DNA from: Polychytrium aggregatum
Taxonomy: Eukaryota > Chytridiomycota > Chytridiomycetes > Polychytriales
DNA: 64,000 bases
Reading direction: 5' to 3'
Assembly: GCF_025602895.1 (NCBI RefSeq)
Contig: NW_026516212.1
Location: 868,001 to 932,000 of the forward strand
Below are positions 1-64,000 of this stretch, one piece after another (position 1 is the stretch's first letter; each line of letters opens with the position of its first letter). The notes under the pieces were generated by a model. The model ran no database searches. It saw only the letters and a program-made list of their open reading frames with translations, and had not been told where the DNA came from. The translations under genes and the position numbers were made by a program.

Positions 1-3000
1 TGTCGACTGCAGCTCGCACGCGGCCTTGCTTTGGCCAGTGTTGACATCCTTGATCATATGGGCCTCATCCTGGTGACCAACACACAGAGAAATCAGAACA
101 TGCTGTATCCGGAAGTAGCGTACATTACCGTAGCCGTAACCGCAACCGCAACCACAACCGCACGTGGCAAAACGGGGCGCTGCTCAGCCGCCACGGCAAA
201 CAGGCAGACTCACCAGAACAACTCGATACCAGTGGATAGACAGCAGGGGAGAGACTTCATTGCCCGAGGTTTGATACCCCTTCTTCTTGTCTCGAGCCGG
301 CTTTGAGAACTCGATCGAAAGTACACTGTAGGTTGTGATGACAATGTCCTGCAGCGATCGCAGTATGTTGGATTAACCAGCACAGCGTTCCAATCAGTCG
401 AAAGCTAGCACTATATCTTCCAAGACCACTGCAAGACCACTGCAAGACCACTGCAAGACCTCGATCCCAAGCGTGCGGTATTGACAGTGCTGTCCAAACA
501 GACATCGAGCCATAGTAGCTCAGCTGGGTCAGCCGTACATGTGAAGCCAGAAAGTCGATGTTGCTGTTGCGGCCGGGGCCATGGTAGACATAAACCCTGA
601 ACGACTTGTTCTTGACGTGGGAATCGATCTGCTCTTCCCAATTGGAGATGATCGACAGCGGGCAAACAACCAGTGTTGCACGAGAAGGCTTCAAGGGATA
701 GCTGCACCCAAATGCCTCAGCCGGGGTTTGATAAGACACATCGGGCTGGCCCGAGAGCAGCAGCGAAATCACCTCGATGGTTTTGCCCAGCCCCATGTCA
801 TCGGCGAGGATACCCCCGAGCACGACCCGCGGGATTGTGTTTTCTTCCCTGTCGAGCACGAGGTTCTGCCATCGCCCCGCTCGGATGCGCTTCCAGATTC
901 CCTTGGACTCGAATGTCGGCGAGTTCAAATCGATATCCTGCTCGCGGTCAAGCATGAAGTGCAGGGCCTGCTTTTGGTGCTTGTATAGGGTGGTGGCGAG
1001 CCTCGGGTCTAGCGACAAACCAGATTCCGCCGCATGAGCCAAGAGTTAACAAAAGAGCATATCGCGATCCAGAGCCATGGTAAGGAGCAGATGCGAGTAC
1101 AGATAGTAAGCTGGCGAGTCCTGGCTCCGGAAATCAGCCAGATGCCGACTGGTGCAGCATTGCATGCACATGGTGATCGACATGGCAATCGGGTCACGCG
1201 GCAAAGTCCATACCTGGCTCGGCCTGTTCCCAAGACTGCGACTCGGCAAGACTCAGATACACGCGCTCGATCTGGCTTTCGACATCCTCCTGCTTGACGA
1301 CTGTCCGGGCCGGGATGACATAGCTTTCATAGGACGTCGCCATCGGGTTGAATACAGGAAACGCCGTCGTCCGTGTCGGGTTGAGCAATCGAAGCCCCTC
1401 GCTTTGCAGGGACTCTCCAACGATAAATGCGTTTTTCCGGGCGCCGTAGAAAACGATGCGGATTGACGCACTCATGCGCTGCGGTTCGGGAAGGAAGAGC
1501 GGCGCGTCAATTCAATTCAATTCAATTCAATTCAATTCAATTCAATTCAATTCAATTCAATTCAATTCAATGGCTCCACGATGCCCTGTCGCTGTCAGGG
1601 CCAGAGTAGGCAACAGCCATGAGATATGGACCATGGAACACTATGTCCAACGTCAGCTTACGTTGAACTGGGTCCTTTGAATCGTGGCAGATATACGAGC
1701 CATGGTGTTTATCTTGGAGTATGCCGAGGCAACGTTGGCCGGAAGCTGTCCGAGCTGAGAGACAGTGGAGATGCATGCAAATATGGTGCAGGATCAGCGA
1801 CTGATGCATCATATGCTTCTGTGAGCCGCTCACGGATCGCAGAAATATCGATTTAAGCCCATTTGGCCACTTACAATCATCTGGCGGTCGTCCACAACCA
1901 TCCACTTGACAGCTCCTGCAAGGATCGAGCCGGTGGAGCAATGAGGGACAGCGGTGAGCAACTGGTCGGGCAACTGCATCCTGGAGCTGCGCAACGAATG
2001 TATCTCGCACAAAGCATTGGTCGTCAGTCGCCGCGGCCAAGGGCATCTCGATTCCTCAACACCTACCAGCCCTATTGTTTCCAAGAGGCTCCACAACACC
2101 CTGGAACCGAACCTTGTGTTCTCGGCGGTTCGGATCCAACTGCGCAGCGACCGGGTCAAAGCCCTCGATGTAGTTGTCGATTTGGCCATAGCAAACTAGC
2201 TCCGATATGGGCAAATTGCACAGCTCCTCGTGCTGCTGTTTGCGGAGTTCGGCATGGCGCTGCATTTCGACCGAAATTGCGGGCTCGGTCTTGGTTACGG
2301 CACCGACGGCGTCGTCCGCTGTGAGATCGATCGGAGCAGCGGTTGGCTTGTGGCGCCGGGCATCATCCTCATCTGTAAGATCAATCACGATGGCCTTTGA
2401 GTTCTCGCGGGCGCCGGCCTCGACGCTCGGATCGACCTTGATCCGTTTTTCGGGCTGTGTGGCAGCTGGATGGCCAGACGACATACTGGTCGCCGGCTCG
2501 CCCTGACTCGAGACGCTGGCGTCAGGATTCTTCTCGTTTGAATGCCTGCTATGAGAATGGCCGTGGTTGGAATGAGCCTGCTTCTTGATCAAGTTATGAT
2601 ACCGGTCCCGGAAGAAGCGCTTCAGTTCCGTCAGTTCGTCATGAAAGGCTATTTTTTGTTTCGCTTCGAAATCCTGAACAATCAATTCGGGGTTTGACAG
2701 CCCCTGGTTCATGATCCGGTGTTTTTCCTGCTTTAGGCGATCAGAGTACTTGCTTTGCAACGCCGACAGCCGCTCTTCATATTGTATTTTTAGGGCTACG
2801 ATATCGGGGTGCTCCTTATCAACGGATCGCAAGCGGCGATGCTCGGGGTGCCCAGATGAGCCACCTTCAGTCGAGGATGCCTGCGTCGCGACTGGGAGAG
2901 GGGGCGCCGCCTGATCGATTTCCAATCCTGGGTTCGCAGATTGAGGCGGCGAGTCTGAGGCGGCATCGGATTTCGAAGGAAGCGCAGGGGCGGTTGGGGG

Positions 3001-3957
3001 TTCGTGTTGGTGTCGGACTGGCGAGGATGGCTGCAAACTCTGGGGCTCGGATTTCGACCCGGCGGCAGCATCCGAGGATATATGCGCCAAGGAAGCGGAT
3101 TCCAGAATCGTCTTGGAGTCCTCTGGGTCAACGGACATTTCAGTGTCCGGGATCGGAAGGGGCTCACGCTGCGAATGCTGCTGTGGCGGCACTTGCGGCG
3201 ATATTTGAGGAAGCAAAGGAGTGGGCTGTGAAGGTGGATATCGGTACAGTGCAACTTGGTCGGTCGGTGGGACCTGGTATTGGTGGAAGTAGAATTGCTG
3301 AGAGCCAAGGCCTTGGTGCTGCTGGTGCTGCTGCTGGTGCTGCGGGTGCTGCTGGTGCTGCTGTTGAAGCTGGTGCTGTCGAAGCTGCTGTTGCTGGTGT
3401 TGAAGCTGCTGTTGCTGGTGTTGAAGCTTTTGAAGCTGCTGTTGCTGCTGAAGCTTTTGAAACTGTTGCATTAGAAGCAGCTGCTTTTGCGGATCGATAA
3501 GTTGCTGCTGTTGGCTCTGCTGTTGGTGGTGGTGCTGGCGGAGGGCATGTCGATGGAGTGGGTCCGTAGCCGACATCTGTGGCGTGAGGTTGGAGTGCCC
3601 AAAACGATCTGGTTGGGGGGATGATGATCCCGGCGGAGGGTAGAAGAGCGAGTAGACGGAATCAACGGCTTCGGGTGCCCATGAGACGGATGAATTGACG
3701 ACCGAAAGCCTTGGCGCCATCGTGGATTGCGTTTGAGCATGGATATTCATGGCAGGTTCGGGGGTCAATGGCACAGGCACAGGTACAGGCACGGAGGGCG
3801 GAGCGACATCGGCAAGAGGAACAGGCTCAGGCCGACGATTATTAATTACAGGTCCCGACAGATCCTCGGCATCAGATATCGTCCTCTCTGACGACGATGG
3901 AGAGGCGGTCGACGCAGGATAATTTGTAATGGCGATTTGCGGCTGGAAGAGATCCAT
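1..3957 (-). CDS. SNF2-family DNA translocase, HLTF/RAD5-like (3' end outside window)
   Basis: A superfamily 2 ATPase of the kind that remodels stalled replication forks or chromatin. Exons that keep phase are 3957-2067, 1915-1875, 1478-1214, 1008-539, 348-214 and 70-1. The first exon encodes about 630 residues of low complexity, with a long Gln/His-rich tract and then a coiled-coil-like charged region. Motif I (GGILADDMGLGKT) lies near residue 800. A DIVITTYSVL block follows, and joining the last two exons gives WYRVVL-DEAH (motif II). The gene then leaves the window, so helicase motifs III-VI and any RING domain are not visible. The HLTF/RAD5 placement rests on motif order and on the short fungal-type block before the ATPase. 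I cannot show a HIRAN domain. Start chosen at the ATG opening MDLFQPQ; an open frame continues upstream but looks like untranslated DNA. Confidence 0.82.
421..460. repeat. 11-bp tandem repeat inside an intron
   Basis: About 3.6 copies of an 11-bp unit (CAAGACCACTG on the plus strand). It lies in the SNF2 gene intron 349-538. Read on the gene strand, every copy contains CAG, so the intron carries several potential false 3' splice sites before the used CTGCAG. Confidence 0.85.
1507..1570. repeat. Pentanucleotide microsatellite (TCAAT)n
   Basis: About 12-13 near-perfect copies of a 5-bp unit. It lies in the SNF2 gene intron between the exons ending at 1875 and starting at 1478. Confidence 0.95.
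3315..3545 (-). repeat. Imperfect CAG/CAA-rich coding repeat (polyglutamine/histidine tract)
   Basis: Read on the minus strand this is a run of CAG, CAA and CAT codons within the first exon of the SNF2-like gene. It gives a Gln-rich tract broken by Leu, His and Lys. CAG and CAA codons are mixed. Confidence 0.85.
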
Positions 3958-4739
3958 GTTTGGAGCCGATGAGAGCAGGTCGGGACAGCGGAGCAAGAGA
4001 CGAGGGCGGATGGTAGGCAGGCAGATGCGGCGAAGGCAGTGGCGGCGGTGCGGGAGGGAGGATGCAGCAGCCCCAGCAGTGATTGCTCGATGCAAAGCGG
4101 TGGTAGATGGAGGCAAGGCCGCCAGCGCTGTTGCTGTTCTGCAAAGACACGAGTACCAGCACAAATGCATAAAAATAGCGAGAGGGCCAACGAGAGCAGC
4201 GAGAGACAGCGAGGGCGTGCGCGGGGACGGGGGCGTGACTCGGTGTGACGAGGCCTGAGCATCGGGGATGCTGCCCATGCTTGTGGTTCTGCGGGTGTTG
4301 CTGCTGGGGGGGGGTTGTTGCTGGCCGGGGCTGTGAGGGAGACACTGGCTCTCGGGATCCTGCACAGGGCGGGCCTGGGAAGGTGCCAGAACGTTGCTCG
4401 AGCTCGCTTGGGACTCAGCCCCATCCACCGAGCGGCAGCGACGAGTACTGCCACATCGGATCGACGCCAGTATCACCGAGCCCAAGTTGCTCCGTCGATA
4501 TGGCGCTGCCCGAGCTGCGATTTGGATTTGCACGGCCATGTCCGCCGCCAAGTATATGTATGGGCAAACACTCGACGTGCAGGGCCAGGCGCCCAGAGTA
4601 GAATGTGATATTCGCTGTCGACGGCACGATCCTATGCAGCTCTATCGAAGGATGTGCGCTTTCATGTTCAGGGTCGCCGAACCATTGGCGGCAGTCCAGC
4701 AGAATCGGGAGACTCCATCAACAGAGCCCCCGCCGCGAG

Positions 4740-6348
4740 TCACAACTCATCATGGCCGTTGTCGGGATAGAGCGCATTCACGGTCTCGTCGTTGAGGATC
4801 TCGAGTGCGGCATATCCAAAGCCATAGTAACGGCTGATGCCGACGTCGATCACAAAGACTTTGCCGCCACAGCGCTTGAGGATCTTGCCACTTTGCTGGG
4901 GCGTATGGCCAACGACCATGCGCTTTGCCTGGACAGGAGCAGCAGAGACAGCAACGCCGACCCAGGTCAGAAGACTGCTGTGAACCGCACGGAACTTGAG
5001 AGGCTCGCGGCTGGCCATCTGGGCAAGAGTAATCATGGCGACACGATACGCAACGAGGCTTCATCAAGCTGGCGGTCCAAAGATACTCATAGGAATGCCT
5101 GCCGCCGAGATGTGTGCCGTGTCTGCACTTACGCCCAAGTAGTTGAGAGCTTGCTCAAGCACGGCACACTCGGTTGCCTCTGGGTTGGATGCATAACCGC
5201 GATACCAGATGGGACTTTTTCCATCAAAGATAGCCTGGCGATGGATCTGGTCGGGAGGAAGAGTCAAGGCAGCCCTGGCCATTTCGTTGAGCTTGCGGAC
5301 GCCGTGCCGGGCCCAAGACGGATGGATGCTGAGGCAGAAGAGACACACCACCATCAGCATGATCACTTGGCTCGTCCGCATACTCCCGATAGCCTCGCGC
5401 CGTCGGTCCACCAAACAATATCAACACCGCTGCATGCACTTGAGCGCCGCAGCGACTCTTACCCGCCATGGACAAATACCGTGCCGCCGACCTTGGTGGT
5501 GATGCCGAGACCCCGGAGCCATGAACCCAGCTCGCCCTTGGCACTCCATTCGTGCGCACGCTGCTCGTCGCCTCCAAACGAAGCAAAGTCCTCCGGGGTC
5601 ACGTATCGCAGGTCGTTGGCCATATTCATGACCTCGTGGTTACCGAGAAGGGGAACGACTCGCCCGCCGGCTTCTTTGGCCTGCTTCTGGAGACGCCGCA
5701 TCATATCGTAGAGCTTGATAGTATCGGGCCCGCGATCGACAACATCGCCCTAAGCGGCGGAGAGTCTGGCGTAAGGTCCGGGTGCCGCCATGGCGCAACG
5801 TAGGAGATGACAATCTATGCCCGAGCTTCCGCACAAGGCATCGAGCTCCGTAGCAGCAACCTCGGAGAGCGCACGGACGAGTGGGAGGTATATATCGCTG
5901 GCGGGGAGGGAGGACAATCGCAGCACGCCGCTCGTCGGATGTTCGGCCAGGTTGCCTTTGTCTTACCGTTTGGACAAAGGTTGTAGATCCTCCAACCCAG
6001 TCACCATTCTTGTCGGTGATGTTGGCGAGCATCAGCACCTCTGAGGGAGGGACAATGCTGGTTAGCGGGGCTCGCTGCTGGGCAAGGCATGGCAAGCCAA
6101 GATGCTTGCTCAGACAGCAACAGCATCACTGCTGCGACAGCCGCACTATGTAGCGCCATCCACAGGGCACTCTCAATGAATGGCCGTAGGTGCCGCTTAC
6201 TGAGGGTGCTTGGATAGTCGCTGTGGAAGTCACCAACGGCAACAACCCGTGCGGGCGCTGGCTTGGATGGCACTTCACGAGCGTCTGCGACATGACTGCA
6301 TCCCAAGAGGGCAGCGACACCAAGCACAAGGGCGACGATCTGCTTCAT
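4740..6348 (-). CDS. Shewanella-like (SLP) metallophosphatase with C-terminal HDEL
   Basis: A PPP-type calcineurin-like phosphoesterase. Five exons keep phase (6348-6201, 6040-5967, 5749-5463, 5328-5133, 4928-4740) and give about 297 residues. A hydrophobic N-terminus (MKQIVALVLGVAALLGC) looks like a signal peptide. Metal and phosphate motifs follow in order: GDFHSDY, GDVVDRGPD, LLGNHEVMN, VFVHGG and VVGHTPQ. This set, with WYRGYA and VIDVGISRYYG, matches the Shewanella-like group found in bacteria, plants and fungi. The last four residues before the stop are HDEL, the canonical ER-retrieval signal, so with the signal peptide the enzyme is predicted to sit in the ER lumen. Substrate unknown. 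Confidence 0.88.
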
Positions 6349-6413
6349 TGCGGTGTTCGGGGCTGGTGGGTGTACGGCTCGCTCAGGACGATCTTGGTTA
6401 AGGTGCTGGTCGG

Positions 6414-6470
6414 CAGACGGCAGATGGCAGATGGCAAACGGCAGATGGCAGATGGCAAACGGGAGATGGT
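6414..6470. repeat. Short tandem repeat upstream of the SLP phosphatase
   Basis: Imperfect 7-bp units (GCAGATG / GCAAACG) repeated about eight times, some 65-120 bp 5' of the phosphatase start codon. Confidence 0.8.
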
Positions 6471-6611
6471 CCATCGACGCGCAGGCCCGCAATTCTGTCA
6501 TTCGGTTGCCTGAGCGGCTGACAGACCAACACCCGTCAGGCCCTGACATATGCTCTGTCCGAGTGCCGAGCAATACACAGGCTCTCTGGAGCAAATGGCC
6601 CATCGTACAGG

Positions 6612-7522
6612 CTAACATATGTGGTATTCGCCAAGCTGCCGCTCCCACCGGCGTTCGTCTTCGACAGCCCTTTCGCTCCACTGCTGCCGCTCAGCGCCCG
6701 TCAGGCCTTTCCACTTGAGCAAGACTGCCTGGTATTGTTCGGCTGGGGGAGATCGTTCGAACACGGACAGTAGGTCCCAAAATATACGAATCAGAAGGTA
6801 CCCACCGGCACTGTCGATAGCTTGCGTTCGCATAGACGGAGCTGATGCACGGCAAAGAACCTACCAGCGGATGATCCGGGATCGACGACTGCCATCTGAG
6901 GAGCGACATGCTCGATGAAGAGAGCCAGGGCCGAGCGTGGAGGCAACCCAGCATCCAGCGGCGAGCTGTCAGTCTGGACCGCAGATCTCCGGCACCCAAG
7001 ACACTCCGAGTTTGCCTTCCAAGTACTTCCGTCTTCGTAAAACTCCTTTTTCCAGATAGGCACAGTTGCCTTGAGCTCATCGATCAGCCACGAACATGCA
7101 GCAAGGGCCTCCTGGCGATGCGGGCTCGTGACGACGATGATGACGCTGGCCTCGGCGACAGGCACGACTCCGATGCGGTGGACGATTGCTTGATGGGTGA
7201 TTTCAGGCCACCGCTGTCTGGCCTGGGCAAGGAGCTCCAGGAGGGCCTTGTGGGCCATGGGCTCGTAGGCCTCATACTCAAGCCGCAGGACCCGTTTGCG
7301 GACGCCGTCGACGACAAAGTGGTCGCGAGTGGTGCCAGTGAAGGTTGCAATAGCGCCGTCCTGGCCATCTCGGACCAAGAGAAGCAGCGGGTCGAGAGAA
7401 ATTCGGTCGGCGGTGATGGAGACGTGGTCTATCGGTGCAGGCGGTGCTTGAGGCGGGAGCATGTCTCTTGGAGTTTGGGATGATTCGTGGAGGTCAGCGG
7501 ATGCGTTTGATGATGGCAGCAT
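6612..7522 (-). CDS. MOCS2B: Molybdopterin synthase catalytic subunit (MOCS2B/MoaE), with possible C-terminal extension
   Basis: Large subunit of molybdopterin synthase, which adds sulfur to precursor Z in molybdenum cofactor synthesis. The family blocks are clear: GAIATFTGTTRD, LEYEAYEPMA, VHRIGVVPVAEASV, SPHRQEAL, and ATVPIWKKEFYEDGS followed by WKANSEC. The family normally ends soon after that last block. Two 3' models exist. Without splicing, the frame runs to 6791. A phase-correct intron (6995-6811, GT-AG) instead joins an exon ending at 6612, adding about 65 residues (KWKGLTGAERQQW, then an Arg/Glu-rich helix) that resemble part of an HMG box. The core assignment is firm; the tail is not. 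Start taken at MLPSSNAS; the frame is open further upstream. Confidence 0.85.
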
Positions 7523-8488
7523 GGTGTCGCCCTGTCGGTGTCGTGAGCTGTATGCCGTCTTGATGCCGTCTTGATGCCGTCTTGATTCATTGCGGGATGG
7601 ATATGGTCCGGGACGGATCCCATCTGGACGCGATTTGATTGGCCGCCTCACAGCGCTCAGCCCTAGTGTGTGCGACATAGCGTCGCACGCGTCTTTGGCG
7701 ACGCAGCCCTTGCCCTAGCCATCTGTGTTTAGTGGGGCTCTTGGCTGCACCGATTCTGCTCCTTCTTTCGTCCAAGCATCACAAGTTCTCTTTCCACTAG
7801 GGAGTGATTATATTCATCAGGTTGGCGATCCATCCATGCATCCATCCACCCATCCACCCGCCCATCCATCCATCCATCCATCGATCTGTCCATCTGTCCA
7901 TCTGTCCATCTGTCCGGCTGTCCGGCTGTCTGTCTATATCTGTCTGCCAGCGATGCGACTCAGCTATCAGCCTTCAACCCGAGCGGCCTTTGAGCCGGAT
8001 TGAATTTGCAAATTTCGACACCCACCAAGGGCCGGCGCGTGCGGGATCGATCGGGAATCAGACCATCGAGTCAGCAAAGGATATACATCTCGGGCTTTAT
8101 CTGGACACCTCCGACGCAGCCCAGCTTGGCTTGGGATCGGCGCCGTCGCCCCCATACGCTTTCGTTATGAACGCCGATCGACCTGGTCACGGGCAGTATT
8201 GGCGATAGGAGGATGATGCGCGACGGCTCTGGATATCGCGGCAGCCGAGCAACTCTTCCTACTGCAGCGCGGCGCATTGCATGGATCGGCGGCATATCAA
8301 CATTGCGGACCAGATCGACGGAGAGATCCATGTCGAACTGGCGGTTGCTGTGGAGCCAAGCATACCAAGACAGACAGCGATAGACAGACGAGCAGCCACA
8401 GACCCTCCTGGCACTCTCCTGCCAATGGACTTGATCAGCGCCTATTCAGCAACCACTAAATTTGTCGGCTGCTTGCGCTCTGCTAGAA
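7523..8488. other. Intergenic region between MOCS2B and RPL31
   Basis: Holds a 13-bp triplication near 7554-7585 and a CCAT/CTGT microsatellite. It probably contains divergent promoters for MOCS2B and RPL31. No convincing gene seen. Confidence 0.6.
7825..7948. repeat. Compound microsatellite (CCAT)n then (CTGT)n
   Basis: Tetranucleotide runs of CATC, passing into GTCCATCT and CTGTCCGG units, then CTGTCTGT. Intergenic, about 550 bp upstream of RPL31. Confidence 0.92.
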
Positions 8489-9151
8489 ATGGCCAAGGAT
8501 CAGCAGAAGAGCACCAAGAAGTCGGCTCTCAACGAGGTCGTCACCCGTGAATACACCATTCACCTGCACAAGAAGGTCCACAACACGTAAGTTGAGATCA
8601 GGCCCAGACCAAACCAGTCCGCCAGCAACGGCAGCAGCGCCGCCGACAGAAGATACCCGGCGGGCCTGCGGTCGCTGAACTGAACGGCGCTCCCCAGCTG
8701 CAACACCGAGACCTGACCGCCCTTTGGCCACCTTTGCCAACAGCACCTTCAAGAGACGTGTTCCCACCGCCGTCAAGGTTGTCCGCGCCTTCGCTCAGAA
8801 GACCATGGGCACCACTGATGTCCGTCTTGACCCTTCGCTCAACAAGCACCTGTGGTCCCACGGTGTCAAGACTGTTCCCCACCGTCTCCGTGTTCGCCTT
8901 GCTCGCAAGCGTAACGATGCCGAGGATGCCAAGGAGAAGTTCTACACCTACGTCACCCCCGTCGTTGTCGCTTCTTTCAAGGGTGAGCTCAGTTTCTCGA
9001 TTGCGCTGTTGTTGTGCGATGCGATGCGGTGGCTGTGTTGCGATGCTTGCGCCCTGATCAGTGGAATCGCCTTTCTGTTCCCGCCAACTGACCTTTGTTT
9101 TTTTTGCTCTGCGGTTCGACAGGCCTCCAGAGCCAGAAGATTGATGAGTAA
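8489..9151 (+). CDS. RPL31: 60S ribosomal protein L31 (eL31)
   Basis: Cytosolic large-subunit ribosomal protein at the peptide exit region. Three exons (8489-8586, 8744-8982, 9123-9151) keep phase and give 121 residues, the usual size. Family signatures are [14 protein letters not shown] near the start, then [13 protein letters not shown] and [14 protein letters not shown], with a LQSQKIDE end. The second intron has a T-rich tract before its acceptor. Complete and apparently functional. Confidence 0.96.
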
Positions 9152-9677
9152 ATCTGAGTTGTTGTGATGTTTCCAATAAAGGGCCATGACTTCTATATCG
9201 CTGCGCTCTTTCCGGCCGTGTCGATGCTGCTTGCACTCCGCTCAGCGGTATTTCACCCAAACGCCACCGATCATCCAGCGTCGACCGAGTCCGAGCCACA
9301 TTTCCAAGTCTGCTGTTGTTGCAAAGCCAGGGTCGTGTGTCCGGCTCAGGTCCTGTGCTCAGCTGGGATCACCCAGGAAACGGATGTTGATGGATGGCCG
9401 CGCAGACGAGGCACAGCAAGCATGCAGCCGGGTGGACATGTGCCGGCTCGTCCACACATATCCACAACATCGCATCGGCTCCCCGATGCGCTCTGGCGAC
9501 CGTCCCGTCTGGCCGAGTTCCATCCGCCAAAGTCCAAGCGGTCTGTCCGAAGCGCCTGTCGGGGTTGGTCGAGCAGCCCCACGTTCTCTTGGTCCGCTCT
9601 GCGCAACAGCGCCATGAGGACCATCTTTGCTCTTGCCAATCCACCTCCCGCCCTTCACTCCCGGTCTGTTCGACAAC
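9152..9677. other. Intergenic region RPL31 / TVP38-like gene
   Basis: Several overlapping open frames cross this stretch, but none has recognisable protein character or clean splice sites. It probably holds the RPL31 3' UTR and the promoter of the next gene. Confidence 0.5.
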
Positions 9678-11621
9678 ATGCCCCAGCGCAACGCAGTCGT
9701 CGGCGCCAGGAATGCCCTCTGGGCCACAGCCGCAGCTGCGATCTTTCTCGCTCTGGGCGTCATAGGGTATTCGGTGGGTTTTGTCGGATCCTGCTGCCGG
9801 GCATCTCGCACTCGCGGGACACTCTGTCTGTCGTTGGTAGAAAAGACAGCACCGCTTCTTCGCCGTGCGCCCCGTGCAGAGATCTGCTCTGACTGGTTTG
9901 TCCACTTGCCTGTGTCCGTGGAAACCTCCCAAATAGCATCAAGAGCAGATCAAGGCCATGTGGCATGGACTGATGCTCTGGATTCAGAACCACACTATTG
10001 AGGGATCCGTTGTCTACATTGTTCTCTTTGCACTTGCCTGCTGTGTCCTTGTCCCAGGTAACTCGCTGCCGAGAGAGCGAATGAGGAGTTGTTTGTGGAC
10101 GACCGGGCCAGAGACGTCTCGACGATCGAATCCCACCTGTCTTTGTCGTGGCTGGGAGAACTCGATGGGAGCAACGGGCTCCCTACGCTTGAGAGGATTG
10201 CGAAATGGAAGATATATCCAAAGGCTCTGTCGTCTTTGGAGCTGATGACCAAGACCGTCGACACCGACCACTTACGCACTCTGCGCCCTGCCTCGTCCTG
10301 CTCGTGCCCTCCCTGGCGAACGACAGCCTCGCTGGTGACTCTGCTGGCAGGGTTTCTGTTCCGTCCCCTCTGGGTGTCGCTCCTGATTGTCCTCGCAGGA
10401 TCTCAGCTGTGCCTCCTCGTCAGCTATCTCCTCGGCCAGTCGCTGTTCCGGCCCGTCATCGAAGAATGGATCCACGGGTCGCACTATTCTGTCCTCGACC
10501 AGGCCATCAGCATCGAAGGTCTGTCGGGCTGCCCTTGCTTTCGGTGGCTGTCAACTGATGTCTCCTCCGTGCGCTGCTCCAGTTCTGGCGTTGGCTCGGG
10601 CTCACCCGAATTTTGCTCTGCAGGATTCAAGCTTGTGGTCTTGTTCCGCCTGTCGCCGATCATGCCCTTCGGCATCACCAACTACCTGCTCTCTCTGACT
10701 CAAATCCCGGTAAAAGCCTCTGCAGCCTTCACCAGCGATTCAGACTGTGCCTGATCGCAGCTCTGCATCTACATCTCCCCGAGGCCAGTTTTGCTGATAC
10801 CCGGCCGTCACGACATCGGTCGGAATCTCTGATTGCTCGCGCACTCCCCCTGCAGTATCACACCCTCGCGGCAGCAACCCTGGTTGGAAATGTGCCCGGC
10901 GCCGTGACATTCAGCTTCCTGGGCAGTGTCATGAGCGACATTTCTGGCGCCGGAGACTATGAGATGGACCGCCGAAGTAAGTCCCTCGCCGACAGCATCC
11001 TCTTGAAACAACGATGCTGGCCCGCATCCTGACCGAGCTTTCCTTGCAACGGGCAACTCCAGGCCGCCTCATGACCGCACTGCTTTCGCTCGACTTTATG
11101 GTCATCACCGTCGTGTACATCAGCCTGATCTCGCAGCGAGCCCTGAGACTCGCCAGCTACAATCCCGTGCCCAGTTCCGAGACCGCCCAGGACAGCGATC
11201 CCGAGGAGAATCAGATCATTGTCGAGGACGAGGACGATGCTGCTAATGCCGCCGACACTGACGACACTCTCACTCCAAGCGGCATCATTCCGTCGCGCCG
11301 ACGCACTTCTGGAGGTGATTTGCCACCCAGGCTGTGCGAAGATGAGTCGGCTGCGAATGCCGAGAGCAGGTAGGATTCGTGGAGCCAGCATACACTCCCC
11401 TCGCATCTTGACAACGACATTGACAGTGTTGGTTCTGACTCGGCCTGTGTGCTCTATTGTCGGAAAGTGCTTTGGATGGCTCTGGAGAAGCTGCCGTCGC
11501 TGCTTCCGGTCCTCCGTCGCATGATTTTAACGCCAGCGAAAAGCGTGTCCTCTACATGACGGTCGGTGCGCTCGTCGGCATCAGCGTCGTGGGATTTCCA
11601 CTCATCTGGCTCTTTGCCTGA
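9678..11621 (+). CDS. TVP38/TMEM64-family (VTT domain) membrane protein
   Basis: Multi-pass protein of the DedA/VTT superfamily; eukaryotic relatives act in the Golgi/ER and lipid scrambling. Seven exons keep phase: 9678-9773, 9946-10057, 10327-10518, 10624-10709, 10856-10976, 11063-11369 and 11468-11621, giving about 355 residues. The VTT core is visible as LAGFLFRPLW, then FKLVVLFRLSPIMPFGITNY, then GNVPGAVTFSFLGS. After the core come one helix, an acidic Ser-rich stretch (about residues 255-320) and a last hydrophobic segment (VGALVGISVVGFPLIWLFA) before the stop. The family is well supported; exact function is not known from sequence. Confidence 0.85.
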
Positions 11622-12069
11622 ATACCGAGCATTGCGGCTCATCCCGTATTCATTCTGTCGTTCTGCATGAGCTTGACGTGGCCAGATTATCGTCATCAGA
11701 TTATCGTCGCCAGTCGGGCACGGCTCTACTCCGTGTGTTCGCCGACAGCCTTTGAGGAGTCCATATATCCCATCCAGGCACTCACAGCTTCGACAGGCGT
11801 GGCGCCATGAACACGATGCATGTGCAAACAGCACGGTCCAGATTGGAGGGAACATGTGTGCTCGGTGTAGCTTGCTTCATTTCTCAAACGTTGTGCATTT
11901 GGCAACATGGTCAAAGCAACGGCCAAGGCAACATGGCCAAGGTAACAACTCTCAAGGCGCCATGTTCTCTGCGCCTCGGCTGCTGGCCATCTGCTCGGGA
12001 GTCGAATTGAGATTGCTACAGATTTACTCCTGGTCCGTTCCGCGCGAGTGTTCTTGAGCAGCGTCGGGT
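11622..12069. other. Convergent intergenic region
   Basis: Lies between the 3' ends of the TVP38-like gene and the PEP-mutase-family gene. I see no gene or clear repeat here. Confidence 0.5.
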
Positions 12070-12843
12070 CTACAGTCGGCCGCCGGCAAACAACTCGCCA
12101 GCAACTTTCTGGAAGGTCTCGACGCACTTGCGCATCATCGACGGACCGACGCTCACACGGCAGACGCCCAAATCGGCCATCTCTTGGACGCTCATGGTCT
12201 CGCCAGGGTCGCCCAACTTGACGCTCAGTCGCCCCTCGAAAGCCTTGGAGAGCTCGCGGAGCTCGTCGTGATCAAACTTTCGGTAGGCCCAGACAAAGAC
12301 GGCATCGGCGCCGGCCTTCAGATAGGCCTGGCCGCGACGAATGGCCTCCTCGCGCGGGTGTCCCAGACGCAGGGCATCCGTGCGGGCATTGATGACAAAG
12401 TCAGGCACACCGCATTCAGTGGCCACCCGGCGAACCTGGCGCACTCGCTCGGCAGCTTCTTCGAGGTCATACAGGTTGCGTGAGTTTGGGTAGACATCTT
12501 CGATGTTGCAGCCAACGACGCCAAGGCCGATTGCACTTCGGATGGTTTCCTCGAGGCGCGGTCCGTATCCATCCTGCAGGTCGGCGCTGAGCGGAATCTT
12601 GCCGGCGAGGGCTCTGGATACCACGCCGATGCTGCGGAGATTGTCTTCCAGGGTCAGGTCGTCATCACGGATGCCGATCGAGGCGGCGATCGCAAACGAG
12701 GCTGTCGCAGCGGCCTTTACCCCAGGAGTAGCCAGCAAGGCATTGGCGGTGATGGCATCGTAGACGTTGGCGAGCACGACAGGGTTGCCAGACTGATGCA
12801 GTTGCGCAAGCTGGCGTGCAAGGGCGTTGAGGCTCGAGGTCAT
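12070..12843 (-). CDS. Isocitrate lyase / PEP phosphonomutase superfamily enzyme
   Basis: A single uninterrupted frame of 257 residues with the (beta/alpha)8 signatures of this superfamily: NVYDAITANALLATPG near the N-terminus, SADLQDGYG (metal and substrate loop), GVVGCNIEDVYP and FVINARTDAL, then a C-terminal SVGPSMMRK. Relatives include carboxyphosphonoenolpyruvate mutase, 2,3-dimethylmalate lyase and oxaloacetate hydrolase. It is shorter than true isocitrate lyase, and the KKCGH-type motif of that enzyme is absent. The reaction cannot be fixed from sequence; cleavage of a C-C or C-P bond in a 2-oxo or dicarboxylic acid is the family theme. It lacks introns, unlike most neighbours, and is transcribed divergently from the Hsp104 gene. 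Confidence 0.85.
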   Translation of the reverse strand: MTSSLNALARQLAQLHQSGNPVVLANVYDAITANALLATPGVKAAATASFAIAASIGIRDDDLTLEDNLRSIGVVSRALAGKIPLSADLQDGYGPRLEETIRSAIGLGVVGCNIEDVYPNSRNLYDLEEAAERVRQVRRVATECGVPDFVINARTDALRLGHPREEAIRRGQAYLKAGADAVFVWAYRKFDHDELRELSKAFEGRLSVKLGDPGETMSVQEMADLGVCRVSVGPSMMRKCVETFQKVAGELFAGGRL

Positions 12844-13666
12844 GGCTTGGGCGACACAGCGAAGGGGCGGAGCTATCGAGAACAGCAGCAGGCGGCAAGG
12901 GAGATATTTTATGTTGCGGATGGCTGCCCACGCCGAAGGTCGCCCACGACGATGGCCGCTGCGATGTCCACCAAGGACCGTGGGGCAGACCTGCATCACA
13001 TTTGTCATCTCCGTCGAGGCCGGAGCAGCTTGGATTCAGACGGAGACTGCGGGTCTGGGGCCGCCTTGCCCCGCGGCGGTTGCCGATCGGGAGTGTGGAA
13101 ATGGGAAACACTGCTGATCCAGCCTATGAATCGCATATTGAACCGCCATTGAATCGCATATTGAACCGCCATTGAATCGCACCCGAAATTGCACCCGAAA
13201 TCGCACAGCGACCAGCATTTCGATCTTGCAACGCGTATCGTTCACGTGCTCCTCACCGCCACCACCGCCACAGGACCCAGTGGCGCGGTGCCACGTGCCG
13301 GATCTGCTCGAACGTTCCGGATTGGGCTCGAGTCTTTGCGGCGCTTCTGGTGCTGTCCAATCGCCGTCTCGCTGCGACGTGCATACTCCAGATCGTTCCT
13401 GGCCCTGGGCCAACCGCGACCCACCGCCGTCGACAACACACCCCAGCGGGATATAAATGCCTTCCCTCGCGGCCCATCGGCGGATCCGCTCATCCACACT
13501 CACCCAAATCGCATTCACAGAACGATCATCTGCATTCGCAACTCCCGCACATCCCATCCCGCAACTCATTCAAATCAGACCCACTCATCACCATCCAAAG
13601 CGCAACCGTGCCAATCTCACCTGCTCACTACAGTCATCCACCTCGTTCGAACGGTATTAAACCCTA
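12844..13666. promoter_or_regulatory. Divergent promoter region of the PEP-mutase-family gene and Hsp104, with HSE and TATA box
   Basis: On the Hsp104 side, GAACGTTCCGGA at about 13310-13321 is an array of inverted nGAAn units, the form of a heat-shock element. A TATAAA lies at 13452-13457, about 210 bp before the start codon. A CACGTG E-box sits at about 13292. A 21-bp unit (GAATCGCATATTGAACCGCCATT-like) is repeated at about 13130-13180. Heat-shock control is inferred. Confidence 0.55.
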
Positions 13667-16600
13667 ATGCTGAATCCAGAGCAGTTCACCGACAAGACCA
13701 GCGAGGTTATCCTCAAGGCCCAGTCACTCGCGCGCGACTATGCGCATCTGCAAGTCACCCCGGCGCATCTCGCCTGCGCCATGTTTGAGGACTCGGACGA
13801 GCTCCTCAAATCCGTTATTGAAAAATCCGGCGGCGACGCCCGCCAGGCCGAGCGTCTTCTCAAGGCTTACATTGTCCGTCAGCCGTCCCAGTCGCCGCCT
13901 CCCGTCGATATTGGCTTCCATCCCGCGGCCGTCAAGATGCTGAATGCCGCCGATGACATTCGGAAGAAGCAAAAGGATACCCACATTGCCATCGATCATC
14001 TGATGCTCGCGCTGCTCGACATTCAGGAAGTCATGAAGTGTCTGAGCGACGCCGGCGTCAACCGCAAATCATTCGAGCTGACCCTCGAGAAGATTCGCGG
14101 CAGCCGCCGCGTCGATTCTCGCTCGGCCGACTCGACCTACGAGGCATTGTCCAAGTATGCCATCGATCTCATCGACATGGCTGAAAAGGGCAAACTTGGT
14201 AAGCGTGATAGGCCAAAATATGCACTCCCCCCCCCGACTGTCACCGCATTGCACTTGTAGGCTCGTTGATGTACTGATCCGATCCGGCGCTCTCCGACAG
14301 ACCCTGTAATCGGACGGGACGACGAGATTCGCCGAGTCATCCGCATTCTCTCTCGCAGAACAAAGAATAACCCAGTCCTCATTGGCGAACCTGGTGTCGG
14401 CAAGACGGCAATCGTCGAAGGCCTTGCCCAGCGAATCGTGCGCAAAGATGTGCCCGTCAATCTCCACTGCAAGCTGTTTTCGCTCGATATGGGTGCATGT
14501 ACGTATATCCACTTGAATTTCACTCTCACACCAGTGGCTGTGGTGACAGCAGTGAGTGTCACCTCTGTTCTCGCTTCTAACGAGCATCTTTTTGATTGGC
14601 CGCAGTGGTTGCTGGCGCCAAGTACCGTGGCGAATTCGAGGAGCGTCTCAAGGCAGTCCTGAAAGAAGTATCCGAATCGTCCGGGGGAATCATCCTCTTC
14701 ATCGATGAGATTCACATGGTTCTTGGAGCTGGAAACGTAAGTGTTTCAGGTCTCGCTGTTGACTCATGCCATAGGTCGCAGGCTCAAGCGGTATCTGTGA
14801 TTGTCATCTTTGTGTTGGTTGTGGTCACGCAGTTGGATCGTGCTGCTGACGCCTCTGTCGCTTTGAATCGCTCTCTGATATCTTCTTCGTTGTTTCCTCG
14901 TCCCGGCTATGCTTCGTGTCTCCAGCACGAAGGTGGCATGGATGCAGCCAATCTGTTGAAGCCCATGCTCGCCCGCGGCGAGCTCCGTGTCGTCGGCGCC
15001 ACCACCCTCGCCGAATACCAGAAGCACGTCGAGAAGGATGCTGCTTTCGAGCGCCGGCTCCAGCAAGTTCTTGTACAGGAGCCCAGCGTCGAGGCCACCA
15101 TCAGTATCCTCCGTGGACTGCGCGAGCGCTATGAGACACACCACGGCGTGCGCATCATGGACGAGGCACTCGTGCAGGCCGCGACCCTGGCCGACCGATA
15201 CATCACCAACCGATTCTTGCCCGACAAGGCCATTGATCTTGTAGACGAGGCCTGCGCTCACACTCGTGTGCAACTCGACTCCCGTAAGTGATCATTCACG
15301 ACATGAAGTGATGCCATGACCTTCGTCCTGTTGGTGTAGCTCATACAATCTCGCCTGGCGATGATTGCACTCGATCTTGGACCAAATCCCGGCGCTTGGA
15401 CCTGGCTTACTGACGATTATGGCTTCTTCGCAATACAGAGCCCGAGATCATCGATACACTCGAGAGAAAGCATCTCCAGCTCGAGATCGAGGCCACGGCC
15501 TTGGCCAAAGAGAAGGACCCCAACTCGGCCCAACGCCTCGCCAAGGTCCGCGAGGAAATGTCGCAGATCAAGGAAAAGCTCACGCCCCTGCGAGCCAAGT
15601 ATTCGAGCGACAAGGAGCGTCTCGATAAGATCCGCGACTTGCAGAAGAAGCTCGAAGACCTACAATCCAAGGCCATCAACGCCCAGCGCAACCACAACCT
15701 CGAGCTGGCCGCAGATTTGCAGTACGGTGCCATTCCAGAGACTCGAAACCAGCTCGCCGAGCTCGAGCGCAAGAACCGAGAGTATCAGCAGACTATCACG
15801 TCCAACGGCGATGCCGACGGCGCTCGATTGACAGAAGTCGTCAGTGGCGATCAGATCATGGACATTGTCTCGAGATGGACTGGCATTCCGGTGAGCCGCC
15901 TCTCCAAGTCGCAGGTCGAGCGTCTACTCAACATTGGCGATGCTCTGCACAAGGTATGCGGTGGCTTCCTGATTGATCGACTGATTGATCGACTGACTCG
16001 CGCATGTGCGCTTGACCGACATCAGCTGGTGCGCCATCAATGAACTTGCTCGAAGCGGTGCTAACCTCCGGACTGCCACTCTGTTTTCCTTTGATGCACA
16101 CAGCGAGTCGTTGGACAAGATGAAGCCGTCGACGCTGTGGCCAGCGCCATCCTGCGCTCGCGAGCGGGTCTGGCCGGTGAGCATCAGCCCATCGGATCGT
16201 TCCTGTTCCTCGGCCCCACCGGCGTTGGAAAAACCGAGCTCGCCAAGGCGCTCGCCCAGGAACTCTTTGACGACGAAAAGAACGGCATCGTGCGCATCGA
16301 CATGTCCGAGTACATGGAGTCGCACTCGATCGCTCGACTGATCGGTGCTCCTCCTGGATATGTTGGCCACGACGATGGAGGCCAGCTGACCGAACGCATC
16401 CGTCGCCACCCGTACTCGGTCATCCTCTTTGACGAGATCGAGAAGGCCCACCCTCAGGTGCTGAATGTGCTGCTCCAGGTTCTCGATGATGGCCGCCTCA
16501 CCGACGGCAAGGGGCGAACCGTCGACTTTACCAACACCGTCGTGATCATGACATCCAACATTGGCGCCATGCACCTCATGGACGCCCATCTGACCGCCAA

Positions 16601-17084
16601 CGGCCAGCTCTCCGAAACCACTCGAGCCCAAGTGATGAACGAGCTCAAGCACTCGTTCAAGCCGGAGCTGATCAATCGTATCACCGACATTGTCATCTTC
16701 AAGCCTCTGTCGACAGACGAGCTCGAGAAGATTGTGCTGAACCAGCTCGGGATTGTCCAAAAGCGCCTCGACAGCCGCAACATCAAGCTTGATCTCTCCC
16801 GGGCTGCCGCAGAGTACGTTCTGTCCCAGTCATACAACCCGCAGTTTGGTGCTCGCCCGCTGAGACGCTACATCGAGCACACGATTGTCACCCGGCTCTC
16901 GAGAATGATCGTGGCCGGCGACCTCCCCGAACACACAACCGTCCATATCCGCACCCGCCGCGAAGATGCTTCCGCCATGAAGAAGCGACGTGGTCCGGAC
17001 CACGCATACGAGGACCAAGACCCCAATGACCTGTGCTTCTCCCTCGAGCGATGGGCTGACAACGCCTCTGGCTCGGCAGCATAG
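13667..17084 (+). CDS. HSP104: Hsp104/ClpB-type AAA+ disaggregase
   Basis: Hexameric ATP-driven chaperone that pulls polypeptides from aggregates, working with Hsp70/Hsp40. Six exons (13667-14198, 14301-14498, 14606-14736, 14926-15283, 15439-15953, 16104-17084) keep phase and give 904 residues, the normal Hsp104 length. Order: Clp N-domain (about 1-150); first AAA+ domain with Walker A GEPGVGKT near 207 and Walker B ILFIDEIH near 273; pore loop [10 protein letters not shown]; a coiled-coil middle domain (about 410-530); second AAA+ domain with GPTGVGKT near 614 and [12 protein letters not shown] near 684; GYVGHDDGG pore loop; arginine-finger-type region and [10 protein letters not shown] sensor 2. 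No mitochondrial presequence is seen, so the cytosolic/nuclear form is likely. A heat-shock-like element lies upstream. Confidence 0.96.
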
Positions 17085-17894
17085 ACGTCATCCATGAGGT
17101 GCCGGGTACTTCATCTCGAATGGTTCTCGATCCATCTTTCTCCAAGTTTGATCTTCACACATTTCTTGATATCCACCGAGTGGGGCTCTGGGCTCTGAAT
17201 ACACACATGTAATATCGAAAGCGTATCGAATACACAATGGAATATAGCCAATCCTTTATTCACTTGATCCATTCCAAGCTGTTGATGCTCTCTTATCGAT
17301 TACTGAGGAGCAGCGGGGTAGGAATGAACCGGGTCTGCAGCTAGCGACAATACATTTCATCCCGCAAGCACCTCGCTCACATGTCTTGCCTTGGCTTGGG
17401 GAGGGCTCGAGTCTGGCTGGAATCCCCGTTCCTCCATGATCACCCGGAGATGCAGATCCTTTCTCTCCACCGATCCAACTCCGACACGCCACCCCCACTC
17501 TGTCGTCAGCCTGCTCGCTCATTCGTTGGGGTTCCGGCCTGGTTCCCGCTTGCGCACAGCCGGAGTGGGCGATCGCTCCTGTCGCGCACAAATGCCGCGT
17601 CCGCGTCCACCAGGCCGTCGATGCTTGTCACTCTGACCCGCTCGTCTGTCGGCAGCCCCTTTCTCGCCGGCTTTGCCCATCAGCTAATGCCTTGCTGTCT
17701 CGGAGCCGCAGGCAAACCTTATGAGCTGCCCGGCGACACTCGCCAACCGGCCAAGCAGGGATTGCGCCTGCAGCGACCTTGTGAACGGCCCGCCCGAATA
17801 TATAAACCCCACCAGCAGCGCATACCCCACATACTCGTCGCCATCAACTTCTGCTCCCCCTCGCTACCCGCCTTCACTTCTACCTACTTGCGCC
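17085..17894. other. Intergenic region with TATA box for the Cys/Met-rich protein gene
   Basis: Contains the Hsp104 3' UTR. A TATAAA is present at 17801-17806, about 90 bp before the next start codon. Open frames reading into the downstream gene from here lack protein character. Nothing else recognised. Confidence 0.6.
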
Positions 17895-18823
17895 ATGGTC
17901 AAGCTCGGCCTCATCCCCATCGTCCTCTCGCTCTGGATCGCTGCCGTCTCCGCCCACGAAGGAGAGGATCATGGTCCCGCTCCCGCTCCCGCCCCTTCGT
18001 CGTCGCCGGCAGCAGCTACCAGCGCCTACAGCTCCACGAAAGCTGCCACCGATTTGAAGACCCTCTGCTCGTCGCTCAGTTATCTGCCCGTCTGCTCGAT
18101 CAACAGCATGGTTTGCGCCTCGATGAGCTCTCGCTACCCCGCCCAATGCAATCCCGTTGCTCTGGTCCATGTGGGCTGCAGCGACCCCGCCGCAAAGTCC
18201 AGCGCTGCCTGCTCGACCATCACGGCGCTGTGCACCTCCACCCCCTCGGACCCTGCCTGTTCGGCCAACGTGACCGCACTTCCCAGCGCCCAGGTAGCCT
18301 CGGCCGAGACTTACTCCATTTGCACCGAGATGCCCAAGATGACCGCCTGCAACATCTGCACAGGCCAGCCCTCGGCTTCGGGTGTCTACCAGAACTGCGA
18401 CCCCTTCAACGCCTTCAGCCAGTTGTGCTTGGATATGCCCATGATGACCCAGGTGGGTTGTTGTATAGCCGTTAAGCGCTTGATCATGCGTGTTTCTCTT
18501 GCTCTCACCCACAGATAACATGTTCGTGACCGACTGGTTGCTGACCGCTTTGCCACCTTCCCGCCGCACAGTGCCCGGCTTGGACAGATTTCTGCATGGC
18601 CAACAACATCACGACCTACTGTGGCGGATCAGCTCCCATGCCATCGATGACCGGCATGCAGTCCATGAGCGGCATGCCATCGATGACAGGCATGTCGTCG
18701 CCTTCGTCGACCTCGTCTCCCTCGGCCACTCCCAAGAGCGGCGCTATGGCCACCAAGGATCTGTCCCTGGGTGTTCTCTCCGCGCTCGCCATTACCTCCC
18801 TCTATATGATCCTCGCCCACTAA
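17895..18823 (+). CDS. Secreted Cys-rich protein with Met-rich motif and C-terminal anchor-like segment
   Basis: Two exons (17895-18452, 18572-18823) give about 269 residues. The N-terminus (MVKLGLIPIVLSLWIAAVSA) is a good signal peptide. Next come a His/Glu/Pro/Ala spacer, then evenly spaced cysteines (about 18) in patterns such as CSSLSYLPVCSINSMVC and CTEMPKMTACNIC. A Met-rich stretch follows (MPSMTGMQSMSGMPSMTGM), then a Ser/Thr-rich stretch, then a short hydrophobic tail (LSLGVLSALAITSLYMIL), which suggests a GPI-anchored or membrane-tethered wall protein. Met-x-x-Met runs are typical of extracellular copper-binding regions in Ctr-type transporters, so copper capture is one possibility (inference). 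I do not recognise a named family. Confidence 0.75.
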
Positions 18824-20024
18824 GCCTGCCCTCACGGTCTGGAGTACTTTTGTACCCGATCGGCTCATTACCTTTGAAGCAGTTCCTTTGACACTCGGCC
18901 TTATATCTGCCCTCGACCTCCTTGCAAACTCAGTACCCGTTGGTTTCTGCCGTCCTCATTGTCTGTGTAGCTGCAAGGATATTCGCCTCGTTGCTTGAAT
19001 ACAGTGCGCCCGTATTGTACCAGGACACCTCGACGGCTTGTGTGAGCGGGTTGAGTGGGTTGCGTGGGTTGAACGAAGCTGAATAACATCGATCGTCGCC
19101 CACGCCGTTGTGATGGACTCGATCGATGCTATATCGATCGCCGAGATATTAGAGCCATGGCCCGACCTCACGGACGGACTGACCACCTGGAGCAGACACG
19201 CACAAAGATCATTTGACCCATTCGGCCATTCTTGCCGCTTATGATGCGATTCAACTACAGAGTGTTTTGCTCAACAGAAGCGGTGCGTCCCATAGTCTTC
19301 CCAACACAATGTCAATGCCTCGTATTGATTCATTTGATGCTTGCTCCCAACGATTCTGCGCTGTCCCTGGTCCCGGCGCGCCAAATCTTATCGCACCTTG
19401 TCGGGACTCGCCCATGCGTGTCACCAAATTCATCGCAGACTGGCTGGCCCGGTCTTTGTTTGTCGCGGCTCTCCATCAGCCCATGCTTTTTTTTCCTTGA
19501 ACTGACTCTGCACCGCAGGAAACCTTATCGGACTTGACCGACATGCCTCGGGAGCGCCGTGCTCTGGGGCCAATTGAGCAGAACGCTCCTTGCAATGCAA
19601 CCAGGCCTGACTGACGTCCTAGGCAAGAGGAAGCAAGGCGTGCCTGCGGTCCTTCACGTATGGCTCACCATGTCATCTTTTGCCCGTCCGCAGCACAGCA
19701 GCTCCGGTCCCGAGTCGCGAGCTAGGACTGCGGGCGGCCCATCGTTGCCAGACCCCCTCTGCCCCTGGCAATGCCCGCAAAAATGTCGCGCTCGTGGGCC
19801 TGCCAAGCCACACCCGCTCTTGCTGGAGTTGTCCCATCTGCGTGCCTCGTTGCCTATCCTACTCTTGTTCATGCAAAGCAAAGTTTCAGTTAAAGTGCCG
19901 CCATCTGAGTCTGACCTGGCCTTCGGCCGACGAGGTGTCTTTCCGCATAAATAGTCGAGGATTTGCGGCTTCATCGGGTTGCCACATTCGCAGCGAACTG
20001 CGACTCTCCTGGTCAATTCACAAC
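18824..20024. other. Intergenic region with dispersed repeat B copy
   Basis: Contains the 3' UTR of the Cys/Met-rich gene, one copy of a dispersed repeat, and the upstream region of the ferric reductase gene. No supported gene. Confidence 0.5.
19073..19205 (+). repeat. Dispersed repeat family B, copy 1
   Basis: Matches the stretch near 49660-49745 over blocks such as GTGATGGACTC, then GATATYRGAGCCATGG, then GACGGACTGACC. Both copies lie a few hundred bp past a gene's stop codon. Confidence 0.6.
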
Positions 20025-22701
20025 ATGTTCCCGGCTTCCCAGATCCAAGCCCTCGCCATTGGCACTCTTGCCCTCGTTCCGCTAGGATGGATGCTCTACA
20101 TGAGCCCTGGGCGTGTGTCCATGAACCTTACCAATAGCCTGGCGCCGGCTGACGTTTTCTTCATCGTCTGCGGCATCACTCCCCTTGCCTTCATCTGCGC
20201 AACCTCGGCGCTGTTGGACTCGTCCCTCGGCCAAGCTCTCTACAGACCTTCGTCGGAAAGCCCTCGCTCCGGCGTGTCCAAGTTGCTCGCACACCTCTGG
20301 CTCCCTTTGTGGCAAGTGCTCAAGACCGCAGCTCCACGCCCCTCGTACTTTGGAAACCCGTGGTCGGCCGGCGAAGTCGGCATGACCGTCATTCTGGCAC
20401 TCTGCAACATCGCATGGGTCTTTGTCCCCATCGTTGTCCGTCTCAATAGCAAGAGCCACAGCCACGGGCCAGACCAAGGCCCGGCATACAAGTGGGCCAG
20501 GAGCATTTGCGGATGGGCTGGTAAGCTAGTTTATCCTTTACCATCTCGACTCGTTTTGACTGCTTCCACGCTGCCCAACTTTGGCGTTCCCACGCAGACC
20601 CGCAGCACCCCTCCTGCGCAATCTCTTGCGCCGTCTACCATTTCGTGTCAGACCCATTTTGCAGTTGGGGCCGTTTTCTGAGGAACAACGATATCTTTCA
20701 ACCCCATGAGCCGCTTGGCTGATTCCACGTGTCCGATATGACCAAGCACTCTCATCTTATTCAACTGACCGTGGTTGTTTGATAACGCTTCTCTGACTGC
20801 ACCAGGTTGGGCCGGTCTGTGGGATGCCGGTCTCTGCATTCTCTTTGTCATTCGTGAAAACATGGCCACCAAGAAGCTGCTAGGCTCCGAGGCAGGACAG
20901 TACCACCGAGTGGTTCGCTTCCACATCGGACTGGGCTACACCAGCTTCTTGATGATGACGTTGCACTCGCTGTTTTTCCTGATCGACTTCATCGTCAAGA
21001 ACACCTTTGCGGAAGAAATGTTCCCGTGGGTTTCATCGATGGGCTACTGGAACTTTGCTGGACTCGTGTCGTGGCTGGCCCTCGTTGGGATGGTTGCCAC
21101 TTCAGTGTACAAGGTAGGCTCGCAAAGCTGATGAAGTGAATAGAAGCACTGAGACCGAGTCATGCCTGGACGATCACTCACTCACTCACTCACTCACTCA
21201 CTCACTCACTCACTCACTCACTCACTCACATTGGGCAGGTCCGTCGCTCAAACTACCGAGTCTTCTACTGGACCCACCAACTCTACGTCCTCTTCTTCTT
21301 CTTTGCCTTTGTCCACATGGGTATCATGGCCGCCTATCCGGTCATGTTCCCATGTTTGTACTTTATCTATGACCGTCTGCGGCCTCGTCTCCTGTTCAAG
21401 CGCTCGACCGAGGCCTACATTGAAAAGACCCCATCCGACTCGATCGTCAAGGTGCAGGTGCCCATCCCCGATGCCTGGAAGACTACCTCGGGCTACGCCC
21501 CAGGCGACTGGTCAACATCTGCATCCCCCAGATTTCGGGCTTGCACTGGCATCCTTTCAGTATTGCTTCTTATTACCCCGAGTCCCCCGACCGCCTGACG
21601 CTGCTTATCAAGACCAATGGGCAGTGGACGACCGAAGTCGCCAAGCTCTGCCCTGATCAACAGGACAGAGTCAAAGTACCGGTCAAGATCGACGGACCCT
21701 TTGGATCCCGCAGCACCTCCTATCTCGAATACGAGAGCCTGGTTCTTGTTGCCGGCGGAAGCGGTGTGGCTGCTCTGCTGCCCTTTGTCCGCCATTATGC
21801 CGTTGCAGGCCCGACCTCGGGCAAGCTGCATCTCGTGTGGACGGCCAAGAGCGAGTCCGATGTCGTGACCTTTGCACAGTTTGTGCTCGACATGGCCGAC
21901 AAGAACTCCCTGCTCAGTTCCCGGGTTTCCCTTAGCCTCCATATCACTGGCAAGCCCGCGAAGACTGCTGACGAAGCCAAATTGCTCGACTCCAACGGTG
22001 CTGACAACTCAAAAGATTTTTCCAGTGTCGAATCCAAGACTGCAGCCAACCTTGACTCCAAGGACTTGGCCACCACCGTGTCCGGCGCCGAACAACCTGT
22101 CGGGACCGGCAGGCCCTCGCTCCTACCCCAAGGCCGGCCCAATGCCAAGGCCCGAGTTGCGGATCTGACGCTGGTCTGTGTCGTCTTCCTGATGGGTATC
22201 TTGGGCTGGTATCTCGGCGTGACCCTCAACCCAACAGGCGACATGATGGAGCTGTGCATGTCCGACGACGCCTTCAAGTTGGTGGGACTCGATCACTTTA
22301 TGTGTTGGTACGTCTCCCCCGCAGCCCCGGCCGTCCTGTCGGTCCTGTTGGCTTCGGTTTCGGGGTTGATGTACACCTTTTTCTATGCCTTCGTACGCAC
22401 CCATGTGGCTGATTCGGCCCGTCAGGTCGGCACGCTCTCCGAGCCCGAGCAAAGTGGCGACCTGGCTCCAGTCTCATGGATCGACCACGATCTGCTCGCT
22501 GCCCGTCTCGCCGAGCTGGATGTCGTCCGCACACGCCCTGATCTCGCCGCGATCCTGAGCCGCTTTGACCAGGACGCTGGAGCAAGCGGCACCCGGTGCG
22601 CTGTCATCGGAGCCGGTCCTGAGCGCCTCATGCGAACGCTGCAGTACCTCGCTGTCGGCCACAAGAACCTCGACTGGCAGAGAGAGTCGTGGAAAGTCTA
22701 A
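20025..22701 (+). CDS. Ferric reductase / NADPH-oxidase-like flavocytochrome, with an internal frameshift
   Basis: Membrane b-type cytochrome that moves electrons from NAD(P)H through FAD and two hemes to an extracellular acceptor (ferric iron, copper or oxygen). Exons are 20025-20520, 20806-21113 and 21239-22701. Heme-ligand histidines lie in RFHIGLGYTSFLMMTLH and in YWTHQLYVLFFFFAFVH. The FAD motif is HPFSIAS, and LVAGGSGVAALLPFV is the nucleotide-binding loop. Two extra hydrophobic segments (VCVVFLMGILGWYLG and PAVLSVLLASVSGL) are inserted late. At 21509-21512 the frame jumps: upstream reads GYAPGDW, while the continuing homologous frame reads VNICIPQISG, offset as if one G were missing from a G run. 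Either a sequencing error or a real lesion. Otherwise the domain order is complete. Confidence 0.85.
21177..21230. repeat. (CACT)n microsatellite in ferric reductase intron
   Basis: About 13 uninterrupted tetranucleotide copies, ending about 8 bp before the 3' splice site of the second intron. Confidence 0.95.
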
Positions 22702-23644
22702 ACTTCGACTATCGAGCCAAGCCCATCTTTGAGGTGGAGACATGTCCTTCAACAACCAAAAGATCGTTGTCCCTCCAGACAAGCGATCCTTGCCTCATTC
22801 CTTCCACTCTATGTTCATGACCAGGTTCGAGACTATCGACTGAATGAATCTCTGATAACCAATATACTGGAATAGGTGTATTGTACCTTGGTGGACATTG
22901 GGGATCTAGATCACAGTAGCGATGGAAAGAGATGGCTCCGACAGAAGAAGACTGACGCAGTGTTGAGGGGCAGCGAGCCAGCGCCATGTGGGAGTCAGCG
23001 TTCTTTGAAGGGCTCAAGATCATGTTTGCATGCTTGTTCGTTGGAAGCTTGAGTGGCCACTGAATGTTAGCGTCGTCCGACCTATTCTCTCGCGTAGCAC
23101 CCACCGGAGACTGAATAACCGATGTATTCTTTCGCCCGGCCGATCTGGTTTGCCAATCATCATTCCACTCCGATGCACACCTTCCCATGTGCGTCATAAC
23201 CGAATACAATCCACAGCAGCTTCATCTAGAGGTGGGTGAGGGCCCGTGTACTCTGTTGTGGTATTTGTAAAGAGAGAGTAGTCGAGAAGAATTCGCTTCA
23301 TCGACCGACACTCGAGCCAAAATAATGATTGGCATGGTGACTGCATACTCTTCCAATCAGTGTGAGAAGCCCCTCTAGACAGCCAGCCGTGCGTATTGAG
23401 TGATGGTATCGGGATCCTGCACACCGACTCTCAGCAGACCGGGCGGTGTACCCATGGATTGAGAGGGCTGCTTTGTCGCCTGGCATTGTGGGCAATCAGC
23501 CATCTCAGAGACAACGGAGGATCCCTCCTTCGCTCTCACTGCTATCCGTTTTTGACCTCCATACTCCTCAGGACCGTTCTTCTTGACCAGGACAAACAAG
23601 TAACCCGAGTCCCTTTGTTCTGGAGTCACGATCACCTTCTACAG

Positions 23645-23945
23645 TCGGTCCAGAGAGAAACGGGACAGTCACTTTCTGGTTTCAGAGGCCTGAACCCCGC
23701 TGACTGACTGCAGGCTGCGATGAACAAGCCGTGCGATTGTTGCCCGTCCTGGTAGGCAATCTCTTTGTCTTCGTTGGTTTGGGGAGCATGGTCTTGAATA
23801 CACTCGGTCGATCTCCTGTGGCGATTGGTGTAGAAGCGTCGATGTGGGAGTGTGGTGTCGTCACTCGATGTGTGAGTGTGGTGCATCCACTCGATGTGGG
23901 AGTGTTGTGCATTCACTTGCCCTCTGAACAACTTCATACTAACTC
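23645..23945 (+). repeat. Dispersed repeat family A, copy 1, with a 26-bp minisatellite
   Basis: Shares TTTCTGGTTTCAGAGGCCTG-type sequence with 31940-31970, and CGGTCGATCTCCTGTGGCGAT with 51554-51574. From about 23838 to 23920 a 26-bp unit (TCGATGTGGGAGTGTGGTG followed by a CATCCAC-like end) is repeated three times. No coding capacity recognised. Confidence 0.65.
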
Positions 23946-24189
23946 GATATCAAGACACTCGGCCTCCTCGAGTCGCTTGGCTTCCCGGCACTGTGAGGAC
24001 ACCTGGAGATCGAGTCGCTTGAATCGCCCTCGCCTGGGTGGTGCCTTTGGCTTGCAGGGAGACATCTGTGCGAGAAAGAAGCGACGATGGCTGGTTCTGC
24101 CCTTGGGCCAGAGCGAATCTCCTCAAAACCAGGGCATTATGGGCTGGCAGCGATGCCCACAATGGCGTCCTTGATTCAGATCCAGAATC

Positions 24190-24309
24190 GCATCACAGAA
24201 TGGCAGTGTGAAAGTCGGAGGTGTGGCGAACGGTCATATCCAGCGCGCGATGTTTTGAGGCAGCAAAATACTTGTTCAATGGCCAAAACCCGGCGTGTCC
24301 CGTTTTTTA
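24190..24309 (-). mobile_element. Degraded end of the Fanzor-associated Tc1/mariner transposon
   Basis: Closely resembles the right end of the element at 59820-59937. It has the terminal CGTGTCCCGTTTTTTAT and the same leader. On the minus strand it also has the first codons of the transposase (MTVRHTSDFHTAIL, compared with MTIRHTSDFRTAAL), then a stop. Only the 5' tip of the transposase and one terminal repeat survive. The end abuts TA. It lies about 120 bp upstream of the 7TM receptor start codon. Confidence 0.8.
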
Positions 24310-24428
24310 TGAGATCATCTGTGAACTCGGGTTTGGGACAGTCTCTCTCGCTCCCTCCGCCCCCCCCCTCTCACCATTTCCACATCCATACATATCAAAT
24401 CCCAAGCACCCACTCCCAGCACATAGCA

Positions 24429-26411
24429 ATGACATACAGCCTCGATCAGCTCAGCATCCTGAGCACCATAGCCAACTCGGCCGGGGGTCTGTCGCTGGTC
24501 TTTGGCCTCGTAACAATCGGCGTTATCTTGGTCAGACGGAAGCTGCTGCTGAGGAAGAGCATCAATCGGATGGCCTTTGCGATCATCATCTCGGACTGCG
24601 TCGCGAGCCTGGGATTCTCACTCGGAACGTATGTGGCCCATGTGGGTGCTGGAGGGGGGAGGACAGCGTGGGAGCCCGATGGAGGGATGGGCAGAGAGGA
24701 GAATGAGTTGCTTTCGACCGAATGACCAATGTCCAGAACGGCTGGCAAGGGGTACTCCCTTCCCATGAAAGCAGCTTTGCGCTCCTGGATTCAAACTCAC
24801 CCCCCCTCGCTTCTGCTTCACTTATCCACTCTCGTACTCATCTCCTTCGAATACTCTGGATGGACACAGCTCCACGTATCAGGATCCCAGCGCATGGCCC
24901 GGCGCCTGTGCGCTCCAAGCCTCGCTCCTCCAGTTCGGAAACATCAGCACCATCTGCTGGAACTTTTTCATGGCCCTCCAGTGCGTCCACGTTCTTCTGC
25001 TCGATCTCTCCCTGGACCAGACCCGACCGCTGGAAAAGTATTGTAAGGATTACTCGCGTTCGCCGCTCATGCTTGTCCATAGTCCCCATCTGGCCCCGAC
25101 CGAGTCTGCGGCCGGGATGGCTTGCGAGTCGTTCTTGTGCTGATTCCTTCGCACGTCCCTCGGAATCCATTGGGCGACTGTCCTCTGTTCTTCATCAAAC
25201 ACACCATTTGATGTCGTCGATTGTCGATTGTCGATTGTCCATTGCCATCAACCATTGCCGACATGAAGATCACCTCGTTGCATGGTCCACGGCCGTTGCG
25301 GTTTCGTTGGGGCTGCTGTACTTTGCATCCGACGTCTATGGGGTAGGTCTCTGGTGGTATGCGAAATGCAGACGACGCAAGTCGTGCTCTGGGAGAGAGA
25401 TGGTCGTTTCGATGAACAGCGGCGAGGAGATGCAAGAGTGGCCCAACATCACTCAGGCTGTCAATATGAAGCTGTGGGTGGGTCCATACTTGTCTTGGCT
25501 CGCCCGGATATACAATTTCCGCACTGACTACCGCTGCCTGTGTGGTGATTATTACTGACACTGCTGCTTCTGCCACCGTTTGTTCCAAGCCAGCGGACCA
25601 GTGGTGCTGGATCAGCGCCAACTACACGCTCTACCGACTGTATTTCTACTACATCCCCCTCTGGGCCGTTTTCCTGTTCAACGTTGCGGTCTACAGCCTG
25701 ATTCTGCGAGCCCTGCTCAAGTACAATACCGAGATCCAACAGTGCTGTGGCCTTGAAGACGGCACGGTAAACGACACAGGCGGCTGTGGCCAAGAAAACG
25801 GAGCTGAAAGAGCAAGAGCAACACGAACAGGACGAGCAAGTGGAAGGGCGGGTCGAGCCGACAACAACGGAAACGGCGACATCAACTCGGTCACTCGGCA
25901 ATTCGCCGTTCGTTCGATGCTCTACACCCTGGCGTTTCTCATGGCCTGGCTCCCAGCGACCATCAATCGGGTCTACCTGGCCATTCGGCCAAGCTATCCG
26001 CTTTTTGTGCTGAGCTGTGTGCATACGGTGAGCGGCCGCCTTCTTTCCTTTCGCTCCTCTGGCCGATTGTTATCGTCGCTAACTCGCCTGGACCCCATCT
26101 GTCTCGTCACATTGTTCCCTTTGACTTTTTGACTTTCTCAGTTCTGCACCAGCATGATGGGCTTTATCAATTGCGCCGTTTTCCATCTCACGACGTACAA
26201 AACCCCATCTCCAACTCGGCCGCGAGCGTCGCTTGCTGCCAAAGGCGTACGGCCGAGCGCCGCGGCTGTCCGGCCGAAATTCACGGCACAAGCTCCTCCA
26301 AAGCCGATTGTTCTCAGCGGGATCTGCAGCGAGGGCAGTGATGGCGTCGAGGCCCGGAGCGGGTCTGAAGTGGCGGGCCAGAAACCAGGCCCGGTGACCA
26401 CGCAGCGATGA
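24429..26411 (+). CDS. Seven-transmembrane receptor, cAMP-receptor-like / fungal GPCR
   Basis: Five exons (24429-24628, 24891-25042, 25269-25342, 25590-26027, 26142-26411) keep phase and give about 377 residues. Predicted helices: LSLVFGLVTIGVILV; MAFAIIISDCVASLGF; a segment around QASLLQFGNISTICWNFFM continuing through CVHVLLLDLS; VAWSTAVAVSLGLLYF; YFYYIPLWAVFLFNVAVYSL; MLYTLAFLMAWLPATINRVY; and a last segment around FCTSMMGFINCAVF. The CALQA block at the start of helix 3 and the DQWCWI block before helix 5 fit the Dictyostelium cAMP-receptor / fungal glucose-receptor-like class. A long Gly/Arg/Asn-rich third loop separates helices 5 and 6. Ligand unknown. The fourth acceptor is the least certain. 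Confidence 0.75.
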
Positions 26412-26876
26412 CCATTCATTTGAATAGTCAGTGCGGGACCCGGCTGGCTGGATGCGACGTTTGAGCGCCCCGCACTTCCTATCCATCGCAGGCACAGCTG
26501 GGCTTGTCGACTATGTACAAAAATCTGGCTTTACTCCGTGAGCAAACACACAAACAAAACAAGAGAGCGAATCCAAAACAGGATGGAGGACGAGGTGAAG
26601 CGCGATTGCAGAACACGGGCCTCCGAACGAATACATTCACAACCCGACACCAGTCGTGTGGATTTCTTCCAAGGACGACCCCCTGCTTCGTTGTGAGGAT
26701 AAGAGGCTCGGATCTCAGCAAAGGAGCAAAAGTAGCAAGCAAGCAAGCGGCGGATGAGATAAAGGAAGAGGAGGAAGCAATCCAGTGGTGTCGCCCAGCT
26801 CTCGAGTCAAGGAGGGGGGTTGCACTGGTATGGACATTAAACCTGCTTCAGGGCAGGCAGGAGACACGCATGTCAT
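26412..26876. other. Convergent intergenic region
   Basis: Between the stop codons of the 7TM receptor and CCP1. It includes A-rich segments suited to 3' end formation. No gene recognised. Confidence 0.5.
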
Positions 26877-28603
26877 CTAGAGGCGAGGGAACTCGTAGAC
26901 GGGGGCGTCAGCAGCGAACGGGACACCGAGCTCCTCCAGTTTCTGGAAGACGGCGGCAAAGTCCTCAAAGAACTTGTCCTGGTCCTTGGCGTACAGCTGG
27001 ACAAACTTGTAGAAGACGCGATCCTTGATCAGGGAAATGTCGGTGGGAAGCATCATGAGGGAGCCGGTCTTCTTGTCAGCAAGCTGCTTGGGGCCATCCC
27101 ACTTGCGGTCGATCCAGCGCTCGCTCAGAAGAAGCTTGAAGTAGTCGTTGGAGAAGGTGATGGGGGAGAAGGTCCAGGCTGGGAGCACAGATGGGACAGG
27201 TCAGGACGGGTCAGGACAGGCTGGATCCGATCCAATGCGATGCGGTCCAATGCGATGCGGTCAGGGGAGAAAGGACGAGCACCGCATAGCAGAATAGCGC
27301 GGGGGAGGGCAGATGGGACAGCGAACAGCAGGTTAATACATACGTCCTTCGAAGCCACTGCGGTCGGTGTGGCAGCGGCCAAGGGCGTGGGCGCCAGAGA
27401 GAGCAACAATCTCCTGATCGTTGAAACCCATGCGGTAAAAGATACTGCGGAGATGGTCCTGGGCCTGGCTGGCGTCAGGGAGGCGGCCATCGGGAGTGCA
27501 GGCCTCGGCCGAAGCGGCGTCGGAGCGGCCGGGTCTCCACTTGATGGTGGGGCCGCCCATCTCCTGGATAGCGACCACACCGGCAAGGGACCACAGATCA
27601 GAGTAGGAGATCTGGGGGAACTGCTCCTTGACCTTCTCGAGGCGCTGGCGGGCAACGTTGAGACCGTTGTTGGCGCCGTGAGAAGCCTCGGGGTTGAATC
27701 TCATGGTGGCACCTGAGGGGCGGGGAGGCAAGATGCAGGTGGAGTGAGATGGATGCCAATGGTGCCGGCACGTTGGATCACAAAAGAGCAACGTGACCAG
27801 ATGCAGCCGCAGACTTGCATGCACATACCGTTGGAACCGCCGGTGCCGGTGGTCTTGTCATAGGTGCCGGCAGCGTGCCAGGCGAGGCGGACAAAGACGG
27901 GGCCGAAGGAGCCGTCGTCATAGTCGTTGTCATCCAGGAGATCGGCAATGGCCTTGTAGACCTGTGTGATGGGCCGTCGTGGTGCCAGGATGCAGAAAGA
28001 GATGATGCGGCGGTGCGGAGTGAGTGGCAAGATCGTGGCGATCGATGGATAAGGAGAGTCCCCAGGTGCTGCCAGTGGGTGCCGACCAGGGCGATCCCCA
28101 AAAGCCCAGGGTCGGCTTGGTTCGCGCGAGACGCGGGGGCAGGCAGCGACAGGGAAAAGGCCCGTTGATCGAGGTGCGACCAAGAGACGGAAAGAGCAGA
28201 TGGCCAGGGCAGGTAGCCGCAGCACTGGCCAAACCAACTGATCCAGAGAACAAAGAGCCAGGCGATGGGCGATCTGAGCGAGCTGCCAGGGGGGGGGAGG
28301 GGCTTGCAGTAGCAACACACATACCTCCTTGTAGTCCAGGGGCTTGGGAGGAGCGGCAGCGGGAGCAGCCTCCTGCTTCTCCTGGGTGGTGTAGTAGTAG
28401 TATCCACCGGCGGCAGCAGCAGCGGCAGCGAGGAACCAGAAGGTGCCGTTGCCGGACTTTTTGGGCTCCTCCTTGGTCTGCTCGGTGGTGAACCGGCGCA
28501 GCGAGTGGGCAACGGGAACGATGGGGCGGGCCAGAGCCACGGAGCGGGCGGCGACAGGCACGAAGCGAGAGCGGGCCAGGAGGATGGGGGCGCGGAAGGA
28601 CAT
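26877..28603 (-). CDS. CCP1: Cytochrome c peroxidase, mitochondrial
   Basis: Heme peroxidase of the intermembrane space that reduces hydrogen peroxide with electrons from cytochrome c. Four exons (28603-28325, 27961-27829, 27712-27344, 27178-26877) keep phase and give 360 residues. The N-terminus is a bipartite mitochondrial signal: an Arg-rich presequence, then a hydrophobic stop-transfer segment ([13 protein letters not shown]). The distal heme pocket is [11 protein letters not shown] (Arg, Trp, His) and the proximal side is [12 protein letters not shown]. The Trp used as radical site in yeast Ccp1 is present in [13 protein letters not shown]. The C-terminus PVYEFPRL is typical. A TATATA lies upstream at 28737-28742 on the gene strand. 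Apparently intact. Confidence 0.94.
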
Positions 28604-30057
28604 GGCGAGGCAGAGGGAGAAGGGGTGCGAGCAGGAGGTGCAGGCAGGAGGTGCAGAACGCAAGAGCAGAACGCAAGAGCAGAATGCAAGTGCAGAATGC
28701 AAGTGCTGGTCGAAGAGGCGATTGGAGCGCGGGTGTTATATACGCGGAGAGTGCTGCGCACGAACAAGCCACTGCGTGTGTGTGTGCGGCGGCTGCTGTT
28801 GGTGCTGTGGAAGTTGAAGTTGAAGTTGATGAAGTTGATGTTGCTGTTGTTGAAGTTAAAGTTGCGACTGGAGTTGTAACTGTACCTGTTAATGTTCGTG
28901 AGCTGCCACGTGCGGCGCTCTTCGCTCTCTCCCACACATCCACGGCCATTTGTCAGCCGCTGCCAGCGCCTCGGCCGCCTCGGCTGGCGCATTTTTCCGC
29001 ATCGCCCTTTGCCTGTTCTCTGTCTTGCGAGCCCCATTTGCGCAAGCTCCTTCTGGCTCTCCCTCGATGGTGACTCACCGGCTCGCCCAGAGGACTGGCG
29101 CGGGGCCATGGGTTCGCCGCTCCCACGGCTGTGGCCCTGGCTTCCCGCACGCATTGCATGCGGGCTGTTTCAGGCTCCCGGGGCCATGATGACAAACATG
29201 CACTCCGATCGTCTGGGAATACTTCCTGGACAAAGACACATCTGCATTGACGCCATGGCTGCGCGCGAGATGAGATGCACATTCATCCGATGCGACCAAG
29301 CGCCGATGCCGATCCCCGATCGCCGAGTATGTGGCCTCTGTCTGCGAGCACATCCAAGTCGCGACGCTCGCAATTCACAGACACTCGCTTGGAGCACTCG
29401 ACACATTGTGGACATGCCCGCCGGCGACCACAGCTCCCAGGGATGCCACATCGCCGTCTCTCATCGCCAGGGTTGCCACCATATTCACTTGGTGCCACCA
29501 GCCCATCACGTGCATTTCAGCTGGGCGCAGCATTTGCCTTTTGTGGCAGAGCCCAATCCGGGCCCTGGCCGCGACACGCCTCCCGACCCCTGGCTCGAGT
29601 GAGGCCGGTGGCGGCGCATGGGGTTGGCCGAGGACCGATTGCATGCCGGCGGTGGCATGTTGGCCGATTGCACTGGATTGCACACTGGATTGCACACTGG
29701 ATTGCACCTTGGTCAACTGCAAACTGCATTACACCTTGGTCAATCGCACGCTCGACATTGCACCGGATTGCAAACACTCGCCTCACGCCATATCCACCAA
29801 ATGCGCCAAACGAGCCAAACGCACCAAACCACATTCACCACCACGGACTTGCGATTGCGCATTCTGTGGCCGCCGCTCGCCACCGCCAAGTTGCGACTTG
29901 GCCTCCCGTCTGCCTGTGCTTTGCCGCCTCCCTCCATACACCCGACGCCACCGGTCTCGGTCTCGGCTATAAAACCCCACCCGTCTTTGCCTCCATCTTT
30001 GCCTCCATCTCCACTTTCATCCCTCCAACTCCACTTTCGTCCTCCGTCGCTTTCGTC
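28604..30057. promoter_or_regulatory. Divergent upstream region of CCP1 and the arrestin-like gene
   Basis: CCP1 side: direct repeats of GCAGAACGCAAGA-type units (about 28630-28705) and a TATATA at 28737-28742, about 135 bp before the start codon. Arrestin side: a TATAAAA at 29968-29974, about 85 bp before the ATG. Between them lie an imperfect GAAGTT repeat (about 28808-28870) and GGATTGCACACT repeats (about 29675-29715). No gene supported inside. Confidence 0.55.
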
Positions 30058-31808
30058 ATGGTTGCCCCCACTCTTGCCGTCCATCTCGATCATTCCGCTC
30101 TCGAGCTTGTCACCAACCTCGACGGAACACCCTCGCAGTCCTTCTTTGCCGGCACCCCCACCATCACCGGCAAGGTCGTCGTCACCGTCCCGGCCTCGCT
30201 TGACCACATCATTGTCAAGACCCTTGCCGTTGACCTCAAGGCCTTCTACTCCTTCAAGAAGCCCGCCTCTGGCCTCAACATCACCTCGCTCCTCGGTGCC
30301 CGCGACATCGTGCCCATTCCTGAGCAGTCTTCCCAGGTCGTCATCTTCAGCGAGGACGTCCACAAGATCGTCCCTGCCGGCTCCCATGAGTTCCCCTTCA
30401 AGCTGGTCTTCTCCTCCTACAAGACCGCCACTCCCTCCTTCGAGAGCCCCCTTGGCGACCTCGTCCACGCCGTCGCTGCCCATCTCGTCAGCGGCATCTC
30501 TGCCGACAAGATCGTCTCGCCCGATGTCCCGCTGGCCGTCACCCGTGTGTACAAGTCCCCCTCTGTCGTCGTCGAAAAGTTCCAGGGCGGCGTCTCGCAC
30601 GGCGAAAAGTTCAAGTAGGTCACCCACCCAGTTCTGTCCAGCTCTACCCAGCTCTACCCAGCTCTACCCAGCTCTACCCAGCTCTACCCAGCTCAGCTCA
30701 GCGCTTCATTGTTCTGCCTAGCACTGCTTTGTTCCACCCTGCTCTGCGCCTTGATATCGCTGCGTGACTGTCGTCGGCCACATCACCCCTCCAGGCGATA
30801 CCGTTGCGACCCTGCTCGCACTCTCATCCGCCAGTCGCTCACATTCGCTCCCCAATCGCCCCACCTCGCCTCCAAACCCACAGGTACACCATCGGCCTGC
30901 CCGAAGCCATCTTCTCTGACGAGGGTCTGATCAAGTTCAGTCTCGATCTGCAGCCCATCAAGCCCGAGGACGGCCAGGCTCGCGAGATCAAGGTTGAGCT
31001 GCTCGAGATCGCCACTGCTTTGTAAGTCCTCTGACTGCTCCCCAGAGATATCGGTGAAGGACCATCGCTGCACAATCTTTGCCTCTGCATCCTTGCTTCT
31101 GCACCCCGAAGCTGATCCTTTGCTTGTCTACTGCACGACATGTTCTCCCCCCTCTGGATGCGCCTCGGTTGCAGCACCGAGCCCAAGCCCGACGACTTTG
31201 ACTACCACTTCCAAAAGACCGCTGCTCCGGAGACCCTCGCTAAGAGCATCAAGGGTCTGACCGTCGATAGCCATGTCATCAGCACCGTCAAGGTCCCTGC
31301 CCCCGCTGCCCCTGCTGCCGGCGCCGTCGCCGTCGCTGTCGCCCCTGTTCCCATCCTCATCCAGCTCCCCTTCCCTGTGGTTGGCCCCCCTGTCCCCGAG
31401 AAGCCCGCTGCCGAGACCACCGCCTCGTCCCTGCCGCTGCATGTTCCTTCTCTCAACTCCATTACCGCCGCTCTCCCCAAGGTGCCGTCGCTCAAGGCCG
31501 GCAGCTCCATCCACCCCGACGTCCGCTCGGACCGCTTGGATGTTCGTCACCTGCTGAAGGTCTCGTTCGTCCACTACCCCTCCAAGAACCCCTCCAGCAC
31601 CACCACCACCTCCTCGTCCTCTGCCACCATCTTCTCCACCACCTCCACCACCACTACCACTACCACCACCTCGGCCCCTGGCACCGTCCAGAGCAACATT
31701 GCCGAGAGCATCCAGTCGGGTCTCTCTGCCCTGGGTCTTTCGGGCGTTTCCGAGTCCTTTGCCGTGGGTGTCAAGGTTCTCGTCCGCCACTTCCCTCGTG
31801 AGCAGTAA
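30058..31808 (+). CDS. Arrestin-like (alpha-arrestin fold) protein
   Basis: Three exons (30058-30614, 30884-31021, 31175-31808) keep phase and give about 442 residues. The first 230 residues show the beta-sandwich rhythm of an arrestin N-lobe: GTPTITGKVVVTVP, then DHIIVKTLAVDLKAF, then VPAGSHEFPFKLVF, then GDLVHAVAAHLV. The GLPEAIFSDEG segment and the HLLKVSFVHYP strand fit a C-lobe. The C-terminal half carries Ala/Pro/Val-rich and Ser/Thr-rich inserts, including a Thr run. Fungal alpha-arrestins act as adaptors between membrane proteins and ubiquitin ligases, but I see no PPxY motif, so that role is only suggested. The family call rests on fold pattern. Confidence 0.65.
30641..30690 (+). repeat. 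10-bp tandem repeat with a CCCAG core in the arrestin-like gene intron
   Basis: Five perfect tandem copies of GCTCTACCCA, so CCCAG recurs every 10 bp inside the first intron, well before the used acceptor at 30883. Confidence 0.95.
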
Positions 31809-32315
31809 AGAGAAGCCTCCGCCCTCGCTCGCATGTCTGCTGTTCAGTAACACTTTCACCTTCAGCCACCTAGTCAGTATGTCAGTGCGTTGTCCTCCTG
31901 TATTGTATCTTACAGTCAATCAAAAATAACATGGGTCAGTGTCCCTCTTTCTCTGGTATCAGAGGCCTGAAGCTTGCTGAACTTTCCGCAGCCCCTGGTG
32001 GTCCGGCCGTGCAATTGTTTCCAATGGTTTCGCTGGTTTCGGAGGCAATCGCCTTGAATACACCCAAGTCGATCTGGTAACCATCGACCACCACTGACGT
32101 TGGGATACTGGACCGAGCAGGAGCATGCCTGAGGGCGGGACTCATCAAAAGCAGGCGAGCTCCCACATCCACTGCTTCTCTCATTGGCGGCATGGGGTGT
32201 CCTTATTGGATCGCATGGACGGTGGTCGATCCAGCCATGTCTGTGGCCGAGTCCGTGTCGATGTTCTTGAGCGCACTCGAGATGACTGGGCCGTGGCATA
32301 GAAAGCGGTACTGCT
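31809..32315. other. Convergent intergenic region with dispersed repeat A copy
   Basis: Between the stop codons of the arrestin-like gene and the KHE1-like gene. The repeat begins about 120 bp after the arrestin stop. No gene seen. Confidence 0.55.
31925..32130 (+). repeat. Dispersed repeat family A, copy 2
   Basis: Shares TCAGAGGCCTGA and flanking sequence with 23680-23700. Similarity continues through the region with CCGTGCRATTGTT and TTGAATACAC. Short enough to be a MITE- or SINE-like element, but no terminal repeats could be defined. Confidence 0.6.
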
Positions 32316-33452
32316 TTATTCCGGCTTGGTACCGTCGTGGTCATGCTGTTGCGGCGACTTGCCTGAACCGCCCGGCTCGGACTGCGGCCCTCGAGGCCCT
32401 GCTTCGATTGCTCGCAGGACCTGGTGCCGGCCTCGCTCGAGCTCTCGGTCCAGGGTCAGGCCGCCGAGCTCCGCACGAACGATCCGATCGATCACCTGCG
32501 GCTCGACGACCTCGACCCGATCCCAGTTCCAGCTGGCCATGGCCTCGTCCAGGCGTGGGTCGACTTTGGGGCGGATCAGCCCGTTCCGAGTCCAGTGTTG
32601 GAGGGTCCGGGCGCCCTGATAGGCCCGCCAGTGTGAGTAGACCCGGAAGAGATTATAGGCCAGAAAGACGTTCGGGCCAGGCAAGATCGTGGCGAGGCAT
32701 GAGACCGGAACGAGCAGCGTCGAGAGGATAAAGAGCCGCTGGTGGTAAGGTGTGCGTCGGTTTGCCAGGGTCTCGAGCTCGTGTTGGATCTGGCTCGTCG
32801 ACAGTCGGGCTGGATGGAAGACCGTCAAAGGCTCCTGGATGGCCACCGACATTGTCATCCAGGAAGGTCACAGACAGTGTGAGGAGCCATGGAGAGGCAT
32901 TCGTCCAGAAACATGGGTCTGCAGTCTGCATTCGCCCCGACTGCATTCCGTCCCTCCGAGCAGATGTCTTTCATTCGTCAATATCGCATGTTTGCCTTGG
33001 CGAGACGAATATGCAGATGGACCTACATGGAATGCTTCCCAGAGGCGCTGCTGGGCTGGGTCTGCATGAGAATGGGATGCAGGGCGAGTGTCCTGCGGGG
33101 CCGCTGCTGCAGCCGATGATGGCGACGACGACGGCAACGACGACGGTGACGAAGGAGTCGGAGGGGTCGGCAGAATCGGCAGCTCCTTCAGGAACCACTC
33201 CTCGGCATGGATCCGGTCCAGGACCGAGTTGCCAAAGTCGTAGAAGCGCCGGGCCCAGGTTCCCTCCCGAGCCGAGCCCAGCTCGTCCCACTGCCGGATG
33301 GTGAAGTCGACGGCCCGGTGGGAGAGGTCGACGACCCGAGGCGGCAGCCGAGAGACGGGCAGCCGGGTGGCCTCCTTGAGATTGGAGGCGGGGTGGAAGT
33401 GGGCCGAGTAGACCCGGGCGGTCTTGGTGATGGGCACAACGATGATGCGCAT
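32316..33452 (-). CDS. Mitochondrial K+/H+ exchange-related protein (Mit_KHE1-like)
   Basis: Two exons (33452-33027, 32834-32316) give about 314 residues. The start MRIIVVPITKTARVYS, the block RRFYDFGNSVLDRI followed by HAEEWFLKELP, the EPLTVFHPARLS block and the hydrophobic stretch VPVSCLATILPGPNVFLAYNLFRVYSHWRA (as two short segments) follow the order of fungal Mit_KHE1-type proteins, which are linked to mitochondrial potassium/proton exchange. A low-complexity Pro/Ser/Ala insert separates the halves. It is transcribed divergently from the small Cys-rich gene, with only about 260 bp between start codons. Family call from conserved order, not a search. Confidence 0.7.
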
Positions 33453-33637
33453 TGTGGCCGAGCGGTCGCAGCGGCTGCGAGCAGGGACGGAGCGGATGGG
33501 CAGCAGACGAGGGGAGAGTGGTGCTGGATGGATCGATGCGAGTGGATCGACGGGCGAGTGGATTGGATGAATGAAATGGATGAGCAGATCCGCCAAGCCA
33601 TCGACAATCGCCCTTGCGCTCCATCCCCTCATCCATT

Positions 33638-33693
33638 CATCCATCCAACAGCCCATCCATCCAACAGCCCATCCATCCAACAGCCCATCCATT
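33638..33693. repeat. 16-bp tandem repeat in a bidirectional promoter
   Basis: About three and a half copies of CATCCATCCAACAGCC, ending about 20 bp before the start codon of the next plus-strand gene. Confidence 0.9.
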
Positions 33694-33713
33694 CAACACC
33701 ATACCCACCAGCC

Positions 33714-34151
33714 ATGTCTCGCACCTGTCGTCGATGCCTGCAGTCGTATCTGCCCAGCGACAACACCCCGGCCTCCTGTCCGTTCCATCCGATGACCTTT
33801 GCCGTGAGTGTCCGTGAGCACCCATCCTCGTCTGCCCACAACCTCCAGCCTGTTTTGCATTCCTCGGTGGATCGGGCTGCTCCCTGGCGCTGATAGCTGG
33901 CTCATATTTGGAATATGCTGCATTCTCTCGTCCGCTCGACCGCTTCCTCTCGCTGACAACATCCGCTGTAGACCCGCCCGCATCCGGCACACCACTATGC
34001 CTTTGAAATCGACGACGAGTACATGAAGACGCTCGAGGGCTGGATCTCGGCGTGTTGGGAGTGCTGCGGGAGCGAGCAGAAGGATGCGCCCGGATGCAAG
34101 GCCTCGATGCATGTCTCCTACGACGATCCTCTGCCAAGCGACATCCAATAG
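33714..34151 (+). CDS. Small CHORD-like Cys/His zinc-binding protein
   Basis: Two exons (33714-33803, 33972-34151) give an 89-residue protein. Its Cys/His pattern is CRRC, Y, N, C, HP, then WECC, GC, H (for example CPFHP early, and WECCG followed by GCKASMHVS). This resembles a single CHORD zinc domain, in which CxxC, a HPG-like turn, WxCC and GCxxGxH ligands bind two zincs. The spacing is not identical, and a one-domain protein of this size would be unusual. Compact, complete, and divergent from the KHE1-like gene. Confidence 0.65.
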
Positions 34152-34401
34152 AGCCCCTCGGTGAGAGAGGCACCACTGTCTGCGACCCTATCATAGATCC
34201 TGATGAGCCGACTTTGGATCCGGCACACACGTTATGGTGCTCCCGGCCTCCGTTTTGGCCCAGTGGTGTTCAACACAGCAATGCGACACTCGCGAGCAAT
34301 GCAGCTGGACGAGACAGATCCGAAACGCATGCGGAAGCGACAGTATGACATGCGTCAGTCCAGTGCCAGCTCCAAAGCCACCATTCGTACAGCCAGCACT
34401 C

Positions 34402-35345
34402 TCAGGCCGAAGGAGACTGCAACTCACCGGCAGCGACCGATATGGCTCCTCCGGCAACAGCGGCGGCACTCGTCGGACTCGCACTTTTGCTCAGCGACTC
34501 ATAAGGCACATTCAGCTCCATTCGGTTGGGGAGCTGTGTCGGAGGACTCGAATGGATCGTGACTGTCGGACACTGGTATGTCAGCTTGACGAACGTTTGA
34601 GTTGAGCAGTTCCGGCATCCCGCATCGACGCACACGAGCTGATTGATCTGGTCCGAAAACATCGAGTCCGCTGTCGTGAGACCGTACAGCCCATCAAAGA
34701 TCTTGGTGCAGGTTGGATAGACCGGGCGTCTGGAGATGGCATATGGGTCGAAGCAATGCGCCGCGTCGATGCTGGTGGTCCAGTAGGAGAAGGTTTTCGT
34801 CGAAAATGGTGGCGACCATAGGCTGGCGGCAGATCCACAGAAGCAGACAGGGGATGAAAGCGCCAGGTCAGTGAGCATGGGAAAACAGCATGAGGCAGGA
34901 AGCAGGATGCAGGATGCAGGAAGCGCGAAGCAGGAAGCAGGAAGCAACTGCGTTCGGCTCACTCAATATCCGTGTAGTTTTTGCTGCTGTAGACCCCGGT
35001 GAAGAAGCTGGGTGTGCAGGGATCGGTGTTGAGAGTCGAGAACTGGGCGACGACGGTGCAGTTGGCTCGACAGGTCGGGTCGCTGTAGCAGTTGTGGGCC
35101 ACGATGGTGTTGTTCTCGGGAACCACGGCAAAGTAGACAAAGCCAGGCAGGGTCACATTGAACTCATAGCTCGGAATGCACCGGTTGGTGGCCAGGAGGT
35201 TGTCCCCGAGCATGCCTGCTGCCTCGGAATCCAGAGCCTGGGCCGGGTTGAGGCAGTTCGGGGCAATCAGCTGCCAGGGGGCTTGGTGGACGAGCCACTG
35301 GAGGTTTGTGGGATCGATTGGGACGGGAGCGATGCTGGCGGTCAT
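34402..35345 (-). CDS. Cys-rich, probably extracellular protein of unknown family
   Basis: Two exons (35345-34963, 34822-34402) keep phase and give about 267 residues. Cysteines are spaced as in a disulfide-bonded ectodomain (for example CYSDPTCRANC and CVDAGCRNC), with N-glycosylation sequons such as NVT, NNT, NCT and NYT. The C-terminus is Ser/Ala/Gly-rich and could hold a weak GPI signal. The chosen start gives no signal peptide. The frame is open upstream (including MRHVHVVALVAINEPP), so the true start may lie in an earlier exon. The intron carries a GCAGGAA-type repeat. Function unknown; it is divergent from the next membrane protein gene. Confidence 0.6.
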
Positions 35346-35823
35346 GGAGTCGGTTGGGACGGGGCGAAGGGGCGAATAGTGGTGGGGAAATGGGCAGAGT
35401 CTCCCAGTTTGCTGACGGAGGAAGAGCACCGATGCAAACGGACTCGCTGGTGGGAGATGCGATGCTGGTGCAGGGGGTTCGTTGATGGCAACCAGGGCGA
35501 CAACATGCACATGGCGCATGGGTTTGTGACCGCCAGACATACACACGTGGACTGGTTGTGTTACGCGTGTGGCGCGTGTGGCGCTGCTGCTCTTACTACC
35601 GAGAGCACAGCGAGAGCGGACCGGGAGCACGGCGAGAGCACAGAGACTGCGTGGCTCTGACTTGCGCGGGATCAGCGAGACGATGCCAGCCACCGCACAG
35701 CCACATGCATAGCCACCGCACAGCCACGTGCGCAGCCATCACAGCCCTGTGTCGCCAAGCGCGTCTCCACTCCGCGTTGGTGCGAGGGTGTCGTGTCCTT
35801 CTGCGCACACACAGAATGTTCCG
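35346..35823. other. Divergent intergenic region
   Basis: Separates the Cys-rich protein gene from the orphan membrane protein gene. Short repeats of AGCCACCGCACAGCCA are visible at about 35688-35735. No gene. Confidence 0.5.
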
Positions 35824-37482
35824 ATGTCGTTGCATCCTGTGCCGCGCTCTCGCCACATGACCCAGAACGACGAGGCTGCGTCTTGTGCTTTTATGGAGCT
35901 CATCAACAACTTTGTCTCACGGTCTGATCTCAACCTGAAGCAATGGAATCTCTTGTTTGTCTTTGTCGATGTATTCGCTCTTGAAAGCGGAGCCGGTCAG
36001 TTTATGCAAGCCCCGTCCAGGTTCCAACTCGACTTCAGCAAAACCAATGTGCTGGTCAACATGGAAGGATTCGACAGCACCGGAAAGTATTCACTTGTGC
36101 GGTCCACCAGCTCTTGGGCCTCCAGTCTCTTTTCCAGAACCGCGCCCCATCCAAACGGTAACTCCCTCACCCAGAAAGCCATGGCAAGCGACGACAACTT
36201 CACCATCTTGGATTGCATTCCACTTGGACAGTCACTTCGCGCCATCGAGCTGACCCCCATAGACCCTCGCTCTGTCCACAGCACCATGGGTCGATTTTCC
36301 ACCTACATCCAACCGGGTGTCCTCCAGCATCTCGGCGACAACGTGGCGGCTTTTGCAAACCAAGTCCTCCTGCTGGATCCAGCCTCGATTCCGCCCACTG
36401 CTTCTGCCACACCTACCAACTCATACGGCACTGCGACTTCGATTGTGATACCGGGACAGTATTATGCCTCGTTCTTTGGTTGGTTCATGGTCACCACATC
36501 CTTCTCCACCATCGGTATCGCCACAGCTGCATCCGCGGGGTGCTCCGTTGTCATCATTGCTCTCGTTGGATCGATCTTCAAGCGTCGGATCAAGATCGGT
36601 ACTCGCACCATCCAGCGTGTCCTCAAGGATCTGCTCATTGGCTTGGCTTGGCTGGTTACCAAATCAGTTGCTGCATTAGCTGTTGTCTCGATCGTGACAC
36701 TCATTTCTGCCTCGACTTTGCCATGGAATTCACCATTCCGATTCGCGTACTACTTGGTGTTCCAAGGTCTTTCGGCCGTCGTCCCTTGGGCTGCGATGAA
36801 TGCGGTATTATTCCATTATGAGATGAAGCGATCCCACCATGATGGCCAAGACACCCGCCCCGACTTGCTTGTGTCGTTACTCAAGCCAGTACCTCCATCC
36901 TACGAGGATATCGAACTCGCCGATAGGGAGCACCCCGAGCAGCTCCCGATGTATGAAGTCCCGGTAGCGCCGCCCGGCAATCTCGCTGCGACCAACACAC
37001 ATGCCTCGAACAGTGGCCCCGACTCTGCCTCGTCCGAGTCGCATTCCAACGCCGATCTGGTGTACTTTGCCGGGCCTCCTGCCAACTCGGCTCTGTCGAC
37101 TGCTGGAACATCCGAGTCCGTCGATGCCGATGCTGCTGTGGGTTCTTCTGCCAGAGCCACCAACACCGTGCCGGCTGCCTCCATCGGCCATCCCGCATTC
37201 TCGAACGATCCTCCTGCTAGACCCCGCTTTGTCTATGGATACGCCAACTTTATCGATCTTGCGGTCCTCGCCATCTTCCACACACTCATGTGCATCGTCT
37301 CAGTGTTCATCTTCCCGGACATTGCCCTATTCGGGGTTTGGTTTCGATCGTTGGAGGATGCGACTCCGAATACAATTGGACGAGTGACATCGATGGTGAT
37401 TGACTCGTGCGCATCGATTGTGTTCAGACTGCGATTGCGCTGTTGGTCGCATTGGGTGAAATGTCTGAGCATCAGGCATTGA
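35824..37482 (+). CDS. Orphan multi-pass membrane protein with PPxY motif
   Basis: One uninterrupted frame of about 552 residues from the first ATG (an alternative start is 35857). A long N-terminal region with no clear signal is followed by four hydrophobic segments: YYASFFGWFMVTTSFSTIGI, GCSVVIIALVGSIF, LAWLVTKSVAALAVVSIVTL and FAYYLVFQGLSAVVPWAAM. Then comes a cytoplasmic-type loop with PPSYEDIEL (a PPxY motif that can bind WW domains, such as those of Rsp5-type ubiquitin ligases) and LPMYEV. A Ser/Asn/Ala-rich linker leads to a last hydrophobic segment (LAVLAIFHTLMCIVSVFIF). No family recognised. A membrane sensor or transporter-like protein regulated by ubiquitylation is a guess. Confidence 0.65.
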   Translation: MSLHPVPRSRHMTQNDEAASCAFMELINNFVSRSDLNLKQWNLLFVFVDVFALESGAGQFMQAPSRFQLDFSKTNVLVNMEGFDSTGKYSLVRSTSSWASSLFSRTAPHPNGNSLTQKAMASDDNFTILDCIPLGQSLRAIELTPIDPRSVHSTMGRFSTYIQPGVLQHLGDNVAAFANQVLLLDPASIPPTASATPTNSYGTATSIVIPGQYYASFFGWFMVTTSFSTIGIATAASAGCSVVIIALVGSIFKRRIKIGTRTIQRVLKDLLIGLAWLVTKSVAALAVVSIVTLISASTLPWNSPFRFAYYLVFQGLSAVVPWAAMNAVLFHYEMKRSHHDGQDTRPDLLVSLLKPVPPSYEDIELADREHPEQLPMYEVPVAPPGNLAATNTHASNSGPDSASSESHSNADLVYFAGPPANSALSTAGTSESVDADAAVGSSARATNTVPAASIGHPAFSNDPPARPRFVYGYANFIDLAVLAIFHTLMCIVSVFIFPDIALFGVWFRSLEDATPNTIGRVTSMVIDSCASIVFRLRLRCWSHWVKCLSIRH

Positions 37483-38096
37483 AAGTTTCATCAGCAGAGC
37501 CGATAAAACATTCGCCAGCGACACACAGGATTATGTAGCAATGAGGGATGGTGGCCCCGATTCGATCACAAAGTAGTCGTGCGGCCAGAGCACTGCCGTC
37601 CGTGAGGTCGTGCGTGCACATTCCCATAACAACTCGTATGTCCGAGAAGCACAGATATTGCATTCATCGTTGGGCCTGTCATTCGAACTTGCTGCAAGCG
37701 ACACAGCACTGCAGCTTGGCCGGGACCCAGAATCCTTGTTTGATCAATCAAGACATTCGACCGATGACGAGATGCTCTCACCCGGTGCCACCAATCCGAC
37801 TGCATCGGCATACCGCCAGTGCATCCCACCTTCCATCTTCCATTGACATTTTGGCACGGCGGCGACGGATCTATCCCGCTTCCCTCTCTGTCACCAAATC
37901 CAAATCTCCCCGTTCGCCTCCAGCTTTCCGCTATCGGCTCCGTCACATTCGCACGAGGAATCCGAGGATACCATCCACACCAATCGCACACAGGTTCGAG
38001 AACATGCAAAGGTCTGCTCTGCTCTGCATCGGTGGAAGGCTTGCATTCTCACCAGCACTACTCCCGGCTCAACCGCCACAGAGCTCGACATCTGGC
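37483..38096. other. Intergenic region
   Basis: Upstream region of the second 7TM gene. Overlapping open frames have no protein character. I see no clear repeat or motif. Confidence 0.45.
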
Positions 38097-39352
38097 ATGA
38101 ACGCCACCGCCATCGACGATGCTGCCACCCTGGCTGTCTTGAACCGAACCGACACTGACTCGGGCTTTCCGAGTTTCTGCGCTCTCCTCATTATCATCAT
38201 TTTGGACCGGTGGATGATCCACACGAAAGACTTTCGCAGTCTCGTCACCTTGATGGTGTACTGCGACTGCCTGGCCGAAATACTCGTCTGGATCGCTCCG
38301 ATGTGGGCTTCGGCATCGCTCTGCCAGACGACATGGCTCTACTGGGCCAGCGACATGATATTCTCGTTCAAGGTGACATTTGGCTATCCAGCGGCGTTGC
38401 CAGGTCGAGCTTGGCCATTCGATGCGGGTCGTTTCCGCTGTTGCCATATACTGAATCTCGCGACTCGACCCCATTTCATGCGACAGGACATGTTCAAGTT
38501 TGGCTTTATAGCCTGGCGAGCGACGCTGATTTCGTGTCCGCGGATGCGACATGCACGCATTGTCCAGATAACTTTCGCAGCCGCGGGGCTGTCGCTGCTG
38601 CTCTATCATGCATACATCTGGACGTCCTACAATCTATCGGGTGCGTAGTCTGCGTGCCGGCCATGCTTTGTTCGACGGCCGTTCGTTGGATGAACCGGGT
38701 GGCATCAACGAAAGCGACACTGCTGCTCAGGTTGACTCGGGTTGGCTTGGGCTGTGTTCGAAGCTGATATCCCACCCGACACAGGCGACTGTTCCGGCCA
38801 TGCAAGCGCCAGCGGCTCGGCTATTGCACTGATACTGCTCTACGGCTACTGGTTCCTGGTTGAGGCGGCAGCGGCAGCGGCGATGATCTACACGCTGAGA
38901 AGGGCAGCCACGCTCGAGTCGAGGGCCAAGATCTCGGCCGAGGAAAACTTTGCGGCCAAGGTGATGCGGAAGGAAGCCTGGCGCATCTGCTGGTCGACGG
39001 TGCTGGGCTCGGTCGTCTGCGGATGTGCAGTGGCCGAGTTTGTCAACCACCGAAAGTACCTCTATCTCAAGGGGTCTGTCTTTACGATCTGTAAGTGTAT
39101 CGGCAGCCTCGTCGGGTGTGTCCATCGGAGTGGACTATGCGACGAAGCTTGTGTACAGGCCAGGAGCGGCTCTCTGGATCGCTAATGGCCCCTTGTGTCC
39201 TCACTCTGGGATCGCACCAAGCCCAATTCATGCTGGTTCTCACGCTCATCAACCAAAACGAGGGAGCGAGCGGAGGATTGAACAGGAACGAGACTTTGAA
39301 ATGCCCAAGCATGGTTTCCAGAGGCAGAGCGACGAGCGAAGGATATGCCTGA
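38097..39352 (+). CDS. Seven-transmembrane-like membrane protein, possible orphan receptor
   Basis: Four exons (38097-38372, 38487-38640, 38764-39090, 39159-39352) keep phase and give 316 residues. The N-terminus is short with two sequons (NAT, NRT), suiting an extracellular end. Hydrophobic segments in order: FPSFCALLIIIIL; LVTLMVYCDCLAEILVW; a block around WLYWASDMIFSF; ITFAAAGLSLLLYHAYI; IALILLYGYWFLVEAAAAAAM; AWRICWSTVLGSVVCGCAV; and a weak last one, LMAPCVLTLGSHQAQFMLVL. A charged loop (ESRAKISAEENFAAKVMRKE) precedes the sixth. The layout fits a fungal 7TM receptor, but no named family motif is visible. The last exon is the least certain part. Confidence 0.55.
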
Positions 39353-40030
39353 GTCTGTGATTTCGGGAATGCTGATCGAGCAGAGACGATGAGCCTGTCG
39401 AGCGCCGGATGTGCAAGAACAAGTGGTATTGGTCCGAGCCGAGTGTCATTGTGCCTTGGACTCAGTCGTCCATCGAGCAAGGCGATGTTTGCTGGCACCG
39501 AGAACGGCCGGGTGTCCAAGTCCGCTCTCCAAGTGATGTTGGTCGGTCGAGACGATCGTTGCGGCTGGCGGTGCGGATCTCGTCCGTGCAGCCAAGTGGC
39601 GATCTCTGGCATCCAGTCCGGATAGCGCAGGGCACCGATCCGCCCAGTCGATCCACCCAGCCAATCTGCCCAGCCGATCCACCCAGTCGATCTGCCCAAC
39701 CCACCGAGCTCCTCGACAAGCGAGCGAGCAAGCGAATCTTCCAGTGCCCATGCAGACTGCCTCGGAGATTGCATCCGAGATCGTCCCGATCGGTGGGACA
39801 GCAGTTGCCGTCGCAAACATCAACGTGGCGGCCCTGGCCGATCCAACAGCGCCGGTATCCTGTCGCAACATCCGCTGTCGTCGCCCTGGTCGATTTGAAA
39901 TCCTCCTTGCGCCCCACAGCCCAGCCGCGCGAGGGGTATTTCAACCCCTGATGCCTGCTCCCTCGTTCCGTCTGCCAGCATATCCTGCCACCGGCTCCAT
40001 CCGAACCAGCATCCCCAGCACTGCACCGCC
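39353..40030. other. Intergenic region with short CCCAGTCGATC-type repeats
   Basis: About 39640-39710 holds imperfect 12-24 bp repeats containing GATCCACCCAG and GATCTGCCCA. The rest is probably the 3' UTR of the 7TM gene and the promoter of the aldo/keto reductase. No gene supported. Confidence 0.5.
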
Positions 40031-41779
40031 ATGTCTGTCCTCCAGCGTCGTCTTGGCCGCAACGGCCCCTTGGTGTCTGCCCTCGGACTCGGATGCATGG
40101 GCATGTGAGTTGCATGTTCTGCTGGCTCCTCTGCCCCAATCCACTCCAGTCCCCGTCGTTGCCGTGGCCGTCTGCCCAGGCAGCTGCAATCCTCGCACGA
40201 TGGATGTCCCCGCAGGATAGCCATCGCCATAGCAGGGCCATCCTGGAGTGGGCCGAGCGATGACCTCGTCGACATCACGCGCTCGCTTCTTGCCGACACT
40301 AACCATCTGATCTGCAGGAGCGACTTTTATGGTGCCCGCAACGATGAGGAGTCCATCGCCGTCCTCAACCGGGCTATCGATCTCGGCGCCACCTTCTGGG
40401 ACACGGCCGATATGTACGTAGACTGTTGCGCCGATGTTGCCCGGCGACCGAAGCATCGCTGCGTCGATGCTGACCTGTTCCCTCCGCTGTCCTGTCCATC
40501 GGCATCGCCGTCGGCAACGTCTGCAGGTATGGATACGGCGACAACGAGCGCCTCCTCTCCAAGGTCCTGGCCACCCGCCGCGACGAGGTCTTCCTGTGCA
40601 CCAAGTTTGCCGTCGTCCGCGATCGCAACGATCCGACCGCTCGCGGCATCTCGGGCAAACCCGAATATGTCCGCAAGGCCTGCGAAGCGTCTCTGGAGCG
40701 GCTCGGCGTCAAGACCATCGATCTGTACTATCAGCACCGAGTGGATACCTCGACGTGAGTATCCACCCGCCTCAGGTGCTGCAGTTCCTTGGGCCGAGCA
40801 GCCGATCATGTGTTGGTGGTTTTGCGTTCCTGCCGAGTTTTGACACGATCTTCCGTCGTGTGGAGATGACTGATGGACATTGGGCCTCGAATGCTGCACG
40901 TCTTGCTGATGCATGCCTCTGGTCCTGTCGCTTTGCTTGTGTGTCTCGCAGACCAATTGAGGAGACTGTCAAGGCCATGGCCGAGCTTGTCAAGGAGGGA
41001 AAGATTCGATACCTGGGTCTGAGCGAGTGCAGCGGCGATACTCTCCGCCGTGCCTATGCCGTCCATCCGATTGCTGCCGTCCAGATCGAGTACAGGTAAC
41101 GGAGCCGCAGCGGCAACCCCGAGCGAGTGTGGTTCGTGGCCGATGCATCTGTACCGGTGTCTGGTTGCCTTCCGCCGAGCTCTGCATCCTGGAGCCTCTG
41201 GCTCGATACACAACACATCAGCATATCAGCATAGCGAGGATATCGCTCTGCATTCCGCTTTCCGTTGCGGCAAACCCGCCAGCTCACCTTCATATGCATC
41301 CTGTGTTCTCTGCCGCATCCAGCCCCTGGACCCTCGACATCGAGACCAACGGCCTGCTCGATGCCTGTCGCGAGCTCGGCGTCGCCATCATCGCCTACTC
41401 GCCCCTCGGCCGCGGCTTCCTCACGGGCCAGTACAAGAGCGTCGAGGACTTTGAGCCCAACGACTACCGCCGCACCACGCCCCGCTTTGCCGGCGACAAC
41501 TTCCAGAAGAACCTCGACCTGGTCCACAAGATCGAGGAGCTCGCCAAGGCCAAGGGCGTCAGCACCACCCAGTTCGTCTTGGCCTGGGTGCTGGCTCAGG
41601 GCGAGGACTTTATCACCATCCCTGGCACCAAGCGTATCAAGTACCTCGAGGAGAACATGGGGGCAGTCAATGTGGAGATCACTGCCGAGGACAAGGCCGC
41701 AGTCCGCAAGATCCTGGACTCGTTCGAGGTCAGCGGCACCCGATACGACGCCGCAGGCATGAGCATCCTCAACCGTTAA
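40031..41779 (+). CDS. Aldo/keto reductase
   Basis: NADPH-dependent carbonyl reductase with a TIM-barrel fold. Five exons (40031-40104, 40318-40413, 40527-40754, 40952-41095, 41323-41779) keep phase and give 332 residues. The start [21 protein letters not shown] is a standard family opening. The catalytic tetrad is visible: Asp in [13 protein letters not shown], Tyr in the same block, Lys in FLCTKFA and His in YYQHRVD. Further marks are [21 protein letters not shown] and [13 protein letters not shown] (cofactor phosphate site). It most resembles the pyridoxal reductase / YakC-type branch. Two introns split the Met-Tyr region of the active site. Confidence 0.93.
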
Positions 41780-42828
41780 ATCTTTGGCGGCGCGCGGATG
41801 ATATGCTGGCGAGCGGAAACGCGAGGCCATCGCCAGCACATGCTGCAGTACTAGTGTTTCCAACAACGCCGGACACTCGATGTGACTCAGCCAGCCCGAT
41901 GCTGCTGGATCGTCTGTTCCGAGCTGGCTGGTGGCTGTCGACGGATTGGGCAATATACCACATCGCCTCAGATGTGATTGTGTTCATCGCGGATGAGACC
42001 CTGTCAGTGGATGAACCACGGGAGTAATGGGCTGCATGTGCAATGTGGAAGACGACATTGATGTCGAGGCCGTGTTGCTGTCGATTCGGATCTGGAATAG
42101 ATGGCTGGTGTGAATGCCAATCACCGGATCCAGTGGCGGCTATCGTGGTTGAGACACGGTGCATTCTGACACAGTTGGAACGGATCTGGCATCCGACCGG
42201 CACTCCGACTTGGCTGATCTGATGATGGATGGAGTCGCCCTTCTGCACAGAAGGCGAGACAGATCTGGCTTGGAATCGTGGTGGTGAATATGCTCTTCAT
42301 TGGCGAGCGTAGATTGGTGCCAGGCACGGCAAATATCCTCCCGGCACTGCAGCCATATGGCAAGTTGATGGGCGGGAGTGAATGAAGGAGAAGGCAGCAA
42401 CAATCGCCATCGAGGGCGATGGAGCAAACGAAGTGGGACAATCGAGGGGTGCGGTGGCGCTTTCCACTTTGCTCTGCATCCACTGCATTAGCCTGTGCTA
42501 CTGCATTATCCCGTGGTGCTTCTGCATTATCGGAACAGAGACAGACACCCACGGATGCCACCAGCGACAGCCGAGCAGCGACAGCCCATGCCAGAGTGGC
42601 AGGTGGGCCACTCGCCCCAGGTTCCACAGACGCGAACCCCGAACCAGTCATGGCCATTCCGATCGGCGAGGGGGTGAATCTGCATGCCATCCCACATCCC
42701 ACATCCCACATCCCACATCCCACATCCCATCCCACTCCATCCCGCCGCATCTCGTCTTGCCTGTTCCTTTCCCTCTCCTCGTCCTCTTCCTCCCCCGATC
42801 TCCCCTGCTCCGTCGCATCCGCCACCAA
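41780..42828. other. Intergenic region before the adenylate-forming reductase
   Basis: Apart from a CATCCCA repeat near its end I see nothing recognisable. It probably holds the reductase gene promoter. Confidence 0.5.
42685..42732. repeat. (CATCCCA)n minisatellite
   Basis: About seven tandem 7-bp units, roughly 100 bp upstream of the adenylate-forming reductase start codon. Confidence 0.92.
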
Positions 42829-45800
42829 ATGGCCTCGAGCTCCAGTCTCCCGGCCAAGTCGTTGATGGATGTGGATGTCGATATGGATGTGGATGACACA
42901 ACCTCGAAAGCCCCTGTCCAGCAAACCCAGCCCGAGCCGTCAGGCACGGCACCCTCCAAACCAGCCGACTCCCTTGGTCCCTGGCTCCATCCCATCGAGT
43001 GTCTCATCAACGGCGCCCGCGACGAGCCCGATGCCCTCCTGATCAACACATACGAGAGCGGTGCCTCCGAGCGACACTCCTATCGCCAGGTGTGGAGGAG
43101 AGCATACTCGATCGCCCAGGGGCTCAGGGCCCTCGCCGGCTGGGACGACGCCGACCACGAGGTCATTGGCACCTTCTGCGAGTCCGAGGTCAACTGGGTG
43201 TTCTATTCCCTTGCAGTGTGGATGCTTGGCAAGTGAGTGCTGCTTGGATGCGATCGAGGGCGAGTCCCGCTGCATCAGTCGTCTGCTGCTTGCTTGCTCC
43301 ACACATCCGCCACCAGCACTGTCGATCCAGTGCCATCGTCCATGCTCTGTCCTGGCTTGTGATGCCCTGACTCTGCGATCCTCCCTCCTGACTCTGTGAT
43401 CCTCCCTCCTGGCTCTGCGATCCTCTTGACTCCTCGCTCGTCCCTTGACCACCATCCAGGAAGACAATCAACTTTGGTCTCAACCTGCCTCCGGCTGCCC
43501 GAAAGGCTGTGTGCGACAGGTGTGTGGTCTGTGGGCATGTCTGGATCGTTTGTGGGCATGTCTATTGTCTGTGGGATAGTTCGACCTCAGAAGTGATGAT
43601 GGTGGCAATGTGGGTGTCGATTGATAAACAGCAGCTGACAGGGCTGCATCCATCCAGATACTCGATCAAGTATATCCTGCACCACTGCGTCAAGCCTGGA
43701 CGCACACAGGGAGTGACTCTTGTGGATGCATCGACATTCCCGATGCTGGACGACATCCCACTGCCCTCGCTTGAGGCGTGCGAGCCACTCGATGAGTTCG
43801 TCACATATCTCTCGACTTCTGGAACAACAGGTATGGATGGCAGTCAAAGTATCCGCCAGCTATGTGTCTGGGTGGAGTGCTTGATACATCAGATGAGTGG
43901 CGCATCTGATGGTATGGTGCAATCGAGCAAGTGTCTGTGGGTCATCACAGGATATGCATGATGCTCATGGTGGTTCTTGTTGCTCCTCGACAGGCATCCC
44001 CAAGACGTAAGTGGGTCGAGACTGTGTACTGAGCACAGTCCGAAGCGCTTCAACGGAGATCACTGACCACCCTATGCTCATGAATGTGTATCAGATACAA
44101 GTATTCCTCTTTGAGCCCAACTAGTCTGTACAAGTCGATTGGGATCATCAATATTAGCATCGGACTCTCCCAGGTACGAACCCTTCGCAAGCACCCGAAA
44201 ACATAATTGTTCCTCAACTTACTCCTCCATTTCCACAGGCACCGTCATTCACAATGACGCTAGGTCTCCTCTTGACAACCTTGAATCTCCGAGGGTCAGC
44301 ATGGATTCCAGACACAACTTCAAATTGTGTCGAGAAAGTCCGAAGTATTTCCAAGATGCTCAACGATGGTCTCGAGTTCATGGGATTGGTATGTATGAGA
44401 ACATGTAGATATCCATTTGTATCGAGCTGTGACTAATCAAGATGCTCTGTTATATTATCAGCCTCCCTCGTTCCTCAAATTGATCATCGGAGTCGGAGTG
44501 TCGGAAAACAGGCACATCGTTTGGCGAAGAACAAGAAAGATCCTTCTTGGGTCCGAAATTGTGCCTCGAAGCGTCGTTTGTGAAGCCAGACGCCGCTTCC
44601 CAAATGCCGAGATTCAGTCCGTTTATGGTTCAAGTGAGGTAAGACATAATCAAATCGTAAAATTATTGTGATCTTTAACCATTCGACTGACCGGAGCAAC
44701 GATCTACTCCATCAGTCCGCATTGATAGGCGCCGGAGCTTATTTCAGTCTCCCGGCCGATGCCACCGAAGTCCCTCCCACACTTGTGTACAAGCTCTCCA
44801 AGCCAGGAGTCCGCTGCCATATCATCGACGAGCACGGCAACTTCATCGACAGAAGGTTCTCCAACAGCGGCGTCCTTGTCTTTGCTGTCGATCCCGACCA
44901 TCCAGTCAAGGATCATCCCAGCTTTGTCAACGCCGACCCGGACAACAAGATTGGATACTTTGGCTTCCTCAGCGACGGCTCGCCTCGTGTCTGCACCATG
45001 GACTGGGTCGAGATGGTCAGCGAGAACGAGTTCACTGTGGTCGGAAGGTGAGTGCGATGCAGAGGCACTGTGTCGGTGTGTTGGCTGCGATGTGGCATTC
45101 ATCTCCTGCCTCACCACTCACCCACCACTCATCCACTTGCCATGTATCGACCTCATCACACACCTCTCACTCACATTCCCATCACACATTGCTATCCCAT
45201 CACACACCACCCACATCACCCACACCACCTCTCACCCACATCACCCACATCACCTCTCACCACATTCCCATCTCACCACATCATCCCTCCGCATGCACCA
45301 CTCCAGATTCGACCAGAAGGTCAAGGTCAACGGCGTCTATGTCGACCTCAATGCCCTCGAGGAGCTTGTCAACCAGAACCTGAACCACTCGATCGCCGAC
45401 TGTGCCTTTGTCATGACCTCCGAGAAGCGCATCGTGATGCTCTATGTCCCCCAAAGCGGCCCTGCCATCCTCCTGAGTCCCGCCAACATCATCCTGATGA
45501 CCGAGGAGCTCTTTGCGCTCTCGAACGTCGCCAAGGTCCCGATCCACAACTGCTTTGCGCTCGAGCGATTCCCCTTCAACGACTCCAACAAGCGCGACCT
45601 CAAGAAGCTCAGGCTGTTTGCCGAGAATGTCGAGCAGTACACTGCGTCGGTCGTCTATCCGGCCCTCAGGATCGACAACACTCTCCTGTCCCGCGTCGCT
45701 GCCAAGATCTCTCAGATCGGCAGCCGGGTCCTGGGCAGGGCCGCCCTTGATGGCCGCAACTACTACATTGGCGGTGTCGGCTTTGACTCGCTCAGCGCCG

Positions 45801-47483
45801 GCCGCCTGGCCCTCGCCATCAAGGACGAGCTGGATGTCGAGATCTCGCCGCTGATCCTGCTGTCGAACGGAATGACACCCACCGATGTCGCCCAGCTTGC
45901 CATCGACATGCTCGACGACAGACTGATGGTCCCGCCGACCGTGGATCTGTACCAGGAAGCCGTCAGGTTCGACGATGCGGGTGTGACGGCCGACGGCCTC
46001 CCTCGGTTTGTCTATCCCGACAATCCTCGCGGCATCGTCCTGACGGGGGCCACTGGGTTCCTCGGCGCATTCCTGCTGTACGAGCTGGCCAGCAGGTTCC
46101 CCAGCGCCAAGATCTACTGCCTGGTCCGAGCCAAGGACGAGCAGGCCGCCATCGACCGCATCTTTGACACGGCCAGCAAGCTGATCCTCAACCAGCAGCA
46201 GATGCACGACCTCGAGCACAACATCCGTCCCAGGATCGTGGGTCTTCCCGGCGACCTGGCACAGGACAAGTGGGGGCTGTCGGACGAGCGATGGCAGGAG
46301 ATCAGCGAGCAGAGCGATGTGATTGTGCACAACGGTGCCGAGGTCCACTGGCTCTACAACTACGAGGCACTCAAGGGCCCGAACGTCCTCGGCACGGCGA
46401 CGGCATTGAGACTGGCCACGACCCACCACTTGAAGCCGCTCCACTACATCTCGACGATCGGCACGCTGCCGATGAAGGGCTCGGCCCAGCCGCTCGAGGA
46501 GCGAATGTCGCTGAACTGGAACCTCTCTGGCGGCTACGCACAGACCAAGTGGGTCTCGGAGCAGCTGGTCCACAAGGCACGATCGAGGGGCGTGCCGGTG
46601 ACGATCATCCGACCGGCCGCGATCGTCGGCGAGAGCCGATACGGAGGTGAGCGAGTGGTGATGTGGTGATGTGGGGATGCGGTGATGTGGTGATGTGGTG
46701 ATGTGGTGATGTGGTGATGTGGTGATGTGGTGATGTGATGTGCTTGGTGAGTCCTCGGCCGACACTCACTCGCTTTCTCCATCTCTCTCTCTCGCCACCA
46801 GCATGCAACGTTGATGACTACATCTGGCGATATGTCAAGGGATGCATCCAGATCGGAATCGCTCCCTCCCATGCAACCCCCGTCACCCTGACCATGGACC
46901 CGGTCGACCATGTGGCCAAGGTCGTCACGGCGATTGTGGCCTCGGAGCAGGCCCTCTCCAACTTTGTGTTCCATGTCAGCGACTCGGAGAACAGGTGAGG
47001 ATGTGGCTCATGACATGCTGGGGGAGCAGCGAGTGAGAAGGAAGGGCATGGATAGAGAATGGATGGGACAGCACCCGCTCACCACACCAACCCATCACAC
47101 ACCAACCCATCTCACACCGACACCCCATGCTCAGCCTCATCGCCGAGAAGAAGATCTTTGAGATCGTCAATGCCATGGGCTGGCGAGTCATATTCGAGAC
47201 ACGCGAGCAGTTCAAGATCCTGCTCCACTCGGCTCCCTCCGTCGAGACCAACGCCCTGTTCCCGCTGATGCACATGCTGATGGACATGTCCGTCCAGGTC
47301 GACAACCCCAACACCCGCTCGATCTATCCGACACCGAGTCCCCCGGCCGAGAATGTCGTCGAGCGATGTCTCCGATTCTTGGACCGTGTGAAGTACCTCC
47401 CTGCTCCGCCCGAGCCTGTCTCGCCGCTCCAGACGGACGACTATCCCGATGTCAGCGTCTTTGGCCGCACTGGCCGCAACTGA
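42829..47483 (+). CDS. NRPS-like adenylate-forming reductase (A-T-R)
   Basis: Activates a carboxylic acid as its adenylate, loads it on a phosphopantetheine arm and releases it reductively as an aldehyde or alcohol. Eleven exons (42829-43232, 43460-43519, 43658-43830, 43994-44006, 44095-44173, 44239-44388, 44462-44638, 44716-45047, 45307-46646, 46802-46994, 47135-47483) keep phase and give 1089 residues. A domain: core motif YLSTSGTTGIPKTYKYSS (spread over three exons), VYGSSE, GRFDQKVKVNG. T domain: GFDSLS near residue 620, with the pantetheine Ser. R domain: GIVLTGATGFLGAFLL near 704, then the GGYAQTKWVSEQL catalytic region (Tyr, Lys). It lacks a condensation domain and is shorter than Lys2 alpha-aminoadipate reductase, so a stand-alone carboxylate reductase is likelier. 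The substrate cannot be read. Several introns are minisatellites. Confidence 0.9.
45105..45292. repeat. Imperfect CACATCACC-type repeat filling an intron
   Basis: Most of the intron between 45047 and 45307 consists of CATCACACA, CACCCACAT and CACATCACC units. Confidence 0.85.
46651..46740. repeat. (TGATGTGG)n minisatellite filling an intron
   Basis: About ten near-perfect 8-bp units starting right after the donor site at 46647. It occupies over half of the intron in the R-domain coding region. Confidence 0.95.
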
Positions 47484-48445
47484 ATGGCACAGATGTGCTG
47501 GACCAGGCTGCACCGATGGGTTGCCCTGAGGCATGGCCAGCAGTGACCGGCAGTGGCAGTTGATGCACTGCACTTGGACGGCCCTCGGTGCTTCATCTAG
47601 GCCTCACCTGGCAGATCCTGGTTGCTCGACCACACCATCGATCCAGTGTCCTCGACTGAGTCCTCGACTGAGTCTCGCAGCGAGCACACTCCTCCCTCTG
47701 TCGTTGCTTTGTATTGTGCTTGTTCTTTCCATCTCCGCCCCAACCTTCCCCTGGGCTGTTTCCCACTTGATATCCACTCGCTGTTCTTCTCGTTTGTCGG
47801 CTGTCTTTTCTCGGTTGTCTGTTTGGCGGAGTATGGCTGGGAGTATCACACCATCATCGCACTCAGTACCACTCAGTATTCCACTACGTGCACAATATAT
47901 ATATATTGAGAAGCAGGCCATGGCTATTCAGCCAGATACTTGCCTGAGCCAGGTCACAACTCCTCTCAGGTGGCAATCGGTCCAAGCGGGGCCGATTCCA
48001 TGGATTGAGCCGTCCCGGTTTGCTTGCGCCTTTCCTCGCGCCTTTCCTCCCTTTCCCCTTTCCCTTCTCTTTTGCCGCGCTGACGTCAGCAAATCGCCAG
48101 CCCAGAAGAAAACGAAAATGACTGATCCGCTGAAATCACCACCATCAGATCAGATTGCCGAGTCCAGATCGCAACTGTCAACGACGGCGAAGGCCCCTCT
48201 GGCACTTTGATCTCGTAAGTTGCTCTGCCGGATCAGCCTCGCTGCCCGTATCCACCCCAGCTCGAGCCGTGGATCGCAGAAGAAGCATTGCCTCAACTGT
48301 GCTCGCCGGTCCTCATGGTGTTCCCCATCAGCACCATGCCCGTGTTCATCACACCGAGCTTTTGTCGCTTCGCTGTTTCCTCTGCGGTTTCTCAATCTCA
48401 CCGCTTCCTTTGTTCCTTGGAATTCGAAAGTTCGCGATCACCAAC
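47484..48445. promoter_or_regulatory. Intergenic region with a perfect CRE palindrome upstream of bL35m
   Basis: TGACGTCA at 48081-48088 is a full cAMP-response-element palindrome, the target of bZIP factors. An ATG at 48118 opens a 30-codon upstream frame, followed by a GTAAGT that could start a 5' UTR intron. An (AT)n run lies near 47898-47907. No other gene supported. Confidence 0.45.
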
Positions 48446-49482
48446 ATGTCTGTGCTTGGAAGTATTGCTCGGAAGTGGGTCTACTCTTCAGCCCCAGCTT
48501 TGCGATCATTTTCGAGTCATGGTAACTATCACTCCTCGGTGCTGTGACGGAAACGAAGCTCATCCGATGAGCCCAAACGGACACACTGAACCGATAACTC
48601 GTTCGGATCGCGAGTTGAGGCTCTCAACTTGATGGTCATCAATGCAACTATTGTCCGGGTGTTCACAATCTCTCCTTTGCTTGTGGCCTGATCCGTGTTT
48701 TGCCGTTGCTGCATTTCCACACAAGTTCGACAAGCCAAAGCCACAACTGCCACAGCAATGTCTCCGAGCGCCCGAATGTTCTCAACTGGACTGAGAACGC
48801 CTCTGAGCCGACCTGTCCAGATGCAGCTCACGGCTCGTTTTGGCTCTCAGCGTCGGCTTGCACACACCTCGACGAGTGAGCGCAAACCGTTTGTGCCCAA
48901 ATCCACCAAAGTTGCGTCAAAAAGAAAGACCAAGAAATACAAGCTGAAGAACAACAAGAGTGCGGTTTCGAGGTAGGCGTCTTGGCGCACTGCTGGCGAC
49001 TTTGTCGGTCGCCGCTTATGCCCTTGGAAAGAGACCTCATGCGAAAGTGGTGAACTTCGCGGGCAGGACAGCCCGGCGTGTTCGAAACAGGCCAGCGGAA
49101 GCGATGGAGCCGGTGCCATGCCGATGCATTGTCCGCCATTTCGATATGCGCCGAGATACTCGCCAGCCACTGGGTGAATGGGCTCGATAGGGGGCGCCCA
49201 TATCGAATGGCTTTGTCCAGGGCGACGTGCAGCAGAACCTTCGGTGCGCCTCTGCTCATCGCCTTGGAGTGTTTCTCATCCCGACACTTGTCGAATTGCA
49301 GATGGCTGGTGCTGGGTAGCGGCGGATTCAAGCGCGCCCAGGCAGGCTCCCGCCACTTGAACGTCAAGCGTCGGGTGTGGAAGAAGATTTCCAAGAGAAG
49401 ACGAGTGACCTCAAATGCAACCCAAGCCCGTCTGCTGCGCCGATTGATCCCTTACTATCAGAGGCGATACATGAGGGGCTAG
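48446..49482 (+). CDS. MRPL35: Mitochondrial ribosomal protein bL35m
   Basis: Large-subunit mitoribosome protein of the bacterial L35 family. The family block KTKKYKLKNNKSAVSRW, then LGSGGFKRAQAGSRHLN, then TQARLLRRLIPYY is clear and spans the last intron. The certain exons are those ending at 48972 and 49302-49482. Two N-termini are possible. Starting at ATG 48758 gives 131 residues. Alternatively, an exon 48446-48521 (MSVLGSIARKWVYSSAPALR, a good mitochondrial presequence) joins in frame to an acceptor at 48725, so exon 2 starts at 48726. The second is preferred because of the presequence; the first also has an Arg-rich start. L35 identity is firm. Confidence 0.88.
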
Positions 49483-49659
49483 AGCCGTGTCTGCGTATCA
49501 GTTGAAGAGCCTTCGATGACCCGGAGCGCTGTCATTCGATATTTGATGAGCTTTCCAGATTCTGAATATACGCACGGTCATGTGTCGCTTTTGGTCTGTG
49601 AGTCGGGCAATGCAGTTACAGCGAACTGGGACACCTTCACGCTCGGATGACTTGTATGG

Positions 49660-49745
49660 GTTGTGGGATGTGGTGGACTCTGTCGATGAGATATCGACCA
49701 CAGATACTGGAGCCATGGACGGACTGACTCCATGAAGCAGACCGA
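49660..49745 (+). repeat. Dispersed repeat family B, copy 2
   Basis: Matches 19110-19200: GTGGTGGACTC, then a run reading GATATCGACC, then GGAGCCATGGACGGACTGAC. It lies about 180 bp past the bL35m stop codon. Confidence 0.6.
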
Positions 49746-50340
49746 CTCCATGCATCTCCCTCACACAGGGAAATGACTTGACCCACTTGACCGGGTGTGT
49801 GATATGATCCGACAACGCCGTGTTGTCCGAATTTGACGATGTGTCCCGTATGCTTGGAATCGAGTCTCATGCGGCTGACCCGCTTCCGTCGTTGGCAGAA
49901 CGCTGAGCATCGCCTGCTGCTGCTCGTAAACCAAGCAACCACTGATCTGCGAAAAGTGGGCTTGGTTCAAGCGGCTCATCAGACGGCGGACGGCAGAGGA
50001 TCGGCAGCGGGGTGTTGATCGGCGTTTGTCGCAGAGTGTCTGACAGTGATTCGAGTGGACACTCAAGGCGAGATGCTTCTGGTGCTTTTCCCCTTCTCAT
50101 GCTCGATCGCACCACTGGTTGTTTGGCGGGACGATCATCCAATAGCGCCGCCGGCATCCGCGGCGATTGTCTGCACAGATCACTGCTACGGGGCACGACC
50201 GCATTGGTGGTCGGGGCTTGCTTCCGTGCGCAGGCATATCTCCACATTGCCCCGGCGATTGCGGTGTTGATGCTGTGTTGGTGGTGCGTTGGTGCTGTGT
50301 TGATGCTGTGTTGATGTTGTGTTGATGTTTCTGTGGCTGC

Positions 50341-50359
50341 GAACCTTCTGGTGCCTTCG
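50341..50359 (+). promoter_or_regulatory. Heat-shock-element-like array upstream of Hsp20
   Basis: GAACCTTCTGGTGCCTTC reads as alternating GAA/TTC-type units at 5-bp spacing with one mismatch. It lies about 170 bp before the Hsp20 start codon, with a TATTTATT at about 50410 downstream of it. HSF binding is inferred. Confidence 0.5.
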
Positions 50360-50527
50360 CGCGGCCGCCCGCGGGATCCAGCAGCGTCTTCATGACGGCA
50401 ACATGAGAGCTATTTATTGGCCCCGCCCTCCCGTCCTCCGTTCTCGCCAGTCGCTCATCCGACGACCTCCCAGCTGCATAAAGCCGATTTCAGAGACTTG
50501 TCTCTATTTCCGCTTCCTTCCCGCACC

Positions 50528-51203
50528 ATGTCTCTCTCTCGTCAGTTCCCCCGTTTCATCCGCCAATTCGAGCGTGCCTTTGAGGATCCATTCTTCCGTT
50601 CGCCCTTCGCCTCTCCCGCCTCCCGCTTCTGGAACGACTTTGACCCGGTGTTCAATGGCTTGGCTCGTACGCCTGCCGTGGATGTCTCCGAGACCGCTAC
50701 TGCGTACAAAATCCAGGCCGAAGTCCCCGGCATTCCCAAGGAGAATATTCAGATCGAGCTGACGGATCCGCGAACCCTCGTTATCAAGGGTTCATTCGAC
50801 CGCACCAGCTCACCCGAGCAGAGCGCCGAGCAGAGCGCCGAGCCTGTGTCCAAAGACGGCCAGCCGCCGAATTTCTTGGCTCAGGAACGAATGGCTGGCT
50901 CCTTCCGACGAACCTTCACGATGTAAGTTGACTCGGGCTTGGATATGACCGTCCATAAATTTCGTACACGAAGCGCCTTGCTTCCCTTCCAACTCGTGCT
51001 CTGACACCCATATTAATTCCTCTCCAATGACTTTGCCTGTCCGTGCTCAAACTGATCTCACTTCCACGGCAACCAATAGGCCTGTCGCTATCACCGAATC
51101 CAACATCAAGGCCCATCTCAAGGATGGTCTCCTCTCCGTCGATATCGCCAAGCCAGAGGATCAGAAGCAGATTCCCATCTCGATCGCCATTGGCGACAAG
51201 TAG
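50528..51203 (+). CDS. Small heat shock protein (Hsp20/alpha-crystallin)
   Basis: ATP-independent holdase that binds unfolding proteins. Two exons (50528-50922, 51080-51203) keep phase and give 172 residues. A Phe/Arg-rich N-terminal arm (FPRFIRQFERAFEDPFF) leads into the alpha-crystallin domain with TPAVDVSETATAYKIQAEVPG and IELTDPRTLVIKG. A Ser/Glu/Gln-rich loop of about 30 residues follows, then GSFRRTFTMP, then AHLKDGLLSVDIAKPE. The C-terminal IPISI supplies the I-x-I oligomerisation motif. Upstream heat-shock-like units fit stress induction. Confidence 0.95.
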
Positions 51204-52189
51204 GCCAAGAGTTTATTTGCTGACCGACAACCTGGCTCTCGGACCGCCAAACCGTGTGCTGCTTCCTTTTGGATCATGAATACATCCATCTATCGCCCAT
51301 CGTCACCAAAAGCATGTCCGAGGATACTTATATTCTGACCACCTTTGAGAGCGCATCGTGGAGCAAGGGAAGCAGTATGAATCGAATCCACGGAGATTCA
51401 GATTCACCCAGTACTTTGATTAAGCATGGCCGAAATGAAAGGGACTGTGTCCCTCAGTGTCCCTCGCATCAATCATTGTCTCGAGCCCAGTGACCTGTCG
51501 GCTCCGGTGGGCAGGCCTTGTTGTTCGTTTGGGAGTATACTCTTGGACATATCCGGTCGATCTGCTGTGGCGATGATCGACTGGCATTGATCATGATGCG
51601 GGTGCGTGGTGCATGCACTCGCCCATCTTGACAACTCTGCACAATACGTGGATTGAACGAGTCGCTCTGCATCCACCCTCCTTGGACACACTGATTGGCC
51701 ATGATTGGCCATGATTGGCCATGGATGGGGCGCATTCAAAGCCCAGAACACAGCGACAACCTGGCCCAGGATGTCAGTGTCTCAGTCACAATCAGTCCCA
51801 TCCCAATGACATCATTTCTTGAGTGATTGGATGAGCTCCCACTCCGATGCTCTCCGATAGCCTCCCGACCAGAGTCTTCCTTAGGAGACCGGAAAGTGTG
51901 TGGGGACTTGAGCCCGCCCCGAGACCGAAACAAATGATCCACGGGGGTCTCTCTGCGGCTGGGCGAGCTGGCTGAGGCAGGGTATATATTTTGCCCGCTC
52001 GGTTCACCCAAAGAAACATTCCGTTCAAATCGCGTGCCGAGTTGCTGCAGCTTGCTGTTTCCTGCTCAGATTGATCACAGGTTCCTTGAATTGACACCTC
52101 CTTTCAAGGACTACATACCACAGCGATCTCACCATCCACGGCCATCGAGCAGCAGCGTCCAAGCATTGCCATCGCTTCCGTACCGACAG
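51204..52189. promoter_or_regulatory. Intergenic region with dispersed repeat A copy and TATA box of the receptor gene
   Basis: A TATATATT lies at 51983-51990, about 200 bp before the PstS-like receptor start codon. A triplicated ATTGGCCATG (CCAAT-box-like) lies at about 51692-51722. No gene supported. Confidence 0.55.
51440..51640 (+). repeat. Dispersed repeat family A, copy 3
   Basis: Shares CGGTCGATCTSCTGTGGCGAT and GTGCGTGGTGCATGCACTC-like sequence with the 23.6-kb copy. It starts about 240 bp past the Hsp20 stop codon and is more diverged than the other copies. Confidence 0.5.
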
Positions 52190-55100
52190 ATGGCATACAC
52201 GCCTTTGAGCTTCCTGCTCGTGCTCTGCCTCGGCGCTATAGGTAATCCCCTCCTTCTTTGGCGTCGTAGCATTGGTGTTGAGTCTCAATATCGCGCATTG
52301 TGCCCATCGCCTTGGACACCATCGTTGATGGCCAACCACAGACACGCGCCTTTCGGTTGACTGGTGTCGGGGTGGGCCCGAGATATGCCATCGAAATGCC
52401 GTCTAAATCTGAGTCGACACTGTCGTAATGTAGTGGCCCAGGGACAACAGCAGCCAAGTGTTTTCGGCGTCGGGGCGACCTTTCCCCAGTCGCTCTACAC
52501 GGCCCTCACTGGGATCTATTCGGTCTACGATCCAGCCTGGAACTATGGCTATACGGGCACAAGCTCGGGTGCTGGCCGAAGCGCGCTTGCCTCGGGCGGC
52601 GCCAATCTGACCTGGGCCGGATCCGACACGATCCCTTCCAATGTGACCTACGCCGACCCCCAGGGCCGCGCTGCGCAATTCATCCCCGTCCCTTCTGTCG
52701 TCAGGTACATGTCCTGGCTGGGTCAGTGCTTGCCCTGTGGCCGAGTTGCGCGGCCTCGAGTGCGGATATTCCAAATCACCTCCACAACAAATATTCTTGG
52801 GAGTCGCATGAGTCGTGATGCTATCTCCTTGAATGGACTCCGCACAGATCTTCAACAAAGCCCATTCACAACATAACACTAACTCGGCCGGTTTCACCTC
52901 ACCGTCCCTCAGCGCCATTGCAATTGTCTACCACCTCAACATCAGCAGCCTTACCCTTACCCGACAGAACATTGCCGATATTTTCTCTGGAAAGATCACG
53001 AGCTGGAACGACTCCAGACTCGTGCAAAACAACCCGGGGCTCTCGGCCATCAGTGCCCCGCTCCAGACGATCGTTCGGAGCGGAAGCTCCGGAACCACGT
53101 CCAACTTCCAGTATGCCTTGAATCGATTCGACCCCACGCTCAACCTTCCTCCACCGTACATTTATCCGATCTCCTCCTGGGGTGTGGCAAGCACACCCTT
53201 CTTTGGGTCCACCAATCAAATGATATCCGATGCTATTCAGGTCACGCCGAACACGATCGGATATGTTGACTTTCCCGATGCCGACAGTACCTTGCATTCA
53301 TTGACATCGAGCCGCAATCTCTACGCGTTTGCCAACATCATCAATCAGAATGGAGACGTGGTTACGCCTTCGATGCAAACAATCATGGTAAAGTGCTGGC
53401 ATAAATGAATGGAATGAGTGCAGACAATTCGGCCGTGTGGGCCTACATTCGTGTTCAAAAGCTTTGCGAGCACGGGAGGAGACAGCAACAGCAAGCGCCT
53501 GGGCTTGATCGCTGCTATTGGGCTTGCAGAGCAGTTTTGCCTGGCTTTGGCTTCCTCAAGGGGCCAGGAGTGCTTTTCTCTGTGCCTCGCTGCTCGCTGA
53601 CTTTACGACCCGATGCGCATCAATGATCCTCGACTGCCCCAGGCATCGCTTTCGTCCCTCAACGCTGTAAATCTGTCCACGCTCAGCCACTTTTCGGCAG
53701 ATATCGGCAGCTTGCTCCAGTCGACGTACATTGACTCGACCACCCAAAACGCATATCCGCTGATGGCACCGTCCTATGTTTTCCTGCGCCAAGACTCCCA
53801 AATCTACAACGTAACAGAGGCACAGATGCGTGCCACTCTGCGACTCATATTCTGGATGATCTTTGGGGGAACAGAGAGCGTAAGCAAGGCTCGTTTGAAC
53901 AAGAGAATGCTATCTTCATCCTCGCCACATGCAAAACGCATTGGTGCTTTTGGTCTCGATTGCGAGATACAGCGGCGGACTCTCATCTGACCATGCCAAT
54001 TCCAACTGCAGTCTCCATCAAACAGATCAACTGCGGCTCCGACCACGAATCCCTCCTACATCGGACTGAACTTTGCCCATCTCCAGGACACCAAGATTCG
54101 CCAGTTTGCCTTCGACGCCCTCAAGCTCGTTACGCACAACGGGAAGGCACTCTATGATCCCGTGTCGCCCTGTAATCCGTACTTTGACAGCACCGGTGCA
54201 TATGTCAGTGCCAACTCGTGCAAGAATGGATACTGCCTTCTTGACGGACCATTCCAGGACTCCTCCGTGACTCAGTGCATCTGCGACGTTGGATATTACA
54301 ACAACATGAAGACCGACTGCTCGGAGCCATCGGCAGCCTTCATGCTCTTGGTGAATGGAATGCACTCGGGCAATATAGCCATCATGGCGTTTGTGGCAAT
54401 CACCGGGTTGATCAACGTTGCCATTTTGGTCCTGCTTGTCATATGGAGGGACAACCCCAACATCAAGCCCATATCGCCCCGATGCTGCTATGTCATCATG
54501 TTCGGGTCACGTAAGTCGTCCCATCGGACCGAAACAGCCCGTCTCACAGGTTTCCTCAACGGCGGGTTTGTTCCATAGACTCGGCCATGCAGAGAGTTGT
54601 CGTCGCTGATTCCGCATTTCTTCCAGTTATTGGTCAGATTGGTTCGGTCTTCTACTCAGCAGAGCCCAGCCCCTTGATTTGCTCATCCCGTATATTCTTT
54701 CCGGTCATTGCGTTTTCGTCCGTGTTCAGGTGAGTTTCCTGTGCCTTGTGCATTGATTCGCAGCGATGAGGGGTCGGTCTTGGCGATCAAAGTTGGGCTT
54801 GCTTTAGATGTGGTGTTTGTTGTGTCGTTCTGGCTGCTTGCTATGACAAAGTATATTCACGGCCCCCGTAACGAATCTCTGTCGAATGGCTCCGGGTCTG
54901 TTTCAGCATGCTTCTCTTGAAGTCGGTGAGAATATACATGATATTCGAGAACCGACGCATGCGCGTCTTCAAGACTCCCGACTGGAAGCTCATTTTGATC
55001 ACCATGATCATTGTGATGATCCAAGTCGTCATCTGCATCATATGGATTGTCGCGGAGAGACCCGTCACCCAGGTCCAAGGCAGCCTCTATGCACTCGTAT

Positions 55101-55978
55101 GCGTTCCGTCGACAGGCGCAATCGTTGCCCCCGAGGCGCTCCTCTACACCATCAACAGCTTGATCCTGGTTGGATGTGTGGTGCTCGCCTATCTGACCCG
55201 GAAGGCTCACCAGCGGTTTCAAGAGTCAAAGTCCATCGCCTTCTGCAGCTACATCGTGCTGATGACGCTTCTTCTGTGCTTGCCGATCGTTTACGTGCTC
55301 TCCAATAGCACCGACTCACAGGCGCTCTTCATGATCGGACGCATCATGGTCTCGGCTCTGACGATCGTGATTTCTTCGCTGGTCCCCGCGGCTCTCTTTG
55401 GCGTAAGGCTGATCACAACTTTCAAGAACGAAAGGAGTGACAGGGAATCCCAGACCCAGCGAGCGACCTCTCGACCAAGCCAGGCTTCCTCGGTTACCAG
55501 CCAAGGGATGGCCAAGGCCAACGTGATCGCCTACGCCTATGACTGCGGGGTTCAAGGTATCAAGTTTGGTGGTGCCTGGGTTTCGTCGACGGTCGTGGTG
55601 TTTCCGGGACTGGATGTCATCGACTTCAGAGAGCCCGATTCGGATGGCGCTATCCAAGCAAGCTTTCGCTTCTCTTCATGCGACTGCGGAATATGCGATC
55701 AGTCGAGTGATCCAGGGTCTGAGAAGGCCCTCGCACGAAGAGTCCGCCTGCGCCGCAACAAGGCAACGTACTTTCTCGAGTTTGGATCCAAGGACACCGC
55801 GCTCACGTTTTTGGTCAACCATGCCGAGGTCAAGGCGAGACCCAGTGTAGCCTCAGCCAAGAAGGGAGAGGGCTTCGGGGCGGCTGCTGTCGCAGGCACC
55901 GCCAAGAGAGGCAACACAGTATATGATCTGTTGGACAAGCAAGCAGGCACCGAGTCAACGAAGAGTGCAATGGACTAA
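52190..55978 (+). CDS. Class C GPCR with PstS-like phosphate-binding ectodomain
   Basis: Seven exons (52190-52241, 52434-52704, 52913-53387, 53643-53879, 54012-54510, 54627-54729, 54907-55978) keep phase and give 902 residues. Order: signal peptide (MAYTPLSFLLVLCLGAI); a type 2 periplasmic-binding domain with PstS marks (FGVGATFPQSLY, YGYTGTSSGAGRSAL, WAGSDT, LTRQNIADIFSGKITSWND, RSGSSGTTSNFQYAL, TIGYVDFPDA) to about residue 430; a Cys module (CKNGYCLLDG, CICDVGYY); then seven helices. These include IAIMAFVAITGLINVAILVL, a CSSRIFFPVIAFSSVF segment flowing into LLLKSVRIYMIF (the class C helix-3 region), LILITMIIVMIQVVICIIW and IMVSALTIVISSLVPAALFG. A cytoplasmic tail of about 200 residues follows. 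It could sense phosphate or another small anion at the surface (inference). The fourth intron choice is supported by PstS order. Confidence 0.85.
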
Positions 55979-55997
55979 ATCAAACGGAGCGTCTCGC

Positions 55998-56059
55998 ATT
56001 TGCTTTTGGGACTGATTTGAATGGCAATACACATATCTACCACCCTTCGAAGTGAGGCA
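55998..56059 (+). repeat. Outer inverted repeat, left arm
   Basis: TTTGCTTTTG, then TTTGAATGGCAATACACATA, then TCTACC and GAAGTGAGGCA. It matches in reverse complement 59961-60019, with a short insert on this side. Starts about 20 bp after the receptor gene stop codon. Confidence 0.85.
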
Positions 56060-56309
56060 AGGACCATCCGAGCGACTCGTTTGGCTGGACTGTGTTGATG
56101 TCGAGAAACCACACTTTATGCAGAGCTATCCAGTCGGTCGAATGTACCACACTCTCACTTCACGGTATCAATGCCAGTCGAGTCCCGCAACCAGTAAGAT
56201 GTGAAAGCATACACTTTATTCAGAAAAAAACGGGACACCACAGCCGTTTCCATGAACATGTAGTATGTGCTGTGCTTGCGTCAAGCAAAGCCACAAGAAA
56301 TAAAACAGA

Positions 56310-58682
56310 TCACTTTGGCAGCCTCCGAGTGAAGACCGCCGGTCGCTCTCCGATCTCCACAATCGACCTGCACACTGTGATCATGTTGCGCGCCGCATTG
56401 ACGTCGCGATTCCACACTGTCCGGCAGCTGGGATTCTTGCAGCTCCTGACAAAGTGGGAATTCGCAACACTGGGCGCATCGAGTCCTTCCAACCGAACTG
56501 GCTCCAGGCACTTGGAGCACACTTGCGAGGTGTTGAACTCGTTCGTCGAGGCCACCTTGACGCTTCCATGATGGTGATTGGGACGGCGTCGGTGGTGCTC
56601 GAATTGCTCAAAGTACCGAGCAAACCGCTGCCTCCGAGGGCTGGATGCATAGCCCTTGCCTTGACGCCATGACGCATTGCCAAAGGCGATCACCACATCG
56701 GTCCGTATCGGGGCGTGCTTCAGGACGGCCTTGCACATCCTGTCGACGGCCACTTGGCGCCTCCTGTGGCCCGTGAATCGATGGTGACGGGCCTTCTTGC
56801 CAAGGTGGAAGTCGAGCTGCACTCGCAGCTCCGGTCGCAGGACATGGGTGAGATGGACCTTGAAGGCCTCCGAGGACGACACCTTGGGCGAGGGGGTGGT
56901 CGACATCTAGGTCTCGATGCTGAGTCGATACTTCATGGTGTTGTGCCACTCAGTATTGGACGTATGGCCACACATTTACTGATAGTGACCATTGGAGAAC
57001 GAGACCACCTCGTCTTGGTGGCTCGGTGCTTGGATGACCGCCGTGAAGATGGAGCCGACTCCAGGATCGATGCCAATCCAAGTGGTGCGATCGGGGTCTG
57101 GGTCGCCGATGTGGGCCTGGATACGCTGCTCGGCAGTCGGAGGAGGCTCGGAGGTCTCGGTGCGATCGGTTCGACGCAGAAACTTGACGAGACCGATGGT
57201 GCATCCAATGCCATCGGTGCTGATCTCGTAGTTGAACAGCTTCTTGTCCACGTCCCGTTCTTGGAAGAGGGAGCTACGCAGCTTGAAGCAACTGCGCCAG
57301 AGACGATCCTGGTTGTTGACACCGTCCTCACCTTCTTCCTTGAGCTTGTCCCTGGTGAGTCCAAGGCGATGTTCGGTGTCAAGGAGTTGCCAGAGAGTGA
57401 CCGTGTCGATCTTGACATACTTGGCCCTTGCAGTGCATAGAGGAACCATCGTGCACACGGCCGGAGGAGTGTCAAGAGTGAGCTGCTTGAGTGCCCAGTT
57501 GAGCCTGGATGCCAGCTTGTTGATCTTGGCCTTGGTGGTGCCGAGCTCAGACTTGGCCGTGGTGAACCTCTTGTCGTCGGAGGGAATGCCTTGGGTAGTG
57601 AGCTCGTCCAGCTTGGCCTGGCGCTGCAGCTCGGTGACTCGGAGGGCGGGCATGTCACAGTCGATCCACTTGTGGACATCGTCGACCATCTTGTCCCGGG
57701 CAAGGATCCCCACATGGTGTGAGAGGCGATGGAGGGCCCGGAAGCGGTCCCGGTCGTTGCTGTACCGAAACTCGTCCAGGATATGGCCAAAGTCTGGATA
57801 GAGGAACTCGAGATCGGCCTTGGGTGGAGTCTGCCCTGGTTTCTCGAAGAGCTCGAGACAGGCCTCGATGGCTTCGTGCTTATGCTTGTTGGCTGGGAAG
57901 ACAGCAGCACAGAAGCGGCGAAGGAGTCGCCAGTAGGCCAGGTCGAAGTGGGTGGTGCGGTTGGTGGCATAGGCATTGACAGCGAGAGTGAGAAGCTGAC
58001 TGTGAGCACCATCAGGCAGACGAGGGGCCGGAGGCAGGTCTGCGTGCCGAGTGGTCTGGTAGTCGCGAAAGGAAGCGACCAGATGCTCGTTGTATTTCTC
58101 ATTGTCCCTGGTCGGGGAGAGCGCATCGGCCTCGACAATCGTGAAGCATTGGCGGATGAAAGCAGGGGTGGCCCTGGAGATGACGGGGACGGGAAGATCC
58201 TGCTCGATGCACCGGAGGATGTGCAGGTTGAGCAGCCTGGATGCCTCGAACTGGATCTGGGTCATGGCCTCGACGGTGGCCTGGATCTTGTCGCGGAGAG
58301 CGGGATTGAGACAACAGCCATCCATCGTCTGCTTGAAGCAGCTGAACTGAGGGGCGGATGACCTTCCATCCACGAGTGGGACGACGGAACTCTTGAGGGG
58401 CCGGTATTTGGGACACCTGTTGGTGTTGCTTCGCTGATGATCGGTGCCATCGCACTTGCGACATCGCTTGCCGGTACTCGAGGAAGTAGATGGACCAGGC
58501 TCGGTGGGATCGACATCCATTGGATCTGCAGAAGCAGTGGTGGTGAGCGACGGAGCAACAGACGAACAAGCATGCGTGGGGTCAGAATACGAACCAGAGA
58601 CAGGCTCCGACTGTGACTTGGCTTTCTTGGGCCTGGGTGGCCGAGGCTGGCCATCACCGGTACCCTTGCGCTTCGGAGGCAT
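56310..58682 (-). pseudogene. Fanzor (eukaryotic TnpB-like RNA-guided nuclease), frame interrupted by two stop codons
   Basis: A 791-codon frame with no frameshift but a TAA at codon 569 (56976-56978) and a TAG at codon 592 (56907-56909). The 22 codons between them (MCGHTSNTEWHN and on) fit the conserved stretch after RuvC-I, so they look coding. N-terminus: basic NLS-like PPKRK and RPPRPKKAK, a Ser/Pro-rich stretch, then a zinc-knuckle-like CRKCDGTDHQ with a later Cys. RuvC-I is WIGIDPGVGSIFTAV. The usual RuvC-II Glu site reads VVIAFGNASW, and the alternative Glu is in STNEFNTSQVC. The zinc ribbon is CSKC then CKNPSC, and RuvC-III is WNRDVNAARNM. A TATAAA lies upstream (58812-58817 on this strand). 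Intact Fanzors cut DNA using an RNA made from the element's end. Confidence 0.9.
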
Positions 58683-58933
58683 GGGGGCAGAGGATGCTGG
58701 ATGCCTGCCAGTGGTACTGGTCAGAGCAGAGACTTCTCTTTATCGTACAATAGCGCGATGATCAGATCAAGGCGAGATGAGGGAAGAAAGCAGCAGGACG
58801 AAGGTGTGGCATTTATACCCGAGAGCAGGAGCCCGTCTTTGCGGGCTGGTTGGGAAGTGACCCTGTTCAAAAATCGCCGAGAGGTTCAAGCCAGGGATTT
58901 GAGCGTGAAAATGGCGGCTTGATTGGAGGGAAC
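58683..58933 (-). promoter_or_regulatory. Spacer between transposase and Fanzor with TATA box
   Basis: TATAAA on the minus strand at 58812-58817, about 130 bp before the Fanzor start codon, suggests the Fanzor gene has its own promoter. Confidence 0.5.
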
Positions 58934-59866
58934 TCAACCCCAGAAGCGCATCGCTCGCTCAATCAGCCGTGGGAAGACATCTGGAAGCACCCTCCGAACG
59001 GCGGACTCGAACAGTGCTACCATCCCGATCTTGAACCCCTCGGACGCATTCAGCGCTGCCGCCTTCCTGTACTGATGCTTCACAATCCCAAAGAAGTTCT
59101 CGATGGGATTGAAGTCGGGCGAGGCAGGTGGGGTGAAGATCACTGACCATCCTCGGCGCTCGATGCAGTCCAGGACAGGCATTGTCTTGTGCATGCTGAC
59201 ATTGTCCATCACAATCACAGAGTCGTCTGGGAAGCTCGCTCGCTCAAAGAACTCGACCATCGAGTGTGTCTTGAATGATGTGGGGATATACATGCGATGC
59301 AGCACACCAGAGTGGTTGATGGCAAATGCAGCCGAGACAGACTTGTGTTTCATGTGATTGCGCTGGCGAAGCGGAGCACCCTTCGGTGAGTATCCGTAGA
59401 GAGAGAAAATGGATCTCCTGATCCCTGTCTCATCGACAAAAACGAATCGTCGTGGGTCGATGGAGCGGGCCTGGTCCCTGAACTGTGCCACTCGCTCATC
59501 CAGTCGCTTGGACTTGTAGAGGTGTGTTGCCCTCTTGTGTGAGAGACCTGCTCGGTGGATGGCAGTGTGGCAGAGTGAGAGTGAAACTTTCCTCTGGAGG
59601 ATGGACTCGAGCTTGCATCGCAGCACAGGACCTGTCTGGAACGGGTCCTGTTCAATCAGGGTGCGAATGACTGGACATGCCTGCTCAAAGAAAGTGGATC
59701 TGCGAGCTGGGACCCGGGATGGGTCATCCAGCTTGCATCCTCGGTGCCATCGATGGATGGTGCTCTTGGATACACTGAATATGGAGGCGACCTTACGCAG
59801 GCTATGGATGAGGGCGTAGCATCGCAATGCGGCGGTGCGAAAGTCGGATGTGTGGCGAATGGTCAT
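58934..59866 (-). CDS. IS630/Tc1-mariner-type DD34E transposase
   Basis: Cut-and-paste transposase, 310 residues, one exon, no stops. An N-terminal helix-turn-helix (LRKVASIFSVSKSTIHRWHRG) binds the element ends. The DDE triad is complete: FVDETGIRRS, VIVMDNVSMHK and PDFNPIEN. There are 34 residues between the second Asp and the Glu, the DD34E spacing of Tc1/IS630 relatives. The start MTIRHTSDF lies about 55 bp inside the right terminal repeat, and the same start survives in the relic at 24.2 kb. It looks intact, so the element may be mobile even though its Fanzor frame is broken. Target site would be TA. Confidence 0.95.
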   Translation of the reverse strand: MTIRHTSDFRTAALRCYALIHSLRKVASIFSVSKSTIHRWHRGCKLDDPSRVPARRSTFFEQACPVIRTLIEQDPFQTGPVLRCKLESILQRKVSLSLCHTAIHRAGLSHKRATHLYKSKRLDERVAQFRDQARSIDPRRFVFVDETGIRRSIFSLYGYSPKGAPLRQRNHMKHKSVSAAFAINHSGVLHRMYIPTSFKTHSMVEFFERASFPDDSVIVMDNVSMHKTMPVLDCIERRGWSVIFTPPASPDFNPIENFFGIVKHQYRKAAALNASEGFKIGMVALFESAVRRVLPDVFPRLIERAMRFWG

Positions 59867-59960
59867 GGCCAGCGCGCGATAGCATTGGGTAACAAAATAT
59901 TCGATGAATGGTCAAAACCTGGGTGTCCCGTTTTTTATTGGATCGCCTATAAAACGGCCC

Positions 59961-60019
59961 TGCCTCACTTCCAAGGATGGATGGTAGATATGTGTATTGC
60001 CATTCAAACAAAAGCAAAG
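59961..60019 (-). repeat. Outer inverted repeat, right arm
   Basis: Reverse complement of 55998-56059: TGCCTCACTTCCAAGG, then GGTAGATATGTGTATTGCCA, then TTCAAACAAAAGCAAAG. It lies about 25 bp outside the inner terminal repeat, while the left arm lies about 165 bp outside. Confidence 0.85.
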
Positions 60020-60106
60020 TGCCCCGTTTCATTGTGGGAGCGCCCAGATTGAGCAGCAGCCATCGCTGTTGCCAGTGCATCCCATGCATGCAGCAGCGAC
60101 CGGCGA

Positions 60107-63100
60107 TCAGAGGTCAACGAGTGCTGCGGTCTCGACATTCTTGAGAGTCAGGCCAAGCTGGGTCTCGGCGGTTTCCAAGACGGTGTCGGCACCAGTCAAG
60201 CTTTCGGTGGTGTCGGTAGTCGCGTCAGGCCCGGCCCGCTTCTCAATGAGCTCGAGCTGGGCTTCAAAGGGAAGGTCCGTTGTCTGCTGCTCGTCCTTTG
60301 GGCCATCGTCGCTGGGTTCGCCCTGCAAGTTTCGCAGATCATCCGATTCAGTCGCTTCTTCGATCGGGACGTTGTCGCTATCGCCTTTCTCGAACCCTAG
60401 CGTCTGGATCTTCATGTTCTCGTTCAGATCGACATCCGTGTCGTCGATAACAGACCGCGATCCACGGAAAGAATCCTTTCGGCCCTGCTGGTCCTCTGTA
60501 AAGATCCTGAAGGTTCGGCCGGCCCTCATCAGCAACGAGTGGAGCACCAGCCGAACCTCAGTCGGGACCTCTTGCAGCAGCAGATTCACAATCTCTGGGT
60601 AGAACTCCTTCATGTGCCTCTGGAATTGCTCGTCGTTGAAGTCAATGAGGGCGTTCAAGATCGTCACAACCACCGGCCGCCATGCCTGCACGTTGCGCTT
60701 CTTGGCTTCGGGATCAAGGGCGTTGTAGTCGCAAATGATGCCAAAGGCGAGACTGTTGGAGTGGCCAATGGATCAGTCGGCGGATCAGTCGGCGGATCAG
60801 TCGGCGGATCGGTCAACGGATCGGTCAACGCAGCCGAGTCTCGGAGGAGGTCACAGACGGGCGCCAGAGATACATCACCGAGGAAGCAGTGGTGCCGTGC
60901 CGGCCAAATACTCACGGAATCAGGCGCTTCTCGATCTCGCTCTGGGTGGCGATGCGTTCCGGATTTGTGTCGAGATACATTTTGATCAAGACGGCCACGT
61001 AGGTCTCGACGGAAGTAGTCTCTTGTTTTAGCAGATTGGGCAGCTGCTTCATGAACCCCATGCGGTAGAGCGCCATGCGCAGGTCCATGTCGCTGTTGAA
61101 GTTCTGGGCAAAGCTATAGCTTCGTTCGAGGCAGTCCATAAGCGTGAACAGGTTCAGCGACGATAGCGATCTGTAGACGGCGTCGGGTGGGTTGGACGAC
61201 ACCAAGACCTCTTGCAGCGTCCGAATCACCAGCAGATGGAGCACGCATTTCACGATGATTTGCTGGAAATCCTTTTTTTGAGGGGGAGGTCGGTAGGCTG
61301 GCGTAGTTGGAGTCTCGGCCTTCCTGGGGACTGGTGCTGGCAAAACGAGCAGGATCGACCGTGTAGGTGGCGCAGAAGGCGTCAGTCAAGGAAGCAAACG
61401 TATGAGCCAAAAAGGAAGTGGTCTTTGGCACAAGTGCAGAATGTATAGCACTGGCCATCGCCTTGGCAATTAGCTCGATGACGAAGTCCCGCGTGCATCG
61501 ACTGTAGGGGCGTGCTCACCTTCGTCGCCGCTGTAAACCGGCTCGATGGTTTTGGGGGGCTCGATGGGCGGGCCGCCGACATCAAAGAAGAGTGCGCGCG
61601 GTGTTGTGACGTCAAACAAGTACACAAACATGTTGCAGATCTTGGCCCAGATCTCGTCGGTCAGCTTCTCGACATTGTTTTCGATGAGTTGGTGCAAACA
61701 AGTCGATCCGATTCGTGCCAGGGTTTCGTTTTCTGCACATCAGCGCAAGGATATGAAGGTTAGGCGGCGTAGCGTAAGCCGGGCATGGCGACGGCGCATG
61801 CCCGTCGCCGGGTGCACCAAGCCATGGCCCACAAACTATCAGCGCCTTCAAAATCCAGAGGTGCGGGTGTACCTTGTGTCATACAGATCGTTAGGAGCTC
61901 CAGGACCCCATCCATCAAAAAGTCCAGCTTATCGAAGAAGACAGTGTACAGGTCAATGAAGCTGCGCAGAGCCTGGATGAGGGTCGTCGACAGCCACACC
62001 GACATGTCGTCCTTGTTCTCGAACTTGGTATGTTCTTGGCGCGACAGCTTCAGGTCATCAAAGATAGGGAAGAGCACGCCCTTGGCAATGACCTCCCAAA
62101 AGTCCTTGGGGAACTGGGCGCCATTCTGCTTGAGGGTCTCGAAGAGGTAGGTCAGACCTCGCGTCCGGACCTCCAGGTCGCAGGTCATTACGACCTCGTA
62201 CATTCCAAAGAGAACCGGAAACCAGTATTTGTAGTTGACATCGTCTTCCGAAATGCTGGCCGGGACGCCCGACATGACGCTCAGCAGCGCGGCGCTGCTG
62301 AGCTTTTGCGCAACAAGCGGCGTGTTGGTGTTTGGCTCATCGCCGGGCTTGGCGGTAGACGGGCGCCGCACATCCGCGCTCTGCTTGATGATCTCTTGGA
62401 TTCGAGGAATCGACTGGCGGAGCAACTCGATTGAGTGGAGACTCGTCTTGGCCAGCTTGCGGTTCTTGCAAAACTCGACCAGGCACTGAACAAAATCAGG
62501 GAACGTGCCGTACGACGTGATGCTCTCAAAGTGGTTCTTGAATATGTGCTTGATGATGTCAAAGGCCAGGGTGACGATTTTGTCTGATCGAATGCGGGGT
62601 ATTGTGTTAGTGATCCAGTCGGAGCATTGGTACCCTCGTAACACGTCATCCCATCACCATACTGGCCATGGATCCCGGAGGCAGAGTCCGGGATCGTTGT
62701 AGACATCGCCATTCACACCCACAGCTCCATTCACGCCCACATCTCCATTCGCCCCCCACGCTCCGTACTCAGTCCGGCAATCGCAAACACACACTCTTAC
62801 CATGCGGCTCCTTTCCAGCGCGCGAAAACGCTGAAAACATCGTTTTCCAACCACTCTTCAGGCTCTTTGCCTTGGCTTGCACCATCTGCTGCAGGCAGGC
62901 CAGAACCATGTCTTTGATGCTTGGGTCTGAGTTGTTGCCCACGATATGGTCAAATGGCTTCAGGAAGTCTTTCTGGAACTTGAAGTTGGGCAACTCCTCG
63001 AGCTCAAGGAACTTCATCGAAAGCTGGCGCAGCTTGTCCAGGGCAAAGAAACCGACATTTGAGTTGGCGTGGCAGCCGACTTGGTTGAAGTGCTCGCCGA

Positions 63101-64000
63101 GGATGGCCCAGATATTGCTCCACTCGACACGGATACGCTTCATGTTGTAGTAGCTGATCTCGACCAGTCGCTGTAGGCAGTACATCCTCGGGTGCTCCTT
63201 ATCTGAAGTGGCGCTGATCTCCTCCCACGAGACCTGACAGAGCGCCCTCACAAATTCGACGATGGCGCCGCCAGAGAGCTTGACGCTGGCTGTGAAGATT
63301 TTGTCGACCATGATGGTCATGCCTTGGGACGAGGCCTCGGCTGCAGCTTCATCGATAAATCCTCGCGCACCACCGCGTGTTTGAGCAGCTTCCCGACGAG
63401 CCTGTCCGGTAGATCTACAGAGCACCCCCCCCCACGTTGCAAGTATGCCGATGGTACAGTTTCAGCTCTCGGCGCATCTGCTAACATTCTGATGCATCGA
63501 CTTTGCGCTTATGGGGGCGGGCCAGGATGTTTGCTCCAGAGCACTATCTTACCGGTCGTCTGCGCCGGCTTGATTCGATTGCAACTTCTCCACGAGGCTG
63601 ACGCACAGCACAACCTCTCTCCAGCTGTCGCGAAGATGGTTGCCCTCGGTGTTGCCAATCTCGATGAGGGACTTGATGGCCTCGAGGTTCTTGGGCTTTA
63701 TCTCGTTATAGTTGGCCAGCAGACTGAACTTGCTGAGGGTGCTGATGAAGGCCTTGCGCTCCAGTTCCATATCAAAGAGGCACGAGATCTTGATGGCGTA
63801 CCTGAATCCCTCCAGCGCGAGCATGATCGTTTCGAGATCCTCGCTCTCTTGCAGCGGACCCGAGAGCCCCGTGAGGACCGCGGTCCAGATGATCTGGAAC
63901 ATGCCCTTGACGTGCTCGTACTGAGAGGCCGTGATATACGTTGCGCCGGAGACGATCTCGCTGCCTTCCAGCGTGCCGGTGCCGTTGGTGAGCATCTGGT
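60107..64000 (-). CDS. SEC7: Sec7/BIG-family ARF guanine-nucleotide exchange factor, C-terminal part (5' end outside window)
   Basis: Large trans-Golgi protein that activates ARF GTPases. Visible exons in phase: 64000-63553, 63414-62801, 62583-61873, 61732-61520, 61336-60916 and 60752-60107. The catalytic Sec7 domain is upstream and not seen; this is the HDS helical-repeat tail. Typical BIG/Sec7p blocks are KPKNLEAIKSLIEIGNTEGN followed by HLRDSW, then VEISYYNMKRIRVEWSNIWA, then KMRQLSMKFLE-like DKLRQLSMKFLE, TLAFDIIKHIF, RGLTYLF, and LRMALYRMGFMKQLPNLLKQ followed by ETTS. The tail after the last helix repeat is acidic, ending in a Thr/Glu-rich stretch. The third exon runs into an intron with no recognised gene. 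Confidence 0.9.
60772..60832. repeat. 12-bp tandem repeat in the last SEC7-like intron
   Basis: About five copies of GATCAGTCGGCG / GATCGGTCAACG within the intron 60753-60915. Confidence 0.92.

Follow-up and report, generated by a model that had tools for sequence, protein, structure and literature searches.

Within the window, i.e., the whole stretch of 64,000 nucleotides analysed, positions 52190-55978 of the + strand encode a single protein of 902 aa in seven exons, where a signal peptide (hydropathy peak at residues 1-24) is followed by a PstS-type phosphate-binding domain, an EGF-like linker, a class C seven-helix domain and a conserved cytoplasmic domain (Table 1). The limits proposed in the first-pass annotation correspond exactly to the ATG and the stop codon of this model. 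Once the signal peptide is removed, the predicted ectodomain covers residues 23-394. Introns 2-6 fall at identical codon and phase in all ten close paralogous models examined, which correspond to nine groups; since intron 1 is common in codon and phase to four of the ten and absent from the other six, exon 1 is the least certain exon. The acceptor of exon 3 was picked because it restores an uninterrupted PstS alignment of an intron-free paralogue, and that of exon 6, at 54626, because the alignment with the paralogues is then continuous. Two other candidates, namely an acceptor at 52847 for the exon 2/3 junction and a start of exon 6 at 54579, each created an insertion without counterpart in the paralogues and were dropped in favour of acceptors ending at 52912 and 54626, respectively.

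Table 1. Features of the gene at window positions 52190-55978, with the residues aligned to phosphate contacts (E. coli PstS numbering in brackets).
Feature	Position	Strand	Content	Phosphate contacts
Exon 1	52190..52241	+	Start codon and most of the signal peptide (MAYTPLSFLLVLCLGAI); GT donor at 52242	
Exon 2	52434..52704	+	Start of PstS module; GT-AG junctions; Pfam and NCBIfam matches	Thr33 (Thr10), Phe34 (Phe11), Ser62 (Ser38), Asp82 (Asp56)
Exon 3	52913..53387	+	Second PstS lobe	Arg163 (Arg135), Ser167 (Ser139), Gly168 (Gly140), Thr169 (Thr141), Asn209 (Asn177)
Exon 4	53643..53879	+	C-terminal part of PstS module, continued	
Exon 5	54012..54510	+	PstS end to start of helix 2, within a single open frame (53991-54578)	
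Exon 5, end of PstS module	~54158			
Exon 5, EGF-like linker	54165-54323		Six cysteines	
Exon 5, helix 1	54375-54455		Followed by the start of helix 2	
Exon 6	54627..54729	+	Remaining helix 2, first part of helix 3, Cys530	
Exon 7	54907..55978	+	Remaining helix 3 (Lys551), helices 4-7 (to ~55423), cytoplasmic tail, stop codon; basis: 7tm_3 match, mGlu/CaSR matches, motif table	
Conserved cytoplasmic domain	55523..55834	+	~104 residues, downstream of helix 7; 9 family members share 13 invariant columns	

The ectodomain motifs on which a PstS-like domain had been proposed, i.e., GVGATFP, TGTSSGAGR, WAGSDT, FSGKITSWND, RSGSSGTT and IGYVDF, are all present in the spliced product, and the Pfam profile PBP_like_2 matches residues 20-317 with an E of 3.3e-20 (73.4 bits for a cut-off of 27). 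NCBIfam gives three matches with an E of 0.01 or less, each of them to a PstS model, among which TIGR00975 covers residues 29-344 (E 7e-34); the score stays below the NCBIfam PstS equivalog cut-off (117.3 of 205 bits), and the ectodomain is, as judged from its sequence, PstS-like and not a transporter PstS. Among solved structures, it matches PstS and related phosphate-binding chains of the DING type, with a best E of 2e-12 for the single sequence and of 4e-29 for a six-member profile; 22 of the 23 and 23 of the 24 PDB matches, respectively, are named phosphate-binding, phosphate-transport or DING, the remaining one in each list being labelled alkaline phosphatase. The 28 PBP_like_2 matches in the genome include no soluble PstS gene, all being paired with a 7tm_3 match. 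ANF_receptor and SBP_bac_1 have two genome matches each, none adjoining a listed 7tm_3 match when compared by eye, and both families were discarded as the usual class C partner in this genome. In one scan of GTDB contigs, 57 bacterial relatives from several phyla were retrieved; at 22-33% identity they are too remote for a donor to be identified among them, and none is claimed; one scan of viral contigs confirmed no viral homologue.

In the membrane half, the class C helix-3 block KSVRIYMIF pointed out earlier is found in the spliced product, and 7tm_3 matches residues 466-706 with an E of 1.5e-40 (139.9 bits for a cut-off of 33.5). The best match among solved structures is mGlu3 (E 9.8e-17), followed by other mGlu receptors, CaSR and GABA-B. 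Simple hydropathy with overlapping windows merged delineates seven hydrophobic segments at about 461-493, 503-523, 527-559, 569-602, 616-646, 653-682 and 683-718, as well as a weaker stretch at 98-124, inside the PstS module. The TM3-ECL2 cysteine pair (Cys530/Cys611), Lys551 in TM3 and Glu652 in TM6, which are class C motif residues, are present, and each of the four residues is kept in 14/14 representatives. The linker has six cysteines (Cys 399, 415, 420, 434, 436 and 448) in an EGF-like segment, Pfam EGF matching the intron-free paralogue (E 2.3e-5) and giving no match in the window protein, in which Pfam does not match the nine-cysteine linker NCD3G at an E of 0.01 or less either. The NCD3G linker belongs to the mGlu/CaSR/taste branch only. 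As GABA-B is described without it (PMC5168858), a class C receptor need not have NCD3G. The cytoplasmic domain is possibly, on weak evidence, PH-like: among nine members, Pfam gives PH_29 (PH-like) at E 0.0027 in one and PH at E 0.1 in one, the window member matches no Pfam family, and a PDB profile search gives a best E of 0.8, with two sequences labelled uncharacterised. Both halves are thus above the cut-off of their own families and exon 5 is open across the junction, which supports the PstS-like/class C fusion claimed in the first-pass annotation.

The whole is one gene, because exon 5 is a single open frame that leads from the last part of the PstS module into the membrane part, and because the intron-free paralogue, on C365, encodes the two halves without a break in the frame (985 aa when counted from the Met used; no signal peptide is seen there, and an upstream exon may be absent from the model). 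Two separate genes were ruled out on the same two grounds, and separate transcripts, which the first reading had named as a refuting outcome, are contradicted by the open frame of exon 5. Moreover, each of the 28 PBP_like_2 matches in the genome has a 7tm_3 match 424-1966 bp downstream of it on its own strand, the pairs occupying about 14 loci. In three regions compared with the paralogues L012, L010 and L014, the window gene has a dN/dS of 0.11-0.25, synonymous sites being almost saturated. As the gene model was made by hand and by protein-guided alignment, an artefact may be envisaged, i.e., a model joining two neighbouring genes, or a pseudogene; the continuity of exon 5, the paralogue with a single frame, the common positions of introns 2-6, the low dN/dS and the constant pairing of both domains make it hardly credible, and this reading is nearly excluded already. 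Given the Pfam and structure matches, the common introns and the dN/dS, the observation is real and far beyond chance.

The phosphate contacts of E. coli PstS are presumably Thr10, Phe11, Ser38, Asp56, Arg135, Ser139, Gly140 and Thr141. The contact list of PhoX agrees in spacing with six of these eight contacts and adds the Asn (PMC5439949). All nine positions are kept in the window protein, which strengthens the idea, put forward at first reading, of a direct phosphate sensor with predicted binding. Of the other 13 representatives, seven keep them as well (with Ser for Thr10 in two), including some only 32-36% identical overall. In the 52 bacterial relatives longer than 300 aa (the five shorter of the 57 were dropped), Phe11, Ser38, Asp56, Arg135, Asp137, Ser139, Gly140 and Thr141 show no variation and the position of Thr10 is occupied by Ser or Thr, Asn177 being outside that table. 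When the window protein is compared with the four divergent loci from the other clade in the tree, which were not picked by their contact residues, 8/9 contacts are invariant (Ser counted as Thr) vs 53/316 other ectodomain columns (P 8e-6). The figures for the eight "kept" loci (9/9 vs 60/330, P 4e-7) are somewhat circular, this group being recognised by its contacts, and the window protein with four close kept loci exhibits a modest excess (9/9 vs 179/359, P 0.002). Over all 14 loci, the enrichment is not significant (3/9 vs 36/316, P 0.08) because five loci lost four contacts.

In these five loci, which form a clade, the replacement of four of the nine contacts suggests a different ligand and, as such, the architecture alone is no guarantee of phosphate as ligand. 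Clade-specific replacement affects 4/9 contacts vs 8/359 other columns (P 8e-5), a comparison again somewhat circular as the groups were recognised by the contacts; the clade nonetheless appears again once the contact columns and those next to them are removed (support 97/96). Because the tree of the 7TM domain leaves its two subgroups apart, a single origin rests on the ectodomain alone. Within the clade, the contacts are not specially conserved (3/9 vs 187/362, P 0.92). Ectodomain identity to the window protein is 55-60% in the lost clade vs 63-67% in the kept close paralogues, and 0/240 7TM columns follow the kept/lost pattern. One pair in this clade, L019/L020, has a high dN/dS of 0.44-0.73, calculated on 2-7 synonymous changes per region; the paralogue gene models are automatic and imperfect, those of L019 and L016 being devoid of the second half of the EGF-like segment.

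Taken together, the window receptor is probably a G-protein-coupled receptor of class C that senses extracellular phosphate, the ligand-binding shell being a PstS-type (type II) Venus flytrap. We infer that inorganic phosphate would be caught between the lobes by Thr33, Phe34, Ser62, Asp82, Arg163, Ser167, Gly168, Thr169 and Asn209, that the trap would close, probably in a receptor dimer, and that the seven-helix domain, reached by the signal via the EGF-like linker with its many disulphides, would activate a heterotrimeric G protein; the conserved cytoplasmic domain probably has a part in shaping coupling or trafficking. The genome contains G-alpha genes, which makes G-protein coupling possible and no more. 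The source organism looks like a swimming-spore type of fungus, and a flagellar radial-spoke gene is present in its genome; external phosphate could thus steer the swimming spores, or report nutrient status ahead of uptake. In its fuller form, where extracellular phosphate is the orthosteric agonist of a dedicated receptor combining PstS trap and class C 7TM, and where this family expanded to about 14 loci with a change of ligand in the clade with swapped contacts, the proposal is tentative and we would put it slightly short of an even chance.

The same receptor could respond to another oxyanion or phosphorylated metabolite, e.g., phosphonate, glycerol phosphate, arsenate or sulphate, phosphate being the ancestral ligand only. 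At the position of Asp137, beside the binding Arg, 28/28 fungal models have Gly and 52/52 bacterial relatives have Asp, which alters the charge next to this Arg, and the four contacts replaced in one paralogous clade indicate that ligands probably drift in the family; an E. coli PstS chain among the best PDB matches, however, visibly has the same Gly and was presumably crystallised with phosphate. The nine contacts retained in the window protein and in the seven other representatives also argue against another ligand, as does Asp56, kept in 28/28 fungal models. This residue distinguishes phosphate from sulphate. Contact residues are not one-to-one with ligand, since SAR11 PstS is reported to bind phosphate with Pro replacing the Arg (PMC12421899). 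Glycerol-3-phosphate is said to act as an agonist on yeast Pho84 (PMC10437122), which favours a phosphorylated metabolite; on balance, another ligand seems rather unlikely. The Gly for Asp137, the missed equivalog cut-off, the non-significant enrichment over 14 loci and the SAR11 case count against the phosphate-receptor reading.

It is more improbable still that the ectodomain serves to trap phosphate or to adhere, without signalling, or that the receptor is an obligate heterodimer partner with the other subunit signalling. Heterodimers are common in class C receptors, and one GABA-B or taste subunit signals for its heterodimer partner. About 14 paralogous loci, some with a changed pocket, are as expected of kept and changed paired subunits, but neither subclade has lost the TM3 Lys or the TM6 Glu, and the absence of any kept/lost pattern in the 7TM columns gives no hint of a loss of signalling in one of them.

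Should the phosphate-receptor reading be true, it would provide a eukaryotic receptor with extracellular inorganic phosphate as orthosteric agonist, and the family would be a natural record of specificity change in a Venus-flytrap receptor. Phosphate sensing in fungi is ascribed to transporter-sensors (Pho84) and to SPX domains reading inositol pyrophosphates (PMC10437122), and fungal class C receptors (class XVI) are given as uncharacterised and without ligand (PMC13308352). The intact PstS pocket offers a concrete and directly testable candidate ligand for this orphan receptor class, and the clade with four of nine contacts changed, its remainder being similar, provides a natural pair of controls for experiments on ligand switching.

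The architecture has partial precedents. While the first-pass annotation assumed that other class C receptors use LIVBP- or BMP-type modules and knew of no described fungal receptor of this kind, Krishnan et al. (2012) listed PBP_like_2 (PF12849) in a Glutamate-family receptor of Spizellomyces punctatus, SPPG_06488, and reported OpuAC, SBP_bac_1 and LysR_substrate in other receptors (PMC3251606); Seppala et al. (2016) described type-II binding domains in about half of the gut-fungal class C receptors (PMC5168858). A complete phosphate site together with a family split into kept and lost members was not found in the literature searched. SPPG_06488 combines the same two Pfam domains, PBP_like_2 and 7tm_3, in one fungal protein but, compared by description, is only named in a list in the part of the source available, without ligand, binding-site or family analysis (PMC3251606). 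S. punctatus is reported to be transformable (PMC7213984). The gut fungi likewise have a motile zoospore stage and class C 7TM receptors in which a type-II ectodomain of periplasmic type takes the place of ANF, though these domains are said to resemble sugar-uptake binding proteins (PMC5168858), whereas the NCBIfam matches of the window protein are to PstS. With bacterial PstS (E. coli, M. tuberculosis PstS1/PstS3), homology extends over most of the module and the nine contacts; the bacterial protein is a transporter partner, whereas the window protein is a membrane receptor with an added EGF-like linker and 7TM, has Gly for Asp137 and stays below the PstS equivalog cut-off. The resemblance to mGlu, CaSR and GABA-B lies in the 7TM sequence match, the TM3-ECL2 cysteines, the TM3 Lys and the TM6 Glu, and the difference in an ectodomain from another binding-protein family and in an EGF-like linker without NCD3G match. 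In mGlyR/GPR179, a non-ANF ligand-binding domain (Cache) is also stacked on an EGF-like domain that precedes the class C 7TM, but Cache is not of PstS type and the Cache/EGF module is reported from metazoans only (PMC12716839). Finally, CaSR is a class C receptor responding to extracellular phosphate (Centeno et al., 2019; PMC6795806), where phosphate is described as a non-competitive antagonist needing R62, whereas the predicted dedicated pocket of the window receptor would be the main ligand site.

Splice-aware modelling resolves, at window positions 52190-55978, a single gene on the + strand, with seven exons, introns that are all GT-AG and a product of 902 residues. These outer coordinates are exactly those put forward in the first-pass annotation, which had proposed a PstS-like domain fused to a class C receptor. 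Exon 5 is an unbroken open frame running from the end of the PstS module through an EGF-like linker into helix 1, and in the paralogue on contig C365 the PstS and 7TM domains, both scoring over the Pfam cut-off, lie within one uninterrupted frame, 985 aa long when counted from the chosen Met and showing no signal peptide. Genome-wide, with match counts being lower bounds, 28/28 PBP_like_2 matches lie upstream of a same-strand 7tm_3 match, at a distance of 424-1966 bp; these account for 28 of the 34 7tm_3 matches over cut-off on their own, two further matches (C36, C361) passing only together with neighbours having been left out of the count. The six unpaired matches are on contigs C210, C334, C359 (two), C104 and C417. 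Introns 2-6 occupied identical codons and phases in 10/10 close models (nine groups), the alignment guide being the window protein, a sequence without intron positions. Among the four divergent loci, L016 and L022 have introns 2, 3, 5 and 6 in common with the window gene, L011 introns 2 and 5, and C365 none of introns 2-6. Altogether, the exon 5 frame, the one-frame paralogue, the invariable pairing and the shared introns argue for one gene rather than two, making the fused receptor, as a reading of the sequence, near certain. The automatic model of the paralogous locus L012 (C35:249000-255500) interrupts the membrane part with an intron of 46 bases, which its partner L013, 97.6% identical, does not have; the L012 copy may be either damaged or misread.

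Coordinates of the receptor gene exons, its conserved cytoplasmic domain and the adjacent Fanzor-like frames (window positions)
Feature	Position	Strand or location	Basis or remark
Receptor exon 1	52190-52241	+	splice-aware model
Receptor exon 2	52434-52704	+	splice-aware model
Receptor exon 3	52913-53387	+	splice-aware model
Receptor exon 4	53643-53879	+	splice-aware model
Receptor exon 5	54012-54510	+	splice-aware model
Receptor exon 6	54627-54729	+	splice-aware model
Receptor exon 7	54907-55978	+	splice-aware model
Conserved cytoplasmic domain, about 104 residues	55523-55834	after helix 7	alignment of family
Fanzor-like (eukaryotic TnpB) frame 1	56310-56906	-	Cas12f1-like TNB zinc-ribbon domain, E 3.8e-10
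Fanzor-like (eukaryotic TnpB) frame 2, longer	56979-58739	-	no Pfam match at E ≤ 0.01

From its N-terminus, the window protein comprises a hydrophobic signal segment (residues 1-24, by hydropathy), a PstS-type ectodomain matched by PBP_like_2 (residues 20-317, E 3.3e-20) and by the NCBIfam PstS model TIGR00975 (residues 29-344, E 7e-34), the EGF-like linker, seven hydrophobic segments and a 7tm_3 match (residues 466-706, E 1.5e-40). The PstS module looks full-length, since the exon 5 segment with terminal GKALYD aligns by eye to the end of E. coli PstS (GKPLY). Six linker cysteines (399, 415, 420, 434, 436 and 448) are complete in 12/14 family representatives, the models of L019 and L016 lacking the second half of the segment; the Pfam EGF model matches this position in the C365 paralogue (E 2.3e-5) and gave no match in the window protein linker. 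The TM3-ECL2 cysteines, TM3 Lys551 and TM6 Glu652 are present, with equivalents in 14/14 representatives. The cytoplasmic domain likewise aligns across all 14, most weakly in L022; domain libraries gave it no firm family assignment, PH-like matches being weak, and it may be an undescribed domain.

In E. coli PstS, phosphate is contacted by Thr10, Phe11, Ser38, Asp56, Arg135, Ser139, Gly140 and Thr141. The list available for PhoX (PMC5439949), i.e., Ser34, Ser62, Asp80, Arg159, Gly164, Thr165 and Asn201, agrees in spacing with six of these and adds an Asn corresponding, by spacing, to E. coli Asn177. By residue comparison, 9/9 contacts are kept in the window protein, as well as in 7 of the other 13 representatives (Ser for Thr10 being allowed in two); L022 keeps eight, with His replacing the phosphate-binding Arg. 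The L022/L036 pair (C62, C375) is the most divergent member of the family. Across the window protein and four divergent loci, a set drawn from the tree independently of the contact residues, 8/9 contacts are invariant versus 53/316 other ectodomain columns (P 8e-6). From Phe11 to Thr141, the E. coli contacts are also invariant in 52 bacterial relatives over 300 aa (five shorter ones of 57 being left out), where Thr10 is Ser or Thr. Asp137, a bacterial constant, is Gly in 28/28 fungal models; Gly also occupies position 137 in E. coli PstS chain 1qui, the second-best PDB match, reportedly crystallised with phosphate.

The 28 PBP_like_2 matches form about 14 groups with within-group identity of 97.6-100%; the grouping is ours, and merging those of L017 and L021 (97.3-97.5% identical) would give 13. 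Many groups consist of two members located on separate contigs, which probably represent the two haplotypes, whereas near-identical partners are absent for the window locus, C365 and L016. Of the remaining groups, nine share 56-63% identity with the window protein and four share 31-36%. In five loci of the same architecture (L031, L020, L017, L021 and L023), Thr10 (to Asn/Asp), Phe11 (Ala/Pro/Thr), Arg135 (Asn/Ile) and Thr141 (Leu/Ile/Met) are all replaced, and ectodomain identity to the window protein is 55-60%, versus 63-67% for close paralogues that kept the contacts. These five form one clade in ectodomain trees (support 100/99), recovered at 97/96 once each contact column is removed together with the two columns flanking it on either side; in the 7TM tree, its two subgroups are not joined. 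Columns that do not vary among five loci with kept contacts, yet differ in every one of the five with lost contacts, comprise 4/9 contacts versus 8/359 others and 0/240 7TM columns; the P of 8e-5 is indicative, the groups having first been recognised by contact residues. A changed ligand in this clade appears likely, and not certain because a SAR11 PstS binds phosphate with Pro instead of Arg (PMC12421899).

The assembly comprises 418 contigs (64.7 Mb), and G+C of the window is 55-59% in 8-kb stretches. The flagellar axoneme is represented by a radial-spoke gene (eight matches, six on a single contig), which together with G-alpha (80 matches, counted exon by exon) is consistent with a zoosporic fungus. 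Just downstream of the receptor gene sit two Fanzor-like frames, the longer of which matched no Pfam family at E ≤ 0.01; being separate, they may represent an interrupted or intron-containing copy. The frame at 44729-46669 (+), with motifs GFDSLSAGRLA and TGATGFLG, resembles, by eye, the carrier-reductase terminus of an enzyme of the aminoadipate reductase or carboxylic acid reductase type.

It is moderately probable, judging from the conserved site, that the window gene encodes a phosphate receptor; the fusion initially proposed stands, and its interpretation is supported in part. The sequence demonstrates the anatomy of the receptor and its conserved residues; ligand, dimerisation and G-protein coupling are what we infer. 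Other class C receptors act as dimers, and here the PstS-type trap would close on phosphate within a putative dimer; the EGF-like linker would relay this closure to the 7TM core, which in turn would pass it on to a G protein. As SPX-domain matches are also present in the genome, such an external sensor would work alongside the usual internal phosphate sensing.

Glutamate-class receptors of fungi are numerous, namely 96 across four fungi (Krishnan et al., 2012; PMC3251606) and 918 in a later survey (Liu et al., 2025; PMC12842992), where Blastocladiomycota and Chytridiomycota show enrichment, and are given as uncharacterised in a 2026 review (PMC13308352). The first-pass annotation knew of no described fungal receptor of this kind, but PBP_like_2 is already listed for the glutamate-family receptor SPPG_06488 of Spizellomyces (Krishnan et al., 2012); the window gene therefore adds to a known architecture. 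The intact phosphate site, the family size and the family split were not found in the open-licence literature searched, nor was any description of a phosphate site in a PstS-type class C receptor. In gut fungi, type-II binding domains occur on almost half of the class C receptors (Seppala et al., 2016; PMC5168858), likened there to sugar-uptake binding proteins, whereas that of the window protein matches PstS. Like the window receptor, mGlyR/GPR179 bears a non-ANF ligand domain atop an EGF-like linker (PMC12716839).
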